From contig LDOQ01000320.1 of the NCBI GenBank assembly GCA_001887945.1, positions 92,713 through 156,712 of the forward strand: DNA of 64,000 bases. Reading direction: 5' to 3'. Positions 1-64,000 of the stretch are shown piece after piece. Origin of the DNA: Spraguea lophii. Lineage: Eukaryota; Microsporidia; Spragueidae. The number at the start of each line of letters is the position of its first letter. Position 1 is the stretch's first letter. The position numbers and the translations under genes were made by a program. The notes beneath the pieces are model-generated. The model had not been told where the DNA came from. It saw only the letters and a program-made list of their open reading frames with translations, and searched no databases.

Positions 1-462
1 TATTTATAAAGTTCCCTGACCTGTTGCCGCCTACCATGGTCTGTGACCTTCGGTTCCTCGAGCGAATCTAAGCTTGTACTAACTGGTTTCGCTACAGATA
101 TGCATTCATCTCATCTTACCTTATGCTCCAGAGTGTTAGGATTTTGCGTCTGGTGCACGTCGCCGCCCCCTCCAAGCTTTTAAGGAATTCTCAGCCTTTT
201 TCGTTGCATAGTATGGGCAAGTCACAAATCAATACAGAGATTGTAATGGCATCAGCTAAACATTACTTTGATATAATAGCGGGGCGTCATACAAGGCCCA
301 GTTAATATTGTGTTATCGAACCCTCACCCTCTCAATAATCTTTTTCTTCTCTTCTGCTTTTATTCTTATTATTTTTTTTTGAAAATTTTTCTGGATGAGG
401 GGTTCGAATCTACCAGGCTTGGGGTTTGGTTACCATCCCACGACCACTGGGACAAGTGGGAC
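1..462 (-). mobile_element. tRNA-derived SINE, copy A (3' end cut by window edge)
   Basis: This copy reads on the minus strand. Its 5' head (about 385-462) carries a B-box-like ttcgaatc and a decayed A box. The body matches the copy at 43527-44023 almost throughout, including ttttgcgtctggtgcacgtc and ggaccttcggttcctcgag-like stretches. It is one of the better preserved copies. The last few tens of bases of its 3' end lie beyond position 1. Short open frames inside it (123-305, 310-495) are not genes. Confidence 0.8.
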
Positions 463-479
463 CCTTCATGTTACCAGCA

Positions 480-860
480 AAAAAAACATTTTTGAATATT
501 TATGAACTTGTTTAATAACGAATTGAATACGTTTTTCACCTATTCTAAATTAATTTTTTGGTGTTTTGGGGTTTTAAGGCATCTGAAAAAATAACATAAA
601 TGGGAATAATGAATATAAATAGGTTTAAAAATTTATTCTTTTACTTTTAAATCTGTTAATATTTTTATATGTTCTGTTATAGCCTTTTCTGATTTTAAAT
701 ATTGTTTCTGTAAGTATTTTTTTAAACCAATACTATATTAATTTAATCTTTTATGTGTTAATATCACTGTTTTTCGGGTCAACGAATTTTTTTTGTGATT
801 TTTCATAAAATGCTCATATTTGTTTTATTGATATTATCTTAATCTTTCAAACTATTTGTT
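480..860. other. A+T-rich spacer, nothing recognised
   Basis: The stretch between SINE copy A and the Merlin relic has only short frames. I see no gene start signal, RNA gene or clear repeat. Confidence 0.5.
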
Positions 861-1480
861 ACTATTTTGTTCTTTTCGTTTACATGTTTTTTCTATGATG
901 TTGTTAAGTTTTGTTGAATTCCCTTTCGATTAACCTCGAAAAATGTCTCTGAACTTTCTCTATCTATATCATCTATATGTCATAGATTTTTTAAACCTCT
1001 ATCTCTGTTATACTTCCTTTTAGGAATGCATGATTCGTCGATTTCTGCCCAGATCTGATTATCTCCTATTCTCTTATTGTATTTATTATCAAAGATGTTA
1101 ACCAAAAGTTTAATAACTGTTTTAATTGATGAATAATCAATATTATATTCGTTTATTATATTCTTATACGATGAAAAGGTGCAAATTTCGTATATTATTT
1201 TTATAATTACTGCAAGAGATATTTTAGTTCCCTCGAATAACGACTTTTTTCTAATTGAACTCGATTTATTTCTGCATTTATATCTATAACATCTCCAAAT
1301 ATCTCCTTCAAACGATTTCTATCTATCAAAACGACTAGTTTTTATATTTTGAACATCAACTTGATTTTTTTAATCTACCTATGTTCATTGGCCAATTAGC
1401 AAACATAAAACTATTAACACATTTACTAAATAATTGGACTTTTGATGTAACTATTAATTCATCCATAGAGGTTATTTTTT
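860..1480 (-). mobile_element. Decayed Merlin (IS1016/ISXO2-like) DDE transposase
   Basis: Read on the minus strand, about 1240-985 is an open run of about 85 codons containing IWAEIDESCIPKRKYNRDRG. This matches the first catalytic block of Merlin/IS1595-type transposases (EIDES...KRKYNR). After a stop at about 980, another frame gives IDRESSETFFEV, the shape of the next conserved block (the VFGGI.R....FF.V region). No intact ORF remains and I found no terminal inverted repeats. The family call rests on the motif; the element boundaries are approximate. Confidence 0.7.
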
Positions 1481-2053
1481 CACATGCCTTAAATAATATT
1501 TATAAATGGATGAATGATATGAAATGATTAATAATAATATTTCAATGTTAATTTCTATTATTTTATATGCATAGATTTAATAAATAAACGGGTTATTTTT
1601 GAAAAATAAATTTTAATATTATTTTCCAATAAGAACGATGAAAATATTTTTAAGTATAAGTGTATAACAGTTCTAAGCAATAATAAAATTGTTAATAAAA
1701 TTTTATTGAAGTATTATGATTTGAATACATTTAAAACCCCCAATATAATATTTTTATTTCTTTAAATTTAGATATTTAAATAAAATGTATCTTTTATAAA
1801 ATATTTTATATCATGTTTTCTAGTTTAAACTGTCAAAATCAAATGTCATAATATTTTCAAATTTTTTATTTTTTGACATTTAGAAATATTTGTATAAGAA
1901 CAATATTAAATCTATTGTGTGTATAGACACCAACGATATTAAAATCCATTTTATAGCAGGATTTAATAAATATCTTTGTGAGACATATTTGATTAAATCC
2001 ACTCATATTTAATTTATGAATTTTCGTATATTGTTAATAATTTTTAAAGAAAC
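1480..2053. other. A+T-rich spacer upstream of the first predicted gene
   Basis: Only homopolymer-rich A/T sequence is seen. It may include the outer part of the Merlin relic and the promoter of the following gene, but no specific site can be defined. Confidence 0.4.
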
Positions 2054-2098
2054 ATGTCAACATATGTTGAAAATAAATATGTTGGAATCATCTATTCC

Positions 2099-3316
2099 AT
2101 GGTGTTTTTATTGGATTTTATAAATTTTTTTCTTTGTACAAGTTTTTGTGCTATGCAATCCGAATTTAATTCGGACATAGAAATGATAAGTACATGGAAT
2201 AATAGCCACATAACAAAAACTTATATTTTTTGTAATAATCTTGATATTGCATTGGATATAATACCACTTGATAAAGGTTTGTTTGAAATAACTTTAGATT
2301 ATTTTGAAGTGTTGCGATTTTTGGAATTAAATGATCTTCCATACGCAAATTTAAAGAGAAGATATTTGAATATAATACGTAATAAAAAGAAATTATTTGA
2401 ATGCAAATCAATATCCGATATATCAAATGAGTTAAGCGAATATTTGAAATATTTAGAAATATTTTTGAAGGACTTGATAAACGAATGTACTACTCATTCT
2501 AGAAGATATTTTGAAATCAAAAGATTTTCAGAAAAGAAATATCACAACAAGATAAAAAATAATTTCGTTAGAAAAATATTTTATAAAAAGAACTTAAATA
2601 GTTTAAAATTTATAAAAAAAATAGAGGCATTAGCGGAATATAATTTAAACCGGTTGAAAAAAACACAAAAAATATTATATATTGAACATTCTAGGATGTT
2701 CCCTAATGATTATGAAATTATTATGAATAGCAATATTACAGATTATTATCAGGAATTTATAAAAACAACTATCAATAATATAATTTTATTATCAACGGTT
2801 AATCAGATATACAACTGTTTTTCAGAAATAGAAAATTACATTATTGAGGCTTTTTTCATTTTATACCAAATAGAACGAATATTAACTTCAATTATATGCA
2901 ACGATAGAAGCCAGGAAATTTCTTTACTGTGCGGATATGATTATATGAATATGCACACGGATTTTGCAGAATTTTTGGATATTTATGATTTCATGAGATA
3001 TATTTTCATAAATACTCAGCTTCAAAAAATTGCAAAAGTAGAAAAAAAATATTATAAAAAATTGGGAATGACGATAAACTATAATATTGCAGTGAACAAA
3101 GAATTATTTCTTGCAAACTATATATTAATTGGATCAGATGCATCTATACAAAGTTTTCTAACACTTTATAATTCATTTAAACCAGGCGAATTCCACAATT
3201 CGGGATTCAAAATATTAGAAAAGAAAAAATATCATTATATTTTGTCGCGCTCTGGTGTAGGAGACGATCAGTTAGATGATTGTGATATGTTGACCGCAAA
3301 ATTACTGGGTCACTAA
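2099..3316 (+). CDS. Predicted secreted or membrane-anchored protein of unknown function
   Basis: The product is about 405 residues and I do not recognise it. I chose the ATG at 2099 because it puts a hydrophobic N-terminus (MVFLLDFINFFLCTSFCA) at the very start, which reads as a signal peptide. An upstream in-frame ATG at 2054 would add 15 polar residues and turn it into a signal anchor. The rest is rich in Lys, Asn, Ile and Tyr, with long predicted helical stretches and no further clear membrane segment. It lies between two transposon relics. Lineage-specific secreted proteins in such accessory regions are common in microsporidia, but a host-interaction role is only inference. Confidence 0.6.
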   Translation: MVFLLDFINFFLCTSFCAMQSEFNSDIEMISTWNNSHITKTYIFCNNLDIALDIIPLDKGLFEITLDYFEVLRFLELNDLPYANLKRRYLNIIRNKKKLFECKSISDISNELSEYLKYLEIFLKDLINECTTHSRRYFEIKRFSEKKYHNKIKNNFVRKIFYKKNLNSLKFIKKIEALAEYNLNRLKKTQKILYIEHSRMFPNDYEIIMNSNITDYYQEFIKTTINNIILLSTVNQIYNCFSEIENYIIEAFFILYQIERILTSIICNDRSQEISLLCGYDYMNMHTDFAEFLDIYDFMRYIFINTQLQKIAKVEKKYYKKLGMTINYNIAVNKELFLANYILIGSDASIQSFLTLYNSFKPGEFHNSGFKILEKKKYHYILSRSGVGDDQLDDCDMLTAKLLGH

Positions 3317-3850
3317 AACTTTGTTGGAGGCCAAATTTAGGTAATAAATTGGTCTTAGAAAACTTATTGCAAAAAACAGTTTTAGTAAATGTTGCGTCTG
3401 GTGCGTGTAACCATATTCGAATCCTCGTAAAACCAAAACTTTTATTACTAAATAAAAAATAAGTTTTATTTAATAATTTTTACACTACTCATTAAAACAT
3501 TTTACTTTTTTGAGATTTATTGTTTTTTACTTCAATGAAATTATTTACATGGATATTTACTCATATATATAATCAACCACCTATTTTTCTTTTTGGTATT
3601 TTTATTAGCAACAAAATCTTTTTTAATTAAAACTTTATTTCCTATATTTATTTCGTATTTTGATATTTTTAGATTACAATCTTTATCTATCTAATATATC
3701 CTTTCTCACAAAAGTAAATTCATTGGAAAATAATTCGGCGCTTTCATTATTACATTGTATTGTTATATTATTTTCGCCTGTCTGTTGTGAAATAATTCAA
3801 ATGGATTCTTGAATATTGCCGAATGAATAATTTTGTTTTAAGTAAATGTA
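3317..3850. other. Spacer with a possible tiny SINE scrap
   Basis: Around 3391-3425 the text ttgcgtctggtgcgtgt matches a conserved internal stretch of the SINE family and is followed by attcgaatcc, a B-box-like word. It is too short to call a copy. The rest is plain A+T-rich spacer. Confidence 0.25.
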
Positions 3851-4500
3851 ATTTTTAAAAAATATTTGTGCCGATTATGCTTATTATCTGTAGATGTTTC
3901 CTTATTTATTATTCATATTAATGTTTGATTAAAACGTTCAATCCGTCCTGTGAATGAGAATCTCTAGGTCTCTAAATATATGTAAATTTCCCGATGTTTG
4001 CATAATTCTTCCACATGATGGGTTTTACATATAAAGCATTATCACGTTTTATTATTCGTGATACTCCGTTTAAATAAAATAAGTTAAAGATTCAATACGA
4101 GATTTTACTTTTTTATTTTTAATTGATAACAAAAAGTAAATTTCGCGCAAATATCAATAATTATTAAAATTCCTCCATATTCATCTTCATTATTCCTATA
4201 TTTTTTTAAATCTACCAAGTCGATTTATATTTTTTCGAGAAACTTGATAGATTTAATGTGTTCAGGTTTCTTTTTTAATTTTAAAGAATTATACATTTAC
4301 TAAGCAATCAATTTATTTATATAAGGATGTTAAGAATCATTATATAATTTTCCAATCTCCGGTTTCATTGTTTCTATAGATTCATTAAGTATAACCCCAA
4401 GTAATTTTTGATTGTCTACAAGGCATAATATATTTTTAATACATTTGAAATAGTAGCCTTCTTTATTAACCAGTATTTGACATCTTTCAATTAATTTTTA
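3850..4500 (-). mobile_element. Decayed rve-type integrase (Ty3/gypsy-like retroelement relic)
   Basis: On the minus strand about 4225-4110 reads through about 38 open codons beginning IDLVDLKKYRNNEDEYGG and continuing ILIIIDICAKF. These are the first catalytic Asp and the second conserved block of an rve integrase core. Further along (about 3960-3915) a second frame gives SFTGRIERFNQTLI, the GRIERFN block that holds the catalytic Glu in LTR-element integrases. Stops and frameshifts separate the blocks. A Ty3/gypsy origin is likeliest; a Maverick or Ginger-type integrase cannot be excluded from the core alone. No LTRs or reverse transcriptase were seen. Confidence 0.65.
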
Positions 4501-4570
4501 TATTATTATAAAAATTAACTATATTTCGAATATTATATACCTTATTTAAAGAACTCTTTCCCTATTTTCT

Positions 4571-4849
4571 ATGATTTTTTTATTCATTATTTCTATTTTT
4601 TGTGCTTCTACTGACGAAAATAATGAAGTAACTACTTTAGATAAAAACTCATCGGCAGAAGATAATACAATTGGAGTTCCAGTACCTGCTTTTGTTGATC
4701 CAGATGAAAATGATAAAGAAGTAGTAGAGAGATGCCATATACACTGTTCATTAAAAAGAGGGAAATATATTTTAAAATTGGAAGATACCGAGGCTGGTGA
4801 TAAATCTGAGAAACAAAAAAAAGGATTGGATAAATGTAGGCTAATTTAA
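4571..4849 (+). CDS. Small secreted protein, unknown function
   Basis: The product is 92 residues. It starts with a short signal peptide (MIFLFIISIFCAS) followed by an acidic, Ser/Thr-rich stretch and a Lys-rich C-terminal part. A CCC lies about ten bases before the ATG (tttccctattttctATG), resembling the start signal of other genes here. Two close cysteines (CHIHC) and one near the C-terminus could form disulphides. No family was recognised. Confidence 0.55.
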   Translation: MIFLFIISIFCASTDENNEVTTLDKNSSAEDNTIGVPVPAFVDPDENDKEVVERCHIHCSLKRGKYILKLEDTEAGDKSEKQKKGLDKCRLI

Positions 4850-5730
4850 CTTGAATTTAATAAAAAAGATTCGAAATTAATGGTAAGTAAAAAATTAAAC
4901 TTTTTATTCGAACATTTTATTTTTAATATAAATTATTCAAATAAATTAATTACAATTGGGGTTTTATTTTTTAACCTCTTTATTTTTTTTCTATAAAACA
5001 TTAAACAATTTCTATGTATTGTAAACCCATATTTCTCTCAACTAATTCACGCGAAACTAAAAATAGAGAAAGAAATACATTATTAAACTTATCTGGGATA
5101 TCCAATTTATAATTTGAATATGCAGTTACAATGTAAAATCCTGTAACTGATAAGAAAATAATTTTCTTCATCTAAGTAAATATTACCAATATGATTTTAG
5201 CAGGAAAAACATATTAGTAATCCTTGGATATTACTAAAAACATTAAAAAAATATCAATGAAATGGATCAAAATTTACTTATTGTTTTCTTTTAAGTCTAA
5301 AGAATCACTTTCATATAATAATTCAGTAAAATTTGCTTTGAAAGTCTCCTTTTTAAAAAATAAATATAAAACGTATCTCATACTTACGAGAATAAAATCG
5401 TATGAACGCCTTAATTCATCGTATAAAAGTTTTAATTCCTGTTTTGTTATGGGAATAATTTTTAGAGTTAGAAGATATAAAAAATGTAAAAAGACCATGG
5501 TTTTAAAAAGTAAAACATATCGAATAGATCAATCTGTTTTATAAATTCGATAGATGCAATAAAATATTAATTTCAATTCGATATGATTCTGTATTTATAT
5601 AGGTATTAGAACATCATTGAAAAATATAATTGGGGTAATATACGACGAACTCGTAAAACGTGATTAAAAACATGAGGCACGAGTTGCTGTTTTATTATAA
5701 ATTCATTAGCAGAGTTTGAATTTTATAAAA
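4850..5730. other. Spacer with overlapping short frames, no convincing gene
   Basis: Frames at 5224-5544 (plus, non-ATG start) and 5274-5498 (minus) overlap each other. Neither has a start signal, a recognisable domain or a biased composition. I treat both as chance frames. Confidence 0.4.
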
Positions 5731-6150
5731 ACCATTGTTATTAATAAGATTAAACACGATAAAACAAAAGGGACGGATATATAGTTAAAGTCGACAAAAT
5801 CTGTTTTGGTAAGAGGACATACAATGTATGATGGAGTATTTGCAGTACATCATGAACTTTTAAATAATGGCCTTTCGAAATAATGCGTATACGAAATCAT
5901 GAAATTATCGAAAATATAGCTTTAAAAGTATAGATGAATATTCTGCGATAATAACGAACGGGAAAATCATTATAACTTCAAAAAGATAGGATCTAAATAT
6001 TTCTGGTAAATCATAAAATAATTTTTTTGACCCAAAAAATAAAGAAATACCCATTTAAAACATTGAATATCCGTAATGCAGATTAAACAATAAATAAAAC
6101 ATGAATGACCAATATTTAAAAAAAAACATTTAAGATATAATTCAAATTTC
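5730..6150 (+). mobile_element. Second Merlin-type transposase relic
   Basis: At about 5773-5832 the plus strand reads KRDGYIVKVDKICFGKRTYN, the same D...FGKR.YN block as the relic at 860-1480. It is followed in nearby frames by GVFAVHHE and, near 6000-6060, by NHKIIF and DPKNK fragments that resemble the VNH..FVDP..G block upstream of the catalytic Glu. Several stops interrupt it. No terminal repeats were found. Confidence 0.6.
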
Positions 6151-6311
6151 AAACGACGTATAAAATAAATAAATATTAAATGAGTATTTTTGTGATTTCA
6201 CAACAACTTTAATTACCAATTCTTCTATTTTTTGTATATTCCACGTCCAACTAAATTATATTTAAAATATTAATTTTTACAATTATCATAGCATAAACAT
6301 TTATTATATAT

Positions 6312-6920
6312 TTAATAATAAGATGTAACTAGCATCAATATGGTATATAACAACGACACGGCTAGAGCAATAAAGATAAATACAAACCTCGAATATTTCC
6401 CTTTATGAATCATCACTTTCTCTATATTTAAATACCAAACAATAGAAACCATTATACTAGAAATACCTAGAACAGCTCTAACAATAAGACTTGTATAATC
6501 ACCACTCAAACATTCTTTGATAACATAAAATATAGGGAACAATATAAAATTATATAATGAAGAATACCCAAACATCCTAAATAAGCAAAAAGTATATCCC
6601 TCAAGTTGTAACCCTGCTGCAAAACAATATGATAAAAGCATAGGAACAATCAAATATATCGAAGAAAATATAAGATGGAATAACAAAGTATGCATAACAG
6701 CTCCATAAAGAACGCTACGTAGTAATTTCAATAAAATAATGAATACAAGATAAATTATACAAAACGATACATTGTATAATATACCGAAATAAATATCATA
6801 TGGATGTGGTTCTTTTATACGTGTGGGTTTAAATTGAAGAGATCTACGTAAATAAAATGCTTCAGATGGCTGTTCTTGAGCTATTATTTTAGGGAGAATA
6901 CGTTTTCCTTTGATTACCAT
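6312..6920 (-). CDS. Multi-pass membrane protein, possibly Yip1 family
   Basis: The product is 202 residues with a polar N-terminal third (about 45 residues) and then five predicted membrane segments. The arrangement (soluble N-terminus, C-terminal half almost all membrane, GYS motif in a loop, short C-terminus ending just after the last helix) fits the Yip1/YIPF family of Golgi and ER Rab-associated proteins. The sequence match is weak and the family is tentative. The start is well supported: the coding strand has CCCCCTTA directly before the ATG. The gene runs in the same direction as CCT-eta upstream. Confidence 0.65.
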   Translation of the reverse strand: MVIKGKRILPKIIAQEQPSEAFYLRRSLQFKPTRIKEPHPYDIYFGILYNVSFCIIYLVFIILLKLLRSVLYGAVMHTLLFHLIFSSIYLIVPMLLSYCFAAGLQLEGYTFCLFRMFGYSSLYNFILFPIFYVIKECLSGDYTSLIVRAVLGISSIMVSIVWYLNIEKVMIHKGKYSRFVFIFIALAVSLLYTILMLVTSYY

Positions 6921-7238
6921 TAAGGGGGAAACTATATTTTTTTAATAAATACAAATCCAGAAACAATTTCAAAGATAAAATTATCCTTCGTTTGAAATAA
7001 AAATATTTAAATTTTTATTGTTACCAATTAAAAAGAATCTTATTTTAATTAATTCACTTGAATAATTAAAGAAATAATTTAATTAAAAATATTTAACATA
7101 TTCAAATATTAATATCAATAAGCATGTCATTAAAATAAAAAATAATTTTATTTTAAAATTTTAATAAAATAATTCTATCACGTACTTTTAAAAACAATTT
7201 TATTTTAAATATTTTTAAACTTCTTTTTCTCCTTAATT
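6921..7238. other. Intergenic spacer
   Basis: It holds the C-run start signal of the gene at 6312-6920 at its left edge, then only A/T-rich filler and the 3' flank of CCT-eta. Confidence 0.5.
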
Positions 7239-9083
7239 TCATTCTTTAACAGAATATAGACTATCAACTCTCAATAAAGTTTTTACTGCAGTTAAAGCAC
7301 TCTTATACATATTCTGTTTAACAACCACTGGTTCAATAACACCCATACTAACCATATCAGCCACTCCATCAATACTCATTCCATATTCTTTTCTTTCTCT
7401 ACTATGGTTTAATCGTAATTCTTGAATAGTAGCTATACTATCCATACCAAAGTTATCAGATAATGTTTTAGGAATTATTTCAAAAGCCTGTGCTAATGCT
7501 CTGTATACTAATTTGGATTTTGTTTTAAGTTTCATTGAAATATCACGCAATTCTTTGGATATTTGCATATCAACAGCACCTCCACCAGGCACAAGATGTA
7601 AATCATCGTTAAATATCATTTTATCGTTTTCTTTCATAACATCAGTGGTAGAATGTATTTTTGTTAAAATGGATAATCCATCTATTAAACTTCTTTCGGC
7701 TTCATCCAATATTTCTTTACCTCCACCTCTTAATAATAAAGTGACTGTGCTATTATTTTTATTCGTAATAAAATTATATCTATATTTTCCTATTTGTTTT
7801 TCTTCAAAAAGATCACACTTACCAACATCTTTCATATTTCCCGTTGTTATTTCTTCATTATTACTTTCTATATTTTCTGTAGATGCATTTATTCTACATC
7901 CACACATAGCACTCATTCTCTTCATATCTTCCATTCCTACTCTTCCTGCACTAAATATATTATATCTAGCAAAATACTGCGTAGCATAGTCTCCAATACT
8001 CTTAGTGCTAAATATAACATCAGCACCTGATTTTCTTATCGCATCAAGCTTTTTGTTGATTATATTCCATTCTGCATTAACAAATTTCTGATAATTATAA
8101 ATATCAGTTTTTATTTCTGCATTATCTCTCTCACTCTGCCATTCCAAATCAACACTCAACAACAATATTTTAGGTTCTATTATTTTCTTTCTCATCTGCA
8201 TATGTCCAGCATAAGAAAATGTCTTTTCAAAACATATACCATCAACAAGAATAGAATCTAAAAGATTCTTTCCTACCACCTTTTTTATAGAATAATTTTT
8301 ATTATGCATAGCAACGAGAATCTCACTAAAATATTTCTTTGAATTTTTTAAAATCTTAGAAGTCAATGCAGTACCTGCAACTTTCAACAAGAAATTATTT
8401 CTAATATCAGATGCATTAATATTGATTTTAGCAACAGAATCATTAACCTCATCAGTTATCGTAGTTTCATCTATTGTATTATTATCATTTATTACTGCAT
8501 TATCATCATCAACCTCAGTAGTATTATTATCATCAACCTTAGTAATAGTATTATCATCCACATTCGTAGTATCATTTACTGCATTACCATCCTCAGTAAT
8601 AGTATTTTCTTCTTTATTATCATCCACAGAATTAATTATACTATTATCAGATTTATCTTCCAAACTAATAATATTTTTTCTAATAACAATATCCACAACA
8701 TCCACTATCTCATCTATTACATTAACTATATCAATTACCTCATATTTACTTTTAACCAAACTTTTCAAACAATTTAATATCTCTACTGCCAACAATACCA
8801 CACTTGTAGTACCATCACCTATTTCCACATCCTGACACATACTTAAACTATGCAACAACCTAGCACTTGGATGTGAAAGAGATAAATGACTAAGAATAGT
8901 AGCACCATCGTTAGTCAGTATTAAATCATCATTATCACTGTTGTTAATAAGCTTATCTCTACCATAAGGACCCAAGGTAGTTTTTAAAATATTACTAATT
9001 TCTAGCCATATATCAATGTTAGAAAGTAAACATGGTATACCATCTCGAGTATCTTGATGTTCTATAACATTTATATTAGACAT
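7239..9083 (-). CDS. CCT7: T-complex protein 1 subunit eta (CCT7)
   Basis: This is a subunit of the cytosolic TRiC/CCT chaperonin, which folds actin, tubulin and WD proteins using ATP. Residues 37-46 (LGPYGRDKLI), 58-63 (NDGATI) and 89-95 (GDGTTSV) form the ATP site. VPGGGAVD at 498-505 and the eta-like block IGDYATQYFARYNIFSAGRV (about 363-382) point to eta over other subunits. At 614 residues it is longer than the usual 540-560 because of a run of about 75 Asn/Asp/Thr/Glu residues at 145-222, inserted before the TALTSK segment of the intermediate domain. The start is preceded by CCCTCTTA. The neighbouring SEL1-like gene runs in the same direction. Confidence 0.93.
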   Translation of the reverse strand: MSNINVIEHQDTRDGIPCLLSNIDIWLEISNILKTTLGPYGRDKLINNSDNDDLILTNDGATILSHLSLSHPSARLLHSLSMCQDVEIGDGTTSVVLLAVEILNCLKSLVKSKYEVIDIVNVIDEIVDVVDIVIRKNIISLEDKSDNSIINSVDDNKEENTITEDGNAVNDTTNVDDNTITKVDDNNTTEVDDDNAVINDNNTIDETTITDEVNDSVAKININASDIRNNFLLKVAGTALTSKILKNSKKYFSEILVAMHNKNYSIKKVVGKNLLDSILVDGICFEKTFSYAGHMQMRKKIIEPKILLLSVDLEWQSERDNAEIKTDIYNYQKFVNAEWNIINKKLDAIRKSGADVIFSTKSIGDYATQYFARYNIFSAGRVGMEDMKRMSAMCGCRINASTENIESNNEEITTGNMKDVGKCDLFEEKQIGKYRYNFITNKNNSTVTLLLRGGGKEILDEAERSLIDGLSILTKIHSTTDVMKENDKMIFNDDLHLVPGGGAVDMQISKELRDISMKLKTKSKLVYRALAQAFEIIPKTLSDNFGMDSIATIQELRLNHSRERKEYGMSIDGVADMVSMGVIEPVVVKQNMYKSALTAVKTLLRVDSLYSVKE

Positions 9084-9337
9084 TAAGAGGGATAAAAAAA
9101 TATTATTTTTATAATAATGATAATATTAATGATAGGGATGGTGATAGTAGGAATAATATAATAATGATAGGGATGAGGATAGTAGGAATGATAGAAAAAT
9201 GTTAATATAAATTAAAATAATATAAAGATATTAATATAAATATAAATGATAAAACATTATAACAATATTAATAACAGTAACATAAATATCAATAACATAA
9301 ATAATATTAGGGTTAGTATAGGTTATTTAATTATTAT
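9084..9337. repeat. Short tandem repeat spacer
   Basis: At about 9127-9200 the unit aataatgatagggatg followed by gatagtaggaat occurs twice in tandem with small changes (unit about 35-40 bp). The rest is A/T filler with the CCT-eta start signal at the left edge. Confidence 0.6.
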
Positions 9338-11146
9338 TTATTTATATTTTTTATATAAAACAACATAACCTACACCTATGCTTATCAATGTAACGATCAC
9401 CATTTTATAATTACTTACTAACTTATTTATTACATATAAAATAAATATAAGATTTTTAAATATTATTTCTATCGTAGTAATAATATATTTATAAATATTT
9501 CTTAAACCATCATAGATTATAAGCCTTATAATTTCTATTATCATCAATAGAATAATTCTTAATATCATAAATATTACAACAAGATAACTATTACTTTCAT
9601 TTTCATATACTTTTTTTATACATTCTATACTTCTATAGAAATCTCTGTTACATCCTATTCCTAAGCTATACAAGTAATATAGATTGTAATAAGATTCTGT
9701 AATATTAGAAAGTGCACCAGAGAGATAGTAACCGTATGCAATCTCTTTATTTTTCTTGTTATATTCTCTATTATACTCTTTATTATAGTTTCTGTTATCA
9801 TCTTTATATTCTCTACCATTTTTACAATCTTTATTATTTATTTCGTTTCTGTTGGCATAATAAATATCTCCTAGCATATTTATAAGAGAATTATCCCCCA
9901 CACTTACAAGTGTTTTCAAATAGTATATCAACAATTTATTATAATCAATAATAATGCTATCTATTACTTTATTCTGTATTATATATATAATATTTTTCAT
10001 AGACACTATATCTCCTGCCTCACTATTAAGTATCAATAAATTTACAGCCGTATAATAATCTTTATCCATATATTTAAGAAATGCCTTATTTTCTATTTCT
10101 CTTATACTCTTACTATACGTACTAACCAATACATAATGATGAATAGCCTGTCTGTAAGATTTATTTTTATAATGATGTTCTGCCAATTCATAAATAGCAG
10201 GAAGATATTTTTTTTGTGCTGCTATTTTTAAATATCGTATACCCATATTTTGATACGGAAGAATCTTTTGATAGAAATTATACAAATTATACAATGCATC
10301 TACAGATCCATGTGATATTGCTTTCTCGTAATAAGATTTTGCACTATTCATATCTCCCTTAGTTTCATATATTTTACCAATACCATTATAAGAAATAGGA
10401 TCATCAAGCGATGCACCCAATCTATAATAATGCATAGATAAATTTATATTTTTATTATCTTTTTTATTCTTAAGTGCACCATAAAAATATATATCTCCCA
10501 AAATACCATACGCTCTACCATCCTGCTTACTCTTTAACCATTCTATCACCATATCATCTATTTCTACATCCCGTTTTTCTATTATATTTAATATTTTATC
10601 TTTTCTCTCTCCCGCACGTATTAACATTTTTATATCTACTTCAGAATACACACTAAAATCTTTCTTAGGCTTAAAATTCCATCTATCATTCTTAAATTCT
10701 AAATATATCCTATTACACACCCTCCTGCAAATATTAGATAATTCCATATCAGATGTAATACCACCAATACCATAATATAAATTGTTTATAAGAATAAGAT
10801 CAGATAATTCACCAGTATCTATATTATTATAAACAGAATGATCATATAATTTATTACCAATAGTCGTAGTCTTATTATTATTAATAGTATTATTTTCAGT
10901 GGTATGGTCAGTAATAGTATGATCAGTGGTATCATTTATGTTACCTTTATTATTGTTATCATTACTACTTTTATTATCACTATTACTATCACTCTTAACA
11001 TTATTATTATTATATTCTCTATTTACTAATAAAAGATATATATCATGTTTATCATATAATATCTTATTTGTTATATATTCATATACATATTTATTCGTAG
11101 GTATATATTCTTTAGAATACATAAATAAAAAATACAATATAAACAT
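9338..11146 (-). CDS. SEL1-repeat membrane protein, HRD3/SEL1L-like
   Basis: The product is 602 residues. It has a hydrophobic N-terminus (signal peptide), then an Asn-rich linker (about 45-100). SEL1-like repeats follow at about 205-500, for example ISYNGIGKIYETKGDMNSAK and GSVDALYNLYNFYQK. Long hydrophobic segments lie at about 525-595. This is the layout of HRD3/SEL1L, the ER-luminal partner of the HRD1 ubiquitin ligase in ER-associated degradation. The extra hydrophobic stretches and the Asn/Lys-rich spacer inside the repeats are unusual. CCCTT stands directly before the ATG at 11146. SEL1 repeats are clear; the HRD3 identity is probable rather than certain. Confidence 0.75.
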   Translation of the reverse strand: MFILYFLFMYSKEYIPTNKYVYEYITNKILYDKHDIYLLLVNREYNNNNVKSDSNSDNKSSNDNNNKGNINDTTDHTITDHTTENNTINNNKTTTIGNKLYDHSVYNNIDTGELSDLILINNLYYGIGGITSDMELSNICRRVCNRIYLEFKNDRWNFKPKKDFSVYSEVDIKMLIRAGERKDKILNIIEKRDVEIDDMVIEWLKSKQDGRAYGILGDIYFYGALKNKKDNKNINLSMHYYRLGASLDDPISYNGIGKIYETKGDMNSAKSYYEKAISHGSVDALYNLYNFYQKILPYQNMGIRYLKIAAQKKYLPAIYELAEHHYKNKSYRQAIHHYVLVSTYSKSIREIENKAFLKYMDKDYYTAVNLLILNSEAGDIVSMKNIIYIIQNKVIDSIIIDYNKLLIYYLKTLVSVGDNSLINMLGDIYYANRNEINNKDCKNGREYKDDNRNYNKEYNREYNKKNKEIAYGYYLSGALSNITESYYNLYYLYSLGIGCNRDFYRSIECIKKVYENESNSYLVVIFMILRIILLMIIEIIRLIIYDGLRNIYKYIITTIEIIFKNLIFILYVINKLVSNYKMVIVTLISIGVGYVVLYKKYK

Positions 11147-11478
11147 AAGGGTAAATAAATTTTAATTATAATAAATAAACAATAATCATAATGATATAAT
11201 AATAGTGATAAAGAGATAATAAAGGGATAATGACAGGGAGATAGAAGATAATAGTAATAATATCTTAGTATTGATATAAAAATATTATTAAATATATTAC
11301 ATATATTTATTATTATTTTAATTATATTAATTTATGATAGAAATATTCTCTGTAGATTTCTATTATCTTTATCTTATATTTTATAATGTTTATATTCTGT
11401 AATTGTAATTATACTTATACTCTATTATACTTATATTCTATTATACTTATATTCTATTATACCTATTATACTTTATGA
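11147..11478. repeat. Spacer with a 16-bp minisatellite
   Basis: Around 11410-11472 the unit attatacttatattct is repeated three to four times just downstream of the VPS13 stop. The remainder is A/T-rich with the CCC signal of the SEL1-like gene at its left edge. Confidence 0.55.
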
Positions 11479-14400
11479 TTATTTCTTAAGTATATGTTTT
11501 ATTCTTTCTATAAATTCTTTATTAACTAATACTATATGTCTTCCTATGACTATACCTTCTTCTGTGATATTAAAATCTGTTATATTTCCCATACTGTATA
11601 TATTTATAAGAAATAGTTTATTATCTACTATTAATATTTGTATTCTTTGATCTTCTAATATTCCTATATCACTATCATTAAATGTTGTAAAACCTTCTTT
11701 ATCTTTTAAAATATTAAAAATATAATATCCTATGGATTGATTAGTGTTATAAGATAAATATAATGATAGAGGGGATGGTGGTGGTTTAGTATCTGATAAT
11801 TTATATTCTTTTATATTATTATTCTTATTAATAATGCTGTTAGTAGTACTATTATTAGAAGTAATATAGGTAGTACTATTGTTATTAGGTGTAATATTGG
11901 TAATACTATTGCTATTGTTATTAGTGTTATATTCCTTGTGCTCGTTATTGTATCTCCTATCATCATATCCGTCATATCCATCGTATAGACCATATTCATT
12001 ATTATCGTTTTTGATTGTTACTATTTTGCCTTCGATTTTAATACATGTTATACCTCTTGGATATTCTACTCGTTCTATTTTCTCTTCTACCACATCTTTT
12101 ACTGCTTCTGTTATTTTTGTTGAAAATCCTACTATTCCTACTATCGGTTTAGCGATTACTCCTGCTATTCCTTTTCCTATTCCTTTGAAAAATCCTTTAA
12201 CTCCTTTCTTTGCTCCATCTACTGGTTTTTTTATTAATCCTGTTAATCCATCAACTATATCACTTATAGGATTATATGTATCACTTTCTATATTTATTAA
12301 TAAATATTTATCATTATGGTATGGTATGCATATTCTTTGTTCTGTTTTTTCAAATGTTGCTAACTGTATAACAGAACCTATACTCTTAAACATTTTTAAC
12401 ATCGTATTATTTACACCAGCTACTGTATTTTTTATAAATGATTTGGATCCTTTTAATATTCCTGTGGTTATCTTTTGTGGATCATTACTAACAAATCCTA
12501 AATATGGTTCATAGAAAAAATCATGGATTCCTAAACTGAAACTATCAATAAGATTACCTATATTTCCTAGGAAATCTAATGATGCTATAATATTTATCAT
12601 TTGAATAAGTAATTGGGATTTATATTCTGTAAAAATAATATTTTGTAAAGATTTCATATCTACGTCTACGTCTATAAGAATTATGGTATTAAATCTTAAA
12701 TTTAAATTTGAAATATTTTTAAGAATAAGAGATAATACATTGCTCACCAGTCCTTTCTTTTCACTCTTAATAAAACTAAATCTTAATTTTACAGGGAATA
12801 TATGAAAGGTTTTTATATTTATAAAAATATTATTATATTCCATATCCATTTGTTGTAAATACGTGTAAATATCTATCTGTTGTTCTATTTCATCTAAATT
12901 AAAAAATATTAATATTCTCTTAGCAATATCTTCTTCAATCATCAATGTAAATTCTTGGACAAGAAATACAAAATATTTTATCTTTAGAGGTTTAAATGAA
13001 TTAATCTCAAAATTACATTGTAAAAAATGTAAATCTCTGTTTTTCTTAGCATTTACATAAAGATACGGATTCACTGGATGTAGAATTATAGGGAAATTAG
13101 ATGCATATTCTTGATTATCTATTTGCATACCAACTACAGATAATTTTACCTCAAAACTATCTTCATTTTCAATCTCTTTTTTTATACACATTAATTTTAC
13201 CATTTTAAAATGAGCTGCTAAAAATTCAGTATCATTATTTTTTTCTTTATCGATAAGAGATATACTCAATCTTCTTATTATAATTTCTCCTAAAAATAAT
13301 ATATTATCTCTTTTATTCTCTATCTCTGTCTTACTATCCATTACCTCTATTATTTCTCTATTATTAATTATAACACTACTTATTTTCACGCTACCATCCT
13401 TCTTAACCCCATTAGCTTTATGTTTTATTTTCTTATTTCCTATACTAAAATCTAAGAATAAATTATCATCTAGAATATCAAAAGTATAATAATACGATGA
13501 TAATGGTGCTACGATATGCTTATTTTTAACATTATGTTGATTAAACCTTATTTCATTATCCATCATATTTTTAATAAGAATAGGCCATTTACTTTCTTCT
13601 ACAATGGTAAAAGTACGTTGTTTAGATCTTATAATTATATTGACAGAAAATAAATGTCTTTTATCCTTGATTATCAAATAAAAATATTTCTTACCTATTG
13701 TTTTAGTGGGAATGAAAAACTTATTGTATCTTTTAGTAGAATTAATATCTATTCCCGTCATATTTGATACCTGACCCTCTATTTCTGATATCTGACTGTT
13801 ATTCTCATAATAATTTTCTGTATTATCTTCAATAATCCTATCTTCATCACCATTCAAACATTCATTGTTATTTTTATCCTTATTTTCTTCATAAAGAACA
13901 TAGAATCCTTCATTCTTACCTATACTCAATTCCTTTCTCTCGTTAACTCCAAATACTAATGTACAATCATCTACTTTTATTCCCAGCTTATACTTAGTAT
14001 TATTTATTAAAAAATTAGCATATTCTATTTTAACTACAAAAGTATTTTTTATCTTTTTTATATCTACTAAAATATTCAAAAATGATAAATTACCAGTATT
14101 TTTTAAATTGTTATTTTTCTCGTAATCATTTATAATATTATCATTATTACTTTTATCCCGATTCTCAATTTCTTTATGTTTATTTTTATAACTCTTTTTT
14201 CTTTTCACTTTTATTACCTGTGTTTGTGACATAGAAAATATTATTTCTTTTGATTCTTCATATCCTTCTATTTTTATAGCATTACAATAATATTCTAAAC
14301 TACATTCTGTTATACCAGGTAATAATATTCTATCTATGTATATACTCTCTTTTAGATTGTTTATAAAAATAAATTCTTTATAAATAATATACACCAATTG

Positions 14401-17400
14401 ATTTATATTTATATTTGATATTATACTGTTATTAATCTTTATATTTTTCAAAGATAGTTTATATTCATCAAATAAATTATATGATATATTTTCTATTTTT
14501 TTATCAACAATGGATAGATGGATTTTATTTATCTTATCATTTTTTATAAAATTATTATTTATCTTATCATTCTTTATTTCATCATTTTTGATAGAATTAT
14601 TATTTATCTCAATATTCCTTATAAAATTATTATCTGATTGATTATCATTTAAATCTATATCATTAGCTGCAGAAAACATATGGTCATTATCTAAATTATA
14701 ATATTCAATACTTTCATTCTTTCTCACATTTATAGTATCTATACATTTACCTTTATCATAAATATCAATTTCTATATTTGATAGACTATGATTTTTAAAC
14801 ACTGTTTTTGAATATATTATTATATAATAAACTAAATATCCTTTTACATTCTTTACAAATGATTCTACGCTTAATCTTATAAATTCTTTGTTATAAATAT
14901 TTCTATTACATTTATCATTATCATCTCTAAATGCTATAAAACAACCTTCTTTTATTTTTGCTTCGTAATTTACTTCCGGTGCTAATGTTACTACTCTATG
15001 TATATCAAATGTATCTATACTCAGTTTATACCCTCTGGGTTTTATCCTCATATTATTATATAATCTATTTAATTCTACAGAAGCTGTATTTTTCTTAGAT
15101 ACACTTAAAATACCTTTATAATTACTAATATCCACATCATTGTCTCCTATATAACATTCTATATCTATATTAGATGTATTATTTATAACTATATTTTTAT
15201 ATATCTTTATCTTTCGATTAAAATTATCTAAAGATATATTTAAAAATAGATATTTAGAATAATCATCTATAACAGAAGAATATGATGATCTAAGATCAAA
15301 TATAAAATTATTATCTTTTATGTTAATATTACTTTCATTCTTATAAAATATATTTCTATTAAACAAAGCTTGGGAATGTGGTAATACCAAATTATCATGT
15401 AATTTTTTCTTAGTATCATTATCTATCTCAATATTCTTATTAATTTCATCATCACTATCTTTTTTGTTATTATTTACTATAATGTTATTATCATTATCTA
15501 TTTTTACAGTCTTATCTTCTGAATCTTTACTATTTTTATATTTTCTTGTTAAACTATCATCTATCACTCTTATAAATTCATTCGTAGTATTTTCTATTAT
15601 AAAATCACGTGTAGATTTATTAATATTACTTATAACCTTTATCAATTCTTGTGTTAATACTATTCTAATAGGATTATCTACCTTAAACACCAATTTCGGC
15701 TTCTGATCATTATAATTATCTTTTTTATTATCATTGCTATAACATTCCATATCTTTAATACTGTTACAACCATAATCTTTATATGTATATTCTTTATCAT
15801 CTGCTATAGCAGTGGTATATAATATTATACATACTTTATCACCAAATAATATATAATCCAATAACATAGCATCATAATAATATATATTTATTACCACAGT
15901 ACCGTTTACAGGATTACTTATAAATTTTAATGTTGTAAATTCTATTTTAAACAAAGGTAAATCATTATCTTTATGTAAAAATACCTCTAACCAATCATTC
16001 TCCAATACAAATACATTCTGTTTATCTATTCCAAATTTAAACCCATTACCATTTAAACCTTTTATATCATCGCTAGCGTAATTAATATATTCATTATAAT
16101 TATTTATTGCATCTTTTACATAATTTATATAAAACATTATTTCATTTATATTCTCTGTAACTATAATAGTATTATTTACAGAAATCAATATACTAGTTGT
16201 CATAGGCTCACTTAATATTTTTATCTTAATATCCGTAGTTATTAATCTATCATTACTCTCAAATGTTATTATATTATTTTTTATTACAAGATTGTTTATC
16301 TTAACACCATAGTTATCTATATCATTAATATCTTCTATATTGTCAGTTTTAATATTATTATCTTTAATATTATTGTTATTATAGTTATCTAGATTGTTAA
16401 TTAATTTATTATTATTACATTTATATAATGTGTATTCTATATTATTTATTATTACATATACATCTGTCTTCATATTACATCCATATATTCTTAGATCTAT
16501 GTTTATTATATCATTCTTTAACAATAATATACATTCTAATGGTATAGAACATATTAGATTATCTATTTCTATGGTTAACATAAAACCTATAAATGTTTTC
16601 ATAAAATATATATTATGTTTACCTATTATATATGCTATACCATTATTATATTCTGCAATATTAGATATTTTAATATTTAATATATCTATATTACCTTCTA
16701 CTCCTTCTAACATATATTCATAACCATTATAATTATCTATCATCTCTTTATTAAAATCACATCTAACATTCTTTAACTTACATAATGTTAATAACGTTTT
16801 ACATTCTAAAGCTAGTAGATTATAATATATTACATTACCGCTAATATTTAATATTATTTCTAAATCTTTTATATTCTCTAATGATATATTTTTATTATTA
16901 TCTTCTATGTTATTCTCTAATGATATACTATTGTTATTATCATCTAATGATATATCGTTATCTTCTATGTTATTATTTATTGATATACTATTATTATTAT
17001 CATCTATTGATATATTATCTTTATCTTTATTGTTCTCATAAATGATATCTTCATCTAATAATTTATTTATTATTAAATTTATAATATCTAGAAGATATAA
17101 TATAAATATTATAATACTATTATATTCTAATTTATCTCTTATTCTACCATCTACGTCTATATTACCATTTAATATTCTATTCTTCTTATTAATATCTATT
17201 TTTATTTCTATATCATTAATATTACCATTCACTTTAATATCTATATTCTTAGTATTCTTTAAAAACATATTACCAGATATATTCAATATTATAATACTGT
17301 TATATATGACATTAAAATTATTTACTTCTATTACAAAGTTGCTAATAGGAATAGATATGTTACCTTTATTATTTATGTTAGTATATATATTATCGTTATT

Positions 17401-19812
17401 ATTTATATTAGTATATATATTATCATTATTATTTATATTGGTATTATTTTTTATAATACTCTTATCTTTATTATTAATATCATTACCATATTTATACTCT
17501 TTATTATTATCATCTCTTTCTTTATACTCATTATCATTATTATTATTTTCTATAATATTCTCATCCTTATCACGATCTATAGGTAACCATTTTATTTCTC
17601 TAAAAAAGTTTAATAAAGATTCTATTGTATAAAATAATTGTTCATCCTTAATTATTCCTATTCTTTCTATTTTGATTATATTCTTTATATCATTCATAAT
17701 ATTTTGATTATCATTATTATTATTTTCTAATATACTTAATTCGTACACATTTATATTCTTACTTTTAATATCTATTTTATTATTTTTTATAATAAAATTA
17801 ATCTTATATTTAAAATCCTTATATTGTCCTTTATAATATTTATCTTTGTATTTACTATATATTCTACCATTCATATTATCAGTATTAATAGTATTTATAT
17901 TATTATTCATATTATCATTTACTGTATTGAGATTATATTTTATATAATATTTACTTTTAAGTATTTTATTCCTATTACACAACTTTATCTCATTGATTTT
18001 ACATAATAAATTATTTTCTATAATTTTTATATTTATATTCTTCCCGGATGATTTATATAATGATTGTATATTATCTATCTTTAGATTATATTTATAATCA
18101 TTTATTCTTATTCTAATATCCTTATTATCCTTGATCATTTCTATATCATTTATTAACATAATATTATTTTTATATCTTATTTTAATATATTCTATGGTAC
18201 TATAATATCTATGATTGTTAGTGGTAATAGTAGTATGATTGTTATTGGTTATGTCAGTAGTATCATTATTATTACTACTCATATTATTATTCATATTGTC
18301 AGTATCATTATTATTACTTATACTCTTATTATCTATATTATCATCCATATTATTGTTATCTACATCCTCTATAATATTCTTATCATTACTATTATTAATT
18401 ATCCTTCTATTATACTTTCCATGTCTCATAAAAATATTACACTCTTCTAAGCATAAGCATAAATATCTATTTATTTTTTTAATATCTTTTTTTCTTAAAC
18501 AAACAAACAAAGTTGAAAAAGACATACCATATAAGGGAATTTCTAAACTATAAATACCAGCAGTAATAACATTATAATAATGTTTTAATATCTTCAGCCA
18601 ACTATCTATATCTCTATGATCAGTATTTATATTAGTTGTAGTATTATTTATATTAGATGTTGTATTATCTATTGTAATATTATTATTACCATCAGTATTA
18701 TCAGTTGTAGCATCATTACCATATAATCTACCATCAGTATTATTATTACCATATAACCTATTATCAGTATTATCAATATATCCTCTATTGTACTCTCTAT
18801 CATAATTGATATATAATGATCTAATATCTATAATCTTTATATTTTTATTATCTTTCAGTATAAAAGATTCTATGTTTAACTCTAATATATTATTTATACT
18901 TATAATACCATTGGTAATATCTAACCTATATTCTATATCATATTCTTTTAGTAATGTAAATGATAATAATTTTATATCCAATAATATTTTATCATTAATA
19001 TTGATATTATTATTTGTGATGTTATTATCACTACTTTTATTATCATTATTATTATCATGAGTATATTCATTTATTAATTTTATTATCCTTTTTATCTTTA
19101 CATTATCTATCATTATTCCTATCTCTTCTGTTTCTATTATTATATACTCTCTATCCTTTATTCTTAATGTAGTAGGTAATAGAATATATTTATATCTTCC
19201 TTTATCTTTCATTTCTATACTTATATTAATATTTATATCATTATTATTATTAATAATAGTAATATCATCATTATTAACTTCATGACAATTATAATTGTTT
19301 ATATCTTCTAATCTTATTCTAATCGTATTACAATAATTAACAATGATATCAGATATATTTATATTATATTTATTTATTATTTCTTTAATAGTCTTAGATA
19401 TTAATCTTATAATATTATTATCATTGTTGTTGGTAGTAGTATTATTATTGTTATTAGTAGTATTGTTAGTAGTAATATTATTATCATCTACATTTATATC
19501 CTTATAACTATTAATACTATTCTCTATATCATTATTAATATCTTCATAATCATTATTATTATGTTTATTTATATCAATAGTTATTCCTTTAGCTATAATA
19601 TATATTTTTTCATATTCTATATTCTTCCATGGTATATATATTTTTATATCTTCTATTTTTATATTAATTCTATGTTTGTATGTATTTATAGGTATGGATT
19701 GTAGATTGGTTAAATGTATAGAACCTTCCCATAACTGTATGTTTATATTATCTATAATAAAATATGGTGATATATATTTCTTATAGAAATATTCTAAGAT
19801 AGGATTAACCAT
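11479..19812 (-). CDS. VPS13: VPS13-family bridge-like lipid transfer protein
   Basis: The product is 2777 residues, one of the largest proteins expected in such a genome. The N-terminus (VNPILEYFYKKYISPYF ... IQLWEGSIHLTNL) is the chorein domain that opens the lipid-conducting groove. A VAB-like region (about 2000-2250) contains WPILIKNMMDNEIRFNQHN. The C-terminal VPS13_C/ATG2_C part (about 2440-2640) has the characteristic DPQKITTGILKGSKSFIKN and a Gly/Lys helix GLTGLIKKPVDGAKKGVKG. VPS13 proteins move phospholipids at ER contact sites. Yeast Vps13 is slightly longer (about 3140). Many low-complexity Asn/Asp/Ile runs and short internal peptide repeats are inserted throughout. CCCTTATA precedes the ATG. 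Antisense open frames across it are by-products of composition. Confidence 0.92.
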   Translation of the reverse strand: MVNPILEYFYKKYISPYFIIDNINIQLWEGSIHLTNLQSIPINTYKHRINIKIEDIKIYIPWKNIEYEKIYIIAKGITIDINKHNNNDYEDINNDIENSINSYKDINVDDNNITTNNTTNNNNNTTTNNNDNNIIRLISKTIKEIINKYNINISDIIVNYCNTIRIRLEDINNYNCHEVNNDDITIINNNNDININISIEMKDKGRYKYILLPTTLRIKDREYIIIETEEIGIMIDNVKIKRIIKLINEYTHDNNNDNKSSDNNITNNNININDKILLDIKLLSFTLLKEYDIEYRLDITNGIISINNILELNIESFILKDNKNIKIIDIRSLYINYDREYNRGYIDNTDNRLYGNNNTDGRLYGNDATTDNTDGNNNITIDNTTSNINNTTTNINTDHRDIDSWLKILKHYYNVITAGIYSLEIPLYGMSFSTLFVCLRKKDIKKINRYLCLCLEECNIFMRHGKYNRRIINNSNDKNIIEDVDNNNMDDNIDNKSISNNNDTDNMNNNMSSNNNDTTDITNNNHTTITTNNHRYYSTIEYIKIRYKNNIMLINDIEMIKDNKDIRIRINDYKYNLKIDNIQSLYKSSGKNINIKIIENNLLCKINEIKLCNRNKILKSKYYIKYNLNTVNDNMNNNINTINTDNMNGRIYSKYKDKYYKGQYKDFKYKINFIIKNNKIDIKSKNINVYELSILENNNNDNQNIMNDIKNIIKIERIGIIKDEQLFYTIESLLNFFREIKWLPIDRDKDENIIENNNNDNEYKERDDNNKEYKYGNDINNKDKSIIKNNTNINNNDNIYTNINNNDNIYTNINNKGNISIPISNFVIEVNNFNVIYNSIIILNISGNMFLKNTKNIDIKVNGNINDIEIKIDINKKNRILNGNIDVDGRIRDKLEYNSIIIFILYLLDIINLIINKLLDEDIIYENNKDKDNISIDDNNNSISINNNIEDNDISLDDNNNSISLENNIEDNNKNISLENIKDLEIILNISGNVIYYNLLALECKTLLTLCKLKNVRCDFNKEMIDNYNGYEYMLEGVEGNIDILNIKISNIAEYNNGIAYIIGKHNIYFMKTFIGFMLTIEIDNLICSIPLECILLLKNDIINIDLRIYGCNMKTDVYVIINNIEYTLYKCNNNKLINNLDNYNNNNIKDNNIKTDNIEDINDIDNYGVKINNLVIKNNIITFESNDRLITTDIKIKILSEPMTTSILISVNNTIIVTENINEIMFYINYVKDAINNYNEYINYASDDIKGLNGNGFKFGIDKQNVFVLENDWLEVFLHKDNDLPLFKIEFTTLKFISNPVNGTVVINIYYYDAMLLDYILFGDKVCIILYTTAIADDKEYTYKDYGCNSIKDMECYSNDNKKDNYNDQKPKLVFKVDNPIRIVLTQELIKVISNINKSTRDFIIENTTNEFIRVIDDSLTRKYKNSKDSEDKTVKIDNDNNIIVNNNKKDSDDEINKNIEIDNDTKKKLHDNLVLPHSQALFNRNIFYKNESNINIKDNNFIFDLRSSYSSVIDDYSKYLFLNISLDNFNRKIKIYKNIVINNTSNIDIECYIGDNDVDISNYKGILSVSKKNTASVELNRLYNNMRIKPRGYKLSIDTFDIHRVVTLAPEVNYEAKIKEGCFIAFRDDNDKCNRNIYNKEFIRLSVESFVKNVKGYLVYYIIIYSKTVFKNHSLSNIEIDIYDKGKCIDTINVRKNESIEYYNLDNDHMFSAANDIDLNDNQSDNNFIRNIEINNNSIKNDEIKNDKINNNFIKNDKINKIHLSIVDKKIENISYNLFDEYKLSLKNIKINNSIISNININQLVYIIYKEFIFINNLKESIYIDRILLPGITECSLEYYCNAIKIEGYEESKEIIFSMSQTQVIKVKRKKSYKNKHKEIENRDKSNNDNIINDYEKNNNLKNTGNLSFLNILVDIKKIKNTFVVKIEYANFLINNTKYKLGIKVDDCTLVFGVNERKELSIGKNEGFYVLYEENKDKNNNECLNGDEDRIIEDNTENYYENNSQISEIEGQVSNMTGIDINSTKRYNKFFIPTKTIGKKYFYLIIKDKRHLFSVNIIIRSKQRTFTIVEESKWPILIKNMMDNEIRFNQHNVKNKHIVAPLSSYYYTFDILDDNLFLDFSIGNKKIKHKANGVKKDGSVKISSVIINNREIIEVMDSKTEIENKRDNILFLGEIIIRRLSISLIDKEKNNDTEFLAAHFKMVKLMCIKKEIENEDSFEVKLSVVGMQIDNQEYASNFPIILHPVNPYLYVNAKKNRDLHFLQCNFEINSFKPLKIKYFVFLVQEFTLMIEEDIAKRILIFFNLDEIEQQIDIYTYLQQMDMEYNNIFINIKTFHIFPVKLRFSFIKSEKKGLVSNVLSLILKNISNLNLRFNTIILIDVDVDMKSLQNIIFTEYKSQLLIQMINIIASLDFLGNIGNLIDSFSLGIHDFFYEPYLGFVSNDPQKITTGILKGSKSFIKNTVAGVNNTMLKMFKSIGSVIQLATFEKTEQRICIPYHNDKYLLINIESDTYNPISDIVDGLTGLIKKPVDGAKKGVKGFFKGIGKGIAGVIAKPIVGIVGFSTKITEAVKDVVEEKIERVEYPRGITCIKIEGKIVTIKNDNNEYGLYDGYDGYDDRRYNNEHKEYNTNNNSNSITNITPNNNSTTYITSNNSTTNSIINKNNNIKEYKLSDTKPPPSPLSLYLSYNTNQSIGYYIFNILKDKEGFTTFNDSDIGILEDQRIQILIVDNKLFLINIYSMGNITDFNITEEGIVIGRHIVLVNKEFIERIKHILKK

Positions 19813-20119
19813 TATAAGGGTAATAAATGAATTTTAATTATTAAGTGATATTATAATATACTATAGATGTATGATTGATATTAATACTATTATATTATGT
19901 TATTGATATATGATTGATATTAATATTGATATTATTCTGTGTTATTGATATTGTTATTAATATTATGTTATAATTATATTATAGAAATGGAACCCTCTTG
20001 AATTAAGAATGAAAATAATAATAAAGAGATAGAAGTTTATGAAGATTAGGATGTAATATAGATTTTTAATGTATTTAACAAATTAATGTATGTTAGATAA
20101 ATACTTATTATCAAATGTA
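19813..20119. other. A+T-rich spacer upstream of VPS13
   Basis: Apart from the CCC start signal of VPS13 and a locally repetitive tattgatatta-like filler at 19850-19980, nothing is recognised. Confidence 0.5.
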
Positions 20120-21000
20120 TTATTTATTTAAAAAGATTATGGTAAAAAGGCTACTGGGATGGAAACAAAAAATATATTATTAAAAGCTTTACGAAAGAAA
20201 TAATAATTGAAAACAAAGACACTTTAAAATATATTATCTTTTATTACGTGTTTAAGAGAAGAAGGTATTAAAAAATGTTATAAACATAAAATTTATTAAA
20301 TATTTATGTTTACAATACATTTGAATTGTTATATTTTTATTGTAAGAAGAGATATGTGTTAAGAAACGATATTTGTTTAAAATGATCTTTTTATGAGTTA
20401 CATATATCTCTGAGTAAAATTTAGAAATAATTTATAAATTTTTAAAAAAAATAAATTAAAAAAACAATCAAACAAACTGGCTTGAATAAAAAGATAATTA
20501 AGGAAAGAAGAAGTATATATTGACAAATCGCTTTAATCGCCTCAAACCAATTGATAATAAATATCATATAATTGAGATAAACGATCCTTTGTTACGCAGA
20601 GGAGATATAATAAAGATAGAATTATAAAATAAATTGAGTTGTAGGAGGCATATATAGAGAAAATAATGATGTATTCTTTGCAATAACAAGAAAAGGAATT
20701 TCGAGAAATACTAAAAATCATATGTAAGAATGTAAGATCAAAGACAACTATAATTACAGATTATAAAAGAATATGATTGTTTAAAAGATTTAGTACATAA
20801 ATATTTAACATTAAACACAAAAGATTATTTGTTAATTTCAATAATCCTGAAATAAATATTCGAGGAATTGAAAACGAATGGAAAACACTTAAAAGATCAT
20901 TCAAAATCAAGAGAAGCCAATAAATACAAAAACATAAAAAATTTTCTTTATGAATTTTTATCTCTATTTAAATTAGATTAAAGTAATTTTTCGAGGTTTT
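20120..21000 (+). mobile_element. Third Merlin-type transposase relic (longest)
   Basis: Several blocks remain on the plus strand in different frames. About 20640-20730 reads VGGIYRENNDVFFAITRKG, matching the (W)VFGGI.R block. About 20824-20925 reads FVNFNNPEINIRGIENEWK, which is the conserved block with the catalytic Glu (IE..W..LK). A degraded version of the first catalytic block may lie at about 20560-20630 (EINDPLLRRGDI). Stops and shifts separate them. The order and spacing fit one full-length Merlin/IS1595-type transposase. Confidence 0.65.
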
Positions 21001-21044
21001 TATATTCTCAGAAAATAGAAAGATTTTTTTTTATTCTTCAATCT

Positions 21045-21455
21045 TTCCTAATAATATATTTCTTTGCTCCCGTCCCAGCCTTTTACCATCTATATTAACT
21101 AGTTTTGTTATTCTATACATCAATCCAACTCCATCTTATGCTCATAATCGTTAGAATTTTGTTGCGATGAAATATCATTCTAACGGTCCTAATGGGATTT
21201 GTATCCCTTTGACATAATATTGATCAAATCACTAAACAATAGAACAGTTGTAACTACATCAAATAATCATTATTTTAATCTGGTAATGGATTATTATACA
21301 ATATATAATCAAATCACTTATTAAATCTTCAACCGTTCAATACACTTTTTTTATTTTTTTTATTTTAAATATTTTTTTCGAGTGAATAATTTTAACCTGT
21401 CAAATCTAAGATTTGGTTATTACCATATACCAATTGAGTCAGGTAGGTTTAATAA
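21045..21455 (-). mobile_element. tRNA-derived SINE, old copy H
   Basis: This is a degraded full-length copy on the minus strand. Its tRNA-like head is near 21380-21455 (plus-strand text taagatttggttattaccatat aligns with the head of better copies). The body aligns at tatattaactagttttgttattct and tcttatgctcataatcgttag. It sits directly upstream of RTF1. Boundaries are approximate. Confidence 0.55.
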
Positions 21456-21730
21456 TACATAGTTATTTTAAAATACAATAGAATAAAATTTTAATTATGC
21501 TTCAAAGGTCTATATTATTATTTTATATATTCCTGAATAATCCATATTAATATTTATACTAATATTTATATTTATAATCACACCAATATCTATAATACAT
21601 AAAATATTCATTAAAACATTAATATCTCTATTACCACAATCATATTTATAATTATTACCACATCACTTTGATTTATATTTGTTTCATTGTTTTATTTTTT
21701 GTTTTTATTAAAAACTCTTATAGGGGGCTA

Positions 21731-22654
21731 ATGCACAAAACTCCCATAGACGATGATCTCTATTATGACTCTGACGATAAAAACTATTTATTAACACTTC
21801 CTGAATATGAAAGAGAGGAAATATTATATGAAAGATACAATAAAATAATCAAACTAAAGGAAGAACAAGAATATGAAGAAAAATTAAAAAATATAGATAC
21901 AAATGGTATAAATACAAACATAGAAGAAATAAAACAGATAGATATAATAGAATTCACAGAAGAAGAAATAAAAAAGATGGTAGTAAATAGAGATGTGTTG
22001 GTAAATAATATTTATAGAGGTGATTTTGAAAGATTCATAGGCCAATTTATTAGAATTAATTGTATAAATAAATATGTAATAGGATTAATTACAGATATAA
22101 ATAGAGGAGAGACATATTCTATAAGATATAAACATAAGAATATAAAAACTAATAGACATTTAAAAATAAAGATAAAAAACAAGGAATATGAAAGTGTAGA
22201 AATAAAAAATGTTAGTAATGCATTACCAGAAGAAGATGAAATAAAAGAATTCCAAGATTTTTTCAGTACGTTAGAAATTGAAAAAGAAATACAATTTAAA
22301 AAATATAAAAATACCATAGCATTTTTTACCAGACCACTTACAGATGCAGAAATAACAGAATATCACGTAGAAAAAGAAAAATTTGTACCCAATACGAAAA
22401 GCAGAGTAAAAAGAAAAATAGAATTGATAGCAAAAAGAGATAAATTGGTAGAAAATAGGAAATTTAAAGAAGCAGAAGAAATACAGGATGAAATAGATAA
22501 ATTGGATGGAAATGAAGAAGAGGATGTATGGGCTACAATACACCAAAAGAATAGAAAAACAAATATTTTAAATGCAAAGAAAAATGAAGGTAAAACAAAG
22601 AAAGAAAAAGATGATATCTATAATCCGTGTAGAAGAAGATCTAAATATTTTTAA
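21731..22654 (+). CDS. RTF1: RTF1 (Plus3-domain) subunit of the PAF1 complex
   Basis: The product is about 307 residues. An acidic N-terminus (DDDLYYDSDDKNYLLTLPEYEREEILYERY) is typical of RTF1. It is followed by a Plus3 domain (about 85-210) containing VVNRDVLVNNIYRGDFERFI and VIGLITDINRGETYSIRYK, and by a coiled, Lys/Glu-rich C-terminus (about 225-290). RTF1 links the PAF1 transcription-elongation complex to Spt5 and histone H2B ubiquitination. I start it at 21731 because GGGGGCTA stands directly before that ATG. The 21 hydrophobic codons in front belong to an upstream chance extension. It is much shorter than yeast Rtf1 (558), as expected for microsporidia. Confidence 0.85.
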   Translation: MHKTPIDDDLYYDSDDKNYLLTLPEYEREEILYERYNKIIKLKEEQEYEEKLKNIDTNGINTNIEEIKQIDIIEFTEEEIKKMVVNRDVLVNNIYRGDFERFIGQFIRINCINKYVIGLITDINRGETYSIRYKHKNIKTNRHLKIKIKNKEYESVEIKNVSNALPEEDEIKEFQDFFSTLEIEKEIQFKKYKNTIAFFTRPLTDAEITEYHVEKEKFVPNTKSRVKRKIELIAKRDKLVENRKFKEAEEIQDEIDKLDGNEEEDVWATIHQKNRKTNILNAKKNEGKTKKEKDDIYNPCRRRSKYF

Positions 22655-22819
22655 GTAAATAAAATTTACAATTACTAATATTTATTTAGCATTATATTTA
22701 AATTATATAATGATAATGATATTATAATTATAATATGATTTTAATCTTAATCACTACTATACTATTATTAAACTATATTATCATAATAATAATATTTTTA
22801 TTTTTATTTCCTAATACCC

Positions 22820-22924
22820 ATGGATGAAAATATAAATAATAAAAATAATGTAAATTTAGCAGATGAACTTTCAAAAGAAAATGAATTAAATAATTTTTTA
22901 GATAAATTTATAGAAAGAATGTAA
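22820..22924 (+). CDS. Candidate 34-residue microprotein
   Basis: This is a short frame with the full start signal taccc directly before ATG. It encodes a polar, helical, acidic peptide beginning MDENINNKNNVNLADELSK and ending in a stop at 22922-22924. No membrane segment and no family were recognised. It could be a real small gene, a first exon, or a chance frame; the start signal is the only positive evidence. Confidence 0.4.
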   Translation: MDENINNKNNVNLADELSKENELNNFLDKFIERM

Positions 22925-23280
22925 TTTATTCAACATAATAATAATATTATTATTATAATAATATATAACAATATATATTATCAGATAAAGAATATTTATT
23001 CATTTTATTGTTAACCCTATGAAATATTATTATAATTATTATTAAATATTAAAATTGTATTATCTTTATGATACAACACAAATAATCTTAATCTTAAAAT
23101 ATTTATTATTATTAAATATTTTAATTTTTTATAACCTTGATGATACCGTATTAAGCTTTTATAATAATATATATTATATATTCTTAAAAAGATATAAAAA
23201 ATATAACAACAGAACCTAGAAATTTAAATAGAAAATAAAATAAATATAACAATAAAACTTAGAAAGTAAATTTAATGAAT
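22925..23280. other. A+T-rich spacer between convergent genes
   Basis: It contains runs of aataat and aatattatta and no supported feature. It presumably holds the 3' ends of the convergent transcripts. Confidence 0.5.
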
Positions 23281-25122
23281 TTATTTTAATGTTATATATT
23301 CTTCTTCTATCTCTTTTATTCCATTTTCTGTTATTTCTTTTATTTTATCTAAATCTATATATTTCTTTTGTATTGGTATTGGTGATGTTTTTATAAATCC
23401 TTTGGCTTTAAGCATAAATAATAGAATATGAAAATGTTTTTCAGCAAATGGAGAATCTAATACAATATCAGGAAGTCTGTTTTTTATGTTGGCTATGATA
23501 TTGGAAAGTTCAGATGGTTGAGTATAATTGTTAAGTAGTATTAATATAAATTGTAGGTGTTTGTAAAAATGGGTGAAATTTTCTAGGAGTACTTGGATGT
23601 AGGCTTCTAGGAATATTTTTTTGTTGATTTCTTTCTTTTGTTCTTTTTCTTTTATTTCTTCTACCAGGCGATCCATTTCATCTAAATTCATTAAATGTAC
23701 TTCATCGGTGATATTTCCTACTCTTTTAATATCTTCCATGGTTATTTCATTTTCTGATTCTATCTTAAGTCCTGAAAATGCATTTTTCTTGGAAGTAGTT
23801 TTTTCTTTATTGGTTTTTGGTGTGATAAATGTTTTAACTTTGTCTATCGTGTCAAAAACCATAAATTTTATTCTGTTATCCATATTTTCTACCATATTCT
23901 TTAATTGGTTGATAATTTTTATAACAACGTCTTTTTTATCGCAGTTAACTAATTTTTCTACTGAATTTTCTAAGAGGAAACATAATGTTTCCACACTTTC
24001 TTCATCTGGATTGGTTAGAAGACTGTTTATACACATACTAATAGCTTTGTAGCTTATAATGGTATATGTATACATAAGAGTTATTAAACGTATTGTTCCA
24101 AGGTATCTTTCTCTTCTCTTAGATTTTTCAGTAAATTGTTCTTCTATTAAATTTTGTTCTTCCATTTTTTCTTGGTATGAAAGATTAGATTCTGAAATAC
24201 TGGTCATATCACTCCATTTCTCTTTACTGGCCACAGTTGTCTGACATAATTTTATCAGTGTTGTAAAAAATATTGTTTTAGGTGGATTGGTTCGTATTTC
24301 TTTTTCGGTTTTAAATGTTTTTGATAATTCCTTTATCACGAACGCATATAATTTTGCAAATGTTTTTTCTGAAATAGCTTTTTCATAAAGAATATTTGCC
24401 ATTGTTATCATATCTGCTTCTTCCGCGATTCTCAGTCTTTTTATTCTATCCAATGTTTCTTTTGCATTTGAAATAGCTATTCTATTTAATTCCAATCTAA
24501 ATGTTCTTACGACTTCATCTTTTCTATCATATCTCTTTTTTACCATCCTATTCTTATTATCAGAAAATATTTTATTTTCTATTTTTATTTCAATCTTCTC
24601 TCTTTCCTTTACACCAAATATTTGTTCTAACGTATAAACGTATGGTTTACCAGGAATATTTACCATAACTTGATGTGTAGATTCTTCCACCATTGATTGT
24701 GTATCATCAAGTATCACTGCCTCTTTTCTTTCTTCTTTTAACATATCATCTCTTATTTCTTCCAATATCTCTCCCTTAATTTCCTCTTTTATTATATTTT
24801 TTATCTCACTGTTTATTTCAACTTTGATTTCTTCTCTCTCAACGACCTTTTCTATCTTCACTGCTTTACTTTCTGTATAATGTATTTCCTGACTGTCATC
24901 ACTATCTGAAGAATCCACATATGCATCCATCAATTCTTTTAATGATTTACCTTCACTTGTTTTTAATTCAACACCTTTATTTACTGAAGTAGGTATATCT
25001 AAGAGTGATGATTGTGGTGGAGCACTCTGTGTACGTAGATATGTAGTAGTAAAACTATAATTCGTGGAATCTATAGTTAATAGAGGTTTTTTATTGTAAT
25101 GAATAATACGTTTTATTATCAT
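23281..25122 (-). CDS. eIF4G-like translation initiation scaffold (MIF4G domain)
   Basis: The product is about 613 residues. Residues 163-169 read YTLEQIF, close to the canonical eIF4E-binding motif Y-x4-L-hydrophobic, with Ile in place of Leu. A MIF4G HEAT domain spans about 205-450. It contains ADMITMANILYEKAISEKTF and RERYLGTIRLITLMYTYTII, matching the IFEKAV...GNIRFIGELFK blocks of eIF4G, and EESVETLCFLLENSVEKL. An acidic, Glu/Lys-rich region lies before it. eIF4G joins cap-bound eIF4E to eIF4A and the 40S ribosome. I chose the start at 25122 because CCCCCCTTC precedes that ATG; an ATG at 25173 would add 17 hydrophobic residues without a signal. Confidence 0.8.
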   Translation of the reverse strand: MIIKRIIHYNKKPLLTIDSTNYSFTTTYLRTQSAPPQSSLLDIPTSVNKGVELKTSEGKSLKELMDAYVDSSDSDDSQEIHYTESKAVKIEKVVEREEIKVEINSEIKNIIKEEIKGEILEEIRDDMLKEERKEAVILDDTQSMVEESTHQVMVNIPGKPYVYTLEQIFGVKEREKIEIKIENKIFSDNKNRMVKKRYDRKDEVVRTFRLELNRIAISNAKETLDRIKRLRIAEEADMITMANILYEKAISEKTFAKLYAFVIKELSKTFKTEKEIRTNPPKTIFFTTLIKLCQTTVASKEKWSDMTSISESNLSYQEKMEEQNLIEEQFTEKSKRRERYLGTIRLITLMYTYTIISYKAISMCINSLLTNPDEESVETLCFLLENSVEKLVNCDKKDVVIKIINQLKNMVENMDNRIKFMVFDTIDKVKTFITPKTNKEKTTSKKNAFSGLKIESENEITMEDIKRVGNITDEVHLMNLDEMDRLVEEIKEKEQKKEINKKIFLEAYIQVLLENFTHFYKHLQFILILLNNYTQPSELSNIIANIKNRLPDIVLDSPFAEKHFHILLFMLKAKGFIKTSPIPIQKKYIDLDKIKEITENGIKEIEEEYITLK

Positions 25123-25347
25123 GAAGGGGGGATAATTTTTTATGAGAAAAAATATGTAAAGAAAGTGAAACAAGAAAATTTAAAAAAGATAAAACAAATA
25201 AATTTTAATGTGTATAAATATTTTATAGATAAATTTTAATGTTGTATAAATATTTTAAAAGTAAAAAAATATTTTATAATGTTTTTATTACCTAAAATAA
25301 ATATATGATAAAAATAATTATTCGAACATTAAAATTTATTTAAGATT

Positions 25348-25851
25348 TTATACTTTTAAAAGCTTCTCTTCTTCTGGATTAATTTTTTTATCGCGCATAG
25401 GACATTTTTTTACCTTCTTTTTATCTTTCAAAGGCTTATTACAATTCTTATCGTCATTCAATAAACTTCTATTCATTTTTAAACCTTTATCTTCTTTACA
25501 ATTAATATCTTTAGTTTTCTTTTCTTTTTTAGCATTCATATTCTTAGTTTCATCACAGTAATTCTTATTCTTATTATTTTTATTGTTTTTCTTATCTTTA
25601 TTCTTATTATTAGTTACGTTATTTGGTTTCTTGTTTTTATTCTTATTATCCTTATTCACATTCTTATTCTTATCATCTTTATTATTTACGTTCTTGTTTT
25701 TATTATCATTATTTTTTACAATCTTATCATCTTTATTATCATCTTTATTATTCTTATTTTTGTCATCTTTATTCTTTATATTTTGTACTTTTTCTGTTTT
25801 TACTATATTTGATAATATCATAAGTAAGATAAAATAAAAATATAATAGCAT
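25348..25851 (-). CDS. Lys/Asn-rich predicted secreted protein
   Basis: The product is 167 residues. The first 19 (MLLYFYFILLMILSNIVKT) form a signal peptide. About 30-100 is almost entirely Lys, Asn and Asp in a loose repeat (NKNVNNKDDKNKNVNKDNKN). A C-terminal third with four cysteines is very basic. Highly charged secreted proteins of this kind are often found in microsporidian spore wall or polar tube fractions, but nothing here identifies it. No C-run precedes the ATG. Confidence 0.55.
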   Translation of the reverse strand: MLLYFYFILLMILSNIVKTEKVQNIKNKDDKNKNNKDDNKDDKIVKNNDNKNKNVNNKDDKNKNVNKDNKNKNKKPNNVTNNKNKDKKNNKNNKNKNYCDETKNMNAKKEKKTKDINCKEDKGLKMNRSLLNDDKNCNKPLKDKKKVKKCPMRDKKINPEEEKLLKV

Positions 25852-26419
25852 AGAATATTGTAATAGTTAATATTTATAGTTAAATATATTATTTTAAAAT
25901 ATATAATTGGTATATATTAAAATAATATATTACTTGTTTCTTTATATAGAAAATATATTCTTATAAGTATAATATATTATTATATTATATGTAAAATAGT
26001 TGATATTAGATTATAGGTAAGATATATTATTATTATACTTTAATTGATTATTAATAATAATATTTATAAAATAATATATATTATTATATTCAATTATATT
26101 ATCTTAGAATGTATATTTTATTGCTTATGGATATTTATATTATGAAACATTATATAATTATATATATTATTATATGTCAATAGATTATCTTAGATTATGA
26201 AACATTATATAATTATATATATGATTATATTGGTTATTCATCTATAGGTATTAGTGATAACCTTTAATATCATAAGTGTTATATCATAATTATATCATAC
26301 TTGTTATATGATATATAAATAAAATTTTATTTTCAAATATTTTCTTAAAAATTTAATTATAATTGATAAGATATATAACAATACATGTTATATGATATAT
26401 TTATTGGTTAATAATATAA
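25852..26419. repeat. A+T spacer with a partial direct repeat
   Basis: About 28 bases beginning attatgaaacattatataa occur at 26139-26166 and again at 26194-26221, an offset of about 55. The rest is TA-rich filler without a gene. Confidence 0.5.
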
Positions 26420-26748
26420 TGTGTTTGGTGGTTATAATGTTTTATAAAATCCTAAAGTTGATATGTTTGAATTCTTGACGTGGAAAATTTATAAGAGAAA
26501 ACAAATAAAAATGGATGAAGAAAAAATTTATTGAGTGATAAATTGGTAATTATATGTCTTGTATGATACTTTTAATGTTAAATTAATATAGGGATTAGAT
26601 TGGTAAAATTATTGTCTCGTTATTGAAGTGTGTTTGAGTAATACAATCTCAAAAAGAATTTATAATCTGACTAATATGAGATGGAACATAATAATGTACA
26701 TTATACACGAATATATAACAATATAAAGTATAACTATTATGATATTAA
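26420..26748 (+). mobile_element. tRNA-derived SINE, old copy J, 5' part
   Basis: The plus strand aligns with the family from the tRNA-like head (tatgtttgaattcttgacgtgg stands where other copies have the B box) through cttgtatgat and ctgactaatatgagatgg. The match stops where the Tc1 element begins and appears to resume after it at 28079. The copy is strongly decayed; the call rests on order and spacing of short matches. Confidence 0.45.
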
Positions 26749-28078
26749 TATATAGGGTTTTTCGATCAAATTCGTACGATTTTTCAATCAAATTCGTACG
26801 GTGTCAAAACAATCAAAAATACTTTAAAAAGAATGGAACTTTTTTCAATCAATTTCGCACGGTTTTTCGATCAAATTCGTACGGCCTTAATGAATGAAAA
26901 AAAATACAAAAAAATTGAAGTTGAGACAAGAGAACAAATCCTTTTTTTACACAATAAAGGTATGTCTTATAACAAAATAGGTGAGAAACTGGGATTGGCT
27001 AAATTTACTGCCCAATCTATTATTCAAAAGTTTAATAATAAAAGTGTTTTATCGGTTGAAAAAAGAGGCGGGATAAAAGGTCTAAACTTGGTGATGTCGA
27101 AAGGACATTTATATCTGAGCTTGTTGATGGCAACCCAATAATCACTCTTAAAAAAATAACAGAGAAGGTGAATGAAAGGTTTTTAATATCAGTTTCAACA
27201 TCTACGATTTTCCGAAACCTAAAAAACTTACATTTCTCGTTAAAATCATTAACCATTGTTCCAGTGAATCGAAACACTGCCACAACAATTGAAAAACGTA
27301 GAGAATACGAAGAAAAATCCACACGGTTATCGTATGAAAATTCATCAGAATCATTCGTATTTATAGATGAGGTAGGATTTTCTCTCGCAACTAGAGTTAA
27401 ACGTGGCAGAGCAATTATTGGCCAATCTGCATATGTAGAGGTTGGAGGTGTAAGATCAAAAAGTTACAATTTTATAGCGGCTGTAAATAAGAATACGGTA
27501 ATACATTATAAAAATAATATTAATAATGTAAATGGTATTGATTTTAAAGAATTTTTAAGGGATTTGCATACTATTACTGTTACTAAAGGAATTAATAATC
27601 CAATATATGTTCTTGACAACGCCAGAATACATCATTATAGTGGTGTTATCGATTTAATCTCAGAACTTAATCTTTCGATTTTGTATCTTCCACCATATTC
27701 TCCATTTTTAAATATAATAGAGAATTGTTTTAATAAATGCAAGAACATTATTGGAAGAATGGTGATAAACACACGAGATGAACTTTTTAATCATATTGAT
27801 GAGAGTTTTAATTGTATAACACCTAATGATCTAGCGGGATTTTTTAGGAAAATGTTGAGATATTTACTAAGGTGTAGGAACAATGAAATTATACTTGAAT
27901 AAATTATTTATTCTATTAACGTGTTTTTTTACATATATACTATCTTATAAACTACATTTCTTTTAATATAATTTATGATTTTCAAACCGTACGAAATTGG
28001 TTGAAAAAAGTTCCATTCCTTTTAAAGTATTTTTGATTGTTTTGACATCGTACGAATTTGATTGAAAACCCCTATATA
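26749..28078 (+). mobile_element. Tc1-type DNA transposon with long terminal inverted repeats
   Basis: The element is about 1.3 kb, bounded by TA-rich ends consistent with TA target duplication (tatataggg ... ccctatata). Inverted repeats of about 90-110 bp share gtcaaaacaatcaaaaatac and ggaacttttttcaa. The 22-bp word ttttcRatcaaattcgtacg occurs four times at the left end (26758, 26780, 26842, 26863) but only twice at the right end. These are likely transposase-binding repeats, with extra copies on the left. It contains one frameshifted transposase. Confidence 0.88.
26890..27902 (+). pseudogene. Tc1 transposase (DD34E), single frameshift
   Basis: The first frame (from ATG 26890) encodes the helix-turn-helix DNA-binding region: TREQILFLHNKGMSYNKIG and GLAKFTAQSIIQKF. 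At about 27084 one base appears to be missing, and the reading continues in the next frame as GDVERTFISELVDGNPIITL. Catalytic residues follow: Asp in VFIDEVGF, Asp in VLDNARIHH and Glu in NIIENCF, with 34 residues between the last two. The rest of the protein is undamaged, so the break is recent or could be a sequencing error in a homopolymer-poor spot. Confidence 0.85.
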
Positions 28079-28185
28079 TAGATGGTTAAGTTAATTAATA
28101 CAAGTTATTTGTGTTTTAAAGAACTAATTGTTTTACATCATAGTGATTGCAACTACTCTGAGAATTTTAACCCGAATTAAAGTGT
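28079..28185 (+). mobile_element. tRNA-derived SINE, old copy J, 3' part
   Basis: Directly after the Tc1 element the text ttaattaatacaagtt aligns with the family's cagttagtacaagttt, and the following 80 bases align loosely with the 3' end of copy D. This supports the Tc1 having inserted into an existing SINE. Confidence 0.4.
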
Positions 28186-28272
28186 TATTAAGGCAAATAA
28201 AATATTTGTGTTGTCATTTTCTATTTTAGGATAATATGAATATAACATAAAAGATATGTTTATGGTGTATCC

Positions 28273-28983
28273 ATGTATTTCATATCGAATTTATATTTTA
28301 TCTTTTTAGTTTCTTGTACTTATCAAGAATCATATTCCTCATTACCTCAAACCAATCCAAAAGATATCACAAAATTGGTAAAAACATTATTTGATAGAAA
28401 TTTATCAGACAAGAAAGTCTTACATTATTTACTCTCAACAAAATCCCCATGCGATTTCGTAAATCCTTTTTTATGGCGATTTAAACGCAATGAAAAATTT
28501 CATCGTCTTTGCCGAGAAAAGCTAATTAGCCATTTAAATAAATTCAATCCACCTAAAACACTATTAAAAAATATAGCTGGAAAAAAAGCATACCATACCA
28601 TATATGCTATAAAAAGACTTATGGAGGATTTTTGTTGTATTACTTGGCGTGATTACACTTATGTAGAATATCGTATATTAGATGAAATTGTATGTAATCT
28701 AATAATATGTTTTATTACTACAAAATACGAATGTAATATATTTCAATTAAATATAACAGATATGGATAGTGAATATACACATTATTTATTAAGAATAAAA
28801 AATATAATATTACATTATTACAATAATATAACAATATCGTTTATTTATATAAACCATTTTAAAAGTTTATCTACTATTTTATATGATGAAAGTCGTATTT
28901 TAGTTGCTAAATACTTTAATAGTGTTTTAAAGTTATCAAAAACACTTCAGAAAAAATATGAAGCCGAAATTATGAAGATATAA
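28273..28983 (+). CDS. Predicted secreted protein, unknown function
   Basis: The product is 236 residues. A hydrophobic signal peptide (MYFISNLYFIFLVSCTY) is followed by a predicted helical domain with eight or so cysteines, including SPCDF and DFCCITW. No membrane anchor was seen and no family recognised. The start lacks a C-run (tatccATG). It sits between a Tc1 element and SINE relics, a typical place for lineage-specific genes. Confidence 0.55.
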   Translation: MYFISNLYFIFLVSCTYQESYSSLPQTNPKDITKLVKTLFDRNLSDKKVLHYLLSTKSPCDFVNPFLWRFKRNEKFHRLCREKLISHLNKFNPPKTLLKNIAGKKAYHTIYAIKRLMEDFCCITWRDYTYVEYRILDEIVCNLIICFITTKYECNIFQLNITDMDSEYTHYLLRIKNIILHYYNNITISFIYINHFKSLSTILYDESRILVAKYFNSVLKLSKTLQKKYEAEIMKI

Positions 28984-29344
28984 TAACAAATATCAGGATA
29001 GTAACAGAAAGGAAATAAAAATAATAGTTAAGAAATATTTTTTATTAAAATTTGTATAAGTTATATTTTTTTATCAAAAATATATAAATTTTAAATCTTA
29101 TAATCTGTTTAGTAACTGTAATTATATAAAATATATATTTTAAACATAATTGATATATATATATTTTATTCTTTTAAACAAACATTTTATAATATTGTAA
29201 GTTATATATAAAGTTTTATATAAATATTTATAAGAACCTTTGATGTAGATTTTGGACAGGAAAAATATATATCAATTATAATTATATATTATATTTCAAA
29301 TAATATATTATTACGTGCTTATATTCAGTTTATTGTTAGATTAA
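28984..29344. other. A+T-rich spacer
   Basis: No gene, RNA or repeat was recognised. Confidence 0.45.
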
Positions 29345-29590
29345 TAAAATATTTGATTCGAACCAGTGAAAGTTTATATTATATATAGTTTATTTGTAAG
29401 ATTATGTTAAAAAAATTAAGAAATTATATGAAAAAGAATTAGTAATGTGTATAATACTTAGAATTATAATATTTGATAACATAATTTAAGATATCATTAA
29501 TATATTCATTATAATATTCATCAAATATAACAAATCATAAGTTATGACTGATTGAAAATTTCTATAAATAAAAGTTTCATTATATGTAAG
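29345..29590 (+). mobile_element. tRNA-derived SINE, internally deleted copy G
   Basis: The 3' end (29530-29585) matches other copies well: atttctataaataaaagtttcatt is the family's terminal word. A B-box-like gattcgaacc lies at about 29358. The distance between them is about half that of complete copies, so a central part seems deleted. Confidence 0.6.
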
Positions 29591-29761
29591 GTTAGAAAAT
29601 AAAAATATAATTGGAAGAAGTAATAAAAATGAATCTTAAATAAATTTTCTTATGTTAAAATAATCATATCATTATAAAAACGGAATAATCCATAAACAAT
29701 CCATAGATTAATTTAAAATAAGTTATAAACAATAATTTATTTATCTTAAAATATATTTTGT

Positions 29762-29902
29762 TTATTCTAATTTTTCTGGATGGTCTTTCATTTCCCTACG
29801 TATATTCTCTACTTCTTCTGGAGTAAGTGTTTTTTCACCAATATCATCATTATTATAACATACAACAAAGAAAATATAATTAAAAATAATAAAAATATTC
29901 AT
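29762..29902 (-). CDS. Very small secreted or membrane protein
   Basis: The product is 46 residues when started at the internal ATG 29902, which gives a clean signal peptide (MNIFIIFNYIFFVVCYN) followed by a short charged tail (LTPEEVENIRREMKDHPEKLE). A longer reading from 29968 adds 22 residues. The charged tail looks like real protein rather than A/T noise. No family recognised. Confidence 0.4.
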   Translation of the reverse strand: MNIFIIFNYIFFVVCYNNDDIGEKTLTPEEVENIRREMKDHPEKLE

Positions 29903-29968
29903 TACTCCTATTATTATTTTCTTTTTTATAATGTTACTGTCAAAAATAGAAAATAGAAAAATAACCAA

Positions 29969-30789
29969 TAAAATGTCTTATTTATAAAATATAATATTTT
30001 TATTAAAGGAGAATAATTTATTTTAAATTGAAATAATTAAGATAACACAATATTGTAAATATAAAAAAATAAAATAAGATTTTAAATAATTTTATAAAAC
30101 CAATTAAACTCTCTGTAAATAAATATTTCAAAAAATGTAAAATATAATAAAATAATATGACAATAAAGATGTATAAGTGTAATACAGATGTATATCTTTT
30201 AAAGAGACATACCGGGATGAGAACAGAAATTCTTGTTAGAAAATGGAAATAAGGAGAATAGTTGACAATAAAATATTGTTTAACAAATAAGAGATATATT
30301 TTATCGATCAATATATAAATATTCATTATATAAATAAAATATACCTTTAAATAAAATTAATTCTTTATCTTCTAATATACATAGTTAATAAAATACGTTT
30401 AATTACAATAAAATTAAAATGATATGATTTTCTTATAAATAATTGAATATAAAATAAATAATATATTTTATAGCGTTATAATTGAATATAAAAATATATC
30501 TTAATAACAAATGGATAAATAGTGTTATTTTTATTCTGGTAGAAAACAAAAAAATAATTATAAAAAATTTAATCTTAGATATTTATATCTGAGAGATAAA
30601 TAATTATTTAAGATTAAATAATTATTGAATATTACATCTAAATAATATATTTAATTTATAAAATCATAATAATAAATCAGTGAAAGGGGTTTCCTTCTTC
30701 GGATAGGAAAATAAAAAATATTATATCATTTACAAACGCAATAGACCATTACCTATTAAAGAGAGAAAAGATAATTAACGTAACATATT
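29969..30789. other. A+T-rich spacer, one hydrophobic frame of doubtful value
   Basis: A 102-codon frame at 30018-30326 (minus) is hydrophobic and Phe/Tyr/Ile-rich, which random A+T-rich DNA also gives. It has no start signal. Nothing else was recognised. Confidence 0.4.
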
Positions 30790-31632
30790 TTATTTTCTCA
30801 ATTGTTTTGGTATAACCAAATATCCTATACCTACTAACGCTAAAATAAAAACTATCCACAATAACCACGACACACCCTTTCTTTCTGCTTTTTCTTCTAC
30901 TGGTTTTATTATCGGTTGTTTTTCAATATTATAAAATCTTACTCCAAAAAGATTAAAATCCGAATTTCCTGCTTTATTAGACGATGATATTCCAACGTAA
31001 AAATCTTTTCCCAATCCCGAATTACCAATTTTAAAAATTTCAGTAAATTTTTTCTTCTCTTCCAAACTAACAACCATTTCCCCATTAATATTTTCTATTC
31101 TCATTTTATTTTTTTTATTAAAAATACTTTCTGAAAGCGCTACAGGACTTTTAAAAATATTCATACCTTCCTGATATTCATCATATTTAAGATCCGTACC
31201 ACACGCCACACCAATATACGGCGCTTTACGAACCTTACTTTTTGTAACTATGGCTATCAACACACCAGTAAATTTACCATCCCTTCCAAAACACTCTCCA
31301 TTTTTATACGTTTTATCCTTTGTAATCCATATTGCAAACCCATCTCTCATTTTACTATCTTTATTTAATGCAAAAGTAACATCCATTCTAAAATCATCAC
31401 TAGTAATAGCTTCTTTACTAACCATACCTGCATTACTAGGAGAAAAACAATGTCCTAATCTTGTATATGTCAATCTATCAGAGTATGTAACAATAAAATA
31501 ATCATTATGAAAATTCCAGCGCATATTCCTACCATTATCGTCTACAGCAGGAGAAAATAAACTCTGATTATCTTGCAATCTATATACCGGGCGGAAGGAT
31601 TTTGCATAAAATAACAATATAAAGAAAAACAT
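30790..31632 (-). CDS. L-type (legume-like) lectin, ERGIC-53/VIP36 family
   Basis: The product is 280 residues. A signal peptide (about 1-14) precedes a luminal lectin domain (about 20-235) with MRWNFHNDYFIVTYSDRL, MRDGFAIWITKD, the family's DGFA.W strand, and KFTGVLIAIVTKSK. A single membrane helix (about 254-274) and a five-residue basic tail (KQLRK) follow. L-type lectins are type I cargo receptors that recycle glycoproteins between ER and Golgi. CCCTTC stands before the ATG. The upstream leader is only 122 bp long before a MULE element, so its promoter region was rearranged by that insertion. Confidence 0.8.
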   Translation of the reverse strand: MFFFILLFYAKSFRPVYRLQDNQSLFSPAVDDNGRNMRWNFHNDYFIVTYSDRLTYTRLGHCFSPSNAGMVSKEAITSDDFRMDVTFALNKDSKMRDGFAIWITKDKTYKNGECFGRDGKFTGVLIAIVTKSKVRKAPYIGVACGTDLKYDEYQEGMNIFKSPVALSESIFNKKNKMRIENINGEMVVSLEEKKKFTEIFKIGNSGLGKDFYVGISSSNKAGNSDFNLFGVRFYNIEKQPIIKPVEEKAERKGVSWLLWIVFILALVGIGYLVIPKQLRK

Positions 31633-31675
31633 GAAGGGTATATTTTTAATTTAAAATATAAATATTTAATTAGAT

Positions 31676-31754
31676 GTTATTTTTATTTCTATATGAATTA
31701 TACAATATTTTTATATTTAAATTCATATAATACATATATCCTTTATCTTTATTT
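31676..31754 (+). repeat. 79-bp direct repeat, left copy
   Basis: It is identical over 79 bases to 33232-33310 and ends exactly where the MULE terminal repeat begins. It lies in the 5' leader or promoter of the lectin gene. Confidence 0.95.
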
Positions 31755-33231
31755 GGGTAAAGGACAACTCGTCTGGAAAAATAAACTTTTTAATAATTTA
31801 ATTTTTATTGAAATCCCATTCATATGTATCCACCATTCCTGATAAAAAGTTTTCATTTGTTAGCATAATGTAATTTTCATTTAGAATTTTTATTTTTTTA
31901 TCTTTTTTCAATTGAAAATAAGAAACATCTATTTTTCCTCCAAAATATTGATCTAAAGAAAAGCTATTAAGATTTTCCTCTTCTAATATCTTTGTTATAA
32001 AAAATGCAATGTTGGGATGTATCACAGTCATATTGGCCTTTATGACCCTATGCCATGCCTCAACATTGTTTATTGTTCTTGGAATATTATTTTTGGTTCT
32101 TTCAAATGTATTCCAGAAACCAATATTATACTTAGGTTCATTGTATTTATCTTCAATTATTTTCCCAACATATGTTGCTTCAAAATATTCGAAAAAATCA
32201 TTTATTTTTTCTATTTTACATATATTTTCCAATATATTTTTAATTTGTAAATAATTTTTCAATACATGTTCTTCCTTTAAAAATGCTAAAAAAAATAACT
32301 TTTTTATTTCTTCATTAAATGTTTTATTATTCTTATATAATGAAGCCAAATCTAGCTGTTGGAGTCTTCTATATAGAGATTGTATTAAATGGAAATAACA
32401 ACCATGATAGTTTGATTGTGTAAATGTCTTTTTAATTGAATTGAATAATCCCAATTCGAAATCTGTTATGATATATTCCGGTTCCAATTTTGCAATTTCT
32501 TTACATTTATTAAAAACTTTATAATAACTTGACTCACTTTTGTCTTTCATAATGATATAAATATAAGGAACTGCTTTACCAAAAATATAACAATGTATTG
32601 TTAATATTTGATAATATTTTAATGGTGCTATTTTAAAAGTTCCATCAATAAGTATTATTTTTGGATTTATGATTTTTTGTTTTTTATTCTCTGACATTAA
32701 AATTATAAATCTTTTTTCATCTTCGTAACCACTATCATATCTTAAAAATAAATTGCCTTTAGAATCTTTTTTAAGGCTTTCAGGTATATCATCAATTGGT
32801 CTTTCCTCGAATCCATATACTTTATTTCTTACTCTTCCTATTTGTTTAACCATGGATGAAAGTTTTGGGAACTCCCGTGGAATTATACTATCATTGTTTA
32901 AAATTTCATCTGATATGATCGATTTTGGTTGCTCTCTACTTGTAGCTGCCTTTTCTTTAATTGTATTTAATGTTAAAATTCGGTTAATTTCTACTGACAT
33001 ATTATGTGTCATATTATGTTCGACCTGATTATTAATAATACCATCATTATCTGTGAAAATGGCACCTTTACATGGTCGGTTTTTACACCTCCATCTTGTA
33101 TTTCCATTTTTTAATGAATCTTCATTGTATAGATTATTGTTATAAATAATCATTTCTTTGCCTCTTTGGCTTTTTGTAGTTTTATAATTTTTTTCCATGG
33201 GTAAAAAATCCAGACGAGTTGTCCGCAAGCC
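31755..33231 (-). mobile_element. Intact MULE-type DNA transposon
   Basis: The 1477-bp element has short inverted ends sharing ggacaactcgtctgga (about 31762-31777 and 33207-33223 on opposite strands). It contains one uninterrupted transposase and is framed exactly by the 79-bp direct repeats. Perfect flanks and an open transposase suggest a recent insertion. Confidence 0.88.
31798..33198 (-). CDS. MULE transposase with FLYWCH-type zinc finger
   Basis: The product is 466 residues from the ATG at 33198. The N-terminus has a FLYWCH-like finger (TRWRCKNRPCKGAIF ... VEHNMTHN, Cys-Cys-His-His). The MULE catalytic domain follows: Asp in ILIDGTFKIAP, Asp in IITDFELGLFNSIKKT, the CYFH motif of the C2H2 subdomain, and Glu in NNVEAWHRVIK. 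An ATG at 33291 would start outside the element, so it is rejected. ACCC directly before ATG 33198 mimics the host start signal and lies next to the terminal repeat. Confidence 0.9.
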   Translation of the reverse strand: MEKNYKTTKSQRGKEMIIYNNNLYNEDSLKNGNTRWRCKNRPCKGAIFTDNDGIINNQVEHNMTHNMSVEINRILTLNTIKEKAATSREQPKSIISDEILNNDSIIPREFPKLSSMVKQIGRVRNKVYGFEERPIDDIPESLKKDSKGNLFLRYDSGYEDEKRFIILMSENKKQKIINPKIILIDGTFKIAPLKYYQILTIHCYIFGKAVPYIYIIMKDKSESSYYKVFNKCKEIAKLEPEYIITDFELGLFNSIKKTFTQSNYHGCYFHLIQSLYRRLQQLDLASLYKNNKTFNEEIKKLFFLAFLKEEHVLKNYLQIKNILENICKIEKINDFFEYFEATYVGKIIEDKYNEPKYNIGFWNTFERTKNNIPRTINNVEAWHRVIKANMTVIHPNIAFFITKILEEENLNSFSLDQYFGGKIDVSYFQLKKDKKIKILNENYIMLTNENFLSGMVDTYEWDFNKN

Positions 33232-33310
33232 GTTATTTTTATTTCTATATGAATTATACAATATTTTTATATTTAAATTCATATAATACATATATCCTTT
33301 ATCTTTATTT
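33232..33310 (+). repeat. 79-bp direct repeat, right copy
   Basis: It is identical to 31676-31754 and begins immediately after the right MULE terminus. Confidence 0.95.
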
Positions 33311-33654
33311 TAATTGGTTGTATTTTTATTTTTATATAAAATTATATATTTAATAAATATATATAATAACTTTTAAGGTTATACAAATAATTAAATGTTA
33401 TTAAATGTTAGATATATTTTTATTTGTTATAAATCTATTTTATTATATTCTGGTTAAATAACATACTTTTAAAATCTTTCATATAATTATACCTAGAAAT
33501 AAAAATACAATACAACCAACAATATAGTTTTTTAATAACCAACCTTATATTTCTTTAATATATATTATTATAAATCATAATATCATTATAGCTGAAACAT
33601 TATGATATCACTATGTTTCATTTGTAATATAATTGTATATATTTTATAACATTT
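33311..33654. other. A+T-rich spacer
   Basis: No feature was recognised beyond the end of the direct repeat. Confidence 0.45.
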
Positions 33655-33951
33655 ATGAATAATAATAGCTATGATAAAATAAAAGAAGATATTAGAAAAT
33701 TATTATGTGAGAATGTAATAGATACGTGTATATCTAGTGAATTATTTAATTTGGAGTATAAAATGCAGATGAGGGAAATAGATTCTTTGGAAGAAAAAAT
33801 ATATGGGTTGGTAAATGAGTTTGGAAGTAATATGGAAAATGAATTCAAAAGACAAATATATAAAATTGAAAGAGAGAAAAATAATATAAAGGAAATCATA
33901 GAATTGAGAAAGGAATTTTTAATGATAAAAAATAAAATAAATAAAAAATAG
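33655..33951 (+). CDS. Small coiled-coil protein, unknown function
   Basis: The product is 98 residues, almost wholly helical and rich in Lys, Glu and Ile. Heptad-like hydrophobic spacing runs from about 15 to 95 (for example LEYKMQMREIDSLEEKIYGLV). The charged, balanced composition and the absence of stops suggest a real protein, perhaps a subunit of a helical bundle complex. No C-run lies before the ATG and no family was recognised. Confidence 0.5.
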   Translation: MNNNSYDKIKEDIRKLLCENVIDTCISSELFNLEYKMQMREIDSLEEKIYGLVNEFGSNMENEFKRQIYKIEREKNNIKEIIELRKEFLMIKNKINKK

Positions 33952-35596
33952 AAAATAAAATATTATTTTTATGAGAAAAATTTAGATTATTATTTTATTT
34001 ATTTTTATTATATGATATTTGTTATATGATATTAGTTTATAGGATATTGGTTATAGGATATTTATTATAAGATATTGGTTATAAAATTATTATAAAATTA
34101 TTATAAAATTATTAGAAAGAGATGTCTTTAAATCTTTTTTAATACAAAAATAAAATTTAAAAGATTTTATTAAATGATGATAACATTGGTGTAATATTGT
34201 CTATTTGTATTTTTATTGTTTCCAGATGGAAGAGAAAGTTTCTTTCCCCTATATTACTAGAATCTTGTTATTATTCTCTGTTTATAATAAAAATCATATA
34301 CACTAGGAGATAGAAGCTCTTTTACAATTTAAAACATCTTTTGAGATAATCACTCAGTTAAAACAATCATGATTTAGGACTCTCATCTTCAGATGGTTAG
34401 AATATTTTTTAGATTGATTTCATGAAAAGGTTTTTAATATGTAAATTTATCAATAAAATACTGTTGAAAGAGGCTAAAATCCCAAGGAGTCATGAAAATT
34501 CTATATTGTATAATATAAATAAAATGTAAGATTTTGATAACCTAAATAAAATAATAGAGATATATACATAATAAGATCATACAAATATAATTTAAATGGT
34601 TATAAAAATAGCAAAATCTACGATAAATATTATTTTATTCCGATCCTTTATTTTTTATTTCTTATTATTACATTATTATCGATGCCACTTTAATTATAAT
34701 CAAAACATTTCAACAAATTATTATCATTATGTTCGGAGATCATTAATTTTCTAAATAATATATTTATCTATATTATTTTAATTATTAATTCCACGATTAT
34801 TCTTTATATTTGAAAATAAGATATAATTTTAAAGATAAAATTTCTTATACTAAATTATTTGGTATAAATCATTTACATCAAATACCTTTTTTTAAATCAA
34901 TGATAATAAAATATAATTTACTGTATTTTCTCTGTATAATAATATCATTCTATGAATATTTTTTAAAAATATTAAAAATATATATTAATTTTTATTTAAG
35001 ATATAAACTTTAATTTTGATTGAGGTTTAAATCAAATGATATAAATCATATAAAACATTGATATAATATAAAATAATCATTGTATTATTTTAATATTAAA
35101 ATATATTTATATTTAATCTTTTATTGTATTTATGAGGATAATACTAAATCAATATTAATTAATAAATGTTATATAATAATACATAAGCTTAACAACATAA
35201 TAAATATTTAATTATAAGTGTTATATAATAATATTTATTAAATAAAGATATTTTATATTCTTTATTATTTTCTTTCTTGGATCAAGGGAATTTCATTTCT
35301 ATAATATTTCTTTCTTTTTTAAAATTATTGAATTTTATTGTTTTCATAAACATAATAGATTGAATATTATAATTATAGAATATATATTTTTATTTAAAAT
35401 ATTCTGTTTATCTATTGAATTTCGAAGAATAAAATAAATTATTTTAAAAATCGAGTTAAAAAAGAATAAAAATTTTATTTATTAAAATATCCAATAAATA
35501 TTTGTTATCCTACTTTTATTTTATAATACTTTTTTTGAAATAATATTTTATTCTTTACGATAATTTTTTAAAAAAATATTATTTTTTTAGCCCATA
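33952..35596. repeat. Long gene-poor spacer with a minisatellite
   Basis: At about 34010-34115 a degenerate 14-17-bp unit (ggatattggttata, with tgatatttgttata variants) is repeated, ending in three copies of aaattattat. The rest of this 1.6-kb stretch shows only A/T filler. A non-ATG frame at 34810-35013 is discounted. Confidence 0.55.
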
Positions 35597-35959
35597 ATGA
35601 AATTATTAGCAAAAGATCTACGTAATAATTCTATTGAAGAATTGGAGAAAAATTTGGTGGATGCAAAGTCTGAAATGTTACAGATAAGACAAAAGAAACA
35701 AAGTGCTATTCTTAAACCTAATGAATTGAGAAATGGAAGAAGAAATGTTGCTGTTATCTTAACAATCATAAGAGAGAAGAAGTATCAACAATTGTTGGAA
35801 AAATATAAGGATGCAGATAATATACCAAAGGAATTAAAACCAAGAATGAATAGAAGAAAGAGACAGGAATTGACAAAGAAGCAGAAAAAGATAAGTAAGG
35901 TAGGTAAGACAAAATTATATACAAAGGGAAATAAATTGATTTATGCATTTGAAGGATAA
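35597..35959 (+). CDS. RPL35: Large-subunit ribosomal protein uL29 (RPL35)
   Basis: The product is 120 residues, close to the eukaryotic L35 length of 120-123. The N-terminal half carries the uL29 helical hairpin: LAKDLRNNSIEELEKNLVD and the conserved RNGRRNVAVILTIIREK (about 45-62). The basic C-terminal half (about 80-110) is the eukaryote-specific extension. It sits near the peptide exit tunnel. CCCATA lies directly before the ATG. Confidence 0.95.
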   Translation: MKLLAKDLRNNSIEELEKNLVDAKSEMLQIRQKKQSAILKPNELRNGRRNVAVILTIIREKKYQQLLEKYKDADNIPKELKPRMNRRKRQELTKKQKKISKVGKTKLYTKGNKLIYAFEG

Positions 35960-36048
35960 AAAAATAAAAATTGATTATGCAAAATTTATAATAATTTTAT
36001 AAAATAATTTAAATACGAAGAAAAGTTATAAAATAATTTTGTTAGGGG

Positions 36049-36158
36049 TTTTAAATTATTTTTTCGTAATAATTTATTACACTTTTCTCTTCTTCTAATG
36101 TAAAATTATTTATTTGTAATACCATATCAGTATGTTATTACGAATAAATAATTTAAAA
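36049..36158. repeat. Inverted repeat upstream of transketolase
   Basis: The 24-base arms at 36049-36072 and 36135-36158 are inverted copies with one mismatch. A third, direct copy of the left arm (aaattatttatttgtaata, 36103-36121) sits between them, so a tighter hairpin with an 18-base loop is also possible. The foot lies 71 bp before the transketolase ATG. It could be a tiny MITE or a regulatory hairpin. Confidence 0.75.
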
Positions 36159-36228
36159 CATTTTTTCAGGGTGTTTTTGATCTGTTTTGTAGCAAGATGA
36201 CTATAAAAGATTTTGTTTATGTTTTATT

Positions 36229-38100
36229 ATGCATAACATTATAAACAACATAAGATTACTTTGTGCAGATACTGTAGATAGAGCTCAGAGTGGGCATCCT
36301 GGTGCACCCATGGGGTTAGCGCCTTTTGCATATGTGCTTTTTACAGATATTTTTCAATATGATCCAAAAAATCCCAACTGGGTTAACAGAGATATATTTA
36401 TTTTATCTAATGGACACGCATGTGCTTTACAGTATGTATGTTATCATTTATTAGGATTTGATATTACCTTTGAAGATTTATTGAATTTTAGACAGTTTGG
36501 AAGTAAAACACCCGGTCATCCAGAAATATCAACACCTGGAGTAGAAGTTACAACAGGTCCATTAGGACAGGGAGTGGCAAATGCTGTAGGATTTGCAATT
36601 GCTTTAAAAATGATGGCCCAACACCAATCCGGGTTAGATAATAAAGTGTATTGTGTATTGGGTGATGGGTGTTTTGAAGAAGGAATATCAAATGAAGCAT
36701 TTTCTATTGCTGGCCATTATGCTTTAAATAATTTAACATTTATTTATGATTACAATGGAATTACAATTGATGGTAGCACAGATTTATCTGTATCAGAAAA
36801 TGTAGAAAATAAATTTAAAGCAATGGGATTTGAAGTATTGGTGGTAGAAGATGGGAATAATGATCTTGAAGGTATCAAACAAGCTTTACTTAAACAGACA
36901 AAATTACCAAAGCTAATAATTCTAAAAACTACGATAGGATATGGTTCTGCTATAGAAGGAAGTGAAAAATTACATGGATCACCACTCAAAAAAGAAGATT
37001 TAGAAGAAATGCATAGAAAATGGGGAATAAAACCATTTGAGATATTAGAAGAAACTAGAAATCATTTTGATGTAATAAGAACAAGAAATCTGGATAATGC
37101 TGCGCATTGGGGAAATGTTAATGAAACTGTTAAAAAAGAACCTATAAATATTAAATTCAATTATAAGAAAGAAAACAAAAAATTGGCTACACGAAAACAT
37201 TTTAACAATGCTTTAAACGATATAATATCAGAAATACCCAATTTAGTCGGAGGTTCTGCTGATCTCACACCATCCAATTTAACAAAATGGGATGGAAGTG
37301 ATGATTTTTCAAAATATAATTTTTATGGAAGATATTTAAGATATGGAATCAGAGAACATGCAATGTTTGCTATAATGAATGGAATATCTTCATATGGATA
37401 TCATATTCCTTACAGTGGTACCTTTCTTGTTTTTCTACTTTATGGATTTACACCTGTAAGATTAGCTGCAATGTCTAATTTACATACCATATATGTTTTA
37501 ACACACGATTCAATAGGGTTAGGAGAAGATGGACCTACCCATCAACCAATAGAAGTATTATCTCTAATAAGAGCTACACCCAATCTTGTTGATATTAGAC
37601 CTGCTGATGGAACAGAAACAAGAGCTGCATTAAAATATGCTTTAGAAAATAAAAAAGCCACTACATTAATCCTCTCAAGACAAAAAGTACCTGAAATTGA
37701 AGAAACAACTTTTGAAGGATTATACAAAGGTGGTTATTTTATTACCAAATATGAAAATAATACGGTTACAATTATTTCCAATGGATCAGAATTATCTATA
37801 GCAATAAGCGTTAGTAATATATTAAAAGAAAAAAATATATTTGCATCAGTGGTATCATTTCCATCGTTTTATTTATTTGAACAGCAATCGAATGAATATA
37901 AAAATAATATATTAAACAAAAATACATTCATAGTAAGTATAGAAGCACAATCCACATTACCATGGTATAAATACGTAGATTTAGCTGTAGGTGTTGATAT
38001 ATTTGGATCTTCAGGTAAATATAAAGATATATATAAAAATTATGGATTGACAGCAGAAAGTATAGTAGATAGAATAATAAAAGAATTAAATAATCGATAA
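36229..38100 (+). CDS. TKT: Transketolase
   Basis: It transfers two-carbon ketol units between sugar phosphates in the non-oxidative pentose phosphate pathway, using thiamine diphosphate and a divalent metal. The product is 623 residues, somewhat shorter than yeast (680) through a reduced interdomain linker (about 290-320). Conserved blocks: SGHPGAPMGLAP (about 20-31), LSNGHACALQY, TTGPLGQGVANAVG, the cofactor block GDGCFEEGISNEA (about 144-156), catalytic Glu in YGIREHAMFA, and THDSIGLGEDGPTHQPIE. All key residues seem present. Unlike its neighbours it lacks a C-run at the ATG. It follows a strong inverted repeat. Confidence 0.95.
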   Translation: MHNIINNIRLLCADTVDRAQSGHPGAPMGLAPFAYVLFTDIFQYDPKNPNWVNRDIFILSNGHACALQYVCYHLLGFDITFEDLLNFRQFGSKTPGHPEISTPGVEVTTGPLGQGVANAVGFAIALKMMAQHQSGLDNKVYCVLGDGCFEEGISNEAFSIAGHYALNNLTFIYDYNGITIDGSTDLSVSENVENKFKAMGFEVLVVEDGNNDLEGIKQALLKQTKLPKLIILKTTIGYGSAIEGSEKLHGSPLKKEDLEEMHRKWGIKPFEILEETRNHFDVIRTRNLDNAAHWGNVNETVKKEPINIKFNYKKENKKLATRKHFNNALNDIISEIPNLVGGSADLTPSNLTKWDGSDDFSKYNFYGRYLRYGIREHAMFAIMNGISSYGYHIPYSGTFLVFLLYGFTPVRLAAMSNLHTIYVLTHDSIGLGEDGPTHQPIEVLSLIRATPNLVDIRPADGTETRAALKYALENKKATTLILSRQKVPEIEETTFEGLYKGGYFITKYENNTVTIISNGSELSIAISVSNILKEKNIFASVVSFPSFYLFEQQSNEYKNNILNKNTFIVSIEAQSTLPWYKYVDLAVGVDIFGSSGKYKDIYKNYGLTAESIVDRIIKELNNR

Positions 38101-38276
38101 ATATCAGATTATGCATATAAAATTAAAATTTATAATATAATAGGTTATTATTCTTTCTATTATAAGTTTTATATTAATATTTCATAGTAATAATATTTTA
38201 TAGTAATATTTATATTTATTTAAATTTAATTATAATATCAATATTATATAAGAATAATGCATTTTTCATTTTTTTA

Positions 38277-38735
38277 ATAAAATTTTTATTTATAGAAGTT
38301 TTCTAATCGATTATGTTTACGACTCTTGGTTCTTAACACCCATTTAAATTTGTATTAATTGGTTTCACTGCAGATATCTATTAACACTATTTTACCTTAT
38401 GTTCGAGAGCGTTAGGATTTTGTGTGTGATGCACGACACCTTTCTTTCCTAGTTTTTTAGAGATTCTCACACTTTTTCTTGTCATAATAATACTGATTTA
38501 TAAATCAATACAAGGATTGCAATTGCAATAATTATATATCGTTTTAATCTAGTAGCTGGCGTCGTACAAAAAAAAATAATTAATGCTACGCTATCGAACC
38601 CACATCCACTCAACGATCTTTCTTTTCTCTCCTGCTTTTTATTCTTTTTTGAAAATTCTTCTGGGCAAGGGATTCGAACCCACCGAGCTCAGGGTTTAGT
38701 TACCATCCCACGACCATTGGACCAATCGGGTTAAA
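38277..38735 (-). mobile_element. tRNA-derived SINE, copy B
   Basis: This full-length, moderately diverged copy on the minus strand aligns end to end with copy C. Its head reads ggattcgaacccaccgagct in the plus strand (B box on the minus strand) and taccatcccacgaccattgg over the A-box region. Its terminal word ttttatttatagaag is at the left end. No clear target duplication is visible. Confidence 0.8.
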
Positions 38736-39110
38736 TAAAAAAAAAATTAATCTTTTCAGATATAAAAATTGATTTATAATACATTACCATTATATCTAAA
38801 AACCAAGTAGCGAAAAAATCAGTAGATTTTAATTAATCCGAAAAGTTTTCTTTCTTCTTAAAAAATTGTTATTTAGCTATAAAACATACGTATATATTAA
38901 TTAATATATATTTGATTTAATTTTTATGAAAATAAATCTCTTAAAAATTGCGAAAACTTTTTTCTTGTAATTATACTTTTTTAAAAAAATAAAAAACAAA
39001 CACATTCTTATTTTTGTTTACGTAATAAAATTTTATTTTCTTCTTTTTTTTAATAAAAATATGTCACGCATCTCCAAATCGTGTTTTTAAAGAATGAAAA
39101 AAAATTACCC
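38736..39110. other. A+T-rich spacer upstream of the transporter
   Basis: It contains the ttaccc start signal of the transporter at its right edge. Nothing else was recognised. Confidence 0.45.
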
Positions 39111-40322
39111 ATGGGGAAAATTTCGGTCTTTAAAGGATCACTTATCATGGTCACATCAATGTTCGGAGTGGGTGTTTTATCACTCCCAGTGGCATTTATG
39201 AATGCAGGATGGCTTGTCGCAACCATAATATTCTGTTTTGTCGGAATAGTAACATTTGTTTCATTATACTCAATTGCCGGAACAGCATATTATTCAAAAT
39301 TGGAAGATCCAACATATTTTTCAGTTTGTGCAAATGCTAATCCAGTTCTTGGATATTTGGTTGATATATTCGTAGCACTCAATGGATTTTTAGTTACCTC
39401 CATTTTCATATGCAATATTTCAAATTGGATCAAAGACAGTATTTTACCAACGATAAAAATCAATAATGCACCATTATATCTTGTGACAATCGGAGTACTA
39501 ACAGTTCTTTTCTTACCTTCTATGATTGATAGTATTACTGTTCTTCAGATTGCTAGTTATCTATCTATTGGGTCTTTTTCATACTTGTTAGCTCTTATTC
39601 TAGCTTATCCTATATTTCTAGAAAGAGCACCATCTTCAGAAATATTATTGAAAGGAGAAAATCTCAGTAGATCTATTCCACCAATATTATTTGCATTTTG
39701 TTGTCAAGTCAATATGATAAGCGTATACAAGAATTTGGAAAAAAGAACAATTACGAGTATATTCTTGGTAGGATTATACTCTTTATTTATATCAATGATA
39801 GTCTATATGATAATAGGTCTTGTTCCTTATATTATGTTCGGGAAGAATTGTAATGATAACATTATTACATTGATAAACGATATTACCAAATCACCATGCA
39901 AATCGATAATGAGTACATTTGATAAAAATCTTATTTCATCTAAAATAGCTATTGTTGCATTCTGCTTAGTTTTATCATCTTCATACTGTCTGATGATAAA
40001 TCCATGTAGAACCTCAATAAAAAATTTAATTGGTTCTATTTTCCAAGTGAATCTCAAAAAATTCGATCGTATTTTCAGATTTGCTGTTTCTTTATTATTC
40101 GCAGTTGTATGTTTCTTAATAACTGTGTTTAAGATAAAGTTGGATTTGATAATGAATTTATCGGCAGCATTGGGTATTGTATCAGTATGTTATATAATAC
40201 CAACCATTGCATATATTATAACAAGGAAGAAAAGGGATATTTTATTCGTAGCAGTAGTAACTAATGGATTCATAGGATTGGGAATTATGATATATCTATT
40301 AATCAATATTAAGAACTGTTGA
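39111..40322 (+). CDS. Amino acid transporter, AAAP (SLC38/AVT) family
   Basis: The product is about 403 residues with about eleven predicted membrane helices. The N-terminal FKGSLIMVTSMFGVGVLSLP is the diagnostic first helix of the AAAP family, with the unwound G-x-G-x-L-x-L-P motif. AAAP proteins carry neutral or cationic amino acids across plasma or vacuolar membranes; the substrate cannot be told here. Microsporidia depend on host amino acids, so an import role is plausible. I start at 39111, where ACCC abuts the ATG; an upstream in-frame ATG at 39081 adds ten residues without a signal. Confidence 0.88.
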   Translation: MGKISVFKGSLIMVTSMFGVGVLSLPVAFMNAGWLVATIIFCFVGIVTFVSLYSIAGTAYYSKLEDPTYFSVCANANPVLGYLVDIFVALNGFLVTSIFICNISNWIKDSILPTIKINNAPLYLVTIGVLTVLFLPSMIDSITVLQIASYLSIGSFSYLLALILAYPIFLERAPSSEILLKGENLSRSIPPILFAFCCQVNMISVYKNLEKRTITSIFLVGLYSLFISMIVYMIIGLVPYIMFGKNCNDNIITLINDITKSPCKSIMSTFDKNLISSKIAIVAFCLVLSSSYCLMINPCRTSIKNLIGSIFQVNLKKFDRIFRFAVSLLFAVVCFLITVFKIKLDLIMNLSAALGIVSVCYIIPTIAYIITRKKRDILFVAVVTNGFIGLGIMIYLLINIKNC

Positions 40323-40429
40323 GGAGCTTTTTATTTTGAGCAAAACAAAATTTATACTAATAAATTATGTTTTGCCCATTCTAAGCTTAATGCTATTTAC
40401 CAAATTTTTTAAAATGAACTCTTTACTGA

Positions 40430-40850
40430 TAGAGAAATTTGCTGATGTCTGATATTTAGCTCTTAAAATCATTTTAACGTGTATTTTCTAACTAATACAA
40501 TAATCATATTAATTTCATTTTTATTTTTATTCCATCTGGTAGCTATTTTCTGTATTATGTAAATGTGCGTCTCTCCTCGTTTTTATAGGATTTTTAATCT
40601 ATTTTATGTCATGGAACTGACCAAGTCATTAATAGCGTAATGATCATAAATACATCAACAAATAACCATTTTCATTTAACAATACTATAACCCTACAAAA
40701 TATAATCAAAAATATTGTTTAACGCATATTTATTTAACGCGCATTTTTCTTTCCTTTTATTTCAATTGTTTTTTACTTTTTTTGAAAATTTTTTTGAGTA
40801 AAGATTTGAAACTTTTATACTTATCAATTAATATCTCGTCATCATTGATA
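40430..40850 (-). mobile_element. tRNA-derived SINE, old copy I
   Basis: This is a heavily decayed minus-strand copy. The head region (tttttgagtaaagatttgaaac, about 40790-40812) aligns with ttctggatgagggattcgaac of the young copy, and the body aligns at tatgtcatggaactgaccaag. The left boundary is uncertain. Confidence 0.45.
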
Positions 40851-42029
40851 TCAACACATAAGATATAATAATAATATTCAACTTACATAAAATAATCACA
40901 TAAGTTTTGAAATAAAACAATAATATTTATATTAACATTACTATTATTTAATAAAATTGATATTTTATGATTACCATTTCAAAATACATTTAAATTATAT
41001 AAAAAAGCTAAATAAATATACATACGTTATAAAATTTTTATTTAATAATAACATCATTTTGATTATTTTCAAAAAAAGTATTATGATATATAATAACTCT
41101 AAAACACGACAAAGACAATAATAACCATTATAATTACATCGTTCTTAGATTAAACTCTTTTTATTGAAATTTGTAAAAGATAAAAAATAATTCCTTTCTA
41201 ATCAATGATACAGTTATTATCAACCACTGAATATCTTATTAATTTAAAAAATCATTAAAATTTATATTTCTTAGAAATATCGTTTATTTAATTGTATTTA
41301 ATAAATATATTAAGGATTTAATGAACAAAATAAAATTAAAAAATATATATAAGAGTAACTGAGTTATCGCATATTTCAATACCATATGTTTTATTATTTA
41401 TTAAAAGTAAATAATTAAAAGATTCTCATAACAATAATAATCTATATATTATAAATTACTTATCGCCGTGTTCCTAATATTTTTGCTTATGTCACGCAAA
41501 GAAGTTCACTGCTTATTAATAATTCTCATTAACGTATCGAAGGTGTAATTATTTTATAAATATTCATTTTGAATTTTATGTTTTTTATTCTAAAGATAAA
41601 ATATGATTGATTAAAAAATACTCTTTTGAATTTTATAAATGAAGTTATTAAACAAACCAAAAGGTTCAACAATTCTTTTAATTCATAACCTATTTATAAA
41701 AAAATAATTGTAATTATAAAAAAACTATTCTATACAAAATTTTAGCAACAAAGAATCTATATTTACATTCTACAGAAATCTTATTAAATTATTGCTCATT
41801 CTCGAATAAACCGCTTATAAATAAAAGAATAAATAATATAAAATAAAAACTTTTAATACAAAAGAATATTTAAAAGTAAAATATAAAAGATCAACTAACA
41901 GTTTTATATTTTATATTATCATTGTTATATTATAATCTTATATTATAAAAGATATATCTATTATTACATATAAATTACAATTTTTTCTTTATAAATATTA
42001 TATTATTTTATATTATTGATTTTATCCCC
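40851..42029. other. Gene-poor A+T-rich spacer
   Basis: I see no convincing frame, RNA gene or repeat in this 1.2-kb stretch, apart from the cccc start signal of the next gene at its right edge. Confidence 0.45.
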
Positions 42030-42368
42030 ATGTTGGAATATCCCAGTGATGGTGTAGATAGACTTTATAAAGACGGTAAACCTTTATCTTATACTCCATA
42101 TTTAAATATAGGATCTACTGTTAAAGGTTTTGTACATAATATTTTTCCTTATCGAGCAAATATACAAATATTTAATATAGATGGTTATGATGCTAAAACA
42201 AACTACACAGCTATTCTGAATTCTAAACATATTCCTGAATGTAAAGAATTTCAAATTGGTGAGGTATTAAAACATGGTGATCACATAGAAGCGGTCGTAA
42301 TATCTTTAGGGTGTAAGGATGGTGTGGTGCTTTCTTGTATAAAAGAAGAAAGAAATTTAAAAAAATAA
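42030..42368 (+). CDS. Exosome subunit CSL4-like, S1 RNA-binding domain
   Basis: The product is 112 residues. About 25-105 fits an S1 fold with CSL4-like blocks: IGSTVKGFVHNIFPYRANIQI (compare VGAIVTCKVSSINSRFAKVHI of the human protein), then FQIGEVLKHGDHIEAVVISLG and VVLSCIKEE. CSL4 caps the RNA exosome with RRP4 and RRP40. The usual N-terminal domain is reduced to about 25 residues and the C-terminal zinc ribbon is missing. CCCC abuts the ATG. Another S1-domain protein cannot be fully excluded. Confidence 0.7.
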   Translation: MLEYPSDGVDRLYKDGKPLSYTPYLNIGSTVKGFVHNIFPYRANIQIFNIDGYDAKTNYTAILNSKHIPECKEFQIGEVLKHGDHIEAVVISLGCKDGVVLSCIKEERNLKK

Positions 42369-42629
42369 AAATATATTTTATTATTGTAAATTTAGATAGA
42401 ATATTATTTAAAAATATAATAATGCTTTATTATTATATGTTACTGTAAATACTATTTAAAAATAAAATAATGTTTCACTACTGTAAGCTTACGTTAAATA
42501 CTATTTGAAAATAAAAATTCATATACAACATTTATAATATTTATATAAAATATTACACTTTTTAAAAATAAAACAATTTGTTAATTCTAAAACATTGAAT
42601 ATACAAATATAAAAATTTATATAAATATT

Positions 42630-43397
42630 ATGAAAAATATTTTATTTGAAGATACTGGAATATATTTTTTTGAAAATATTACCGAGAATGCAATAACCAA
42701 CAATTATAATATCTCCGCATTAAAAATACCTGTTACAGAATTTTTTGCATCTAAAAATCATATTTTAATTTACAATAATTTTTTTTATATTTTAGAACGT
42801 AAAGAAAATATCTACAGAATAAAAAAAATAATAAAAACACATTTAATTTTATTTCTTTTAAAAATAAAAAGATTATCTAAAAATAGTAGAATAACAATAT
42901 ATAATATAATAATTACATTGTATAAACAGAAGGTGAAAAGATTGTATAAAATTTTAGAAGAATTTATTTTATGGTTGCATATAGAGACAGTAGACAATAT
43001 AAAAATAGAAAATCATTATTTAATAATTAAAAGAAATAATAATAAAATAGAATGTTATAATAATAAATTAAATAAAGTAGATAATAAATTAAATAACATA
43101 GATAATAATTTAAATAGTGTAGATAATAATTTAAATAACGTAGATAATAAATTAAATAAAGTAGATACAAAATTAAATAGTATAGATAATAAATTAAATA
43201 AAGTAGATAATATAGATGTAAATACAATAGATACAAAATATAAAATAAATGTTAGAAAAAATAGTATAGTAATAAAAAATTCAGAAAATACATTCGATGA
43301 AATAATACATTTGAAAAAATTAAAACAATATCAAGTAGTAGCAGATAGAATATTTTTAATATCTAATAATAAATTGCATATAATAAATTTTTATTAA
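42630..43397 (+). CDS. Unknown protein with a heptad (21-bp) repeat tract
   Basis: The product is 255 residues and not recognised. The N-terminal 140 residues look like a mix of beta strands and helices. About 145-200 consists of about eight near-identical seven-residue units of the form LNKVDNK (LNNIDNN, LNSVDNN and so on), encoded by a 21-bp minisatellite, and predicted to form a long amphipathic helix or coiled coil. A beta-like C-terminus follows. No C-run lies before the ATG. Confidence 0.6.
   Translation: MKNILFEDTGIYFFENITENAITNNYNISALKIPVTEFFASKNHILIYNNFFYILERKENIYRIKKIIKTHLILFLLKIKRLSKNSRITIYNIIITLYKQKVKRLYKILEEFILWLHIETVDNIKIENHYLIIKRNNNKIECYNNKLNKVDNKLNNIDNNLNSVDNNLNNVDNKLNKVDTKLNSIDNKLNKVDNIDVNTIDTKYKINVRKNSIVIKNSENTFDEIIHLKKLKQYQVVADRIFLISNNKLHIINFY
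43063..43215 (+). repeat. 21-bp in-frame minisatellite
   Basis: The unit aaattaaataaagtagataat is repeated about seven times with point changes; the repeat length is a multiple of three and keeps the frame of the host gene. Confidence 0.9.
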
Positions 43398-43511
43398 ATA
43401 AAAAAATTATATATTTTTTATGTAACTTTTTTTAAAACTTTTATATCCATATGGTTTATTATTTATATTTAATTAAAATATCATGGTTTATGAAATATAT
43501 ATTTTTATTTT

Positions 43512-43526
43512 CTGTATTTCTTTCGC
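43512..43526 (+). repeat. Target-site duplication of SINE copy C, left
   Basis: The 15 bases ctgtatttctttcgc are repeated exactly at 44024-44038, flanking the SINE. Confidence 0.92.
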
Positions 43527-44023
43527 TTTTTTTTTTTTTTACGAATGAAACTTTTATTTATCAAAGCTTCCTGGCCGGTTGCGGCCTACCATGGTCTGAG
43601 ACCTTCGGTTCCTCGAGCGACATTAAACTTGTACTAACTGGTTTCACTACAGATATGCATTAATCTCATCTTACCTTATGCTCCAGAGTGTTAGGATTTT
43701 GCGTATGGTGCGCGTCGCCGCCCCCACTTCCAGCTCTTAAGGAATTCCCAGCCTCTTTCGTTGCATAGTATTGGCCGAGTCACAAATCAATACAGGGATT
43801 GCAACTACATCAGCTAAACACTACTTTAATCTAGTAGCGGGGCCGTCATACAAGGCACAGCTATGCTGCGCTATCGAAACCTCACCCACTCAACAACCTT
43901 TTTCTTCTCTTCTGCATTTATTATTATTTTTTTTTTGTTTTGAAAATTTTTTCTGGATGAGGGATTCGAACCCGCCAGGCTTGGGGTTTGATTACCACCC
44001 CACGACCACTGGGCCAGGCGGGA
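43527..44023 (-). mobile_element. tRNA-derived SINE, young full-length copy C
   Basis: This is the reference copy, 497 bp on the minus strand. From its 5' end at 44023 it has an exact A box (TGGCCCAGTGG) and, about 33 bases on, an exact B box (GGTTCGAATCC), the internal RNA polymerase III promoter. A 350-bp body follows that is richer in G+C than the surroundings, then the terminal word gataaataaaagtttcatt and a homopolymer tail of about 14 A on the minus strand. It is bounded by a 15-bp target duplication. Frames inside it (for example 43771-44061) are not genes. Confidence 0.93.
43968..44013 (-). promoter_or_regulatory. Internal RNA polymerase III promoter of the SINE
   Basis: On the minus strand the A box lies near 44015-44005 and the B box near 43973-43963 (positions to within a few bases). 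The sequence resembles a tRNA head, but the acceptor stem does not pair, so it is not a functional tRNA gene. Confidence 0.75.
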
Positions 44024-44038
44024 CTGTATTTCTTTCGC
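44024..44038 (+). repeat. Target-site duplication of SINE copy C, right
   Basis: It is identical to 43512-43526. Removing the SINE and one copy restores only a 33-codon hydrophobic frame, so no clear gene was broken. Confidence 0.92.
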
Positions 44039-44845
44039 ACATGATGTTTACTCTTCATTAATATTACATAAATATTCTCATTTAGTCAATTTTATCTTCT
44101 TTTAATTTTATTGTTAGGTTATTCTAAATCAACAACTTTGGTTAATGTTATTTTCCTAGTTTTGATGGTTGGTGCAATACAATACCATTACAAAAATATT
44201 TGAAAATTCATATTTCTTTTACGTATTCTCTAATAATAGGTAAATGAAAGTTTTTTTATCCTCTAGTTAAAAAATATAAAATATTTCTTTCTTCCACATC
44301 AAAATAATTATCTTTGGATATTTTTAATAAATCCGGGTATTGGAATATTTAATTATTTTATCTTTAAAATTTAAGATTTTTGTTTTCTCTTAGATTCACT
44401 TGATTTAATTGTTTTATTTTGTATATATGCAATTATCTTATATTATAAGTTTAACTTTTTCTAAGTTTATTTTAAATCTAATTACAAAAGTTGATTTCTT
44501 AGTAATAAATGAGTAAAAGATTTTCTTATCCTCCAAAAATAAAAAATAAAAATGTCATGATTTCTACGTTATTTTATAAATTTATTATCGAAATATATTG
44601 TATTTTCTATAGTATTAGATTATTTAAAGAAGTAATATTAACTTTAACAATCTTTTCATTATTATTCTTTATTATATAAAAATATGTATTATTTAATAAT
44701 AAAGTTACATAAGAATAAATATATTTCATAGAAATATGCAATAATAAAATATAACTGATTAATTAATAAATTATAACGAATTACATAATTATTTATTTTT
44801 ATGCATTAATAAATTTTTATAAAATAATTTCTATCCTTCTATTTT
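44039..44845. other. A+T-rich spacer
   Basis: No gene, RNA or repeat was recognised. Confidence 0.4.
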
Positions 44846-45157
44846 ATGTTCTATGAAGTTATTTCTATATTAAATGTTAGTAAGAGACTTGAAGAAAATA
44901 TAGAAACTGATGATAAATATTTAGATATTAATAAAGTTGTACTTAAATGTAATAATAGTTATGTAACATATTTTATGGATCCTGTATGTTTTGGTGTAGG
45001 ATCTATATTATCTATAAAACAAATAAAAAAAATTATGAAAAAAGAGGATTATGAAATTGTAAAGCAAACAGAAAAAAAAGTTCAAGTGGAATTTATAAAT
45101 GAATTAATAAAAATAAGAAATAAAAAAAAATATGACGAAAGAAATATGAAATTGTAA
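44846..45157 (+). CDS. Small protein of unknown function
   Basis: The product is 103 residues with a mixed N-terminal part (VVLKCNNSYVTYFMDPVCFGVGSIL, about 31-55) and a basic helical C-terminus. Composition is protein-like rather than A/T noise. There is no C-run before the ATG. It converges on profilin, with only about 60 bp between the stops. Confidence 0.5.
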   Translation: MFYEVISILNVSKRLEENIETDDKYLDINKVVLKCNNSYVTYFMDPVCFGVGSILSIKQIKKIMKKEDYEIVKQTEKKVQVEFINELIKIRNKKKYDERNMKL

Positions 45158-45215
45158 ATAAAAAGTAAATAAAGCATTGTTTAATGATTATTTTTACGAT
45201 CGTTTAAAATATGCC

Positions 45216-45635
45216 TTATACTCTTTTATCTGTTTCTTCCATAATAATTCTTACCAATTGCTGCATATTATCTTTAACACATTTTCCTATTACCACGAAA
45301 GATCCAAATGCCAATCCTATGCACAATGCTTTTTTTTCTTCTGATCCTGTACTCAAAAATAGATATATCTCACTTTCTTGTTCTGATGTAAATTTTCTTA
45401 AGAAAACAAACTTTTCATCAGAATATTGAAATCCGTCTATTTTTTCTGTTTGCTGGTTCAATAATTCTACGATCTGACATAAAACATCGTCATCCAATTC
45501 ACAGGTATTATGGGTAAAATGGAAACCTTCAATATCAATCAATTCTAAAGATAAAAGATCGTTTTTATTAGTTTCGACAATATCATCAAAATATTCTTTC
45601 CATTGTGCTGTGTATTCTTCTACTTCGTCTGCCAT
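45216..45635 (-). CDS. Profilin
   Basis: The product is 139 residues, the usual size of profilins (125-140). It shows the profilin layout: an N-terminal helix with W-x-x-Y-x-D (QWKEYFDDIVETN), a central strand series, then DEKFVFLRKFTSEQESEIYLFL aligned with the KY..iR.......iy.KKG block, FVVIG and a C-terminal helix. Profilin binds actin monomers and poly-proline ligands. The aromatic poly-proline site (Trp 12, Tyr 15) is partly conserved. Sequence divergence is high. CCCACCCTT precedes the ATG. Confidence 0.75.
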   Translation of the reverse strand: MADEVEEYTAQWKEYFDDIVETNKNDLLSLELIDIEGFHFTHNTCELDDDVLCQIVELLNQQTEKIDGFQYSDEKFVFLRKFTSEQESEIYLFLSTGSEEKKALCIGLAFGSFVVIGKCVKDNMQQLVRIIMEETDKRV

Positions 45636-46513
45636 AAGGGTGGGAAAAAATATTTTATATTAAATAAATATATCAAGTTTTATTGTAGAATATATTTTTT
45701 TTCAAAAATAAAAAAATGATAAAAAATATAAATTTCTATTTTCAAAAATATTACCTTTTTAATTAATATAATCTAAAAATAATTATGAACAAAGTAAAAT
45801 AATATTAAGTTTATATTTACGTCTATATATTCAAAAAAACCTTTTTTATTTCTAATTTTTCTGAAGAAGAAATATTTAATTGATCTTCTTTTATAAGAAG
45901 TAAAATTAAGATTTATTAATAATTAAACTGATTAATTATAATATTTAAATATCAATATAAGATATTTTATTTATAAATAGAATATTCCTCAAACGATCAT
46001 TATTCTTTTAGACATTTATATTTTTTAAAAAAATCAAACCCACAACAATAAAATTATTTATAAATATAATATAATCTCTTAAAGAGAATATTGCATTAAA
46101 GTAAATTTATAATCTAAAATAAGAAAAAAACATAAAAAAAGATTGAATATATTTCCATTTATCAAAATAAATATATACAAACACAAATAAAATAAACCTT
46201 TTGGAAAAACATAAAAACAAATAAAATAAAGCTTTGAAAAACCATAACAATATAACTTAAAACATAAACATAAAGCTTTTAAAAATATAAAATAAACACA
46301 AATATAAAAAAATACAATTTCTCCAATAAGATAATAATTTATAAGACGATATATATTTTTATACATATTTTATATATTTATAGAAACACGTGTAACTATT
46401 ATGTCTGTATACTTTAAAACAAAAAATAATGACATCACATTTCATTTCTATTCTACTGATTATATTTATCATTTTTGATTTCACAATAAAAAAAAATATT
46501 CTGTTTTTCCCCA
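45636..46513. other. A+T-rich spacer
   Basis: It holds the profilin start signal on the left and the cccca signal of the next gene on the right. A 95-codon Phe/Tyr/Leu-rich frame at 46079-46366 (minus) has no start signal and looks like composition noise. Confidence 0.45.
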
Positions 46514-46846
46514 ATGAAAGAATACAATGTATTAATCAACAATTCCCAGGTAAGGATTCTTTTAAACAAAAAAGAGAAGAAAAGAAACAAACTGGTTATA
46601 AAATTTTCTAATTCAATAAATCTATTATCGAATATTGTAAGTAAGATATTAGAAAAGAGAATATACAATAAAATACAGTTGATGGTAAAATTCGAAGATA
46701 TGATGAACATGGATTTAATAGGACATAAAAATATACTACAAAATATAAATACAAAAGAATATAATGCTATATACAATTTTGAACCTATAAATAATTATAG
46801 AGAAAATGAATATGTAAAATTTTATGAATTAATAAGAAATGAATAA
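46514..46846 (+). CDS. Small basic protein, unknown function
   Basis: The product is 110 residues. TTTTTCCCCA stands directly before the ATG, a strong start signal. It is rich in Asn, Lys and Ile, with a predicted helix at about 30-55 and several beta-like stretches. No domain was recognised. A sequence gtaagg just after residue 12 resembles a 5' splice site, but the frame is open through it, so I keep a single exon. Confidence 0.6.
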   Translation: MKEYNVLINNSQVRILLNKKEKKRNKLVIKFSNSINLLSNIVSKILEKRIYNKIQLMVKFEDMMNMDLIGHKNILQNINTKEYNAIYNFEPINNYRENEYVKFYELIRNE

Positions 46847-46865
46847 ATAAACTTTTTATTTCTAT

Positions 46866-46976
46866 AAAAATTTTTTATTGTATTTTTATTTTTTATAAGA
46901 ATTCTTTTATTATATTTTTATTTTCTATATGAATTCTTATTTATTATGTTTTTATTGTTTATAAAATTCTTTATTT
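46866..46976. repeat. Degenerate tandem repeat, three units of about 36 bp
   Basis: The pattern tttttatt..tttataagaattctttta occurs three times in a row with changes, immediately downstream of the gene at 46514-46846. Confidence 0.6.
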
Positions 46977-47559
46977 ATTCTGATTGGTATAAACGAGAAA
47001 AAAAAATAAATATTATTTTATTAAGATATATATCAAATAAATCCGGAAAAACCTTTTTTCATTCAAATATTAAAATAAATTTTCATATTTGTTATATCTA
47101 ATTTTTGAAAATTCTTTACATATTATCATTATTTTTTATATTTGATATCTGTATATTACTATTATTAATGTTGACAAAAATTTTTATTGTGGTTTTTGTT
47201 AATATTTCATATTTTAAATAATTAAGATTAATATATTAATACGAGACTGTGTGTTAAACCACATATTTTTAGAGTTTAAACAATGTATATAACTTATTTT
47301 TTTAATTTTGTAATAATTGTTATATTAATTTAATTCACATACTTTGTATATATTTTTTTTATAAAATTTTAGAATTATTAGTTATTCTTATCTATTTTAT
47401 ATCATTTGCTAATTTTTTCTGTATCATTTAGCAGATGTAATCATAAATTTTGATATAAGTTCATTTTATTTAAGTGAAAATACAACATTAAAATATTGGT
47501 TTATGATGGTAAATAGAAATTATTTAAATAAACATATATTTACACGTGTAAAATATTTC
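46977..47559. other. A+T-rich spacer
   Basis: No feature was recognised. Confidence 0.4.
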
Positions 47560-48420
47560 ATCTCGTGCCAAATGTAGGTTCTATGAAAAATACAAATTGT
47601 AAAAATGTAAATGTGAGATGAAATTAATTGAGAACGACCATTAAGAGGATTTATATGGCAATGTAATATATATAAATATAAGAGTATAATCCGTTTAATA
47701 TAGTATTAAAATGTTTTTCGTAGTATTAAAATAACATTGTTTAAATTGGTTGAGATATTATTTGAATTGATATAAAATAAATTCCTTAAAGAAATAAAAC
47801 GGGAGATTCGTATTGGTTTAATGAAATTAAAAATGTATTAAAAAGTAAAAAAAATATCTTAAATAAATTTTCCTATGTTAAAAAAATGTAGTAAATAGTA
47901 TATCTTAAAAAACAAAAAATTTATAATAATTATATAGGAGATAATTATAAATGAATAGAACTCAATTAGGTTGTTATATCAAAGCATCAATATAATATCG
48001 GAAAATCAAATAAAGATAATAAAAAATATTTTTTAAAGTTACAATATAGAAAAATAAAAAAAATATAATAAAAAAGCATACAAATATTATGATAGATTAT
48101 TAGAAAAGTTTTAAAAATCTGGTATGCTAAATACGGATGGTTTTAAAACCAACCATTCTAGAAATTTTATTTTACCACAAAACAACTTTATTCATATATA
48201 AATAATAAAATATAATTGAAAATATGTTAAAAACATTTAAATAAAAGAAGACCTAAATCCCTGTATAAAAAATTATATATCGATATTTTTTCAAGAGAGA
48301 ATAATTTTAATTTTTATAAAACGCTATTATGAGGTATAGCTCCAATTAGATTGACCTGAAAATAAAAAATAAAATGTTCGTATACCAACAAATGATTATT
48401 CAAAAATTTATGAATTATAA
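47560..48420 (+). mobile_element. Fourth Merlin-type transposase relic (N-terminal part clearest)
   Basis: About 47612-47690 reads CEMKLIENDH and, one frame on, RGFIWQCN then KYKSIIR. This is the zinc-ribbon start (C..C..EMKLI....GFIWRC....) of IS1595/Merlin transposases. About 47735-47765 continues as LFKLVEILFELI, like the following helical block. Beyond 47900 only scattered hints remain (TDGFKT near 48135). Multiple stops and shifts. The right boundary is a guess. Confidence 0.5.
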
Positions 48421-48655
48421 TTGCATTGGTAATATCCATATGCGATAATACTTATTATATATTATTGCTACCTTCATATTTGCATTATTCCTTATATTCT
48501 TATATTCTTATTTTATCATTTTTATATTTACGATGACAATATCCAATAACAATTTATTTTCAATTAAATAAATATTCTTTTTTTTTCAGAAATATTTTTT
48601 TTTCGTTCTGTTGGATTTTTTCTTTTATTTTTTTTTAAATTTTTTTTACCCTAAA

Positions 48656-49834
48656 ATGAGTTGTAGAAATTATTCAGCACCAAGACACGGATCCTTAGCA
48701 TATTGCCCAAAGAAAAGAGCAAAAACTACAAAACCAGCTATTAAGAGTTTTCCAAAGGACGATGCATCTAAACCAGTACATTTAACTGGATATTTGGCAT
48801 ACAAGGTTGGTATGACACATGTGGTAAGATTATCAACTAGAAGAAGTAAGACAGAGAGAGTATTGAAAGAAACACAAAAAGAAGTATTGGATGCTGTTAC
48901 AATTTTGGAAGTACCAGCAATGAGAATATTTGGTATGGTTGGATATAAAAGCACTGTTAATGGTTTAAAAGCTATTAAAACAGTATATGCTGAACATCTT
49001 GATGAGCAAGTATTGGCTAGATTGAGAAAGAGAAATAGCAGAAGTTCTAAACTTATGTTTAAACTTTATCCTCAAAAATATGAAAATGGTGATATCAAAA
49101 GAGATTATGAATTATTAAAGAGAGAATCTGATGTTGTAAGAGTATTGGCACATACTCAAGTCTCTAAAATTCCATCACTAAATCTTAAGAAAGCTCATAT
49201 TTTAGAGATTCAATTAAATGGAGGAACCATTGAAGAAAAAATAGAATGGGCCATAGAAAGATTAGAAAAAGAAATCCCAGTATCTGAAGTTTTTAGTCAA
49301 CAAGATTTAATCGATGTTATCGGTGTTACTAAAGGAAAAGGTAAAGAAGGAACAACCAAGAGATTTGGAACAACTATTTTACAACACAAATCTAGAAAAG
49401 GAAAAAGGAAAGTTGCATGTATTGGTGCATGGCATCCAGCTAATGTTAGAAGAACAGTTGCTAGAGCAGGTCAATTAGGATTCCATAGACGTACAGCACA
49501 AAATAAGAAGATTTATATGATGGGAAATGGAAAAACACCATTTTCTACAGAATATGATCTTACTTCTAAAACTATTAATCCTATGGGAGGATTTTTACGT
49601 TATGGAAATGTTAAGAGTGATTTCATCATGGTCAAAGGAGGTATACAAGGACCATCTAAGAGAGTATTAGCTTTAAGAAAAGCTTTTGCACCAAGCAACC
49701 TAGGTAAGGATAATGAAGAAATCGTCTTAAAATTCGTTGATACCTCATCTAAGAAAGGATATGGAAGATTCCAGACAACCGAAGAAAAGAAAGCTTACTT
49801 CGGAATAAAAAAAGCTGAGGTCGTTGAACAATAA
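48656..49834 (+). CDS. RPL3: Large-subunit ribosomal protein uL3 (RPL3)
   Basis: The product is 392 residues, like yeast L3 (387). It starts MSCRNYSAPRHGSLAYCPKK. The tail that reaches the peptidyl transferase centre contains GVTKGKGKEGTTKRFG and GAWHPANVRRTVARAGQLGF with its conserved Trp, and RYGNVKSDFIMVKGGIQGP near the C-terminus. I start at 48656, where ACCCTAAA precedes the ATG; an ATG at 48611 would add 15 Phe-rich residues from an A/T tract. Base composition in the gene is clearly less A/T-biased than around it, as expected for a highly expressed gene. Confidence 0.97.
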   Translation: MSCRNYSAPRHGSLAYCPKKRAKTTKPAIKSFPKDDASKPVHLTGYLAYKVGMTHVVRLSTRRSKTERVLKETQKEVLDAVTILEVPAMRIFGMVGYKSTVNGLKAIKTVYAEHLDEQVLARLRKRNSRSSKLMFKLYPQKYENGDIKRDYELLKRESDVVRVLAHTQVSKIPSLNLKKAHILEIQLNGGTIEEKIEWAIERLEKEIPVSEVFSQQDLIDVIGVTKGKGKEGTTKRFGTTILQHKSRKGKRKVACIGAWHPANVRRTVARAGQLGFHRRTAQNKKIYMMGNGKTPFSTEYDLTSKTINPMGGFLRYGNVKSDFIMVKGGIQGPSKRVLALRKAFAPSNLGKDNEEIVLKFVDTSSKKGYGRFQTTEEKKAYFGIKKAEVVEQ

Positions 49835-49989
49835 AGTTTCTTATTCTTAAATTTTATTTATATCTCTCATTAAAATTGTAATTGTAAAAGATTATGAACA
49901 AAAAATGATGTAACACATAATAATTATTTTTCATGCACAACAAATGAAATAATAAATTTTATTTATTTTCTAATTGAAATTACTAAATT

Positions 49990-50565
49990 TCACCACCAAA
50001 AACCACCTTTTCTTTTACTAAGATTTTTAGAAAAATTTACAATAAATATTTCATCCAAATTATTTTCTTCATAAAATTTTATAAAATCTTGTTTATCCAA
50101 ATAAATCTTTCTTCCAGCGTATGTAGTTAATACTTCATTGACCGCATCTCTAGCTCTCGTTTTATCAAATTGTTCACCTGTCAATTTTACATAAACATCC
50201 AATAAAATATCTTTACATATTATTCCATTATTATTGGTATTAAAACATTCAAAAACAAAATCTATTCTTTTATTTTTATCTGATTTTCCATTGAATACCT
50301 TTAAAACATCCAAAAACAATGCAAATGTTATTCTGTTATATTTTGTATATTTTTCTATAGCTTTTACAAGATTTATATTCATAGGATTACTATGAAATTC
50401 GGGTAACATAATAAAATCATCATATCCTATATAACCTTGGTTAGATCTATCTAATAATTTAAATCTTTCATAAAGATATTCTATTTCTTGGGATGTAAAG
50501 AGTGTTGTACGTACAAGATCATCAATTTCTTCCTCGCTAAGGAAATTAAATGAAAATAAAGCCAT
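49990..50565 (-). CDS. Calcineurin B-like EF-hand protein with degenerate calcium sites
   Basis: The product is 191 residues, a little longer than calcineurin B (170-175). It aligns along its length with calcineurin B/CHP proteins: LYERFKLLDRSNQGYIGYDD then FIMLPEFHSNP (compare ..LPELQQNP) and FNGKSDKNKRIDFVFECFN. EF-hand 1 (39-50) is nearly canonical but ends in Asp. Loop 2 (KYTKYNRITF), loop 3 (NTNNNGIICKDI) and loop 4 have lost most liganding side chains, including the position-12 Glu. It may act as a structural partner of calcineurin A or a CHP-like adaptor. CCC abuts the ATG. Weaker alternatives: another EF-hand protein such as a CHP. Confidence 0.72.
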   Translation of the reverse strand: MALFSFNFLSEEEIDDLVRTTLFTSQEIEYLYERFKLLDRSNQGYIGYDDFIMLPEFHSNPMNINLVKAIEKYTKYNRITFALFLDVLKVFNGKSDKNKRIDFVFECFNTNNNGIICKDILLDVYVKLTGEQFDKTRARDAVNEVLTTYAGRKIYLDKQDFIKFYEENNLDEIFIVNFSKNLSKRKGGFWW

Positions 50566-50946
50566 GGGTGATTTTGTTGGAAAAAAAAATTTAAGATGAT
50601 AGGTAAAATGTGTTTCTTTAATGTTTTAAAATAATAAATTATGATATTCTTACAAAGAATAAATATTTATTTTTAAAAATATTTTCATTTTTCCTTTGAT
50701 TTAAAGTTAATTGATAGTATATTTAATTTTAATAATTTAATTGAATAATAATAACACATTTTCCTGTTTTTATGTAAATAAAAGAAATATAATTTTTTTA
50801 AACACAATGTCATCAGTATAACAATAAAAAATATGAAATAAATTAAATTTATATGTCATGTGGTACATAGAAATAACAAATAATCATAATAACAAAAAAT
50901 TAGTTTTTATAAAAAAATAAAGATTCTATTTTATAAATAATTTATT
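50566..50946. other. Spacer containing the left edge of the tandem duplication
   Basis: From about 50660 onward the sequence matches 59225 onward (for example ttttagtaatttaattgaat versus taataatttaattgaataat). This marks the approximate start of the duplicated unit. No gene. Confidence 0.6.
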
Positions 50947-52164
50947 CTAAAAAATATCATCATCATCAATTTCTTCATAGTCACTTCCATATTCATCATT
51001 ATTAATTTTATATTTTAATATACCACCAACACCACCGAATCCTTCTTTAAACTGCATTCCTTCTGAACTTTTGTCTGATACAAAAAATAATGTAACATTG
51101 AAAGATTTATAATTTTCAGCTATCCAATCTGTGAATAATATTTTATCTTCCGGTGTATTATCATCGTTTAAATTATATTCAGATGGGTCTATTTCAGTCT
51201 CTAAAGTTTCATCAACTATTAGAATATCTACAGATCCATTTTGTAAATTTTCTATTGTAGATTTAAGACTAAATGTATATTTACCATCATCTGCAATTTC
51301 TTTAAAAAATTGTTGTAATATTTTTTTTTCTTTGCTGTATTTGTTATTTAACAAAACTTCGGCAGAAAGCTCAATAGCTTGATTAAGACCATTAGATCCT
51401 CCATAATTTGTATCTATTAATCTTAAAACCTTTGATTTTATCGATGCTTTTAAAACATCTGAATTTTTTAATTCTGTTTTAAAGTCAGCAGACCCAGCAA
51501 AAATATATCCATCAATATCATCTTCAAAAATATTATTAATATTTTCAGCTACTTTCTTGATGTACCAATTTCTTTTTTCAACTCTTAATCTTGCAAATCT
51601 AACAGATGATTGTCCTCCTCTTCCGTGTTTCTTTGGAAGATCTACTGAAAGATTATAAAGAATTGTTTTAATATTTCCAGAGAGAGTAGCAAATAATGCA
51701 CCGTGTCCATCTATTATAACAAACCCGTATTTGGATGTTTGTTCAAATAAAGATAAAAATCCTTCTACATGAAACTTTGAATCACAAAGATACAAAGAAT
51801 AATTTATAGGTTTTATAGGCTCTAAGGCAAGTGAAATTTTCTTTTCCTTGTTATTCAATTTATCCATGGCCAATCCTACAAAAATACCAATACCGTTTGG
51901 TGGAAGTTTATCTATTGTTTTTAATTTATGCTGAGCAGATGTAATAGCAGAAAGCACACTTAATCGATTGACTCTTGATTTTATATTTGATGCTGTAGAA
52001 TATTCATCAGTCAACATTCTTGTATACCTATTGAGTTGATCACCCGGTGGAATGATAAGAGATATCATACTTGTACCATTTCCAGCAGCGTCACGTAGAG
52101 ATTTTAATAATTTACGCATTTTCCATAATTCAACATCTGAAAGAGAAGATTCATTTATAGCCAT
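50947..52164 (-). CDS. SUP45: Eukaryotic peptide chain release factor 1 (eRF1)
   Basis: It recognises all three stop codons and triggers peptide release. The product is 405 residues (yeast 437). Domain 1 has TASNIKS at 57-63 and YLCDSKF at 125-131, the stop-codon reading motifs. Domain 2 has GRGGQ at 181-185, the catalytic GGQ loop, followed by SSVRFARLR. Domain 3 binds eRF3 and ends in an acidic tail. CCCTTTA precedes the ATG. It is divergent from DRG1 with 83 bp between starts, a probable shared promoter. A decayed copy lies at 59503-60667. Confidence 0.97.
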   Translation of the reverse strand: MAINESSLSDVELWKMRKLLKSLRDAAGNGTSMISLIIPPGDQLNRYTRMLTDEYSTASNIKSRVNRLSVLSAITSAQHKLKTIDKLPPNGIGIFVGLAMDKLNNKEKKISLALEPIKPINYSLYLCDSKFHVEGFLSLFEQTSKYGFVIIDGHGALFATLSGNIKTILYNLSVDLPKKHGRGGQSSVRFARLRVEKRNWYIKKVAENINNIFEDDIDGYIFAGSADFKTELKNSDVLKASIKSKVLRLIDTNYGGSNGLNQAIELSAEVLLNNKYSKEKKILQQFFKEIADDGKYTFSLKSTIENLQNGSVDILIVDETLETEIDPSEYNLNDDNTPEDKILFTDWIAENYKSFNVTLFFVSDKSSEGMQFKEGFGGVGGILKYKINNDEYGSDYEEIDDDDIF

Positions 52165-52247
52165 TAAAGGGTAAATTTTTTTATAATTAATTATTTTATC
52201 TTAATCCATAGAAAGAAAAAAAAATTTTTTTTAAGCCCTCAAAACGA
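52165..52247. promoter_or_regulatory. Shared divergent promoter, eRF1/DRG1
   Basis: It is 83 bp with a C-run start signal facing each way (ccctttaATG for eRF1, ccctcaaaacgaATG for DRG1). Its decayed twin at 60668-60739 has lost the CCC on the DRG1 side. Confidence 0.65.
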
Positions 52248-53348
52248 ATGTCATCAATCCCAGAAAAAATAAAAGAAATTGAAGATGAAATGGCACGTAC
52301 ACAAAAGAATAAAGCAACATCTACACATTTAGGTCTTCTAAAAGCAAAACTCTCTAAATTACGTAGAGAATTAATTTCGGCAAATTCATCCAAATCCTCT
52401 TCTCAACACGAAGGATTTGATGTATCAAAAACCGGTGTAGCAAGGATAGGATTTATAGGATTTCCATCTGTTGGAAAATCTACATTAATGAACCAACTAA
52501 CCAATAATACTACCAGTGCTGTTGGTGATTATGAATTTACAACACTTACTACTATTCCAGGTGTAATGTATTATAATGGAGCCAAAATACAAATTCTCGA
52601 TTTACCAGGAATAATTGAGGGAGCTAAGGAAGGAAAAGGTAGAGGTAAACAAGTTTTAGGAGTTGCACGTACTTGTTCTTTATTGTTGATAGTTTTAGAT
52701 ATTACAAAACCTATTACACATAAAAAATTAATAGAGAAAGAATTAGAAGCCTTTGGATTACGTTTAAATAAAAAGAAACCTAATATTAAAATTACAAAAA
52801 AAGATAAAGGTGGTATTATGGTGTTGGGTAACTTAGATAAAGAAATGGCAAAAACTATTCTGAAAGAATATAGAATAAACAATGCTGAAATTTTTGTAAG
52901 TGATAATAAACACTATACAGCAGATGATCTTATAGATGTAATAGAAGATAATAGAAAATATGTTCCAGCTCTTTATGTATTAAACAAAATCGATAGAATC
53001 TCTATAGAAGAATTAGATATACTTTCTAGAATTCCTAACTCTGTACCGATATGTGCACATAAAGAATGGAATATTGATAAACTTCTAGAATCTATGTGGA
53101 ACATGATGGAATTAATCAGAATATATCCAAAACCCAAAGGAGGAAATAAAATTGATGAAGAACCAATTGTAATCAAAAGAGATAAAAATACAGTAAAACA
53201 TTTATGTAATATTATTCATAAAAGTATAATAGAAAAATTTAAATATGCTTTAGTATGGGGATCATCTGTTAAACATAATCCACAGAAAGTGGGAAAAGAC
53301 CATGAATTGAATGATGAGGATGTAGTTCAAATAGTAAAAAAAATTTAA
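52248..53348 (+). CDS. DRG1: Developmentally regulated GTP-binding protein 1 (DRG1/Rbg1)
   Basis: This is an Obg-superfamily GTPase that works with translating ribosomes. The product is 366 residues, the family's exact size (367 in human). An N-terminal helix-turn-helix (1-45) contains [21 protein letters not shown]1 is GFPSVGKST (71-79), the switch region follows with TTIPGVM, G3 is [19 protein letters not shown] (118-136), and G4 is NKID (about 246-249). A C-terminal TGS domain ends at [22 protein letters not shown] precedes the ATG by about nine bases. A pseudogene copy lies at 60740-61782. Confidence 0.96.
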
Positions 53349-53714
53349 GATTTATATTTTGATAATTATTAATAAAATTTATTTATCTGGTAATTTACAT
53401 TCAATAAGATTTTATATTTTTTATTTGAAATAATATAATCTTAAATTTTTTATTTATTTTATATCCACAAGAAATAATAATAAGTTAATTGTTGTTTAAA
53501 GAAACAATTTATTTCTTCTTTAAACACAGATTATCCTCTAAATGTTTCAGCATATTTTACGATACACGAAAATAAATTTTTAACTTTTTCCTTTGTAATC
53601 TTTTTATTTTAGAATGGTTGAAAAGATATAATACTTAAAAGTAATTATAAGTATAAAAATAATGTTTGGAAATTATGAAGACGTCAAGTAAAAATGAAAT
53701 ACGGAAAAGATGCA
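53349..53714. other. Downstream spacer, duplicated at 61783-62127
   Basis: It has no gene. The paired copy is recognisable throughout (for example aaacaatttatttcttctttaaa in both). Confidence 0.6.
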
Positions 53715-54170
53715 AAGCCTGCTTATAACTGAATGGTTGTGGGATAATAACCAAATTTCAAGCATGGTGAATTCAAATCCCACACATAGAAAAAATGTTA
53801 AAAATAGATAGAAGATACAGGGAAAGTTATTAAACGAGGTAGATTCGATTGTGTAACTTAATTATACTTTGTATGACGCTCTACCATGGGATTCTCTGTG
53901 TTTGATTGGCGTTGTTGCAATTTCTATATTAATTTGTGATTCTACCAATACATATCAAGAAAAAGATTAGGAATCTTGTTAATAATGATAAAATGATGAG
54001 TACCATCTGTGAAATTTTAATTATCTGAAACATAAGATAAGATGAGATTTATACCATCTTTAATGCAACCAAACAATACAAGTTTAAATATGCTTTAAGA
54101 ACCAGAGAACATAACCACAATAGGATGAGTCAGTTGGAAACTTCTATAAATAAAAGTTTTATTAAAAAAT
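53715..54170 (+). mobile_element. tRNA-derived SINE, copy D
   Basis: A full-length, moderately decayed plus-strand copy. Its head reads gaatggttgtgggataataa, then a weakened B box (gtgaattcaaatccc). The terminal word ttctataaataaaagtttta is near 54137-54157. It shares its position relative to DRG1 with copy F, so it was present before the tandem duplication. Confidence 0.78.
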
Positions 54171-55723
54171 GTTATTTTGTTATAATTTACATTACATTTA
54201 TATTTCTTTCAGCATAAGGAATAAAATAGCTTTTTAACAACATTTTGATTATAGCTAAAACTTCTTGATGGTTGTACATCATTATAATCGAAAATAAGAT
54301 GCTTAAAAAAATACATACAATTTCTAATTAGTTTCATTATATAAATATCGTAATCTTATTTATTCCATTCATTTCGAATTTTATAGATTTATGTATCATG
54401 TACACCTAATAATTATCTGATTTTATTCTTTATTTTAATTAATATTTTTTATTTTTTGATGAATTTTTATGATATTCTAACTTTCATAATAAGTTAGTAT
54501 ACAAGTATCAATTAAGTTTGACGAATTTTTGATTTATATGACCAATATATCATAAATTATAAATATAGTTATTAATTTTTTAATTGGAAAACTTTATAAC
54601 CAATACTTGATTTATATTCAAAAGTTTTAAACGTTTAAAAGAATATGAAGTTCAGGTTAATTAATCGGTATTTAATATATAAAAAAATAAAATACAAATA
54701 TTTATCATATACAATTTTTTCACAAACATCTTTTAATAAAATTGAATTTTTATATAAATTATATAAAAAGTATAAACCATCAATATTGAAAATTTATAAA
54801 TAATTATAATATCATTATAAAACAAAATAAAAACATATATTGTTTAAGAAAATTATAGAAATATTTAATTAAAAAAATATATAATCAAATGTTTCTTTTC
54901 ATTCTTACCAAAGGTAAAAAAAAATTCCTGGTATAAATTAATTTATTCGTATTCTTATCAAATAATATTTTATATTAAATATATTTTTTATATTGTTCAT
55001 TTCATTAATATATATTAATTTATAAAAGTGACTATTTTATACATATTATTTTAACTATATTATACATATAAATAAAAAGGATTCTCTCCAATAATTAATG
55101 TGTTGATTTTTTTTATTATAAATATTATTTTTTGCTATTATAATATTTATTGATTTAATTATTTTTAAAAATAATATTAATAAAATAAAAATCGTTTCAT
55201 AAACCAATGAAAAAAATAAAAGGTGAGATTTTATAGTAAAAATTAAAATAGCCTATAAAGTCATGATATCTTTGAAGGTGTTAATTTTTTTCTGAGATTG
55301 TATATAAATATATTCTATTTATTTGACAAAATACCTTAATAAAATATTCTATAAAAAATAAAACATGATCTTTTATAAAATAAAATAAAAAATACAAAAG
55401 TATTTTTTTATTGTCATACATGTTTTATTAGTTATAATATAACTGTAATAGCATGTAACATCTTAAACTTGATAACTCTATTTGGAAAATCCATTAATTT
55501 TATCCACTCTTTTCTTAACTATTCTAAAAATTATCTCACAAATATTTTATATTTTTTACAATATTATTTTTCAATTTATTTTTATGGAAATTTGAATATA
55601 TCTCAATTTCACAGTATATTTATGAATTTCTTTTTGAAACTATTTTTATCATTTCAAGATATTTATTTAAATATAAAAAGAATTGATAAAAAAACTATAT
55701 AAGAAAAAGAAGCCCATATTTTT
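54171..55723. other. Gene-poor spacer, duplicated in part at 62593-64000
   Basis: No supported gene. A non-ATG frame at 55469-55702 is not conserved in the duplicate (stops at about 63850-63950) and is rejected. The right edge holds the CCCAT signal of the LRR gene. Confidence 0.55.
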
Positions 55724-58387
55724 ATGAACTTTTTATTATTCTTTTTTCCAGTATTGCTGAATTGTGCTAGATACAAAATAACACATAATGATTATAAAAG
55801 TATCAAGAAGTTAATACTCAAACCATATGAAATTGGTTTGTATAATGAAATTATAAAAAACCCATATTTTTTATGTTCTTTTGAAATAAATGAAGATATG
55901 AAAGAGATCAGAATCATAAAATTAGATAACATTGATCCAAAGACAGGTTATAATATATTTCCCATAATATTTTGCGAAATTACTGATATTAAATGTCTAA
56001 TACTCGGTGGTTTAAAATTATCCAGATTACCCGATCAATTTAGAAAATTTAAGGAATTGGGATTTTTAGCTTTACAATATAATAAATTTAGAGAATTTCC
56101 TCAGGTTTTATTTTCATTATCCAAATTGAGAGTCCTCTATTTAGATGCTAATAAATTTGATACAATACCTTCTGAAATTATTCGAATGAAGAGTCTCGAA
56201 ATATTAAATATTCAAAATTGTTCTAATTTGATAAATATTAGTTCAAATTTATTTAAATTAAAAACTCTAAGTAAATTACGTTTATCACTCAATCACTTAT
56301 TATTTAAAAAGAATGATTTCATCACTTACCCGATTTATTCGGATGATAGAGTTTTTATAGAAAACGAGGGTGATGATGAAAACAATAATGATTATAAAAA
56401 TTTCGTATCTTATAAATCCTTAAAAAAATTAATCATTCGTAATAACAGTTTAAGCACATTCCCCAAAATTTTCTGCAATTTTATAAATTTAGAACAATTA
56501 GATATTTCTACTAATTTATTTGAAGAGATTCCTTATGAGATACATTCCTTTACTAATTTAAGGAAGTTAAATGTTTCTTACAATTGCATTGAAAAAGTAA
56601 TCATTGAAAATGGTATGTTTAATAATTTATCAAAGTTATATCTTGAACATAACGAAATAACCGAACTATTTATCCCCGATATTGCATTACAAAACTTGGA
56701 AACATTTGATTTATCCGATAACAATTTGTCAAAACTCGATAAAAATATTTTTCAATTAAAACGATTAAAAAATATATTGGTATGTGGAAATATATTTACT
56801 GAAATCGAGAAATTTCCTTGTACAAGAAACGATTCAATAACTTTTATTTTAACTCTTAAAGACATAAGCGTATTACCTAATATTTTTTGTTATAATGGTA
56901 TATATAAATTAACTGTTGAATGCAAAGAACAGGTTAATAATGAAATTGATATATTCGAACATGTACCGACTAATCCTAAAATAAAATATTTAGAATTATG
57001 TAGATGTTTCCTAACAAGCATACCTCGTGGTATTTCAAAGTTCATAAATTTAGAAACATTTAACGCAAGTGGTAATGAAATAATTATCTTAGAGAATATT
57101 TTTACGGGTATAACTTCATTAAAAGTGTTGGATTTATCTTTTAACCAAATATCTACTATTGACAGAAGCATATTTGACATAATTACACTTGAAGAATTAG
57201 ATCTACACGCCAATCTTATAGAATTACTTCCTTCTAATATCAACAATACGAGTAATAGAAATTTACAAATTAATTTATGTAGGAATCCTTTGCATCCAAG
57301 GATATATAGAGATTTACAAAATACCGAATTAATCTCTATTGAACAAGTGAATGAAAATATTTTGAGAAATATCATATACGATAGAATAAGAACATTTATA
57401 ATTCCAGAAAACACAAACTTTGATTTAGATATTGATAAATTTTATGAAGAACTTAATATTCCTATTAATGAAAAATTAAACCTAAAAAAAATAAAACTAT
57501 GTAAAATGGATAAACCACAAAAACATACAAAAACAAGGAAAGAAATAGAAGAAATGTTACAAAATATTTTTAAGTATATAACATATAAGAGAGAGGAAAA
57601 ATTAAACTTTTTGTTAAGAAGAACAGAAACATACTATTGTTATGAAAATAAACCAGAATTAATTCAAAATTCGCCTATTGATTATGAAAAAAGAGATTCA
57701 ATCATCGACCATTTTGAATCTATTGTTATAACAATAACCGAAATGCTTCCTGAAAAACAAGAAAACGTAGAAGAGGTGCTTACTAGACTTTTAGATCAAT
57801 TAGGATTTAAACATAATATTATTATAGATAATGTTTCCTGTTTAGATGGTCAAGAAGAAGCATTTATAGCAACATACATATTTCTGAAACAAGGGAATGA
57901 TTGTGGTTCTGCTGAACAAAAGATAATAGAAATACTTGCAAATCTTAAATTTGAAATTCTTAAAGGTATTACTACTGGTAAGGGTGAAAAGGAAGAAATT
58001 GAAACGTTTTTAAATTGGAGAAATATATTAGCAGAAGAACTCGGATTCGAAAAAGTGACGAACTTATATGGTAATATGTCTATGATACCAGAACTTCACG
58101 ATAAAAAATATATAATTGAACAATTTTTTATGAGATTTACTTTTCAAACAATAATAGAAGAAATCAACAAACACCTAAAAGAAAGAAAATCCGGGTTAGC
58201 CTTATATAATCAATTAAGGGAATATTTAACCAATAAATTTGGCGAAGAATTTAAATTAAGTAATTTATTTGAATACATTGATGATGATGCTTATTTTCAA
58301 ATAAATGATAAAGATGCCCATATACTTTTAAGGTCAATGGGTTATCTTTGCATAGAAGAAAAGAATAATAATGAATTAAATCAATAA
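55724..58387 (+). CDS. Secreted leucine-rich-repeat protein
   Basis: The product is 887 residues. A signal peptide (MNFLLFFFPVLLNCA) is followed by at least a dozen LRR units over about 95-510, of the type LEFLALQYNKFREFP, LETFDLSDNNLSKL and LKVLDLSFNQISTID. After the repeats, about 520-880 is a predominantly helical C-terminal region with Glu/Lys-rich segments and no membrane anchor. CCCATATTTTT stands before the ATG. Large families of secreted LRR proteins are known in Nosema-group microsporidia; a role in host contact is inference. The flanking spacer is tandemly duplicated, so a relative probably lies just outside the window. Confidence 0.85.
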   Translation: MNFLLFFFPVLLNCARYKITHNDYKSIKKLILKPYEIGLYNEIIKNPYFLCSFEINEDMKEIRIIKLDNIDPKTGYNIFPIIFCEITDIKCLILGGLKLSRLPDQFRKFKELGFLALQYNKFREFPQVLFSLSKLRVLYLDANKFDTIPSEIIRMKSLEILNIQNCSNLINISSNLFKLKTLSKLRLSLNHLLFKKNDFITYPIYSDDRVFIENEGDDENNNDYKNFVSYKSLKKLIIRNNSLSTFPKIFCNFINLEQLDISTNLFEEIPYEIHSFTNLRKLNVSYNCIEKVIIENGMFNNLSKLYLEHNEITELFIPDIALQNLETFDLSDNNLSKLDKNIFQLKRLKNILVCGNIFTEIEKFPCTRNDSITFILTLKDISVLPNIFCYNGIYKLTVECKEQVNNEIDIFEHVPTNPKIKYLELCRCFLTSIPRGISKFINLETFNASGNEIIILENIFTGITSLKVLDLSFNQISTIDRSIFDIITLEELDLHANLIELLPSNINNTSNRNLQINLCRNPLHPRIYRDLQNTELISIEQVNENILRNIIYDRIRTFIIPENTNFDLDIDKFYEELNIPINEKLNLKKIKLCKMDKPQKHTKTRKEIEEMLQNIFKYITYKREEKLNFLLRRTETYYCYENKPELIQNSPIDYEKRDSIIDHFESIVITITEMLPEKQENVEEVLTRLLDQLGFKHNIIIDNVSCLDGQEEAFIATYIFLKQGNDCGSAEQKIIEILANLKFEILKGITTGKGEKEEIETFLNWRNILAEELGFEKVTNLYGNMSMIPELHDKKYIIEQFFMRFTFQTIIEEINKHLKERKSGLALYNQLREYLTNKFGEEFKLSNLFEYIDDDAYFQINDKDAHILLRSMGYLCIEEKNNNELNQ

Positions 58388-58751
58388 TGATAAAATGGAA
58401 CAGGATGGTTATAAAAAGATATGTTTACACAGAGGGAAATAAAATTTTTTAGGTGTCATAAGTTAAATTAGGTAAAATATTAAAAATAAATTTTTTTAAA
58501 CCATTAATTGATAAATGTGCATTATTAAGCCAGAAATAACTTTTTTTATAATATATTCTCCTTAAATCCTTTTAAAATTTTTGTTATATACCATTAATGA
58601 TAAACAGCGATATTATTATAATAATTATTATTTTAAAAGAAATAATTATATTATATATATTATAATATATATTATAAATTAAAATAAATATAAGCGTATA
58701 GAAATTAATAAATATTATAAATTTTTTATTATTTTCTATTATATATATAAA
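58388..58751. other. A+T-rich spacer
   Basis: It has short TA palindromes around 58640-58675 (tatatatattataatatata) and nothing else recognised. Confidence 0.45.
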
Positions 58752-59205
58752 ATTCACTTGGTCCGATGGTCGTGGGATGGTAACTAAATCCCAAACATAA
58801 CAGATTCAAATTCCTCATACCAAAGAATTTTCAAAATAAAACAATAAATATATAAGAAAAAGGAAGAAAGATCGTTAAGGTGAGAGTTCTATAACATAGA
58901 ATTAATTGTGCTTTACACAATAGCCCCCACTCAATTAAAATAATGTTTAACTGGTATAATTAAAATCTTTGTATTGATTTGTGATCCAGTCAATATTATG
59001 CAATAACGATGCGGAAATTTCATTAATTATAATAGCACGATAATTGAACCATATGCGAAATTTTAAACATCTGGATCATAAATTAAGAGAAGGTTGATGT
59101 ATATACACAAACACCATGTAATACAAGTTTAAACGAGAAACCAAATATAATAGACCATAACCAGCTAGAAAACTTATATAAATAAAAGTTTCATTAAAAA
59201 ATACC
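58752..59205 (+). mobile_element. tRNA-derived SINE, copy E (at duplication junction)
   Basis: A full-length plus-strand copy with a good head (cttggtccgatggtcgtggg) and a weakened B box (cagattcaaattcc). The terminal word tataaataaaagtttcatt is near 59180-59198. It ends about 20 bp before the point where similarity to 50660 onward begins. Confidence 0.8.
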
Positions 59206-59502
59206 AACTCAGATGCTTCTGTTCTTTTATAAAAAAGTATTTTTATTTCTTATTTGTCCTGAGGGTTAATTAATGAGATATCAAATTTTAGTAATTTAAT
59301 TGAATATTAATAAATATCTCCATATTTTTATGTAAATAAAAAAGTATAATTCTTTTAAAAACGATGGTATCCTGTAAAAACATAACAATATAAAAATGCG
59401 AAACAAATTAAATTTATATGTTACACGATATATAAAAAAAAATAGTAACAGAAAATTAATTTTTCTGAAGAAATAAAAATTCTATTTTATAAATAATTTA
59501 TT

Positions 59503-60667
59503 ATAAAAAATATCATCATCATTAACTTCTTCATAACAATTTCCATATTAATCATTGTTAATATTTTAAAATACAGTTAAATCCTTCTTTAAATTGCACT
59601 CCTTCTGAACTTTTATCCAATGCAAAAAATAATGTAATATTGAAAGATTTAAAATTCTCAGCTACCCGATTTGTGAATAATAATTTATCATCAAGTGTAT
59701 TATCACCGGTTAAATTGTATTCAGACGGGTTTATTCCAATCTCTAAAGTTTCATCAATTATAAGAATATATACAGATCCATTTTGTAAATTTTCTATTGT
59801 ATATTTACCATCACCAATGATTTCTTGAAAGAAGTGTTGTAATACTTTTTTTTCTTTGGTGTATTTATTATTTATTAAAACTTTATGAGAAAACTCATAA
59901 CTTGATTAAAACCACTAGATTCACTATAATTTGTATCTGTTAATTTTAAAACCTTTAATTTCATTGATACTTTTAAAACATCTAAAATTTTTAGTTATAT
60001 TTTAAAGTCAGCAAAGTTTACAGCGGTAAATCCATTAATATCATATTCAAAAATATTATTGATATTTTCAGTTACTTTCTTTTTTCAATTCTTAATCTTG
60101 TAAATTTAACATATGATAATCTTCACCTTCTACGTTTCTTAAGAAAATCTATTGAAAGATTATAAAGAATTAGTTTAATATTCCCGAAGGAAAGTAACAA
60201 ATAATGCACCATGTCCATCTATTACAACAAACACGTATTCGGATGTTGTTAAATAAAGATAAAAATCCTCCTACATGAAATTTTGCATCACAAAGATACA
60301 AAAAATAATTCATGGAGTTTATAGATTCTAAGGTAAATGAAACTTTCTTTTCTTTGTTATTTAATTATTCATAATCAATCCACAGAAATATCAATACCAT
60401 TTAGTGTAAATTTATATATTTGTTTTTTAATTTATGTTGAGTGGATGTAATAACAAAAAAAAACTTAATCGATTGACTCTTGATTTTATATTTGATACTG
60501 TAGAATATTCAGCAATTAGCATTCTTATATATATTGAGTTTATCTGTTAATGGAATAATAAGGAATATCATACTGATACTATTTCCAATATAATCATGTA
60601 AAGATTTTGATAATTTACATATTTTCTATAATTCAAAATTCAAAAGAGAAAATTCATTTGTAGCCAT
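59503..60667 (-). pseudogene. eRF1 pseudogene
   Basis: It aligns with the intact eRF1 gene from its start (ATG at 60667 is kept) to its end (the stop codon is changed). Many frameshifts and substitutions are visible; for example, the GGQ-loop region (about 60115-60160) is broken and the segment at 60060-60090 has lost bases. No frame spans more than a small part. Confidence 0.92.
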
Positions 60668-60739
60668 TAAAAGGTGAATTTTTTAAATTAATTATTTTAC
60701 TTTTAGTCAATAGAATTTTTTTTCAACTCCTCAAAATGA

Positions 60740-61782
60740 ATATCATCAATCCTTAAAGAAAATAAAGAATAAAGATGAAATGATGTGTACTACAGGAGAA
60801 TAAAACAACACCATACACACTTAGATCTTTTAAAAATAAAACCTTCTAAATTATATAGATAATTAATATTGATAAATTATTTGAATCATCTTCCTAATAC
60901 AAAGGATTTGATAGATCAAAAAGGGTGGTGCAAGAATTGGATTTATATGATTCCATATGTTTGAAATCCTATACTGACGAATAAACCATCCAATAATAAT
61001 AGTAATATTATTAGGAATTAGGAATTTACAATACCTACCCTTATCCGGTGTGATGATTATAATAGAATTAAAGAATAAAAGAAGAAGTAAACGAGTTTTG
61101 GAGTTGTATATACTTGTTCTTCGCTACTGATGTTTTTAAATATTACAAAATATATTACATATAAAAAATAAATAAAAAAAGAATCTGGTGCCTTTGAATT
61201 ATATTTAAATAAAAAGAAACCTAATCTTAAAATCACAAAAAAAATAAAGGTGGTATTATGGCGGTGGGTAATTTAGATAAAGAAATGGCAAAAACTATTC
61301 TGAAATAATATAGAATAAACAATGCTGAAATTTTTGTAAGTGATAATAAACATTATACAGCAGATGATTTTATAGATATAATAGAAGATAATAGAAAATA
61401 CGTCCCAGTTCTTTATATATTAAACAAAATCAATAGAGTCTATAGAATAATTAGATATACTTTCTAGGATTCACAACTCTGTACCAATACGTGCTCATAA
61501 TGAATGGAATATTGCTAAAATTTTAGAATCCATACGGAACTGATGGAATAGTTAGAATATACCCAGAACCCAAAGGAGGAAATAAAATCGATGAAGAACC
61601 AATTGTAATCAAAGGAGATAAAAATATAGTAAAATATTTATATAATATTATTCATAAGGATATAATAGAAAATTTTAAACATGCTTTAGTATGGGGATCA
61701 TCTGTTAAACATAATCCACAGAAAACGGGAAAAGATCATGAATTGAATGATGAGGATATAATTCAGATAATAAAAAAGTTAA
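60740..61782 (+). pseudogene. DRG1 pseudogene
   Basis: It aligns with intact DRG1 from start to stop. The start codon is changed to ATA (60740-60742), the upstream CCC is lost, and the P-loop region is shifted. A Glu codon has become TAA at about 61305 (the text ctgaaagaat reads ctgaaataat). Identity is higher in the 3' half (61240-61780) than in the 5' half. Confidence 0.93.
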
Positions 61783-62127
61783 GATTTATATTTTGATGGT
61801 TATTAATAAAAGTTATTCACCCGATAATTTGCATTCAATAAGATTTTATATTTTTATTTGAAATAATATAACTTAATAGCATTTTTTATTTAATTTATAT
61901 CCACGAGAAATAGTAATAAAATTAATTATTGTTTAGAGAAACAATTTATTTCTTCTTTAAATACAGATTATCCTCTAAATGTTTTAGCGTATTTTACGAT
62001 ATATGAAAATATAATTTTAATTTTTCTATTCTAAAATGGTTGAAAAGACATAATACTTAAAAGTAATTACAAGTATAAAAACAATGTTTTTAAATTCTGA
62101 AAAGCCCGATAAAAATGAAATATGGAA
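61783..62127. other. Duplicated spacer downstream of the DRG1 pseudogene
   Basis: It corresponds to 53349-53714. No gene. Confidence 0.55.
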
Positions 62128-62592
62128 AAGAATCAACGGTCCATTTAATCGAGTGGATGTAGGATAATAACCAAATCTCAAGCATAGTGAATGCAAACCC
62201 CACCGTAGAAATATTAAAAAAATTGATAGAAAATAGGAGAAAGCATTGGAGAGACGAGAATTCGACAGTATAACTTGAATGTGTTTTACATAACGTTCTC
62301 TTATCAGATAACGTAGTATTTAACTGTTGTTATTACAATCGTTCATTGTTTTACGAGTTGGCCGATAATTATATCAAGAAAGAGATTAGAAATCTTACTA
62401 ATAATAATGAAACGATGATTGCATCACATGCAAAATTTTAATTATCTGAAGCATAAGACAAGATGTGATTCTTACTATCTGTCGTGTAATCAGTTAATAC
62501 GAGTTTAAACATGCCTTATGAACATAAGTACATAAAGCATTATAGGATGAGTCAGTTAGGAAATTTCTACGAATAAAACTTTTACTAAAAAA
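62128..62592 (+). mobile_element. tRNA-derived SINE, copy F (twin of copy D)
   Basis: It occupies the position equivalent to copy D in the duplicated block and shares copy D's private changes (for example gtaggataataaccaaat in the head and gatgagtcagtta before the 3' end), so it was copied by duplication rather than inserted separately. Confidence 0.78.
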
Positions 62593-64000
62593 TGTTATCT
62601 TGTTATAATTTACATTACATTTATATTTGTTTAAAATAAGAAATAAAGTAATTTTCTAACAACACTTTGATTATATCTAAAACTTCTTGATGGTTGTACA
62701 TCATTATAATCCAAAGCAGAAATTCTTTAAGAAATATCATAATCTTATTTATTCCACCCGAGCTTTTTATATATTTATATATAAAACACAATGATAATTA
62801 TTATGATTTTTTTCTACTTTAATTAATATTTTTTATTTTTTTGAAGAATTTCTAAGATATTTCATAATAAGTTAGTATACAATTACCAATCAAGTTTGAT
62901 TGTTTTTTTTGATTTACACGATCAATATATTGTCACTATATAATATTATTTGAGAATAAACACATGTATCATAAATTATAAAGATGATTATTAGTTTTTT
63001 AGCAGGAATTTTTACAGTTAATACTTGATTTATATTCAAAGATTTTTAGACATTTAAAAGAAATATTAAAACCTAACAATTAGTTAATGTTTAATAGATA
63101 TAAAAAATATAACAATACAGATATAAATGTATTATAATCACTGTCATGTTGATCATACAAAGTTTTTTAATAAACATTCTTCAAGAAAAGTGAATTTTTA
63201 TATAAATTATATAACAAGTATAAACTAATAATATTTAACGTTTATAAACAATTATATATCATTTCAAAACAAAATAAAAATATATAACCTAACCTAATTT
63301 ATAGACATATTTAATTAAGTGTTCCTTCTCACTCTTATCAAGGGCAAAAAATAAAAAAAAATTCTGGATATATATTAATTTATATAAGAAATTCTTTTAT
63401 ACGTATTATTTTAAACATATTATACATATAAATAAAAGGATTCTCTTCCAACATTAATGTATATTTTTTTTATTTTATTATAAATATTGTTTTTTCTATT
63501 ATAAAATTTATTGATTTTTTATTCTCAAAAATAATATTAATAAAACAAAAACAATTTCGTAAATCAATAAAAAAATCAAAGAAAATTTTACAATAAAAAT
63601 TAAAATAACTATAAAAAGTTATGATATCTTTTGATATATTTTATTTTTTTGCTAAACTATATATAAATATATTTCTATTTATTTGATAAATATCTTGATA
63701 AAATATTATAAAAAAAATAAAATAAAAAATATTTTTGTATTTCTATTTATTTTCAAACGTGTTTTATTGACTATATTATAATTGTAATTATATGTAACAT
63801 CCTAAATTTTGTAAAACTATTCGAAAAGTCATTACCTTTATCTGCCCACTTTCTTATATAGTTAAAGAATATATTACAAATATTACATATTTTGTGTGAA
63901 ATGATTGACAGTTTAAATCATTATTTCAGGTACTTCAAAACATTTTTTTATAATTTTGTTTTTCGAGTTATTTTTATGTAAATTTGAAACTATCCTAATT
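62593..64000. other. Duplicated spacer running off the window
   Basis: It corresponds to about 54171-55650 of the first unit. It has only short broken frames; it ends about 70-100 bp before the expected position of a copy of the LRR gene start. Confidence 0.55.

Follow-up and report, generated by a model that had tools for sequence, protein, structure and literature searches.

Whether the repeat at 43527–44023 is a tRNA-headed SINE of a microsporidian genome, and which LINE would mobilize such an element, are the questions raised by this locus. The window, i.e., the whole 64-kb stretch of DNA that was analyzed (C67:92713-156712), belongs to a genome of 5,273,041 bp on 73 contigs and contains at this position its youngest copy of the repeat. 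This full-length copy lies on the minus strand, an orientation that was not given in the original prediction; in this direction, it starts with TCCCGCCTGGCCCAGTGG and ends with GATAAATAAAAGTTTCATTCGT followed by an A-run, and it is 99.4% identical to the family consensus (aligned at 43536–44021). It consists of a tRNA-like head, in which both the A box and the B box are perfect, a body of ~320 bp, a tail of ~90 bp, and a 14-nt A-tail at 43527–43540.

The original prediction counted about ten related segments in the window, ranging from nearly intact to barely visible. Nine of the ten were found in three search iterations with a SINE profile of 23 copies, of which six came from the window. The copies other than the youngest lie on the minus strand at 1–462 (90.2% identical to the consensus, tail cut off by the window edge), 21091–21443 (73.6%), 38271–38729 (78.1%), and 40508–40812 (72.2%), and on the plus strand at 26447–26754 (68%), 53731–54165 (74.1%), 58755–59196 (76.2%, tail word intact), and 62149–62588 (71.1%). 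Before their inclusion, the profile found 21092–21440 (E 8.5e-32) and 40544–40810 (E 2.1e-8), and one iteration later, likewise before inclusion, 26447–26753 (E 6.9e-6), while five dinucleotide-preserving shuffles of the window gave no match at E ≤ 10 in any of the three iterations. A blastn search with one young copy matched the window at 1–461, 21093–21378, 38262–38730, 43527–44023, 53734–54169, 58759–59201, and 62209–62592, with three additional short matches of 46–58 columns. The tenth segment, 29345–29590, has only the tail word (29564–29581, plus strand) and no recognizable SINE body: its local score was 30, versus a median of 27 and a 95% point of 35 in 200 shuffles. Together, the nine copies cover 3,680 bp, or 5.75% of the window, a share that may differ from that in the genome as a whole. 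The predicted range of ages was also borne out, as identity to the consensus falls from 99.4% (43536–44021) through 90.2% (1–462) to 68–78% for the seven others, which indicates that transposition of the family has probably gone on over a long period.

The copy at 26447–26754 had been described as one of two parts of a split segment (26420–28185), and this is indeed the case, since a DDE_3 transposase (27168–27902) lies between inverted repeats, recognized by eye, within the old SINE copy, the 3' part of which seems (by eye) to restart at about 28110. The intervening element, at 26752–28112 with its ends placed by eye, is of the Tc1/mariner type and has inverted repeats with CGTACGAATTTGAT. 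Elsewhere in the window, an open reading frame on the minus strand (31798–33291) encodes MULE transposase and FLYWCH zinc-finger domains.

Genome-wide, the best 40 of 454 first-look candidates were scored and gave 40 matches at 97–100% identity, the query included, and 4 further ones at 74–83%. The same 3' terminal word, claimed earlier for the window copies, recurs throughout the genome: at up to one mismatch, ATAAATAAAAGTTTCATT occurs 327 times versus 4 times for the reversed word used as a control. Within the loci examined, 13 of 17 distinct tail words (at most two mismatches) sit on a SINE body; the other four (window 29564 and 35482, L033:9099, and L064:1698) do not. Three old copies retain the word exactly (window 59178, L033:7868, and L043:1392). 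At the opposite end, the head begins at TCCCGYYTGGCC in the 13 young copies examined with their flanking sequence. All 13 gave 5'/3' flank-match scores (8–16) above the 95% point of 7 in a null of 156 cross-paired flanks of different copies (mean 3.3, maximum 10); nine of them exceeded the null maximum, and the lowest score (8, at L008) reflects an A-rich imperfect match. In the youngest window copy, both direct reading and the flank test reveal a 15-bp target-site duplication, ctgtatttctttcgc on the plus strand, with its 3' copy at 43512–43526 and its 5' copy at 44024–44038. Nine older or decayed SINE copies, one of them cut at the window edge, showed no clear target duplication. The repeats are thus dispersed, short, non-coding copies with common ends and target duplications of the retrotransposition type. 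These features, together with A and B boxes of the Pol III type, the A-tail, and the wide range of ages, support their assignment as a SINE. The original prediction had itself named a larger element, or the lack of shared boundaries and duplications, as an outcome that would speak against a SINE; the ends proved to be common to the copies, and each of the 13 flank scores lay above the null 95% point. Sharp common ends, unrelated flanks, target duplications, an A-tail, and consensus ends that are not inverted repeats of each other all speak against pieces of some larger element and against a non-autonomous DNA transposon (MITE), a reading in favor of which nothing was found and which we regard as highly improbable.

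The A and B boxes of the head stand, by reading, in tRNA register at consensus positions 8–18 and 52–62. In the youngest window copy, they correspond to TGGCCCAGTGG at 44006–44016 and GGTTCGAATCC at 43962–43972 (both minus strand), identified with what we take to be the A-box and B-box consensus motifs. We compared the head with 45 of the organism's own tRNAs (of 57 matches listed; 12 were left out), which gave scores of 16.5 for Ser(GCT) and 16.0 for both Ser(AGA) and Arg(TCG), whereas the best reverse-complement comparison reached 4.25 and the highest-scoring of 300 shuffled heads 14.5. Because shuffling destroys the boxes, this likeness may be due to nothing more than the two boxes, and none of the 45 tRNAs compared can be singled out as the parent. 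ARAGORN and Rfam (gathering score) gave no match on the whole window. The covariance-model check suggested with the original prediction did not recognize the head as a tRNA either, with no RF00005 match up to E 1 for the head of the window copy or up to E 0.1 for copies on seven loci, and a folding program prefers a non-tRNA structure for it. The consensus also contains TTTT at position 78, which could stop Pol III early, although the two own tRNAs examined with their flanks terminate in T5 and T7. The predicted tRNA head thus holds as far as the boxes and the strand-specific similarity to own tRNAs are concerned, which at the sequence level support a tRNA-like head, but the Rfam model does not accept it as a tRNA, and it is without a clear parent.

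The original prediction stated that a SINE needs a LINE partner and that none is present in the window. A LINE that qualifies as the partner, referred to here as LINE-B, is carried by other contigs, and the window itself has two truncated LINE-B 3' ends, both on the plus strand, at 29590–29660 (profile E 1.6e-5) and, more weakly, at 47844–47888 (E 9.7e-4), with no match in five shuffles in either case. A genome search with RVT_1 (PF00078) gave nine matches, among them Ty3-type elements, a telomerase gene, and LINE pieces. Contig C72 starts inside an endonuclease–reverse transcriptase reading frame of 479 aa, the Pfam matches of which fall below the cut-off; this copy of LINE-B ends at the contig end and shifts frame in places. 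The protein P0141 (1216 aa) aligns to C72 at residues 3–669 with 72–76% identity, and its residues 1008–1216 align to the LINE-B end on contig C21 with 62–68% identity, versus just 28% for the second LINE family of C21, LINE-A. Since both align to P0141, the C72 fragment and the C21 LINE-B C-terminus are parts of one element. P0141 has an RVT_1 match far above the cut-off (5.8e-40), an endonuclease match below Pfam's own cut-off (6e-4), and a CCHC-like motif, seen by eye, close to its C-terminus. It is itself an open LINE ORF2 on a 5,194-bp NCBI contig, 75% identical to the endonuclease–reverse transcriptase part on C72, i.e., a close relative of LINE-B. Among PDB sequences, the five closest to the LINE fragment are reverse transcriptases, of which four bear the name L1 ORF2, and the LINE matches are variously named LINE-1, jockey, or TX1 by their sources.

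When the genome was searched with the LINE 3' region (best 40 of 109 candidates scored), 41 matches were obtained, of which 17, on 14 contigs, are LINE-B matches; the other 24 are short (49–55 bases, 84–86% identity), and 12 of these lie within listed SINE copies. LINE-B copies are 5'-truncated and A-tailed, and no full-length LINE-B was found in the genome. Four contig ends fall inside LINE-B: the left end of C63 (C63:1), C11:1, and C27:60040 stop at one and the same base, and the right end of C63 (C63:12583) does so within a few bases of it, as expected if near-identical copies broke or collapsed the assembly. Target duplications were assessed in ten LINE copies with starts placed by eye (five LINE-B and five LINE-A; two further LINE-A items were left out). 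Flank scores exceeded the null maximum of 11 on C2 (21), C4 (14), C34 (LINE-A, 13), and C8 (12), and the six other copies scored 6–9 at a null 95% point of 8; duplications above the null maximum are thus present in three of the five LINE-B copies (C2, C4, and C8). Within an old SINE copy, a LINE-B tail of only 26 nt (L033:7810-7835) is accompanied by a repeat of 21 target bases, 19 of them identical, a hint that copying a very small part of the 3' end can suffice. With an endonuclease, a reverse transcriptase, 5' truncation, an A-tail, and target duplications, LINE-B has the features of an APE-endonuclease LINE.

Some further observations concern the surroundings of these LINEs. On C21, nested LINE ends lie beside a short TTAGG array (C21:3552-3566), and telomere-like (TTAGG)n repeats occur at C30:1-125 and C32:52740-52864; in Microsporidia sp. 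MB, LINE repeats are described, in the available part of the source, as flanking the TTAG telomeres. A telomerase reverse transcriptase gene (Telomerase_RBD and RVT_1; visibly Asn-rich) is located on the minus strand of C2 at L022:3725-7441. The LINE stretches of C72 (L025:1-3300) and C21 (L032:1-3409) have a G+C content of 43%, versus 22–24% beside them, a contrast that could stem from recent acquisition or from a difference in selection.

This contrast in G+C content, and the long branch on which the eRF1 of the window sits, would also fit repeats that derive from contaminating DNA of an animal host. On the other hand, old and young copies of the SINE lie among ordinary genes of the window, the eRF1 of which matches microsporidia, and AT-rich contigs harbor decayed copies of both the SINE and the LINEs, so that we find contamination very hard to credit. 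The eRF1 gene (50947–52164) is 54–60% identical to the named microsporidian eRF1s among the matches listed, whereas animals such as Lytechinus and Trichoplax reach 50–51%; together with the genome size of 5.27 Mb, this agrees with the microsporidian-like genome originally predicted. The top score was obtained for a rotifer protein (P0001) in which parts of eRF1 are present twice, followed by a protein at 61%. In an eRF1 tree of 28 rows, the window row joins Pseudoloma (98/96); we drew no placement from this tree because Nematocida groups with the outgroup rows and the two joined branches are both long.

The evidence that connects the SINE with LINE-B lies in their 3' ends. The initial match, between the SINE and the loci examined, paired SINE bases 368–462 with C21:1788-1882 (73%, E 1e-10). 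Between the SINE consensus and the LINE-B 3' UTR, 44 of 49 bases are identical in one block, followed by a similar terminus. In the youngest window copy, this putatively LINE-derived block, CTCGAGGAACC...CGGCCAGGA, lies at 43569–43617 (consensus 407–455) with two predicted hairpins, and the terminal word ATAAATAAAAGTTTCATT, which resembles the LINE-B terminus, at 43544–43561 (both minus strand). The local alignment of SINE and LINE-B scored 80, versus a best of 31 in 1000 shuffles, whereas head and body of the SINE scored 29 against LINE-B, within their own shuffles (99% point 33). The profiles also cross-matched. The SINE profile detects eight LINE-B copies (1.4e-10 to 4.9e-4), seven of them in positions 393–465 and the weakest at 419–484, and the LINE-B profile detects young SINE copies (4e-13 to 1e-9) and, more weakly, older ones. 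On the window, the LINE-B profile picks up the SINE tails at 43561–43626 (6.9e-14) and 14–65 (9e-9), with no match in five shuffles. Judged by sequence, the SINE thus has its 3' end in common with a LINE of the same genome.

The LINE sharing the SINE 3' end, which the original prediction proposed to look for, hence exists as far as the block is concerned, but the terminus is similar rather than identical. The SINE ends in ATAAATAAAAGTTTCATTCGT-A(n) and LINE-B in, e.g., ATAAATAAATTTTTCTTATGTT-A(n); across copies, the LINE-B end is ATAAATAAATTTTTCTTATG-A(n) or close to it and not exactly the SINE terminal word. The gap between the common block and the terminal word also differs, i.e., 104–107 nt in the three LINE-B copies measured versus 7 nt in the SINE. 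Because the last ~30 nt are similar but not identical, an unassembled or extinct sister LINE that ends exactly in ATAAATAAAAGTTTCATT could be the true partner instead of LINE-B. The four of 17 tail-like words without a SINE body, one of which (L033:9099) is preceded by an apparently decayed hairpin block, could be read in the same way. No LINE with the exact end was found, however, and the search with the LINE 3' region, among the best 40 of its 109 candidates, gave LINE-B and the 24 short matches of the SINE type. We consider a sister LINE rather unlikely.

A different question is whether the common block acts as a recognition signal. The same two hairpins are predicted in the SINE and LINE-B blocks, although equal folds add little, since the sequences are 44/49 alike, and the hairpin stretches are not exceptionally stable in either (z −0.5 to −2.35). 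In an alignment of 17 rows (8 SINE, 5 LINE-B, and 4 LINE-A), 83.3% of cells pair, versus 77.9% after shuffling (0 of 500 shuffles), and both-side changes occur in 10 cells, versus 4.0 (0 of 500), several of them from LINE-A rows of uncertain kinship. Four pairs show both-side changes, a number reached in 204 of 500 shuffles, and when the partner is slid by −1 column, the counts become 5 pairs and 11 cells; RNAalifold predicts 6 pairs from the same alignment, all in hairpin 1. A conserved two-hairpin structure in the common tail is therefore plausible as a model.

The lack of exceptional stability would fit a relaxed, L1-like recognition, with mobilization through the A-tail alone and the LINE-B-like 90 nt as a passive relic of the origin of the SINE. 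An A-run terminates both the SINE and LINE-B, and the L1 ORF2 names among the nearest PDB sequences point in this direction as well. Conversely, the block of the SINE consensus has stayed 44/49 identical to that of LINE-B, in contrast to the head and body, for which no likeness is seen, the exact tail word is retained in the three old copies, and LINEs that end in poly(A) can still be stringent, e.g., SART1, according to the available part of PMC3747384. Mobilization by the A-tail alone is thus conceivable, though in our judgment rather unlikely.

For LINE-A (L032 (C21):1-1160 and L047-L064), the genome search gave 19 matches; one is the query itself, and the remaining 18 cover no more than its last ~205 bases. 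Its 3' UTR has a similar-looking block, in which 20 of 32 positions agree with the SINE, and, of two LINE-A copies folded, that of C21 forms both hairpins and that of C47 the second one only. LINE-A was tried as a partner and kept only as a weak lead, because its local alignment with the SINE (22, 99% point 26) is within chance, as is the alignment between LINE-B and LINE-A (22, 99% point 28). Weak LINE-A-like 3' ends, detected with the loci examined, lie in the window at 34210–34409 (minus strand, E 5e-7) and 44230–44284 (plus strand, E 5e-4). The LINE-A copies of C20, C47, and C42/C16 (the latter pair with common flanks) and the LINE-B copies of C6 and C8 start exactly at the block of hairpins (TCCNNGAACC), which might mean that reverse transcription tends to halt there. 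The two-hairpin block might even be a conserved landing signal for the reverse transcriptase of microsporidian LINEs, present in at least two distantly related families, LINE-A and LINE-B, and exploited by the SINE, a speculation that we hold to be unlikely. If true, a single SINE family could rely on two or more LINEs of a 5-Mb genome and could have outlived successive partners.

Taken together, we conclude, with a probability of roughly 0.85, that the repeat is a dispersed, recently active, tRNA-headed microsporidian SINE family with a tail from LINE-B, most likely mobilized in trans by LINE-B. In the mechanism that we propose, the A and B boxes of the head would recruit RNA polymerase III, and the last ~90 nt of the transcript (the two-hairpin block, ATAAATAAAAGTTTCATT, and the A-run) would derive from the LINE-B 3' UTR. 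The LINE-B reverse transcriptase would then take the SINE RNA by this tail, LINE-B would nick the chromosomal DNA, and target-primed reverse transcription would copy the SINE, leaving duplications of ~9–16 bp, as the anatomy of the copies suggests. The tail itself was most likely captured by fusion of a SINE precursor to a truncated LINE-B 3' end.

Microsporidia are a textbook case of genome reduction, yet this genome of 5.27 Mb has 327 SINE tail words, and a LINE/SINE pair with near-identical copies persists in it. SINE insertions could mark differences between isolates, and the LINE-B/SINE pair offers a small natural setting for studying how the reverse transcriptase of a LINE selects its RNA. 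The borrowing of LINE tails by SINEs is already known; what is new here is a host phylum for which we found no described case. The only precedent found is a "SINE" class in Nosema bombycis (28,669 bp, 0.18%), a single row of a repeat table (PMC3614468), which carries the label in a microsporidian but, in the available part of the source, comes without sequence, head, tail, or partner. Such a class is not named in the available parts of PMC4202319, PMC3486916, PMC13174016, PMC7313128, PMC10133504, and PMC10245619. Subscription literature lay largely outside our search, so that the absence of a described microsporidian SINE beyond that row is not proven. The novelty supposed in the original prediction is accordingly qualified: no described case emerged, but the N. 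bombycis table lists a SINE class and non-LTR elements were already known from the phylum. Judging from the accessible parts of the respective sources, Trachipleistophora hominis and Nosema ceranae carry non-LTR elements, Anncaliia algerae has four LINE families, and in Microsporidia sp. MB LINEs, including L1 and Dong-R4, make up 24.4% of the assembly. These LINEs resemble LINE-B as non-LTR elements of the same phylum, and no SINE partner is mentioned for them there. The LINE-1 ORF2 of Cucumispora (P0159), to which the LINE-B fragment is 26% identical, belongs to the same phylum as well.

The closest known systems are the 58 SINEs with a LINE-derived 3' end tabulated by Ohshima from animals, plants, fungi, and amoebae, among them some from Entamoeba and two from ascomycetes (PMC3747384); microsporidia do not appear in the available text of that work on SINE/LINE pairs. 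As far as that text describes them, these SINEs are alike in having a Pol III-type head, a 3' end common to a LINE of the same genome (~80–100 nt in the examples), and 3' ends that form stem-loops. Unlike them, the family described here has a microsporidian host, a head that is degenerate as a tRNA, and only 7 nt between block and terminal word, where LINE-B has 104–107 nt. Among fungi, the pairs Mg-SINE/MgL of Magnaporthe and SINE2-1_BG/Tad1 of Blumeria likewise combine a tRNA promoter with a LINE tail (PMC3747384); their hosts are ascomycetes, and the likeness is drawn from their description in the available part of the table, not from their sequences.
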